DNA of 21,884 bases from a virus, in IMG/VR virus record IMGVR_UViG_3300034375_003658, positions 1 to 21,884 of that record; one strand, 5' to 3'. This document shows positions 1 to 21,884 of this stretch, piece by piece; positions within the stretch are counted from its first letter, which is position 1; the number at the start of each line of letters is the position of its first letter. The notes beneath the pieces were generated by a model that made no database searches, was not told the origin of the DNA, and was given only the letters and a program-made list of their open reading frames with translations. A program made the position numbers and the translations under genes.

Positions 1-38
1 GGTGCATATACACCACTCCTCAGGCAAGGGGGGTTGGG

Positions 39-97
39 GTGTTGCAAAAGTGCAACAGTGTTGCAAATGTGCGGCAGGGTACCTTTGGCACCCTGCC
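39..97. repeat. Short direct repeat and hairpins after the left-most gene
   Basis: Two 15-base copies that differ at one position (39-53 and 58-72) lie 19 bases apart. The first contains a 6-bp hairpin (41-46 with 51-56). Next to it is an 8-bp inverted repeat (73-80 with 90-97) with a 9-base loop that can pair further. The group lies just past the stop codon of the 109-630 gene, so it could be a 3' stabiliser or terminator, but no U-tract follows on the minus strand. Function is unknown. Confidence 0.45.
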
Positions 98-108
98 ACC
101 GTTAGCGG

Positions 109-630
109 TTAGCTGGCTATTACCAGCTTACCAAACGCCGTGCCATATGTGTTGGCTGTTTGTGCGCTTAAATTAAACCCGCCGTTTAGTATAGCGGCTA
201 CCGCGTTTTGGTTAGTTGCCACGCTATTTACGTTAGCAAACACGCTGCTACCGCTTGGCAAGTGCGCCGCTTGTATTGTGCTTAACAACACGGGCTGGCC
301 TAGCTTGGCTGGTGTTTTAGTAACCACGCCCGCATAATTTGGCACGGTAACACCGTTAACGGTGTGCATTGGCAACCCGTTAACGCAAGCCCATAAAATG
401 CGCCCGCGTTGCCCAATATGCCCTTGCTTATTGGGTTGCATTGCGCGCCATAACGCGCCGCCGCCAAACATAACGCCATTAGCTAGCGCGTTTGGTGTTA
501 GCTGCAAAGCAACATTACCAAGCCCGCCGTTGGCATTTATAAAGGCTACCATAGCCCCCACGTTAATGTTGCCCTTGGCACCGTTTGCGCCGTTAAAAGC
601 CTGCGCCGCTTGTGTTGTAGTTTTAACCAT
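109..630 (-). CDS. Acid-free Ala/Asn/Gly-rich hypothetical protein
   Basis: This 173-residue protein is not recognised. It has no Asp or Glu, about nine Lys/Arg, and is dominated by Ala (about 27), Gly and Asn (about 20), so it should be basic. It has no signal peptide, clear membrane segment or enzymatic motif. Short repetitive runs such as NGANGAKGN and NANGGLGN suggest a repetitive structural or nucleic-acid-binding protein. An AAAAAAGGTG stretch precedes the ATG by about 6 bases and can act as ribosome binding site. Its base texture (frequent gttaac and gttagc words) differs from the rest of the window. It could be a late or virion protein; that is a guess. Confidence 0.7.
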   Translation of the reverse strand: MVKTTTQAAQAFNGANGAKGNINVGAMVAFINANGGLGNVALQLTPNALANGVMFGGGALWRAMQPNKQGHIGQRGRILWACVNGLPMHTVNGVTVPNYAGVVTKTPAKLGQPVLLSTIQAAHLPSGSSVFANVNSVATNQNAVAAILNGGFNLSAQTANTYGTAFGKLVIAS

Positions 631-707
631 TTTTTAACACCTTTTTTGGTTAACGTGCGGTAGCACCATTGCCCCGCCCCTATTTTATGCCATAGGTTAA
701 ATATGTT

Positions 708-819
708 TGTAAACCCCTTTTTTATAAAAAAGCGCAAATAATTAATAAAAATATTACGCCACATAATGCGCCAATAAACATTGCAAACCCCTTTTGGTTA
801 GTTACGTTATGTAAACCCC
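708..819. repeat. Three copies of a TGTAAACCCC element
   Basis: Near-identical 10-mers occur at 708-717, 782-791 (TGCAAACCCC) and 810-819. Read on the minus strand they are GGGGTTTACA or GGGGTTTGCA. The middle copy supplies the AAGGGG ribosome binding site of the tiny ORF at 722-781; the other two do not precede a clear start. Related TTTACAT strings occur near 2245, 9022 and 18280, twice in promoter-like settings. They could be regulator sites or copies of one leader segment. Confidence 0.5.
722..781 (-). CDS. Tiny hydrophobic peptide (19 aa), candidate membrane protein
   Basis: A 19-codon ORF running from ATG to TAA encodes MFIGALCGVIFLLIICAFL. It is almost entirely hydrophobic and long enough for one membrane helix, with no charged residue. 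An AAGGGG ribosome binding site lies 6 bases before the ATG, better than for several larger genes here. It is isolated in the 631-1086 gap upstream of the 109-630 gene. Tiny phage membrane peptides can act in lysis or host takeover, but nothing here shows which. With so few codons, chance is a real alternative. Confidence 0.35.
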   Translation of the reverse strand: MFIGALCGVIFLLIICAFL

Positions 820-1045
820 TAAAACTATTTTGCGGCTCCCGCAATAAAAAATTTGTCTGGTGGCGTTGCGCCGCGATGCCCCCGAAACCGCGCGACTAAC
901 CGCGATCAATCTAATAATCAATGGAATGAATAGCGAAGAACGGGCGATCAATCAATCAATCAATCAGTCTGCTGTAGATCAATCAATCAGTCTGCTGTAG
1001 ATCAATCAATCAATCCGCTCATGCGCTATCCATCCATCAGGCTAC
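782..1045. other. Non-coding stretch upstream of the left-most gene
   Basis: I see no convincing gene on either strand. The stretch holds two of the TGTAAACCCC-type elements, a 6-bp hairpin TTGCGG-CTC-CCGCAA (about 831-845), a GC-rich patch (870-900) and the ATCA tetranucleotide repeats at 946-1020. It begins just after the terminator at 1046-1079 and ends at the tiny ORF. A promoter for the 109-630 gene would be expected here, but none stands out. Confidence 0.5.
946..1020. repeat. Tandem 23-bp repeat built on ATCA tetranucleotides
   Basis: A unit of the form GATCAATCAATCAGTCTGCT plus GTA occurs at 977-999, in a longer version at 946-976 (two more ATCA steps) and truncated at 1000-1020. The same ATCA runs recur at 1651-1667. 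Copies that differ in tetranucleotide number suggest slippage. The array is non-coding and lies downstream of a terminator. A packaging, attachment or origin site is possible, but nothing in the sequence decides. Confidence 0.7.
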
Positions 1046-1079
1046 AAAAAGTTGGTAGGGCAACCGAAGTCGCCCTACC
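1046..1079 (-). terminator. Intrinsic terminator with UUCG loop
   Basis: On the minus strand an 11-bp stem (1054-1064 with 1069-1079, one G-U pair) is capped by a UUCG tetraloop and followed two bases later by five U residues (1050-1046). It begins 8 bases past the stop of the 1087-1443 gene and should end its transcript. Confidence 0.85.
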
Positions 1080-1086
1080 GCTGGTG

Positions 1087-1443
1087 TTAACTGATGTCGT
1101 GCCAATGCCAACGGTTAGGTTCGTCAAAATTGGGCTCCTGAAGGTTCGGTTTAGCCTCAAGTTTTTTCCAACTTGGTTGGCTACCCTCAATGTACTTAAA
1201 CCAAGCCTCTTGTTTACTGTCAGCCGTAAAGACGTCCTTGCCGTGGTAAAAAATTTCACAGTCCTGATTGCTCCAACTTGGGCAACCGTCAGCGTCAAAA
1301 AGGTCCTCGTCCTTTTCATAGTTTATGTACACGTTTTGGTAAAACCGCAAACCCTGTATAAGTGTTAGGAGGTCAACTGCATTCACATTGTGTATGTGCA
1401 TAGCAGTAGTAAAGCTATTATGATGATCAACTATGTATAACAT
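1087..1443 (-). CDS. Hypothetical protein (118 aa)
   Basis: Not recognised. The open frame reaches 1563, but a promoter-like box and leader hairpin lie at 1465-1495, inside the longer frame. I therefore place the start at the internal ATG at 1443, which has a GGAG ribosome binding site 8 bases upstream. The product begins MLYIVDHHNS, is acidic, and is rich in Trp, His and Asn towards its C-terminus (NRWHWHDIS). It has no signal peptide or membrane segment. It forms a single-gene unit between its own promoter and the UUCG terminator at 1046-1079. Confidence 0.75.
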   Translation of the reverse strand: MLYIVDHHNSFTTAMHIHNVNAVDLLTLIQGLRFYQNVYINYEKDEDLFDADGCPSWSNQDCEIFYHGKDVFTADSKQEAWFKYIEGSQPSWKKLEAKPNLQEPNFDEPNRWHWHDIS

Positions 1444-1464
1444 TTTGTTACTCCGTTTGTAGCC

Positions 1465-1545
1465 GTTGGCGTTATTGCCAACACCTATATAATAGCAGTT
1501 TACACGGCTAAGTGCGTCTTTTGTGCTCACTGAGCCTTTTTTGTA
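1465..1545 (-). promoter_or_regulatory. Promoter with 5'-end hairpin for the 1087-1443 gene
   Basis: On the minus strand a -10-like CTATTATATAGGT (1483-1495) is followed directly by a 6-bp hairpin, GTTGGC (1482-1477) with GCCAAC (1470-1465) and a 6-base loop. Upstream are GTGTAAAC (1498-1505) and ACAAAAGACGCACTT (about 1510-1524). GTGTAAAC plus a -10 box recurs before the gene at 6755; the ACAAAA...ACTT element recurs at 4700-4735 and 4200-4218. The predicted transcript would begin at or just before the hairpin. Confidence 0.6.
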
Positions 1546-1594
1546 CTCAGTGAAGTCGTGCAAGTTCAGGCGACCTCAGACAGAGGGGTTTTGA

Positions 1595-1626
1595 TTATTA
1601 GTATATATGTTCATGTATACTAATAA
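1595..1626. promoter_or_regulatory. Perfect 11-bp inverted repeat
   Basis: TTATTAGTATA (1595-1605) and its exact reverse complement (1616-1626) flank a 10-base spacer. The arms are AT-rich, and no U-tract follows as a terminator would need. It lies between the terminator at 1672-1699 and the promoter at 1465-1545. A dimeric repressor operator fits the shape; no regulator can be assigned. Confidence 0.5.
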
Positions 1627-1671
1627 GAGATTCATCTTCGTCGTTCTTTGTCAATCAATCAATCCATCAAA

Positions 1672-1699
1672 TAAAAAAGGGCGACCCGAAGGTCGCCCT
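1672..1699 (-). terminator. Intrinsic terminator with UUCG loop
   Basis: On the minus strand AGGGCGACC (1699-1691), a UUCG loop and GGTCGCCCT (1686-1678) form a perfect 9-bp stem followed by a U-tract. It lies 18 bases past the stop of the 1717-2166 gene. Confidence 0.93.
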
Positions 1700-1716
1700 C
1701 GTTGGAGTGGAGTGGC

Positions 1717-2166
1717 TTACGCTGGGATAACATAAAGCTCCACGAAGTTTTTGCCCCATGTCGCTTTCGCGCTGGCTGACTGTCCGCCGTTAAGAGCGTC
1801 CAGCAAAGCGTGGAAACGACGCGCCTTAATTGAGCGGTGAGCCATATCGACATCCTGCAAGGTAACAGCTTCCTTGCCGGAGTTGATCAATTGCCAAACC
1901 ACCTTGCCGCGTAGGACAGACTTAGGCGACCCGTCTGCATCATACAGAGTACGCTTGCTTTCAAAGGGGAATGGCTGTTCCGCCTTTGGGTCAACGTCAG
2001 CAACAATGCGGACGCCTACGTTATTAGGATTACCGCCAGCGTGTTCCTGGACAAACTTAAAGATGTCCTCGGCCGTTACGCCTTCGCGCTTGCGCTCCTC
2101 AGGCAAGGCATTGATACCTGCAAAAGTGATTTCCTGAGCGACTTTCTTAGTGACTGCTTTAGCCAT
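1717..2166 (-). CDS. Hypothetical protein (149 aa), single-gene transcript
   Basis: Not recognised. The frame opens further upstream, but the AGAAAGGA ribosome binding site and leader hairpin fall inside that extension, so the start is the ATG at 2166 (MAKAVTKKVAQEI). The product has a basic N-terminus and mixed charge, with no signal peptide or membrane helix. Segments such as SKRTLYDADGSPKSVLRGKV and a Lys/Ser/Ala-rich tail give no clear domain. A recognisable promoter and a strong terminator bracket the gene, which suggests it is expressed at high level by itself. Small phage DNA-binding proteins look like this, but that is only a possibility. Confidence 0.85.
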   Translation of the reverse strand: MAKAVTKKVAQEITFAGINALPEERKREGVTAEDIFKFVQEHAGGNPNNVGVRIVADVDPKAEQPFPFESKRTLYDADGSPKSVLRGKVVWQLINSGKEAVTLQDVDMAHRSIKARRFHALLDALNGGQSASAKATWGKNFVELYVIPA

Positions 2167-2195
2167 GATAAGTTCCTTTCTACGAACTTGCGAGT

Positions 2196-2250
2196 CCAGC
2201 ACCATTGCTGGCTACCCATATAGATTAGCAAATAGACCTTCCTATGTAAA
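2196..2250 (-). promoter_or_regulatory. Promoter with 5'-end hairpin for the 1717-2166 gene
   Basis: On the minus strand TTTACA (2250-2245), a 17-base spacer and TAATCT (2227-2222) resemble a sigma70-type promoter. TATATGGGTAG follows, then a 6-bp hairpin CCAGCA-ATGG-TGCTGG (2211-2196). The ATATGGGTAG block recurs at the 4173-4185 promoter. The leader then runs to an AGAAAGGA ribosome binding site. Confidence 0.65.
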
Positions 2251-2347
2251 CACCTAAATTGTCATAATGAACAAAAATGATAGCCGAAGGTAGAACGGCA
2301 GAAGTCCATGGACCTCTCACGACTTCACATGAATTCAACCGCGATGG

Positions 2348-2383
2348 ACGACGAACGAGGAGCCAGTGATCACTCTTCGTCGT
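2348..2383 (-). terminator. Hairpin spanning the stop codon of the nuclease gene
   Basis: ACGACGAA (2348-2355) pairs with TTCGTCGT (2376-2383), extended by three pairs across a single bulge; the loop holds the palindrome AGTGATCACT. The stop codon at 2370-2372 lies in the loop. There is no U-tract, so it is a 3' stabiliser or weak terminator at best. Confidence 0.4.
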
Positions 2384-2795
2384 TCTTCATCAATCTATCT
2401 ACGACCTCTGCCCATCCATCTTTGTCTCTCGGCCAATCCATCCTGTAATCGTATGCGGGATCATTATCAATCAATCTCTGTGCCAGATGCCTACCATCCA
2501 TAAATAATAGGGTCTGGGAGGAGGGATGATGAACCAAGTTCCAAACGCATCCACCAACATCAGTTCTTGAGGTCTGCCATGCAATCTGGTGAGGACGCCA
2601 CTTTGGGAACTTCTTGTCAGACTTTGTCGTAAGAACCTTTAACTCTACCCAGAAGTCCTTGCCATTCGCGCAACCGTTGACATCAGGCACTCCTGGACTC
2701 GCCCATGACTCCATCCTTACCCAATGGACATCAAGGTGGCGTGTGCCGTCCCGTAGGGCTTTCCATAATTTAGACTCAGGCTTCGGTGTTGGCAC
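2370..2795 (-). CDS. PD-(D/E)XK / VRR-NUC-like nuclease
   Basis: This 141-residue protein shows a compact PD-(D/E)XK nuclease core. SPGVPDVNG carries the catalytic Asp near residue 38, and FWVELKV supplies the E-x-K pair near residues 51-53. PHQIAWQ follows near residue 68, the Q-containing helix typical of VRR-NUC and Holliday-junction-resolvase-like phage nucleases. Length and order fit stand-alone phage members. The start overlaps the end of the terminase small subunit by 20 bases, so the two are translated together. A role in resolving branched DNA before packaging, or in host DNA degradation, would fit; the substrate cannot be read from sequence. Confidence 0.8.
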   Translation of the reverse strand: MPTPKPESKLWKALRDGTRHLDVHWVRMESWASPGVPDVNGCANGKDFWVELKVLTTKSDKKFPKWRPHQIAWQTSRTDVGGCVWNLVHHPSSQTLLFMDGRHLAQRLIDNDPAYDYRMDWPRDKDGWAEVVDRLMKNDEE

Positions 2796-3336
2796 TCGGG
2801 TGAACTTCTATTTCTTGGAAGTCCGCATCTATGGTGGGCTGGGTCGCTTCTACCAGTTGGGGGAACTCTTGCTGTATGCGTTTGATTTCTGCCATAACCT
2901 CATTGCGATCCATCTGGTCAATTTTGCCCATTAGGATTTCCTTACGGTCAATGTAAAGTCCGGCGGCTTGGCCTCTTGACTTTTCAGCAGTGACAGCGGC
3001 GGCGTAGTTCCCGTTCTGCAAAGCAGAGTCACGGATCTCAGCCAGCTTCTTAACGTGGCTTTCAAACGTAACCTCAAACTTATGTTGCAGTTCATTCTTG
3101 ATATCGCGTATGCGTTCCAAAACTTGGGGGTAGTCCCGTCCGTTCAACATACGGCTTGCGATGGCGTGTGCATTGGACTCTGCGTAGCCAGCGCGAAGTG
3201 CGGCCTCGGTTTGCGTAACTTCCTCTGTTGCGTAAATCATTGCAAACTTTTCTTGCTTGGGTGTCAGCCCTACTTCCACCCGAGGGTTTGCAACAACGTC
3301 CAGAGTATTCTTATGTGTGACTTTCGCTTTCGGCAT
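2776..3336 (-). CDS. terS: Terminase small subunit
   Basis: This 186-residue protein begins with a basic leader, then LTPKQEKFAMIYATEEVTQT and EAALRAGYAESNAHAIASRM, the helix-turn-helix seen at the N-terminus of phage terminase small subunits (Terminase_2 type). A coiled, charged middle follows (about 85-125), then an acidic tail. The family recognises packaging sites on concatemeric DNA and hands them to the large subunit. No large subunit is in the window; downstream come only a nuclease and small unknowns. The ATG follows GGAAAGTAGAGTG, a usable ribosome binding site, and a CTATTATAGG box about 20 bases upstream may be the promoter -10. Confidence 0.85.
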   Translation of the reverse strand: MPKAKVTHKNTLDVVANPRVEVGLTPKQEKFAMIYATEEVTQTEAALRAGYAESNAHAIASRMLNGRDYPQVLERIRDIKNELQHKFEVTFESHVKKLAEIRDSALQNGNYAAAVTAEKSRGQAAGLYIDRKEILMGKIDQMDRNEVMAEIKRIQQEFPQLVEATQPTIDADFQEIEVHPSANTEA

Positions 3337-3607
3337 AATTACACTCTACTTTCCTATAATAGTAACCGCAATAGAAATCGACTCTTTTAAAAAAGTGTAA
3401 TCTCCAAGCTCGCGTAGGGGCTCAAAGTTTTAACTTCAATATCTACTTTTGTATGATAAGTTATTGTTTTGATTAGATAGCCAGATATCGTATATTGTAA
3501 TATCGGATGTATCACTTCACCTGTTATTTCATTTTAGGTACTATATATAAAAGTGACAGAATATCTGAAAGAGAGCCATGGTGCGTTGACCATGACCCCC
3601 TGATTTA
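3337..3607. other. AT-rich non-coding region upstream of terS
   Basis: I see no gene here. The stretch is strongly AT-rich. It contains an imperfect palindrome centred near 3495 (GATATCGTATATTGTAATATC), several TATA-like boxes, and next to terS the box CTATTATAGG (minus strand, about 3352-3361) resembling other -10 boxes in this window. A 19-codon ORF near 3540-3596 starts almost on top of its GGGGG and is unconvincing. This is the likely control region of the terS-nuclease pair. Confidence 0.5.
3577..3594 (-). terminator. Weak hairpin after the 3608-4009 gene
   Basis: CATGGT (3577-3582) and ACCATG (3589-3594) form a 6-bp stem with a 6-base loop shortly after the stop codon at 3608. The following minus-strand bases are only moderately U-rich (CTCTCTTTC). 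It is a possible weak terminator. Confidence 0.35.
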
Positions 3608-4009
3608 TTACCACCAGCAGTGATAGATGACTTTTTGCCCATCGTCCAGTGCTTGCAGTGCTTCTTCACAGAAGTGAAGGTCGGTGGTTTTTTCTTCCTG
3701 AACTATTTGTTCTTGGAATTGGTGACCGTAGAAAAAGCCGCCTTCACAAAAATCATCGGCGTACCCGTTGTTGACGGCTTTTACCAGAGCGATGATATCT
3801 TCGCGGTTGAGCTCCATATCTTGACAGTTTAGCTCAACTGCGTCTTTGCCGGTTTTTTCTACCCAGCGTTTTTCCATGAAGGTTTGGAGGCGACTGTGTT
3901 TGCGCCAATAGAAATCTTTTTGGGCGAATTTTACAGTGTACTCTTTACCTTCGTCGTCAGTGCGCTTTTCCTCGCGCGGATTAATGAAAGCGTATTGATC
4001 AAGACCCAT
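3608..4009 (-). CDS. Conserved phage protein of the MGLDxYAF type
   Basis: This 133-residue protein begins MGLDQYAFINPRE and continues with FYWRKHSRLQTFMEKRW, a pattern I recognise from small phage proteins of unknown function. Further features are DMELNREDIIALV (helical) and a C-terminal aromatic segment, GGFFYGHQF. It has no membrane helix, signal peptide or catalytic motif I can name. It overlaps the end of the 44-residue Cys-rich gene by 11 bases and shares its promoter at 4157-4218. The function is unknown, and any specific enzymatic name would be a guess. Confidence 0.85.
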   Translation of the reverse strand: MGLDQYAFINPREEKRTDDEGKEYTVKFAQKDFYWRKHSRLQTFMEKRWVEKTGKDAVELNCQDMELNREDIIALVKAVNNGYADDFCEGGFFYGHQFQEQIVQEEKTTDLHFCEEALQALDDGQKVIYHCWW

Positions 4010-4133
4010 TGTTTTGCTCCTTTTGTTCTAAAGCACACTCAATGCAACAGGTGGGCGATTCGTAGGCTTCGGTAAGAAACGCACACTCGTCGCAACCTTC
4101 AACTGGTAATATATCTTCTATTTGTACCTTCAT
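3999..4133 (-). CDS. Small Cys-rich (zinc-finger-like) protein, 44 aa
   Basis: The frame extends upstream to 4334, but a promoter and leader hairpin lie inside that extension. The start is therefore the ATG at 4133, 7 bases after a strong GGAGG. The product contains GCDECAF and CCIECAL, two CxxC-type pairs about 15 residues apart, consistent with one bound zinc. The rest is acidic. It is the first gene of a two-gene unit with the 3608-4009 gene. A small zinc-binding partner or inhibitor protein is plausible; no family is recognised. Confidence 0.7.
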   Translation of the reverse strand: MKVQIEDILPVEGCDECAFLTEAYESPTCCIECALEQKEQNNGS

Positions 4134-4156
4134 TTGTACCTCCGTTGGTTGACTCT

Positions 4157-4218
4157 GTAGGCTACTGCCTACCCATATATAATAAGGGGTGAGGGGGCAG
4201 GAAGTAGCCTTTTTTGTT
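4157..4218 (-). promoter_or_regulatory. Promoter with 5'-end hairpin for the 4133 gene pair
   Basis: On the minus strand ACAAAAAAGGCTACTT (about 4218-4203) and CCCTCA precede the -10 block TTATTATATATGG (4185-4173). A 6-bp hairpin follows directly: GTAGGC (4172-4167), loop AGTA, GCCTAC (4162-4157). The same elements in the same order occur at 4673-4735, which makes chance unlikely. Confidence 0.7.
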
Positions 4219-4237
4219 CGTCCTGATAATATTGTTA

Positions 4238-4300
4238 TCAGTCCAAAATGAGCAGGATGATGAGTAGCCCTATCACACCTAGAATAGAAAATAGAATCAT
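4238..4300 (-). CDS. Tiny hydrophobic peptide (20 aa), candidate membrane protein
   Basis: A 20-codon ORF encodes MILFSILGVIGLLIILLILD: one hydrophobic stretch ending in a single Asp, as expected for a single membrane helix. Its TGA overlaps a 7-bp hairpin (4223-4229 with 4235-4241). The ribosome binding site is poor (CGGGA, about 14 bases before the ATG), the main argument against it. It occupies the otherwise unexplained space between the hairpin at 4322-4345 and the promoter at 4157-4218. It resembles the 722-781 peptide in size and texture, not clearly in sequence. Confidence 0.3.
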   Translation of the reverse strand: MILFSILGVIGLLIILLILD

Positions 4301-4321
4301 GGTTAGTGGTTCCCGGAAAGT

Positions 4322-4345
4322 GGGCGGGGGACAATGCCCCCGCCC
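4322..4345 (-). terminator. GC-rich hairpin terminator after the 4353-4652 gene
   Basis: GGGCGGGGG (4322-4330) and CCCCCGCCC (4337-4345) form a perfect 9-bp stem with a 6-base loop, starting 8 bases past the stop at 4353. The tract after it on the minus strand (ACTTTCC) is only weakly U-rich, so termination may be partial. Confidence 0.6.
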
Positions 4346-4352
4346 GATTGAG

Positions 4353-4652
4353 TTATGCCGCCCAACGGTCAGCGTGTAAGGCTATAATGTAATCATAGAT
4401 GGACTGTTGCCCTTCCTCATCCTGAGCATAGATTACCTTGCGGCAACTTTCATACCCATACCCGTCAAACTGCACATTGGTTAAAAGATAATGTGTAACC
4501 TGACCAACTTCCTGAGGAATATAAACTGTGGTGATGGCAATAAACTGGTCATCACTGATATCCACGGTGAGGACATTTTCGTTGAGGATAGGGTCGCTGA
4601 AAAACTTGCCATCAGCGAGGACTTTTACGCTTTTAAGAAATTGTGTAGCCAT
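4353..4652 (-). CDS. Hypothetical protein (99 aa), single-gene transcript
   Basis: Not recognised. The protein begins MATQFLKSVKVLADGKFF and is mostly beta-prone in the middle (QFIAITTVYIPQEV), with an acidic, aromatic C-terminal half (YAQDEEGQQSIYDYIIALH). It has no signal peptide or membrane helix. AGGAGG lies 6 bases before the ATG. The start codon sits in the loop of a small hairpin, GTAGC-AATG-GCTAC (4645-4658), whose stem and loop nearly copy the leader hairpin at 4673-4690; this could allow translational control. It has its own promoter and a GC-rich terminator. Confidence 0.8.
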   Translation of the reverse strand: MATQFLKSVKVLADGKFFSDPILNENVLTVDISDDQFIAITTVYIPQEVGQVTHYLLTNVQFDGYGYESCRKVIYAQDEEGQQSIYDYIIALHADRWAA

Positions 4653-4672
4653 TGCTACCTCCTTTTGTTGAT

Positions 4673-4735
4673 GTAGCCACCATTGGCTACCCTTATATAA
4701 TAATGTATGAGGGTTAAAAGTGGCTCTTTTGTACT
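4673..4735 (-). promoter_or_regulatory. Promoter with 5'-end hairpin for the 4353-4652 gene
   Basis: On the minus strand ACAAAAGAGCCACTT (about 4732-4718), CCCTCA (4714-4709) and TTATTATATAAGG (4703-4691) lead straight into a 7-bp hairpin: GTAGCCA (4690-4684), loop ATGG, TGGCTAC (4679-4673). Order and sequence match the 4157-4218 promoter closely. The start of transcription is expected at the GGG just before the stem. Confidence 0.7.
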
Positions 4736-4743
4736 CGTCGGGA

Positions 4744-4772
4744 CAAAAAAGACGGCCACCGAAGTGGCCGCC
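4744..4772 (-). terminator. Intrinsic terminator with UUCG loop
   Basis: On the minus strand GGCGGCCAC (4772-4764), UUCG and GTGGCCGTC (4759-4751) form a 9-bp stem with one G-U pair, followed by six U residues. It closes the transcript that ends with the 4852-5073 gene. Confidence 0.92.
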
Positions 4773-4851
4773 AGTCTAAGGGAGGAGAAAAAGTGAGTAG
4801 ACTCTCTTCTTGCATTAATATCGTTACTCATCTTATCCAATCCTGCAAGCC

Positions 4852-5073
4852 TCAATTCGGGAGACCGAGATTAGTGGTTGATTCCAACACCTTATCCATG
4901 AGCCGTTGTGCTCGCTCGGCGGTAACTTCATCAATCCACATTTCAATATCATCGGGCTCCATCCCAAGATGTGCTAATTTTGTTGCACAGAGGCGAGCAT
5001 CAATCTCGCCTTCTATGAACTGGAACTGCACTTCTTCTTGCTGTTCCATCATCCATGCTTTGACTTTACCCAT
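4852..5073 (-). CDS. Hypothetical acidic helical protein (73 aa)
   Basis: Not recognised. The ATG at 5073 is preferred over an upstream TTG at 5079 because AGGAG lies 7 bases before it. The previous gene's TGA is 2 bases upstream of the ATG, so translation is probably coupled. The product (MGKVKAWMMEQQEE...) is acidic and almost wholly helix-forming, with EPDDIEMWIDEVTAERAQRL in its second half and no zinc, membrane or catalytic motif. It is the last gene of the unit that starts with the 5787-5984 gene and ends at the UUCG terminator. Confidence 0.75.
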   Translation of the reverse strand: MGKVKAWMMEQQEEVQFQFIEGEIDARLCATKLAHLGMEPDDIEMWIDEVTAERAQRLMDKVLESTTNLGLPN

Positions 5074-5075
5074 AA

Positions 5076-5363
5076 TCAATCTCCTAATCCGTAAAGTATG
5101 TTGTGGATAGAAGCGGGTTTGCTTTTATCCAGTTTCAGCCTGTAGCCATCCCAATCATAATAGCCGTGGATAGTGGGCATTTTGCGAAACGACCCTTTGA
5201 TTACCACCACTTCCTTGATTTGCGTTTCATCGTGATGCTCAAATAATTTTGCATCAAATGCTTTACGCAGATACCGAGCAATGTCGGAGATCCGTGGGTA
5301 TATGGGCGTCAGCCATTGACCGTGACTGCCGTGCATATAGATTTGTGCGCTGTATCGTGCCAT
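5076..5363 (-). CDS. Hypothetical protein (95 aa)
   Basis: Not recognised. The protein begins MARYSAQIYMHGSHGQWLTP, has a basic middle (FRKMPTIHGYYDWDGYRLKL), and is rich in Tyr and His. It has no signal peptide or membrane segment. GGGAG lies 9 bases before the ATG, and the upstream gene ends 3 bases before it, so the two are co-translated. The beta-prone, aromatic make-up suggests a small globular domain. Confidence 0.78.
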   Translation of the reverse strand: MARYSAQIYMHGSHGQWLTPIYPRISDIARYLRKAFDAKLFEHHDETQIKEVVVIKGSFRKMPTIHGYYDWDGYRLKLDKSKPASIHNILYGLGD

Positions 5364-5366
5364 AAC

Positions 5367-5777
5367 TCAATACTCCCTTGGCAATAGGAAGGTGCTGTAT
5401 GCGCCTCCTGTTGTAATTGGTGAATCCGATTTAATAAGGTAGAACTTCCACTCCCCATCAAACGCATCGGTGTAATCAATTTTGCGTTTCCACAGGATGT
5501 TTCCGTTGCCATCGTCAGCAGTAATAAGTGCCTTACCGTCTTCAACAATAAGGTTAACAACGACGAACTCTTCATTGAGATCATTGATCGATGTTGCAAC
5601 GATATCTAAAAACCAGTAGGCTCCACCGCCGCAGTTATCAATAAAGAACTGCACACCATTCGTGTATGCCATCGGCTTGGTAAGGGGAAGGTCGTAACGG
5701 CGAAGATAATCTGTGCCGTCATAATGTGCGAGTTGTGTTGCAAACTCGGCTGGTGAAAGGGTTGTTTCAGTATTCAT
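5367..5777 (-). CDS. DUF6876-like protein
   Basis: This 136-residue protein contains AHYDGTDYLRRY, then YTNGVQFFIDNCGGGAYWFL, then a C-terminal half with WKFYLIKSDSPITTGGAYST. The order (target-like GT-Y, a T-x-GV segment, then G-AYW-LD) matches what I recall of the DUF6876 family, small proteins of phages, plasmids and integrative elements with no known function. AGGAGG precedes the ATG, and the gene follows the 5787-5984 gene by 9 bases. No active site is apparent. The family name rests on visual recognition; the function is unknown. Confidence 0.75.
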   Translation of the reverse strand: MNTETTLSPAEFATQLAHYDGTDYLRRYDLPLTKPMAYTNGVQFFIDNCGGGAYWFLDIVATSINDLNEEFVVVNLIVEDGKALITADDGNGNILWKRKIDYTDAFDGEWKFYLIKSDSPITTGGAYSTFLLPREY

Positions 5778-5786
5778 TGTTACCTC

Positions 5787-5984
5787 CTATTGGAACAGAG
5801 TGTCATACTCATGGGTTGAAAGGAAGTGGGAAAAGTTGCTGTAACCAGCGTCTTGCCACTTTTGCCACTCGTCGAGAAATGTTTGAGCATCGTCGCCTTG
5901 CATAAAGAACGACCACCCAGACTCGTAATGTTTAACAGTAATACTGTCAAACTCACGATTTAGGCTGTAGCCACCGATAACCAT
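5787..5984 (-). CDS. Hypothetical protein (65 aa)
   Basis: Not recognised. The small acidic protein (MVIGGYSLNREFDS...) is rich in Trp, Phe and Tyr (SGWSFFMQGDDAQTFLDEWQ). AGAAAGGAG lies about 7 bases before the ATG, the same ribosome binding site type as several promoter-proximal genes here. It is the first gene of a four-gene unit reaching the terminator at 4744-4772. Confidence 0.75.
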   Translation of the reverse strand: MVIGGYSLNREFDSITVKHYESGWSFFMQGDDAQTFLDEWQKWQDAGYSNFSHFLSTHEYDTLFQ

Positions 5985-6020
5985 AATAGACTCCTTTCTG
6001 CGAGTTAAGGTTATAGTTTA

Positions 6021-6048
6021 ATATTAAAGTGTGAGTGCTTGAAAGCAA
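6021..6048 (-). promoter_or_regulatory. Possible sigma70-type promoter for the 5984-4852 unit
   Basis: TTGCTT (6048-6043), a 16-base spacer and TAATAT (6026-6021) on the minus strand lie about 37 bases before the ATG at 5984, just after the U-tract of the candidate RNA. The same TTGCTT with a 16-base spacer occurs at 16784-16811. Both are weak matches judged by eye. Confidence 0.4.
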
Positions 6049-6067
6049 ACACTAAATGCTCAAAGAT

Positions 6068-6240
6068 AAAAAAGGGTGTTCCGTGGATTTGTAGGCAATG
6101 TGTTTAAGGCAGACCCTACTTATGCTCACCGCATCCTGCTTTACAAACGTACAGCGAGGGACAGGATGGTTAGAGATCCACGGCTTTGTGTTCCGCGTCG
6201 TGCAACGCTAGGACGAGGTCAAACCCTATGCACCCCGCCC
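6068..6240 (-). ncRNA. Candidate structured RNA ending in a U-tract
   Basis: No gene fits 5985-6255, but the minus strand folds well. A closing helix pairs CCGTGGAT (6183-6176) with ATCCACGG (6088-6081). It encloses a 7-bp helix (6168-6162 with 6138-6132) and a 5-bp helix (6119-6115 with 6095-6091), giving a three-way junction. Upstream, GTGCA (6233-6229) pairs with TGCAC (6204-6200), stacked on TAGG/CCTA (6228-6225 with 6212-6209). CACCC and six U residues (6073-6068) follow the closing helix. It could be an independent small RNA, a 3' UTR element of the 6256-6501 gene or a regulated leader. No known RNA family is recognised; tRNA, tmRNA and RNase P signatures are absent. Confidence 0.45.
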
Positions 6241-6255
6241 AGAAAGGTTATTTGT

Positions 6256-6501
6256 CTACCCCCTCTTACCTTTGTGGACAGGTGTAAGCATATATTCTTC
6301 TACCTCTCCATCTATTATGATTTTTATAATATTACCGTCAATGATCCATGTTTGTTTGCCACGGTCAAGAAAGGTGATACGACTGGTAAGCCTATCTTTG
6401 ATACCATAAGCCTCACACTCAGGAAGAGTAGGGCTTGCCCAATCATATGAAACAATTAACTCCAGTATGGAAGGAGTCTGCGTAAGAGTTTGTTTATCCA
6501 T
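6256..6501 (-). CDS. Hypothetical protein (81 aa)
   Basis: Not recognised. The protein begins MDKQTLTQTPSILEL and has two parts: an acidic first half (WASPTLPECEAYGIKDR) and a beta-rich second half (TWIIDGNIIKIIIDGEVEEY) with a basic tail. AGGAGG lies 6 bases before the ATG. It is the last gene before the candidate structured RNA, whose U-tract may terminate this transcript. It is probably cytoplasmic; no membrane helix is present. Confidence 0.78.
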   Translation of the reverse strand: MDKQTLTQTPSILELIVSYDWASPTLPECEAYGIKDRLTSRITFLDRGKQTWIIDGNIIKIIIDGEVEEYMLTPVHKGKRG

Positions 6502-6546
6502 TTATTCCTCCTTGGGGTTGCTGTTGCGATATGGAGACCAATAAGA

Positions 6547-6777
6547 CTAACCCCAGTCTTTACGGTCTTCTTCGTTTTCGTAGCCATAACGATACTCCTC
6601 AATCTGAGCTGTTGTCATAAATTCTTCAGTAACACGCTCACTTTGGTAGGTGTGACCTTTGTAATAATGCGGTTCGTAAGGCCGACCGTAATAACGGTCA
6701 GCCCCACCACGATCCTGTGGGCTACCATGACGCGGTCGTCCATCAATTATAATTTCAGGCTTGGAGAGACTGGTCAT
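6547..6777 (-). CDS. Conserved small phage protein with DRGGADxYYGR motif
   Basis: This 76-residue protein carries GSPQDRGGADRYYGRPYEPH, then MTTAQIEEYRYGYENEEDR and a terminal KDWG. I recognise the DRG-AD-YYGR-PH motif from many small proteins of tailed phages and their hosts, where it is unassigned. The charge pattern (basic-aromatic first half, acidic tail) suggests an adaptor rather than an enzyme. The start overlaps the previous gene's end by 23 bases; GGAGG lies 8 bases before the ATG, inside that gene. Confidence 0.83.
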   Translation of the reverse strand: MTSLSKPEIIIDGRPRHGSPQDRGGADRYYGRPYEPHYYKGHTYQSERVTEEFMTTAQIEEYRYGYENEEDRKDWG

Positions 6778-6982
6778 TGGTCACCCCTCCGTTTTCCATA
6801 ATGTGTTCTTCAACGAACAGCATAGCTTCCCGATGCACATCAGGATACCGTGCTTTTACATAAGTATGAAATAACGATACCTCGGCATACAAGCGAGCAA
6901 GAGTATACAACTCCCGTGCTATGCCTTCCACTTCTCCGCCAACACGAGAGAAGTGATCCATTGCGTTTGTTTCATCAACCAT
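6755..6982 (-). CDS. Hypothetical helical protein (75 aa)
   Basis: Not recognised. The protein is mainly helix-forming (GIARELYTLARLYAEVSLFH, then REAMLFVEEHIMENGG). AAAGGAG precedes the ATG by about 7 bases. It is the first gene of a three-gene unit (with 6547-6777 and 6256-6501) that starts from the promoter-like sequence at 7010-7046. Confidence 0.75.
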   Translation of the reverse strand: MVDETNAMDHFSRVGGEVEGIARELYTLARLYAEVSLFHTYVKARYPDVHREAMLFVEEHIMENGGVTNDQSLQA

Positions 6983-7009
6983 GGCAAGCTCCTTTCTATA
7001 AACTAAATG

Positions 7010-7046
7010 CCATATTTAATAATAGCGGTTTACACCTCTTTGGCAA
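7010..7046 (-). promoter_or_regulatory. Promoter-like sequence upstream of the 6982 unit
   Basis: On the minus strand GTGTAAACCG (7035-7026) runs into CTATTATTAAATATGG (7025-7010). GTGTAAAC followed by a CTATTAT box is shared with the 1465-1545 promoter, and ATTAAATAT with 18251-18264. The box overlaps the stop codon of the 7030 gene, so upstream transcription may also read through. No hairpin follows here. Confidence 0.5.
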
Positions 7047-7347
7047 GTCTTTTTGCTTCACGCTGAGCAATAGCCAAAACCCTTTGCCGACTTATATTGT
7101 AACAGTCACCGATACTCTGAAGGGTTTCACCAAGGGTGTACCGCCGATACCATATATCATGATTCCGTTCGGCTTTTGCGGGCGAACCAGAGGGGTTGCC
7201 CACCCTACCGTCAGGTATATCAAGGTTGTACTTTATAGACCATGCGCGAGCAGTCAGGTATGAACAACCTAATCGCTCGGCAAAATCTTTCCAGCTAATA
7301 GATTCTGCGGCTGTATTCCTGATCCATTCTTCTTTACTATCCATCAT
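7030..7347 (-). CDS. Small DNA-binding (helix-turn-helix) protein
   Basis: The roughly 105-residue protein has two helix-turn-helix-like stretches: SWKDFAERLGCSYLTARAWS near the N-terminus and LQSIGDCYNISRQRVLAIAQ near the C-terminus. The second resembles sigma region 4 and resolvase-type HTHs. A Pro/Gly/Arg-rich linker joins them. I prefer the ATG at 7347, which follows GGTGG by 4 bases; an in-frame ATG at 7359 is possible. The start overlaps the previous gene. It could be a transcription regulator; no catalytic domain is present. Confidence 0.7.
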   Translation of the reverse strand: MMDSKEEWIRNTAAESISWKDFAERLGCSYLTARAWSIKYNLDIPDGRVGNPSGSPAKAERNHDIWYRRYTLGETLQSIGDCYNISRQRVLAIAQREAKRLAKEV

Positions 7348-7627
7348 GATTCCACCCATCTAATTTTTCCCAATATGTTTCATCTCTATCATAAGGGTGT
7401 TTTGGTGTACTAGAATCGCCAGAGCGCATCTTAGTAACGGTGCGCTCCTTTGCAGGTTTTTCATGAAAGGACTGCACATAATTAAACAGCCCCTCCAATT
7501 CTTCAAAGACCATCGGTTTAGAGAGCATTGAGCCGTGGAGTATCCACATTGTGTCGGTTTCCGTTAGCGACAATGCTCCCCCGCAATCCGAGGTATTTGC
7601 TTTGTAAATTTCCCACTCAGGTTTCAT
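7337..7627 (-). CDS. Hypothetical protein (96 aa)
   Basis: Not recognised. The ATG at 7627 overlaps the previous gene's TGA (ATGA) and has GGTGG 5 bases upstream; it is preferred over an in-frame GTG at 7636. The product begins MKPEWEIYKANTSDCGG, with an acidic, aromatic middle (EELEGLFNYVQSFHEKP) and a charged C-terminus (YDRDETYWEKLDGW). It sits between two DNA-binding proteins in one unit, so it may be a partner or modulator, though nothing in the sequence shows that. Confidence 0.72.
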   Translation of the reverse strand: MKPEWEIYKANTSDCGGALSLTETDTMWILHGSMLSKPMVFEELEGLFNYVQSFHEKPAKERTVTKMRSGDSSTPKHPYDRDETYWEKLDGWNHDG

Positions 7628-7821
7628 GAGAACCACCGTTTAATACGTTCCCATAAAGTCAAGCTGGGATGTTTTTCTTTAAAGGAATACAGTATGTAAT
7701 TCAGTTGGTTTTGGCTGAGTTTGAACTTTTTCTTAAGTTCTTTATGGGTCAGCTTTTGTTCATTCCGTGCGGTTAGCACCTCAAGAATAAACTGATCGGT
7801 GTATTTTTGCTTACGAGCCAT
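7624..7821 (-). CDS. Small HTH protein (65 aa)
   Basis: The frame opens further upstream, but AAGGAG lies just before the ATG at 7821 (MARKQKYTDQFI), so the start is there. The protein is strongly basic and shows a helix-turn-helix-like segment, THKELKKKFKLSQNQLNYIL, followed by a Lys/Trp-rich tail. Such small HTH proteins resemble the N-terminal domain of transposases or phage regulators. The start overlaps the end of the 7811-8263 gene by 11 bases. A DNA-binding regulator is the best reading. Confidence 0.72.
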   Translation of the reverse strand: MARKQKYTDQFILEVLTARNEQKLTHKELKKKFKLSQNQLNYILYSFKEKHPSLTLWERIKRWFS

Positions 7822-8263
7822 CGTTTTGTCTCCTTGCTTTAAGAATGCGCTCAGCGCGGTCAACACCCTGAGGGGTAATCTGGTAGTAGAACGGTGACAC
7901 ATTGCCAATCCGCACAAGGTCGCCGCGTGTAGCGAGCGAATACAGGATTTTAGATGGGTCATCTACAGGTTGGTCTTGGAAATCTTTACCGCACATACTC
8001 GCCCTGCTCAGGTAGAACGCGACAAGTATATCGGCTGAAGCTCCTGTAGTGATAATCCTACTGAAAGCTCTTTTAGGTTTCATTTTAATCGGCGTCACCT
8101 CAGGGCTAGGAAGTGCTAATTGAGAGGCAGTTTCCTTTCCGCTATTTTTAATGAGCCATTTGATTTGCATCGGAATACTACGGCACTCTTCCTCAGCCAT
8201 TTGAGACAGAATGTTGTAGGTTTGGATGTCAATCGCTACAGATTTGTGAGTATTTGTGTCCAT
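7811..8263 (-). CDS. Ribbon-helix-helix plus winged-helix-like regulator
   Basis: This 150-residue protein begins like a ribbon-helix-helix domain (KSVAIDIQTYNILSQMAEEE, about 7-26, then PMQIKWLIK). A linker with basic patches (KMKPKRAF) leads to a C-terminal region, SKILYSLATRGDLVRIGN then YYQITPQGVDRAERIL, that reads like a winged helix. Two DNA-binding domains in one chain would suit a phage transcription regulator. AGGAG lies 6 bases before the ATG. It shares a transcript with two more small HTH proteins downstream, making a regulator cluster. The fold calls are by eye. Confidence 0.72.
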   Translation of the reverse strand: MDTNTHKSVAIDIQTYNILSQMAEEECRSIPMQIKWLIKNSGKETASQLALPSPEVTPIKMKPKRAFSRIITTGASADILVAFYLSRASMCGKDFQDQPVDDPSKILYSLATRGDLVRIGNVSPFYYQITPQGVDRAERILKARRQNDGS

Positions 8264-8272
8264 TTCTTTCTC

Positions 8273-8746
8273 CTATGCACACAGGTCTGCTACAAATTCA
8301 GGGATAGGCCGACACTCCCAGTCAAAGAGGTGTTGCTTTTCCCCACGGTAATAGTCACGGTATGCCGTAACTACATCATGATGGTGATACTCTACAGGCA
8401 TAGCCTGAGGGAACTTGGTAAAGCCTCGGGCTGTAAGGGCTGGTGGAGCACACCGTAAACTAAAGAAAATAGATTCGGAGCCGTGCGGTTTGCCACGGCG
8501 ATAGCGGAACTCTTTGAATAACTCAAAGCCTAAGTTCCATGTCATATTGTAGTTTTCTACAGTCTGCGCCGCCCATATCGTGCATGGGTGGTGCTGATGG
8601 TTAGGCATATACGGACCTTCTGTACCGTTGAGCCAATGAGCAGTAGATAGTATCTGCGTGGTTTCAAGCGGCATTTTGGTAATGTGGTTTTTGCAGTGCA
8701 TTTGAGCACACTGCTCAAGATCCATGGAAAGCCAGAAAATGTTCAT
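8273..8746 (-). CDS. Conserved phage protein, MNIFxLxxD...HCxxHxxKMPLET family
   Basis: This 157-residue protein matches a pattern I recognise from many marine and other phages: MNIFWLSMDLEQCAQMHCKN, then HITKMPLETTQILSTAHWL, HHPCTIWA, a Tyr/Arg stretch (FRYRRGKPHGSE), FPQAMPVEY and AYRDYYRGEK. Conserved His, Cys and Arg residues suggest an enzyme or a nucleic-acid-binding domain. Homologues are sometimes labelled as pyrimidine-dimer glycosylase-like; I cannot confirm that, and the T4 DenV catalytic N-terminus is not evident. The ATG overlaps the previous TGA (ATGA). Function is best left open. Confidence 0.82.
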   Translation of the reverse strand: MNIFWLSMDLEQCAQMHCKNHITKMPLETTQILSTAHWLNGTEGPYMPNHQHHPCTIWAAQTVENYNMTWNLGFELFKEFRYRRGKPHGSESIFFSLRCAPPALTARGFTKFPQAMPVEYHHHDVVTAYRDYYRGEKQHLFDWECRPIPEFVADLCA

Positions 8747-8994
8747 GGTAGGCGGTGCTCGGCAATAGGTAGGCTGACAGGCAATGCACGATTAGGTGGA
8801 TGGCACACAGCATAGACAAGCACCCTACGGTTAGGCGACTCATGGCGTATCTGCCTGTAAGTATCGGCACATAAGTCAAGGTCGTCAAAAGGTGTAGTCT
8901 TGTATTTGGCACAACCGAGGAACTCGGTAATGGTATACGACTGGGCATAGAGAAACATTTCTGCTTCGTAATCTTCCCAACTATAATGTGACAT
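8743..8994 (-). CDS. Hypothetical protein (83 aa)
   Basis: Not recognised. The acidic protein begins MSHYSWEDYEAEMFLYAQSY and contains three Cys residues without a clear zinc pattern; the C-terminus is hydrophobic and Pro-rich. AGAAAGGA lies about 6 bases before the ATG. It is the first gene of the regulator-containing unit (8994 to 7030), and its stop overlaps the start of the next gene. Confidence 0.75.
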   Translation of the reverse strand: MSHYSWEDYEAEMFLYAQSYTITEFLGCAKYKTTPFDDLDLCADTYRQIRHESPNRRVLVYAVCHPPNRALPVSLPIAEHRLP

Positions 8995-9075
8995 AGGCTA
9001 TCCTTTCTACAATTAACCTATGTAAACTATAGTATGTTAGTTAACAGAATGTTACCCCTTAATTTATCTTTTTTA

Positions 9076-9603
9076 TCACACACTAAGGTTATGGTGGATT
9101 AACACTTCATTTACAGGTGCAAAGTCAGGCAAGTCTGAAAATTTCTTGTAAAGATAATTGATGCCAGTGTGCATTATTACTTTCATCTGCTCGCTTCCTC
9201 CAGAATGGCGATGGGAATAGAGCACGAGTTCAAGCATATCTGCCATTTTAAGTCTGTTCTTTTCTTCTGGCGTTAGGACAAAAGTCAATCCAAGGTCGTC
9301 CATCACTTTCTTTTCAGCTTTTTCAAAGGCTTGCAGGACTTCGGGGAACGACCATTTCGCCGTTGCTGGGATATCACCCAACACCATTTCAGGCACATCG
9401 TGATATAACGCCGCCATGATTAGCTGTTTACTACTGTCCGGCCATAACTGGTCAATCAATATACTGACTGCGTATGAATGTGCTCCCACTGTTTGCCTCT
9501 CAGCTTGTATTGCAACTGTATGAAACCTCAGTAAAAACTGTGCGTCCCATGCTGTCATCAAAGTTTTAATGTTGGTTGTTGTCTTGCATCGGCGTCCCGC
9601 CAT
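9076..9603 (-). CDS. HD-domain phosphohydrolase (YfbR-like 5'-deoxynucleotidase)
   Basis: This 175-residue protein has the HD metal-site residues in order: His42 (GAHSYAV), His68-Asp69 in AALYHDVPE, and Asp122 in KMADMLELVLYS. Glu72 and Asp77 (PEMVLGDIP) match the YfbR/YGK1 subgroup, which hydrolyses deoxynucleoside monophosphates. Length is typical of single-domain members. AGAGGA lies 8 bases before the ATG, inside the DNA polymerase gene; the two genes overlap by 38 bases. In a phage it may adjust dNTP pools, for example by removing dTMP if thymine is replaced; that role is inferred from the neighbours. Confidence 0.83.
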   Translation of the reverse strand: MAGRRCKTTTNIKTLMTAWDAQFLLRFHTVAIQAERQTVGAHSYAVSILIDQLWPDSSKQLIMAALYHDVPEMVLGDIPATAKWSFPEVLQAFEKAEKKVMDDLGLTFVLTPEEKNRLKMADMLELVLYSHRHSGGSEQMKVIMHTGINYLYKKFSDLPDFAPVNEVLIHHNLSV

Positions 9604-11485
9604 CTTTTATTCCTCTCGCCCACGGTTTGTCGCTAAATGTCTTTTTAGCTTCACCCCAGCTCGGACCGAACTCAGCATCTACAACGCTGGGGATTTGCAT
9701 ATTCACACAGGTTTCCATTATTTCTTGTATTTTTGTACCAGTATCAGGGTCAGCAACGGATATGTCAAGTTCATCGTGAACCTGAATCATAGGCGTGATG
9801 CCTTCTTCATACAGGGCAACCATCGCCGCTTTGGTTTGGTCAGCGGCACTGCCTTGTATCAATCTATTTAAGGCTTTGTATGTGAACGCCCTTTTGATTG
9901 CCGGACCATGCTCAGCGTAAGCATCTTGATAGGTCATGGGTTTATATGTCCCATAAGCATTTGGCTCCCATTTATCAAAACGACACTTGCGTCCTAACAA
10001 GGTGCGTATCAATCCTTTGTTAGATGCACGGTGAATCACATAATCAGCTAACTGTTGCACGAACGGCACTTTGCCGTGGTACTCGGCAAACAGTTCTTTA
10101 GCGTCATCAAACTCCAAACCCAACTGCTCAGCCAGTTTATTCTTACCCATCCCGTAGAATAGGCCGAGGTTAATGTCTTTTGCTTGCTTGCGCGGCACTC
10201 CCACGATATCTGCCGCCATTTGGTGGAAATCGGTATTAGCATCAATGTTATACTGGTCGGCAAAGTCCTGTGCGCCTTGCAGTTTCAGTAGGCTGGCATA
10301 GTGAACAACGAGGCGTGGTTCTTGGCTACTGTAATCAAATGCCCCCCACAACTCACCTTCCTCTGGTAGAAACAGGCCACGAATCATCGGACCAATTTCA
10401 GCGTTCCGTGCTGGCACTTGTTGTAGATTAGGATTGCTGTAACTGAAACGGCCTGTAACTGTGCCGCCATCATCACTGCGGAGGCTATGTGCTTCAGCAT
10501 GAATGCGACCGTTATGTTGGTGCTTCAGTATGGTGTCTATAAATGTGGTTCTAGCTTTATTCAGCTCTCGAGCTCGAACTACGGCCTTTGGCAAGTCATG
10601 GGCATGGTTAGCTAGAAAGTTTTTAGTAAAGCTAGGCTGTCCTGATTTGGGCGTTTTAGGGTATTTCAGCCCATTAGCGTCGAAGGCTTTAGCAATACTC
10701 GCCGCCGCCCATATATCAATATCTTGCCCACCCGCATCAACTAGAACCTTTTGTTCTTCGCGTTCCAAATACTCTTTTAACTGCTCTGCTTTTTCAAGGT
10801 CTACCCGCACACCCTTCTTACGCATGGCGAAGACGACCTTTAACACTTTGAGTTCTAAATCAAATATATCAGCAATGTCTTCTTTTAGTATAAGCCCTTT
10901 GAAATGTTGCCATAGTTTCAGCGTAAGTGCGGCATCCTGTTCTGCGTATTGCCCGACAAAGTGGGCTGGCAGTTTCCACATTTCACTCTTAGCATTTACA
11001 CCAAAAGAGTTAGCGGCTTCATACAGGTCTTTTTCGCTTTTGCGTTCGTTTAGGTAATCCCTGCCAAGTGCGTTCAATGCGTAACTAAACCTGTTTTCAT
11101 CAAGCAGGGCGGCTACGATCATCGTATCAATCACACGGCCTCTAACCTCAATACCTTCTGCCCACAGCCAACCAAGGTCATACATAGCGTTGTGCATAAT
11201 GTAATCACGCTCAACAGAAACAATGTCGGAGAGCCATCGCAGGGTTTGCTTTGCATCAAAGTTACCACCATTTTCATGACGGATAGGGAAATACCAAGCC
11301 TTGCCCTCTACCGCCACAGCAACTCCAATGACATAGCCATCTTTACGAGGCCATCCACTACCCATCGTAGTTAGGTTAGGGTCGCGTGTTTCAAGGTCAA
11401 TCGCTATTTCTCTAGCGTCCGACAGGTCGGGGTAGCCATCAGGCATAACCCACTCAGTCGGAGGTGTGAACAAGGGGAACTGCAT
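9566..11485 (-). CDS. polA: Family A DNA polymerase with 3'-5' exonuclease
   Basis: This 639-residue replicative polymerase has no N-terminal 5' nuclease, as in phage PolA proteins. Exonuclease motifs are intact: Asp30/Glu32 (IDLETR), Asn99/Asp103 (HNAMYDLGW) and Tyr180/Asp184 (GQYAEQDAA). Polymerase motif A is FDYSSQEPR (Asp384), motif B is RKQAKDINLGLFYG (Arg432, Lys436, Tyr444), motif C is QVHDEL (His570-Asp571-Glu572). The residue equivalent to E. coli Phe762 is Leu440, a variant common in viral PolA. The ATG at 11485 overlaps the small zinc-ribbon gene by 32 bases and has a poor ribosome binding site, so translation is probably coupled. It synthesises phage DNA and would have to accept any modified dNTP. 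Confidence 0.97.
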   Translation of the reverse strand: MQFPLFTPPTEWVMPDGYPDLSDAREIAIDLETRDPNLTTMGSGWPRKDGYVIGVAVAVEGKAWYFPIRHENGGNFDAKQTLRWLSDIVSVERDYIMHNAMYDLGWLWAEGIEVRGRVIDTMIVAALLDENRFSYALNALGRDYLNERKSEKDLYEAANSFGVNAKSEMWKLPAHFVGQYAEQDAALTLKLWQHFKGLILKEDIADIFDLELKVLKVVFAMRKKGVRVDLEKAEQLKEYLEREEQKVLVDAGGQDIDIWAAASIAKAFDANGLKYPKTPKSGQPSFTKNFLANHAHDLPKAVVRARELNKARTTFIDTILKHQHNGRIHAEAHSLRSDDGGTVTGRFSYSNPNLQQVPARNAEIGPMIRGLFLPEEGELWGAFDYSSQEPRLVVHYASLLKLQGAQDFADQYNIDANTDFHQMAADIVGVPRKQAKDINLGLFYGMGKNKLAEQLGLEFDDAKELFAEYHGKVPFVQQLADYVIHRASNKGLIRTLLGRKCRFDKWEPNAYGTYKPMTYQDAYAEHGPAIKRAFTYKALNRLIQGSAADQTKAAMVALYEEGITPMIQVHDELDISVADPDTGTKIQEIMETCVNMQIPSVVDAEFGPSWGEAKKTFSDKPWARGIKDGGTPMQDNNQH

Positions 11486-11630
11486 CCGCTTTTACTTTCA
11501 TAGGTTGGTTACATGAACAATGAGGCCATTTGTTTTTGAGGTTGCGAAAGGTGAGGTGTTTAACCTCACCCTTGCACTCACACTCAGCAACTACAGGCTC
11601 ATCCAACTTCGAGTTCGAGTTGTCGGTCAT
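11454..11630 (-). CDS. Small zinc-ribbon-like protein (58 aa)
   Basis: The ATG at 11630 follows GGTGA by 6 bases and is preferred over an in-frame GTG at 11639. The protein has two Cys pairs, AECECKGE and PHCSCNQP, about 21 residues apart, which suits one zinc ion; an intervening basic stretch (LTFRNLKNKW) would suit nucleic-acid contact. It overlaps both neighbours, the Nmad1-type gene (32 bases) and DNA polymerase (32 bases). It may be a polymerase-associated accessory protein; no family is recognised. Confidence 0.65.
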   Translation of the reverse strand: MTDNSNSKLDEPVVAECECKGEVKHLTFRNLKNKWPHCSCNQPMKVKADAVPLVHTSD

Positions 11631-12045
11631 CTTTGTCACCGATTCGCATCCTTACTTCAGCCTCAACAAGAAACAAATAACGCCGTAGGTCGCGTATATC
11701 ATCTAGGATACCTTCTTCACGGCTGTCTTCAAACGCCGCTTGGAACACATCATAATTGCACTCGCCCACTTGCTTTTCAAGCCTGTCCCATTTGCGAGCT
11801 AACATCATAAACGCGCCGACACCGCCGCGCTGTTTCCAACTATTGCCATAGGACTGCTCAGATATGTGCAAGCCCTCCACATCTTCATTAGCCAGACCTA
11901 GCACCTTATTGATAATGGCACTGTAGTCATCGGCATCTATTTCACCGTTCCTAGCCAATTTAAGATACTCCTCTTCCTCTAACTCACGCATACGCCTTGT
12001 CATATAAGCCTCGTGACTTTCGTGTTTTACAAAGTTTCCATCCAT
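11599..12045 (-). CDS. Nmad1 (DUF1599)-type protein
   Basis: The protein is about 148 residues from the ATG at 12045, which has GGAG 9 bases upstream; a longer frame to 12090 lacks a ribosome binding site. The core GLHISEQSYGNSWKQRGGVG, AFMMLARKWDRLEKQV and a later DDIRDLRRYLFLVEAEV match DUF1599, renamed nucleotide modification associated domain 1. The family is all-helical, related in look to MazG/dUTPase-type pyrophosphatases, and often lies beside thymidylate synthase genes, as here, where the two overlap by 19 bases. The acidic residues of the C-terminal helix could bind metal. A role in shaping the pool of a modified pyrimidine nucleotide is inferred. Confidence 0.78.
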   Translation of the reverse strand: MDGNFVKHESHEAYMTRRMRELEEEEYLKLARNGEIDADDYSAIINKVLGLANEDVEGLHISEQSYGNSWKQRGGVGAFMMLARKWDRLEKQVGECNYDVFQAAFEDSREEGILDDIRDLRRYLFLVEAEVRMRIGDKDDRQLELEVG

Positions 12046-13043
12046 TTGTCTTTTCTCCGTTCTAGCCATTCGTAACACGCCAAATGCCAATCATCTGACT
12101 TTATGTCTTTAGAATGTTCCATGGCTTGGAAAATTTCTTTTGCTTTCCATGCCACCCACATTCTGTGCATAGGCTGTGCCACTTCGCTAAAAACAGAGTT
12201 AGTATATGGTCTGGGTTTCTCGGGGTCTTCCATAAACCACTCAAGCTCTTCATCAAAGGTAACTATGTCATCTACTAGCGGGGAGGGTTTAATCATACGA
12301 CTAGCATATGAATCATAGTCAGGGGTCATTCCATCAAGCCCCTCCAACACTTCGGTATACGCATGGAGGTTATTGCTGAACTGTGTATAAATCCCAACCT
12401 GTGCGCCAATCCGTGCCGCAATGTATTCCTGCAGAATGGACATATGGACAGCGTTAGCTCCCAGCGCACCCCAGATCATATCATTACTGCGATTACATAC
12501 CGTCATGTCCAGCTTATTATCGCGAACGCTGAAATATATATGCGTATTACAAGGGTGATCTTTGCACCCATTATCCTTGCGTAAATCACCTTCAGGATCC
12601 CACATAGCTAAAACAGTTCGTCTATCGTTTTCATAGGTCATAAGTCTATGAACAGCTATATCCAATTGATCTTTATAGAAATAGTTACGCCATCTATAGC
12701 CATATGCACCTTGGAGGATTTTACCATTATCGCTATAAGTACCCATCCGTTTATTATAACGCTGGATCCACTCAAGGTCTTCACGACCCGCTAACATCCA
12801 GAGGCTTTCCATAAAATGGAATACAGGGTTAGCGTCGCGTTGCGGATAGAACAATACCCGCTCACGGGGGTTATTGTAAGTAATCGCACAAGGCTCACGG
12901 AACTCAAGTGCTTTACCGTTTCGGGTGTTTACTTCAACACCGCTAGTTTCAAGGGATTGTTTCACCAGCCATAACGCATCACTGACATTAACAGCGGTGA
13001 AAGTGTGCATACCCCTCATTGGGGCTTTGCCAAATAGTGCCAT
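12027..13043 (-). CDS. Thymidylate synthase-family protein (ThyA or dUMP hydroxymethylase)
   Basis: This 338-residue ThyA-fold enzyme has YGYRWRNYF (about 114-122), the phosphate-binding Arg141-Arg142 (ENDRRTVLAMWDP), the nucleophile Cys165 (HPCNTHIYF), NRSNDMIWG (184-192) and NNLHAY. The usual D-x(4)-LPFN segment is replaced by DMIWGALGANAVH, one residue longer before the Asn (Asn197), and the C-terminus ends KWMETL without the PVAV-type closing tail. These departures occur in a phage subfamily; the enzyme could methylate or hydroxymethylate dUMP and sequence alone does not decide. AAAGGTGG precedes the ATG. It begins a unit with the Nmad1 protein, a zinc ribbon, DNA polymerase and the HD nucleotidase. 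Confidence 0.9.
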   Translation of the reverse strand: MALFGKAPMRGMHTFTAVNVSDALWLVKQSLETSGVEVNTRNGKALEFREPCAITYNNPRERVLFYPQRDANPVFHFMESLWMLAGREDLEWIQRYNKRMGTYSDNGKILQGAYGYRWRNYFYKDQLDIAVHRLMTYENDRRTVLAMWDPEGDLRKDNGCKDHPCNTHIYFSVRDNKLDMTVCNRSNDMIWGALGANAVHMSILQEYIAARIGAQVGIYTQFSNNLHAYTEVLEGLDGMTPDYDSYASRMIKPSPLVDDIVTFDEELEWFMEDPEKPRPYTNSVFSEVAQPMHRMWVAWKAKEIFQAMEHSKDIKSDDWHLACYEWLERRKDKWMETL

Positions 13044-13071
13044 ATTGAACCACCTTTCTATGGGGCTATAA

Positions 13072-13094
13072 AGCCGCTCGAGCGGCTGATATTA
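13072..13094 (-). promoter_or_regulatory. -10 box and 16-base palindrome upstream of the ThyA gene
   Basis: On the minus strand TAATAT (13094-13089) is followed one base later by the perfect palindrome AGCCGCTCGAGCGGCT (13087-13072), a 6-bp hairpin with TCGA loop. This repeats the -10-then-hairpin design seen at 1465, 2196, 4157 and 4673. TTTA follows the stem, so it may instead be a weak terminator of the radical SAM unit. No convincing -35 was found. Confidence 0.45.
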
Positions 13095-13144
13095 GTTTGC
13101 CCTACCCAACTACCAAAAGCAACCTTCTGGCGGCTGTATGGGGC

Positions 13145-14146
13145 TTAAATAAAGTCAAAATGTTTCTTAACACGCTTAGTATATGTTCCTCCATTCAATG
13201 CTTCTTTAATTGCAGTTTCTGTTTCCTCTGTAGGCTCGGGTAACGTCTTGCGTCCCATGCGGTCAGGTAACAATCCATTACGAAGAGTGGTATTGTCGCA
13301 ACCGTTACAAGGACCGAAATCGCGTTGCCCATGATACAGTTTGGTTCTCGCCGCATGGAAAGCCTCCCCCTGCCAAATATCTTCAATATGTGTATCCATT
13401 ATATTGCCGCACTTATACCATCCCACCCAATCATTACAGCATACAGCTACATTGCCATCCCAACGGATAGACATTTCGCGGAAGGGTTTAGCACAGCGTT
13501 TACCATCTTGGTCGTGGTTCAATGGAAAAGCATTTCCAGCATGGTTGCTAACTTGGGCATGAGTTCCACTTGTAGCCAATGTAAGATCCATGCCAACAAC
13601 GATATCATGCTCTGTAACTTTTCGTCTACGGTGGGGGTTTGCGGCACGGTCGGCGGGATATTCATAAACGGGATGTGGACCATTGTAACGCTCCTTGATT
13701 TTATCTACGATTTTAATACGGTCGTAGTTATCAAGGAATAGAACGTTTAGCCCTGCATCCATAAGTTTGTTGACCGTTTCCTCTGTATCTTTCAACAACC
13801 CACCACCATTGCTAGTCATCATAAGTGGTGTTCTGGGTAACTCTTTACGGAACAGCCCCACCATTTCAATAAAGAAAGGGTGCATAGTGGGCTCGCCGTG
13901 CATAGCAAACTCAATGCGTGGATTCCACCCTGCCCTTTTAATTTCCTCACAAATGCGGGTAGCAGTTTGGATATGCAGATTTTTGTAAGGGGCAGATGCT
14001 TTGCCGTGCAAATTACTCGGACCATCAGCTTCGTTTTCACGGATAGATTGTATGCCGCAAAATGAGCAAGCAAGGTTGCACCCTTCCACAAACTCTATCT
14101 GAATAGAGTTTGGTGGGTCTTGATAAAAGTTAGATTGCTCCGCCAT
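13145..14146 (-). CDS. Radical SAM / SPASM-domain enzyme
   Basis: The protein is about 333 residues from the ATG at 14146 (an in-frame ATG at 14179 has no spaced ribosome binding site). CNLACSFCG (Cys23, Cys27, Cys30) is the radical SAM 4Fe-4S motif, followed by FAMHGEPTMHP and MMTSNGGG, typical of the TIM-barrel core. The C-terminal part has RCAKPFREMSIRWDGNVAVC, CNDWVGWYKCGN, IWQG and PCNGCDN, a SPASM-like auxiliary cluster domain. SPASM enzymes usually modify peptides or tRNA or act as dehydrogenases. The start overlaps the glycosyltransferase gene by 17 bases, so both probably serve one pathway, perhaps modification of a DNA base. The substrate is unknown. Confidence 0.9.
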   Translation of the reverse strand: MAEQSNFYQDPPNSIQIEFVEGCNLACSFCGIQSIRENEADGPSNLHGKASAPYKNLHIQTATRICEEIKRAGWNPRIEFAMHGEPTMHPFFIEMVGLFRKELPRTPLMMTSNGGGLLKDTEETVNKLMDAGLNVLFLDNYDRIKIVDKIKERYNGPHPVYEYPADRAANPHRRRKVTEHDIVVGMDLTLATSGTHAQVSNHAGNAFPLNHDQDGKRCAKPFREMSIRWDGNVAVCCNDWVGWYKCGNIMDTHIEDIWQGEAFHAARTKLYHGQRDFGPCNGCDNTTLRNGLLPDRMGRKTLPEPTEETETAIKEALNGGTYTKRVKKHFDFI

Positions 14147-14915
14147 CTTTAGCCGCCTTTCGCCATTGAACACGGACATCCCACCGTGTTTTCATACCTT
14201 CCCAACCTGTTTTGGTTTCTTTCTGCAATGCTTTCACATACAGCGGAAAGGCTTGTTCCAAAGCACGGCTGGCTCGTTCTTGCATTTCAGCGTTGCGATC
14301 TGTGCTACAGCCTCCAGCCGCGCCACTCGCACCACGCTGATCCCATGTCCAATCTACAATAACCGCATTACCATGCCCTTTTTGGAATAGGCTGAGGGTT
14401 ACATAGTAATCCTCCATTAACTCCATAGCATCGTAGCGTATGCCTAATTGTTGGAGAACATGGGGGCGTATGGCATGGACAGCGTTTTGCCGCATCCCAT
14501 ACTTCACCCTGTCAGGGTAATGTTTATCATTCATTTGGCGTGGGCTGAGGCCAACATGGGTGAAATTATTTAACAGCCATTCCATGCGCTCCCACAGTTC
14601 GTGCATCTCACCCTGCTCAGTTTTCCTTAAGTTAGGTGCGTCATCATGTGCGCGGCGACCAAATATAAGATCGTCATCCAAAATAACAATTTTATCATAC
14701 TCCTGCTCCACTGCGTGATCTACAATAAATTGGCGGACATTGTTTATGCCCTTGATTTCACCACGGTTCAGGCAGTAACGACCATTCTTAATATGTGCTT
14801 GCACTTCTTCTTGTGGGCAAACCAGAACCGCACTTTCTCTTGCTTCCGGACCAATACTTTCCCAAGTAGTTTGCTTATTGAGCCTACCCCTTGTGGGGAT
14901 AAAAATAGGTATCAT
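14130..14915 (-). CDS. Glycosyltransferase, TET-associated (TAGT) type
   Basis: This 261-residue GT-A-type protein opens MIPIFIPTRGRLNKQTTWE, the nucleotide-sugar-binding strand and loop of family-2-like transferases. IVILDDDLIFGRR (about 76-88) carries the DxD metal motif. GINNVRQFIVDHA precedes it, and AMELMEDYYVTLSLFQKGHG (about 160-180) supplies the acidic ED pair expected of the catalytic region. The arrangement fits the TET/JBP-associated glycosyltransferases that phages use to decorate oxidised pyrimidines. No TET/JBP dioxygenase is in this window. ATGA overlaps the upstream zinc-ribbon gene. Protein or lipid glycosylation is the alternative. Confidence 0.75.
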   Translation of the reverse strand: MIPIFIPTRGRLNKQTTWESIGPEARESAVLVCPQEEVQAHIKNGRYCLNRGEIKGINNVRQFIVDHAVEQEYDKIVILDDDLIFGRRAHDDAPNLRKTEQGEMHELWERMEWLLNNFTHVGLSPRQMNDKHYPDRVKYGMRQNAVHAIRPHVLQQLGIRYDAMELMEDYYVTLSLFQKGHGNAVIVDWTWDQRGASGAAGGCSTDRNAEMQERASRALEQAFPLYVKALQKETKTGWEGMKTRWDVRVQWRKAAKDGGAI

Positions 14916-15232
14916 AACTCATCCTCATCAAATCTTATTGAACCAGAGGCCATTGCTTCTTCTAACTCTTCATCGGTTAGGTTGTCAATGTCTGCTTCAG
15001 TATATCTAAAAACCTTTTGTGGCTTCGTCCTCGACCGTAACCGTTTCTTTTTGTTTGGCTTCGGTTGCTCGGGCTTCGGTTTCGGCACGGTGGGCTTGGA
15101 TGTCTCTAATACTTCCAATGTCCGATAGATGTGCTTGCATTTCTGACATACTCGCTTCCTCCGGACTGATTTGTCCGCTGTAAGTCTGCTGTCTGCGACG
15201 GTTGATTTGCCACTGCATTTTGGACACAACAT
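14912..15232 (-). CDS. NrdR-type zinc ribbon with Lys/Pro-rich tail
   Basis: This 106-residue protein begins MLCPKCSGKSTVADSR, then VRRKRVCQKCKHIYRTLEVL, with Cys3/Cys6 and Cys29/Cys32. This is the N-terminal zinc ribbon of NrdR, the ribonucleotide reductase repressor, including the DSR and RR residues. NrdR's ATP-cone is absent; instead there is a Lys/Pro-rich linker (about 47-72) and a short acidic tail (TDEELEEAMASGS). It may compete with host NrdR at NrdR boxes, or be a DNA-binding adaptor for the modification enzymes. The start follows GGTGG by about 8 bases, and the upstream stop lies 2 bases before it. Confidence 0.75.
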   Translation of the reverse strand: MLCPKCSGKSTVADSRLTADKSVRRKRVCQKCKHIYRTLEVLETSKPTVPKPKPEQPKPNKKKRLRSRTKPQKVFRYTEADIDNLTDEELEEAMASGSIRFDEDEL

Positions 15233-15234
15233 TT

Positions 15235-16140
15235 CTACACCACCCCACCATTAGGAGCCTCCAACCACATTCCAACATTAGCCCGATACTTACTGCGCGG
15301 CTTACCTTGTCCAAGGCGCACACGCTCATACTTATCCCACTCGCACAGGCTATGCTCAATAGTTCGCATATCTACTGCATCAAGGGGGACATGAGATTGA
15401 ATGTAATTTGGTGCTTGAGCCAGTAACTCCTGCATTTCGGTATTGGCTTGGGTCTGGTTCATAGACTTAGTGAGCACCCTATCATGGATACGGTTCAGTC
15501 CTCGCTTTGCTCCTGGACCTGCGTTTGCCCAACTAAAACGGTCTTGTGCCTTGTCCAATACAGGTGTGTAGTTGAGGTCGGTAACCACTTCGTATGACAT
15601 AAAACCTCCCCCTCCCCATCCCCGATGGGAAGCCATCGCTTTGTGGGTCGCTTGCAACGATTGCGTTTCCTCGGCGACCCCCGATAAATGCACCCTGTCT
15701 TTCCAGATAGGTTTGAGGAAATGGTCAACGACGACCTCCGATTTACGAGCTTTGAGACCTTGATTAGTGATTATATAAGCTCCAGTGAATGTCCGCAAAC
15801 CAGAGGACAACCTAGCCTCAATAAGTTCTTTTGTATGGTCGGGATTCCATCCTTTATCTTCGTCAACCCACCCATGTTCTTCGGCAAACTCGCTTGTGCC
15901 AATCATGCGAAACAAACAACAATTAAACACGATTTCACTGTGCGAACGGTTCGCATTTGGGTTAGTCCAGTTTTGGCGCATCCAAACAGTAACACGGTCG
16001 TTTTCACGGAAGGGGTTTGTGAACTTGTAGTCCTGCAAAATGTGGTCGTCAGTCCAAGGGGGGTTGACCCCCTTGGCTCGCTTTTGGTAAATAGCGTGAC
16101 GCTCATTTATCCAGTAAAAGAACCTTTCTATGTTCTCCAT
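15235..16140 (-). CDS. 5-hmdU DNA kinase helical domain / aGPT-Pplase family protein
   Basis: This 301-residue protein matches the family first called alpha-glutamyl/putrescinyl thymine pyrophosphorylase and now the 5-hmdU DNA kinase helical domain. Visible signatures are FFYWINERHAIYQKR, PPWTDDHILQDYKFTNPFRE (about 27-46), FMSYEVVTDLNYTPVL, SWANAGPGAKRGLNRI (about 204-219) and LCEWDKYERVRLGQGKPRSK near the C-terminus. In phages such as ViI and SP10 the family belongs to thymidine hypermodification. No Walker A motif is present, so no fused P-loop kinase is seen; this may be the stand-alone DNA-base-handling module. It precedes the zinc-ribbon, glycosyltransferase and radical SAM genes with almost no spacing. 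Confidence 0.8.
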   Translation of the reverse strand: MENIERFFYWINERHAIYQKRAKGVNPPWTDDHILQDYKFTNPFRENDRVTVWMRQNWTNPNANRSHSEIVFNCCLFRMIGTSEFAEEHGWVDEDKGWNPDHTKELIEARLSSGLRTFTGAYIITNQGLKARKSEVVVDHFLKPIWKDRVHLSGVAEETQSLQATHKAMASHRGWGGGGFMSYEVVTDLNYTPVLDKAQDRFSWANAGPGAKRGLNRIHDRVLTKSMNQTQANTEMQELLAQAPNYIQSHVPLDAVDMRTIEHSLCEWDKYERVRLGQGKPRSKYRANVGMWLEAPNGGVV

Positions 16141-16144
16141 AGGT

Positions 16145-16750
16145 TTAGTCCCCTAGCTTAATGACGCCTTTTGCCAACGCCAATTTAATATCAACACTGT
16201 TGCCTCCAGGAGTCAACGCTTTCATAGCGGACAAGGCATCAGCAACGGTAGCAGACTTAGCAAGGGCTTCAAAGTTATGCCAGCGATTGCTACCTTCACG
16301 GTATGGGTTAGAACCTGTAATAACAATCGTTGCCTGTGGATCATACTTAACCCGAGCGGTGCGCTCTTGCTTGGGTACATCAACAGTAACGGTTGGTGTA
16401 GGCATGACAGCCGACGGAGTGTTCACCTGCATTTTAGTCTCCTTTTCAACAGGTTTATATTTTTTCGCGCGAGTCGCTACAATTTTGTGAAACTCTTTGT
16501 AAACGCCCTGCGAATTAAAATAGCCAGTAGTCTCGCGTTGGATATTACTGGCTTCCAAAACACTGAGTAACTCTTGCTCAGTGAATGTGTTTTGTAATTG
16601 TTCCACATTTGAAAACACAATGCTATGCTCATTGAGCTCTTTACAATTACGAAGGTCTCGCAATGAGGGGAACACAAAGTAGGAATATGGCTCGTTCCTG
16701 TTAGATTCATTGTGGTTTTCCAATACTGCAAAAGTCTTGATTGCCGCCAT
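16145..16750 (-). CDS. Hypothetical phage protein with C-terminal basic domain (201 aa)
   Basis: There is no firm family. The N-terminal half (MAAIKTFAVLENHNES...) is mixed; the middle carries a Lys/Pro-rich linker; the C-terminal 80 residues (TIVITGSNPYREGSNRWHNF, then TVADALSAMKAL and DIKLALAKGVIKL) resemble a small domain I have seen repeatedly at the ends of phage proteins. The AAAGGAG ribosome binding site is well placed. It leads the unit with the aGPT-Pplase-family, NrdR-ribbon, glycosyltransferase and radical SAM genes, with 4 bases to the next start. It could be a DNA-binding subunit for that pathway. Confidence 0.75.
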   Translation of the reverse strand: MAAIKTFAVLENHNESNRNEPYSYFVFPSLRDLRNCKELNEHSIVFSNVEQLQNTFTEQELLSVLEASNIQRETTGYFNSQGVYKEFHKIVATRAKKYKPVEKETKMQVNTPSAVMPTPTVTVDVPKQERTARVKYDPQATIVITGSNPYREGSNRWHNFEALAKSATVADALSAMKALTPGGNSVDIKLALAKGVIKLGD

Positions 16751-16783
16751 GTCAAAGCTCCTTTCTGTAAGCCTTATACTGTT

Positions 16784-16811
16784 ATTCTACTATATATAGG
16801 GAATCAAGCAA
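16784..16811 (-). promoter_or_regulatory. Possible sigma70-type promoter for the 16750-13145 unit
   Basis: TTGCTT (16811-16806), a 16-base spacer and TAGAAT (16789-16784) on the minus strand lie about 34 bases before the ATG at 16750. The same TTGCTT and 16-base spacing occur at 6021-6048. A TATATATAG run in the spacer offers an alternative -10. Confidence 0.4.
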
Positions 16812-16845
16812 GCCCTAAATACTCCAATGCCCCACTAAAAGTTCT

Positions 16846-16892
16846 CTCCTAGCAGGGCATCGGGCGAGAGGTGAGCTTCTGCCCACCCCCAC
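16846..16892 (-). terminator. Weak hairpins after the DUF932 gene
   Basis: On the minus strand GGGC...GCCC pairing (about 16888-16862) follows the stop at 16897 by a few bases, and a second ATGCCC/GGGCAT stem lies further on (to about 16833). Neither is followed by a U-tract. Partial termination between the replication and modification units is possible. Confidence 0.3.
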
Positions 16893-16896
16893 ATTC

Positions 16897-17928
16897 TTAG
16901 GCGGCTTTGGCGTATTCAAGAGCCTTTACCATAGCCTTCCGCTTGACTTGGGCATTATTGCCAAACCATGCGGAGTTAAGGGCGTGGTCACGAGTCTTGG
17001 CTCGCTTTTGGTGATCCATAACATAGGTCACACCGTTTAGCGCACCCCACCAAGTCCCCTTGGCTGAAGACATATCGTGTCCTGGAGAAGTTTCAATAGC
17101 TTCCAGTATAGACTGGGAAGTTTTGGTAAACTCCTCATGAAGCGGTGGTAAGTCGGCCTCATTAGACTTAGCGCGTTCAATAAGAAGTTTAGGCTGGAAC
17201 AACTCAGCAATGAAATTATCAACCTGTTCCTTAGTAGCTCGTTGCTTAGCAAGGAACTCGGACTGCTGTTGGAACTGTGTCATTTGCTCACCACTAATAC
17301 CAAGTGCTGTTTCAGCGGCTTGCATAATTTCCTCGTCAAACATTTGTAAATGCAACACGCGGAACTTACCCGTCATACCCTCTTGGCTGAGCGCAAGGGT
17401 AATCGTATTATTACACACCACGCGGATAGGGGTGAACATAACGGTCATAGCAGTGCCAACCTTGTGACTGTTAGCCATGAGCAAGTAACCCTCGATCTCA
17501 TCGCCACCCGCTAACTTGAAGCCCTTCTTGATTTTAGCCAAGCCCCAAATGCGCTCGCCATCACTAAGGCTACCCGCAGTATCCATTTCCATATGTCCTG
17601 CTTCGGTAAACTTTTTAAAGAAGGACATTGTTTCGTGGTTCTGGAATGGAACAAACCCTTCGCCGCAGTGCGACAGCACACGGTTATCGGTATCGCGCAC
17701 CACTACATAATGGTCGTTAGCCCGAAGCATCTCGGCTTCACCGCGTGGGTCATTGAGGTTCCAAGTGTTAGGCTTGTCAGCGTAATAGACAGGCCGCTTG
17801 CTAACTGTCCAGTCAAGGCCAGCCGCTTTAAGCATTTCCTCAGGAGTAAGGTTATGCTCAACTTTTTCACCAAGCCCATGCCACGGAACTTGTCCTGCAT
17901 AAGCCATCGTTTCTACCATATGTGCCAT
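16897..17928 (-). CDS. DUF932 phage/plasmid-like protein
   Basis: This 343-residue protein opens MAHMVETMAYAGQVPWHGLG and shows the family hallmarks: DHYVVVRDTDNRVLSHCGEG then FVPFQNHETM (about 72-101), GYLLMANSHKVGTAMTV, FTPIRVVCNNTITLAL (about 165-180) and GTWWGALNGVTYVMDH near the C-terminus. DUF932 proteins are common in phages and plasmids and lie near replication or recombination genes; the biochemical role is not established. A good AGAAAGGA site precedes the ATG. It follows the helicase and a small unknown, consistent with a replication accessory role. Confidence 0.93.
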   Translation of the reverse strand: MAHMVETMAYAGQVPWHGLGEKVEHNLTPEEMLKAAGLDWTVSKRPVYYADKPNTWNLNDPRGEAEMLRANDHYVVVRDTDNRVLSHCGEGFVPFQNHETMSFFKKFTEAGHMEMDTAGSLSDGERIWGLAKIKKGFKLAGGDEIEGYLLMANSHKVGTAMTVMFTPIRVVCNNTITLALSQEGMTGKFRVLHLQMFDEEIMQAAETALGISGEQMTQFQQQSEFLAKQRATKEQVDNFIAELFQPKLLIERAKSNEADLPPLHEEFTKTSQSILEAIETSPGHDMSSAKGTWWGALNGVTYVMDHQKRAKTRDHALNSAWFGNNAQVKRKAMVKALEYAKAA

Positions 17929-17949
17929 GATTGTTTCCTTTCTACAAAA

Positions 17950-18216
17950 CTAGGCGTCATAACCAGCTTCCACAGTTGGAAGCACATCAAAGTCGGCAAG
18001 CGAAATGTCAAGCCAACAAGTTTCCCCCATTGCATTAAACGCAATCTGACAACGCATCTCAACGTCGTTGTGTAGCGTTGTGTGTATAATGGGGTATTTG
18101 AACGTATCATCAAGTGCGTTAAGAAACTTGCTCTTGAGGGTACGGTTTGCCTTACGGCGGATAGCACGGTCATTAAGTGTAACGAAGTGCTCTTTGGTTA
18201 GGTATGGAACATCCAT
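17950..18216 (-). CDS. Hypothetical protein (88 aa)
   Basis: Not recognised. The frame extends to 18288, but promoter-like boxes (18251-18284) fall inside that part, and GAAGGGG lies 8 bases before the ATG at 18216, which I take as the start (MDVPYLTKEHFVTL). The N-terminal half is very basic (RAIRRKANRTLKSKF) and the C-terminal half acidic (WLDISLADFDVLPTVEAGYD). It is first in a two-gene unit with the DUF932 protein, 21 bases apart. Confidence 0.75.
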   Translation of the reverse strand: MDVPYLTKEHFVTLNDRAIRRKANRTLKSKFLNALDDTFKYPIIHTTLHNDVEMRCQIAFNAMGETCWLDISLADFDVLPTVEAGYDA

Positions 18217-18250
18217 GTAATTAGCCCCTTCTATGGCTGGTTGGTTTGTA

Positions 18251-18284
18251 CCTATATTTAATAAGTGTAGCAGTTGGATGTAAA
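18251..18284 (-). promoter_or_regulatory. Promoter-like boxes upstream of the 18216 gene
   Basis: On the minus strand TTTACA (18284-18279) lies 14 bases before TTATTAAATATAGG (18264-18251). The ATTAAATAT block matches the promoter-like sequence at 7010-7025, and the TTTACAT element matches the one at 2245-2250. Spacing to a chosen -10 hexamer is 15-17 bases depending on register. Confidence 0.5.
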
Positions 18285-18315
18285 CCAATAACAGGTCAAC
18301 CTGACAATTTAATAA

Positions 18316-19833
18316 TCACGCAGGTATTTGATAGCCACGGCTGAACATGGGATGCACCAAATGTAAATGTTGTAGAGCGCGAGTAAGACCCACATAAAAC
18401 ACGCGAGCTTCATCAAAATGTTCGTTTTCAAACTTACGCCACATAGAATAGGAACGACGCATAGTATCAGTGAGAACCATAACATTATCTGCTTGAGCCC
18501 CCTTTGCTGAATGAATCGTTGAGATTCGGATGCGTGGTTCTTGCGTCAGGGACTCACCTTTGCGTAGACAGGCTTTAATGTAACGCTTATCTTTATCCGA
18601 TATTTTGCCCAACCCTTCATCCCAAGGAAGGCTGTGCAGTAATCCATGGAAGTCCAATAGATCTTGTAACCCATAACGCTGGTCTGGCTGTCCTTTACTA
18701 AAGGTTTTATGTCCATACTCTACCTGTGTGCCTAACAACATTTGACTGTAGACAGTTCGTACTTGTTCAGCAGTTAGCATACCACCGTCGCGTAGGCTTT
18801 CCCAAAGCCGAACCGATTCAAGAACTTTACCGTCAATAGATTTACTGCCATTGTAAATGTATAAATGTCCACGGCGACGCACCTCTTCCTCAATCTGCTT
18901 TGCACCTCGTGTAGTGCGGCTGAGTAACAGCCATTCACCTTCGGACATATTAACTTCTTCGGAGTGTCGATGCCAATGGACAAACCCATCCTCATCCCGT
19001 GGGTTGAATTGTTTGGGTCTACGATCAACGACGCGCTGAATTACTTTTTGGCTAAGTGCGTGATGCAGGGCGGGTATCCTGTAACTTTGATCCAACACAG
19101 TGACATCACCTTCCAAACCTATGAAATAGTCTACATCTGCACCCGCATAACGGAATATGGCTTGGTCGTCATCGCCAGCTATAAATATCTCTTTGCAGTT
19201 AGCCTGTAACAAATGCACCATTTTCCATTGCAGTGGCGACAGGTCTTGCGCTTCATCAATAAACACTACCTCTAGCTTCGGTGCTAACTGACGGTAGCAA
19301 AACTGCTCTAGCATATCTGTGTAGTCGAACAGTTGGTATCTATCTTTCCACGCCTTTAACCCCCTGTCTACATAATCAACCCTAGCCCAGTCGGTTTTTA
19401 GCGGCACTGTAGAGGCATTGTAAACGCCGCGCAGAGGCTGTTGCTGTATGCGAGCTATGTTAATCAGCTCAAGGAACTTATCCCCATACCCAAAGTCTTT
19501 ATACGGACCTTGATCAGTAAGCCCTGAATTAAAGAAACCACCGATTTTTAACCAATCACCGATTTCAGTAAACTTATCTGAGGTAAGAATTTGGTTATGG
19601 TTAATACCCATCTGCATAAAAGCAAGGCTGTGAAGAGTACGGAAAAACGGTAGATCGCGCCTATGCAGTCTAAACTTTTCACAAGCACGGTCTATAGCTT
19701 CACTAGCGGCACGTCGAGTAAACCCAAAATAACCTATACGATCTGGTGCGACACCTTTACTAAGATACTCTTCGACCTTGTTCAGTAGGTATGTTGTTTT
19801 CCCTGTTCCTGGAGGTCCGAGTATAATTTTCAT
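18316..19833 (-). CDS. UvrD/Rep-like superfamily 1 DNA helicase
   Basis: This 505-residue helicase has all SF1A motifs in order: Walker A GPPGTGKTT (Lys12), Ia GYFGFTRRAASEA, II VVFIDEAQDLS, III IFIAGDDDQAIFRYAG, IV LDQSYRIP, V ISTIHSAKGAQADNV and VI YVGLTRALQHLHLV. It is shorter than bacterial UvrD (about 720 residues), lacking much of the 1B/2B insertions, as in phage Dda-like and UvrD-like helicases. It should translocate 3'-5' on ssDNA using ATP. The ATG shares one base with the primase stop (TAATG), so primase and helicase are co-translated and probably work together at the fork or in recombination-dependent replication. Confidence 0.95.
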   Translation of the reverse strand: MKIILGPPGTGKTTYLLNKVEEYLSKGVAPDRIGYFGFTRRAASEAIDRACEKFRLHRRDLPFFRTLHSLAFMQMGINHNQILTSDKFTEIGDWLKIGGFFNSGLTDQGPYKDFGYGDKFLELINIARIQQQPLRGVYNASTVPLKTDWARVDYVDRGLKAWKDRYQLFDYTDMLEQFCYRQLAPKLEVVFIDEAQDLSPLQWKMVHLLQANCKEIFIAGDDDQAIFRYAGADVDYFIGLEGDVTVLDQSYRIPALHHALSQKVIQRVVDRRPKQFNPRDEDGFVHWHRHSEEVNMSEGEWLLLSRTTRGAKQIEEEVRRRGHLYIYNGSKSIDGKVLESVRLWESLRDGGMLTAEQVRTVYSQMLLGTQVEYGHKTFSKGQPDQRYGLQDLLDFHGLLHSLPWDEGLGKISDKDKRYIKACLRKGESLTQEPRIRISTIHSAKGAQADNVMVLTDTMRRSYSMWRKFENEHFDEARVFYVGLTRALQHLHLVHPMFSRGYQIPA

Positions 19834-21347
19834 TATAATATGTCGTTCTGTTGGGGCAGTTCAGGCAGTTCCAATATTTCGTCGCTAGATGCAAAAAACT
19901 CTTGTGGTAATGACCATACATGAATCCCTTTGCCTTTTACACGCCAAAACATTTTTTCTGCTTCCATTCCCTGGAGTCGTAAAGTTATCTTGTTTGAAGT
20001 GTAATGGTTAAAGTCGTTAACGGTCAGATGCTTTTTAATATCCTTGACTTGGAAGAATACTTTGCCCTCATCCCATACGGCTACGCCCTGCAATATGTCT
20101 TCACGGTCTGTACCTTTAGCTCTATCAGTACAGAACTGTGACAACAAGTCTTCAAACTCACCTTTAATTGTAGCATCAGGTGGCACTTCTACAATGGTTA
20201 AATTATCCAGCAATAACTGTATTCTGGTCTGCCATGCTCTTTGGCTTACTGCGATAGGCAGTTTATTGATCTGCGCTACACAATCTTTTTGGAATCGTGT
20301 CTGGCTAATCAAACCATCTGTGCTTAATTCAACACGCTGACCGTCTACATCTAGTATCCAAATAGGTGGATCACCATCAATCTTTGTAAGGCTGGACATC
20401 TGGTTTTGCACACCAGCCGGACCAACGCCAAACTTGCGAGTAACGCATATATCCTTATTACAAAAAGGTTTGATAGGCTGGTCGTCACATTTGTAATAAT
20501 AATCCTTGCGCTGTAACTGTTTGATAACCGCGCCAACCTCAGTATGACTAAGCGGTGGGTGCAAATACTCAACATTATAACGCTGTATCAAGGCTTCCCA
20601 ATTATCAGCGTCAAACATTCGGGCATACACACCCAAGTTAAAGAGAGCATTGTTTCGTGAGCCTTCGCCAAAGCCCTGTTGACAAAGCTCATTCAAACAT
20701 GGGGGACCATCTTTTAACTTAGGTTCTGGCTCGGATATACGGTAGCCAGTAAAGTCTTCAGGCTTGATCAAGTAGCGTGTGGCTTTGGTCACAAACTCTT
20801 CAGGGGTCATAAGCTCGCCCTTAAAGTCGTATACCGACCGCGTACTCAGGTCGCCCTTGAAATATGGCATATTCAAGCCATTACCTGTGTCACCACGATC
20901 TACAAGAATGGTTGATTGTTTAGGGAATATCTCACCTTCGGCATGACCTAACGAAGCCGCCAACTCGGTAAGTTTGGATTGCACAGACTCAGCTTTGAGT
21001 GCATCCGTAAAGAAAAAATAAATATGTGCGCCGCCAGATTTACTACGCCCTACCCATCCGACTATCTTAGCATCTTTAAGTTTCTTGACGAGTGCCTTAT
21101 GGTCTACATCGTATGTGTCAATATCAATGGCACCCCACTTACAAAGGTTGTCATCCCTGATGGGAATAATGCCTAGCCCTTGCTTACCATCTAAGTGCTG
21201 TTGCCAAAGTTCTTCAGTTGGTGGCTGTTTTATGATTTTATAAACGCCAAGCCGCTTGCCATCCCCACGTTGTTCGTCAGGGTTGAACACACCATGCGCT
21301 CGTTTATTACCATCAAATAGCTTTAGAAATTTCTCTGCTAAAGACAT
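19833..21347 (-). CDS. Archaeo-eukaryotic primase (AEP) family protein
   Basis: In this 504-residue protein, residues 1-200 form an AEP catalytic domain: WGAIDIDTYD gives the DxD pair (Asp75, Asp77), RSKSGGAHIYFFF the S-x-H-type motif (His108), and ILVDRG (about 147-152) the third acidic motif. GFGEGSRNNALFNLGVYAR (about 225-243) is a PriCT-like helical domain. Cys217, Cys287, Cys296 and Cys301 (PFCNKDICVTRKFG) form a plausible zinc or Fe-S site. A C-terminal 180 residues lacks clear motifs and no helicase domain is fused; the separate SF1 helicase follows with a one-base overlap. It should make primers for the family A polymerase. GGAG lies 7 bases before the ATG. Confidence 0.88.
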   Translation of the reverse strand: MSLAEKFLKLFDGNKRAHGVFNPDEQRGDGKRLGVYKIIKQPPTEELWQQHLDGKQGLGIIPIRDDNLCKWGAIDIDTYDVDHKALVKKLKDAKIVGWVGRSKSGGAHIYFFFTDALKAESVQSKLTELAASLGHAEGEIFPKQSTILVDRGDTGNGLNMPYFKGDLSTRSVYDFKGELMTPEEFVTKATRYLIKPEDFTGYRISEPEPKLKDGPPCLNELCQQGFGEGSRNNALFNLGVYARMFDADNWEALIQRYNVEYLHPPLSHTEVGAVIKQLQRKDYYYKCDDQPIKPFCNKDICVTRKFGVGPAGVQNQMSSLTKIDGDPPIWILDVDGQRVELSTDGLISQTRFQKDCVAQINKLPIAVSQRAWQTRIQLLLDNLTIVEVPPDATIKGEFEDLLSQFCTDRAKGTDREDILQGVAVWDEGKVFFQVKDIKKHLTVNDFNHYTSNKITLRLQGMEAEKMFWRVKGKGIHVWSLPQEFFASSDEILELPELPQQNDIL

Positions 21348-21418
21348 ATATTACTCCAGTATAAAATAAAGAGGGTGGGAGAGTAGTGTTAGTTAATACC
21401 TAGACGCTACCCTCCCGA

Positions 21419-21482
21419 GTAATGGGTCAGACTGCCCATTACCCCTCCACGCAACCGCAGGGCGATCAACCCCCGCAGTTGA
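21419..21482 (-). terminator. Two hairpins between the SSB and primase genes
   Basis: Just past the SSB stop a stem forms on the minus strand between AACTGCGGG and CCC-T-GCGGTT (about 21482-21454; one bulge and one G-U pair). A second, perfect 8-bp stem follows (21442-21435 with 21426-21419). No U-tract follows either. They may limit read-through or protect the 3' end of an abundant SSB message. Confidence 0.45.
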
Positions 21483-21484
21483 AC

Positions 21485-21884
21485 TTAGAATGGCACATCA
21501 TCATCGTCTTGTTGTGACTGTGGTGCAGGGGCTTGAGTTTGCTCTGGGGCTTGCTCTTTAACCTCTACCTCACCAGACTTTACAGACTTGGCGAACGCGA
21601 CTGCCATTTCAAACACGGCTTTATCACCAACATTAGAAAGGTCAATCGGACCGACTTTGTTAATGTCCCAGCCAAACCAATTACCTTTATCATTGCTTTC
21701 AGCAACGCTAGACAGTTGGTATTTATGTGACATCATTGGCAAAGTGTACGGACCGTTTTTGCCTTCTGCTGTAAGTGACTGCATTTGTGTAACCCACTTG
21801 CGAGCTTTCTTCAGCTGTGTGCTAGACATAGTAATCAAGCAACGCTGTGGACCATCTTCATCAAGCAGGATTACAAAGAACTGA
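21485..21884 (-). CDS. Single-stranded DNA-binding-type protein (5' end missing)
   Basis: The frame stays open to the window edge; upstream of the in-frame TTG at 21838 it reads QFFVILLDEDGPQRCLITMS, continuous with the rest, so the gene is partial rather than starting at 21838. The visible 132 residues include QLKKARKWVTQMQS, YTLPMMSHKYQLSS and SNDKGNWFGWDINKVGPI. They end in a low-complexity Gln/Pro/Ala linker and DDDDVPF, the acidic-Pro-Phe tail typical of ssDNA-binding proteins that recruit partners. The body resembles a phage protein family commonly found beside primase and polymerase genes. The SSB role is inferred from the tail and from the primase and helicase next to it. Confidence 0.8.
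   Translation of the reverse strand, partial: QFFVILLDEDGPQRCLITMSSTQLKKARKWVTQMQSLTAEGKNGPYTLPMMSHKYQLSSVAESNDKGNWFGWDINKVGPIDLSNVGDKAVFEMAVAFAKSVKSGEVEVKEQAPEQTQAPAPQSQQDDDDVPF

Follow-up and report, generated by a model that had tools for sequence, protein, structure and literature searches.

A covarying RNA with a predicted pseudoknot follows the replication genes in at least three phage lineages

To our knowledge, few structured phage RNAs have been described, and most of them come from model phages. The pRNA of phage phi29 contains a three-way junction and is similar in size to the RNA described below; the phi29-type phages that use pRNA are not known to have a small terminase. The EAR element of Bacillus exopolysaccharide operons is a structured intercistronic RNA with pseudoknots, which works inside the operon. 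Another large RNA, GOLLD, is represented by an Rfam model. GOLLD is described as a giant ornate RNA (PMC12286853). RNA-only antitermination has a precedent in a phage, and put of phage HK022 is an RNA of ~70 nt with two stem-loops, which is located just downstream of early promoters (PMC9378689).

The RNA presented here lies in a viral fragment of 21,884 nucleotides (IMG/VR record IMGVR_UViG_3300034375_003658), which was analysed at its full length and is referred to as the window. The initial part of IMGVR_UViG_3300034418_002553 is nearly identical to it and carries the RNA at the same coordinates. The main genes of the window are all encoded on the minus strand and comprise primase, helicase, thymidylate synthase and family-A DNA polymerase, followed by small genes and the small terminase. 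The RNA has the same direction (minus strand, ~6261-6066, ~195 nt) and is located between an 81-aa ORF (6256-6501) and a 65-aa ORF (5787-5984). The second gene past the RNA (5367-5777) encodes a DUF6876 protein (Pfam PF21781). In the replication region, a radical SAM/SPASM protein (13145-14179) adjoins a glucosyltransferase-like protein (phrog_842; 14130-14915), and this pair may have a role in DNA modification.

The initial annotation had proposed a phage-borne structured RNA of no known family at positions 6068-6240, in which an 8-bp helix closes a three-way junction that is preceded by a two-part stem. All complementary segments are indeed present when the minus strand is read: the two-part stem corresponds to the hairpins P1 and P2, and the junction is formed by the closing helix P3 together with P4 and P5, all of which covary (Table 1). 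The region is also free of genes, as had been stated, since its sense strand contains no plausible coding ORF and an antisense ORF of 124 aa (6076-6450) is not conserved, with stops in nearly every frame of the homologues. Its GC content of 0.505 stands out from that of the next 80 nt (0.333) and of the window (0.457). The proposed extent holds for these segments, but the true start lies ~20 nt further 5', at the first strand of the pseudoknot. Likewise, the six U residues thought to end the RNA exist, but they are confined to one subclade, are not a terminator and find no support as the 3' end: other subclades lack them, the U-run is not directly preceded by a stem, and the GC-rich hairpin with an immediate U-run of an intrinsic terminator is not found. 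The initial annotation did not include the pseudoknot, the broad distribution of the RNA or the conserved promoter that immediately follows it. Its two suggestions for a role, a small RNA that targets messages of the host or phage and an element of a 3' UTR, are possible readings.

Table 1. Features of the RNA and of its downstream flank in the window.
Feature	Position	Strand	Remarks
Pseudoknot, 5' strand (GGGUAGAC)	6254-6261	minus	First strand of the RNA; overlaps the UAG stop (6258-6256) of the upstream ORF; covaries with 6107-6114
Pseudoknot, 3' strand (GUCUGCCU)	6107-6114	minus	In the loop of P5; conserved UUAAA comes next; covaries with 6254-6261
Single-stranded CCUUUC	6242-6247	minus	Between pseudoknot strand and P1; retained by most subclades and also by lineages 2 and 3
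P1 hairpin, 5' strand	6232-6240	minus	Partner 6211-6219; loop GCAUAGGGUUUG; double changes in 7 of 9 pairs, 90% paired (A4)
P1 hairpin, 3' strand	6211-6219	minus	Partner 6232-6240 (A4)
P2 hairpin	6195-6208 (6208-6204/6199-6195)	minus	Optional, missing in some subclades; double changes in 5 of 5 pairs, 95.5% paired where present (A4)
P3, which closes the three-way junction, 5' strand (CCGUGGAU)	6176-6183	minus	100% paired (n=31); double changes in 6 of 8 pairs (A4)
P3, 3' strand (AUCCACGG)	6081-6088	minus	Followed by conserved GAACACC (6081-6075), whose first G is the final G of the helix (G6081)
P4 arm	6132-6168 (6168-6162/6138-6132)	minus	Conserved C-rich internal loop CCCUC (6160-6156); double changes in 7 of 7 pairs (A4)
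P5 arm	6091-6119 (6119-6115/6095-6091)	minus	Loop carries the pseudoknot strand; double changes in 5 of 5 pairs (A4)
Six U	6068-6073	minus	Restricted to the subclade of the window, L003, L005 and L041
Conserved sigma-70-type promoter	6021-6048	minus	TTGCTT (6048-6043), 16 nt, TAATAT (6026-6021); just downstream of the RNA
Shine-Dalgarno sequence (AGAAAGGAGU)	5990-5999	minus	Serves the first gene past the promoter (5787-5984)

The predicted architecture thus comprises two 5' hairpins, a three-way junction and a pseudoknot between the 5' strand and the P5 loop. None of the families in Rfam 15 matches any part of the window at the gathering threshold, permissive thresholds yielded only chance-level matches for members of all three lineages, and the RNA is not described in the open-access literature searched. 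The family is absent from Rfam 15, and its architecture is unlike that of put, pRNA and GOLLD. Like put, it is a self-contained RNA carried by phages without a dedicated phage protein and could act on the host RNA polymerase; however, it is 170-270 nt long with a three-way junction and a pseudoknot, whereas put has ~70 nt and two stem-loops, and it lies at the downstream side of replication genes and in front of a promoter rather than next to early promoters. It shares with GOLLD the nature of a large structured noncoding RNA discovered from metagenomes in a phage or prophage context, but has only ~195 nt and gives no cmscan match, while GOLLD is giant. Despite the likeness to phi29 pRNA in size and in the three-way junction, there is no Rfam match, a small terminase gene is present, and the pseudoknot topology and the genome position differ. 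With EAR, it has in common that it is a structured intercistronic RNA with a pseudoknot; unlike for EAR, there is no Rfam match, the context is a phage and the flanking genes are not conserved.

The folding energy of the single sequence is ordinary, with z-scores of -0.5 (6068-6240) and -0.84 (5985-6255) relative to shuffled sequences; the minimum free energy (MFE) is uninformative on both strands, and the folding energies of the homologues are ordinary, too. A folding energy no better than that of shuffled sequence, which the initial annotation had named as evidence against its candidate, was thus found, but this test is weaker than that for covariation. Taken alone, the ordinary energy would suit inverted repeats that arose by chance, a DNA-level element or an artefact of coding. 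Relatives were collected via the DNA polymerase and one neighbouring protein, and they carry the element at the same genomic place. In a MAFFT alignment of 17 loci made without structure fitting (A1), the five helices are 91.4% paired compared to 76.8% after shuffling, double changes occur in 22 of 34 pairs, none of 500 shuffles matches these values, and slid registers likewise come nowhere near the true pairing. Because the window sequence served to draw the five-helix structure, the percentage paired is biased in its favour; the double changes carry more weight. Most of the same core is also recovered by RNAalifold without guidance, and the consensus folding energy has a z-score of -16.5 relative to column-shuffled alignments.

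A covariance model (R1) detected members outside its training set at the same synteny (L024 with 63 bits, L036, L025 and L034), and a second model built from these finds (R2) yielded the remaining members. In the resulting alignment of 31 sequences (A4), which like A3 was fitted to the structure and therefore leans towards it, 94.5% of the cells of the five helices are paired and double changes affect 30 of 34 pairs (0 of 500 shuffles), so that the covariation suggested as a check by the initial annotation is clearly present. G-U pairs are frequent, for instance a P1 G-U in 26 of 31 sequences, which identifies the minus strand as the RNA strand. Covariation with G-U intermediates, the consensus fold, detection in unrelated lineages and stops in almost every frame all speak against explanations by chance, at the DNA level or by coding; the covariation tests refute these readings, whose probability we regard as negligible. 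As judged by comparative analysis, the RNA is real.

The G-rich strand directly 5' of P1 was seen in a complementarity scan to match the P5 loop. The two partners covary from GGGUAGAC/GUCUGCCU in the window to GGUAGAA/UUCUACC (L014), GGCGACCA/UGGUCGCU (L022), UGGAGAGU/ACUCUCCA (L036), GAGGGAACG/CGUUCCCUC (L032), GACAGAACA/UGUUCUGUU (L213) and GGGGGUCA/UGACCCCC (L268). In a permutation test with 18 representatives of three lineages, the true partners scored 337.5 versus 220.9 +- 12.2 for permuted partners, and none of 200,000 permutations reached the true value (0 of 100,000 for clade 1 alone). One best-helix rule was applied to true and permuted partners, and the 5' search regions of added members, which had been delimited manually around the motif, were identical for permuted partners. 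A second pseudoknot between GAGGG in the 5' strand and CCCUC in the P4 loop is complementary throughout, yet 37338 of 100000 permutations did as well; because it does not rise above permutation, it is not claimed here. Loops and P2 tolerate large changes among homologues. Five phages (L032:14515-14755, L031, L033, L037 and L028) carry an extended version of 235-250 nt, in which P4 is long and the 5' hairpin differs. This version scores weakly with R2 and has a perfect pseudoknot; the loop of its 5' hairpin, CGGUGAGU, is also found in L025.

At least three phage lineages carry the RNA, and their replication genes are unrelated. It follows replication or recombination genes and always lies on the strand of the replication operon. 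Each matching record contains one copy; the sole exception is a second R1/R2 match of 20-21 bits on the opposite strand (L024:13289-13437, minus), which is probably due to chance. A direct pattern search led to L092 and L105, whose sole detectable relation to the tested window proteins is a 31%-identical small terminase (TerS). Lineage 2 was reached via this TerS, and its RNAs score 117-136 bits. Presence in lineage 2 is patchy (6 of 16 records), and the close relatives L191, L194 and L215 have kept the downstream noncoding block and lack the RNA, as for an accessory module. This long conserved block precedes the small terminase and is kept whether or not the RNA is present (L188:6479-6790, L191, L215, L222 and L213); it ends in the inverted repeat CCTATTACATAGG/GGTATAGGTATATAAACCTATACC and is perhaps a packaging or replication site. 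Lineage 3 was reached via a P1 pattern, and its RNAs score 71-73 bits. These phages have a lambda-like organisation with Erf, a RecE-like exonuclease and an O-like initiator and share 0 of 29 query proteins; the RNA comes directly after the stop codon of the gene that follows Erf, and a single small gene separates it from convergent late genes on the other strand.

A looser P1 pattern revealed no fourth lineage, and ten pattern matches in GTDB genomes are chance hits (best R1 score 10.9 bits). The RNA was not found in 385 genomes of the class of G052, the genome behind L118, which is titled Alphaproteobacteria, in a search with stricter filters and no positive-control genome; blastn against annotated phages and plasmids gave no match to the RNA, and the polymerase-related phages 023Pt_psg01, DSL-LC04, HTVC027P and HTVC023P gave no R2 match in the stretches searched. 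Phage 023Pt_psg01 (MW574966) has an unannotated gap of 408 nt with many short hairpin sequences at the relative position of the RNA, 2.9 kb past the polymerase (L134:10194-10601); it matches neither R2 nor Rfam and is possibly a diverged or analogous RNA. The replication genes of lineage 2 resemble those of Wolbachia and Rhizobium phages, the lineage 3 terminase resembles that of a Pelagibacter phage, and the clade-1 polymerase resembles those of Pelagibacter phages, among others; based on these likenesses, the hosts are likely alphaproteobacterial.

In clade 1, the RNA is followed by a promoter, a Shine-Dalgarno sequence (AGAAAGGAG) and a variable first gene. The pattern TTG-N19-TANNNT is found at the same place in 15 of the 18 loci checked (absent from L036, L034 and L032), and the promoter columns are invariant in A1. 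The first downstream genes belong to 11 unrelated families while the RNA is constant, and those of lineages 2 and 3 are different again; the upstream ORF belongs to one family in most clade-1 phages and is something else in others. The small genes behind the RNA and promoter (5076-5984 in the window and the downstream regions of L006-L019) are exchanged between phages like cassettes; for example, the window gene at 5076-5363 is the first gene in L008 and L104. A new class of ligand-binding riboswitch or self-cleaving ribozyme could account for the pseudoknot-closed junction and the invariant unpaired nucleotides. However, a riboswitch aptamer would be expected to lead a conserved gene class and no downstream gene is held in common, no ribozyme or riboswitch family matches at the Rfam gathering threshold or among the chance-level matches, and loops and P2 vary widely, making either function unlikely.

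The unpaired CCUUUC could also act in cis on translation by pairing with the downstream Shine-Dalgarno sequence in alternation with the pseudoknot. Complementarity of 6-8 nt exists in most clade-1 members, and the MFE structure of the full gap contains this helix, but the complementarity is poor in L020 and L013, lineage 2 keeps CCUUUC although the Shine-Dalgarno sequence of its downstream gene is different and distant, the clade-1 promoter would give transcripts without the RNA, and the downstream genes are not conserved. Such a switch therefore appears very unlikely. The same low probability is assigned to a role in DNA packaging or replication, as a pRNA-like RNA or an origin primer. Such a role is suggested by the position of the RNA, which has the replication genes on one side and the small terminase on the other; in both lineage 1 and lineage 2, it is found 5' of TerS. 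Its distance from TerS, however, varies from 0.5 to ~3.5 kb, the late genes of lineage 3 are on the other strand, the phages encode a small terminase, unlike the phi29-type phages that use pRNA, and there is no GC-skew break at the RNA.

How the RNA is produced bears on the two remaining readings. The search upstream of the RNA found no promoter with consistent conservation, and a scan of 900 nt in its vicinity called no terminator, which fits poorly with a free-standing small RNA. On the gene strand, the three strongest intrinsic-terminator-like hairpins, which have UUCG loops, lie downstream (4772-4751, 1700-1677 and 1079-1054, minus). The RNA begins within tens of nucleotides of the upstream stop codon, often at the stop itself, and the pseudoknot strand overlaps or abuts this codon in several phages; the gene concerned lies at the downstream side of the replication or recombination block. 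Given this start and the lack of a conserved promoter or terminator of its own, the RNA most likely arises as a portion of the transcript of the replication operon.

The RNA could be a cis-acting intercistronic element located where the replication genes give way to the next operon. There, the nascent RNA would act on the host RNA polymerase by RNA-only antitermination or pausing, comparable to HK022 put, or on the processing or stability of the polycistronic transcript. This reading is a serious candidate, albeit not the preferred one. It agrees with the constant location downstream of the replication operon on the same strand in three lineages, with the lack of a conserved promoter, with the lack of a terminator nearby and the position of the strongest terminator-like hairpins further downstream, and with the phage precedent for RNA-only antitermination (PMC9378689). 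Furthermore, some phages would co-transcribe the RNA with the next gene: the RNA of L030, L034, L051 and the L032-type phages extends into the Shine-Dalgarno sequence of that gene, with 16-27 nt left to the start codon. On the other hand, most clade-1 phages have the conserved promoter between the RNA and the downstream operon, which would thus be independent of read-through; the lineage 3 RNA has a single small gene between it and the convergent late genes; lineage 2 relatives without the RNA exist; and the fold of put is different.

While the fold, the strand, the family and its mobility are established, the mode of action is an inference. We tentatively favour a self-contained noncoding RNA, which would be released from the replication-operon transcript as a compact unit and act in trans on a host component; this reading is placed ahead of the cis-acting element, which follows closely. 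The RNA would be released or held as a compact unit with its 5' end locked in the pseudoknot and its 3' end in P3, and termini tied into the fold are expected of an RNA that survives after processing. The target could be a protein or an RNA of the host, and the unpaired CCUUUC, CCCUC, GGUUUG of the P1 loop and GAACACC would be likely contact points. No phage gene accompanies the RNA in all lineages, which points to an action in trans on the host, carried by the RNA and host factors. The phages in which the RNA meets the Shine-Dalgarno sequence of the next gene count against the trans reading.

The RNA, which double compensatory changes in nearly every pair support, has an unusual closed architecture, and it is a case in which the single-sequence folding-energy test alone would discard a genuine RNA; its consensus fold makes it directly testable. 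Its persistence through the turnover of neighbouring genes in three lineages suggests that the function is carried by the RNA itself and is probably directed at the host. It is conceivable, though still doubtful, that the RNA represents a new class of structured RNAs which pass between unrelated phages as self-contained modules and, needing no protein partner from the phage, take over a host component such as RNA polymerase, an RNase or a defence protein, or shield against it.
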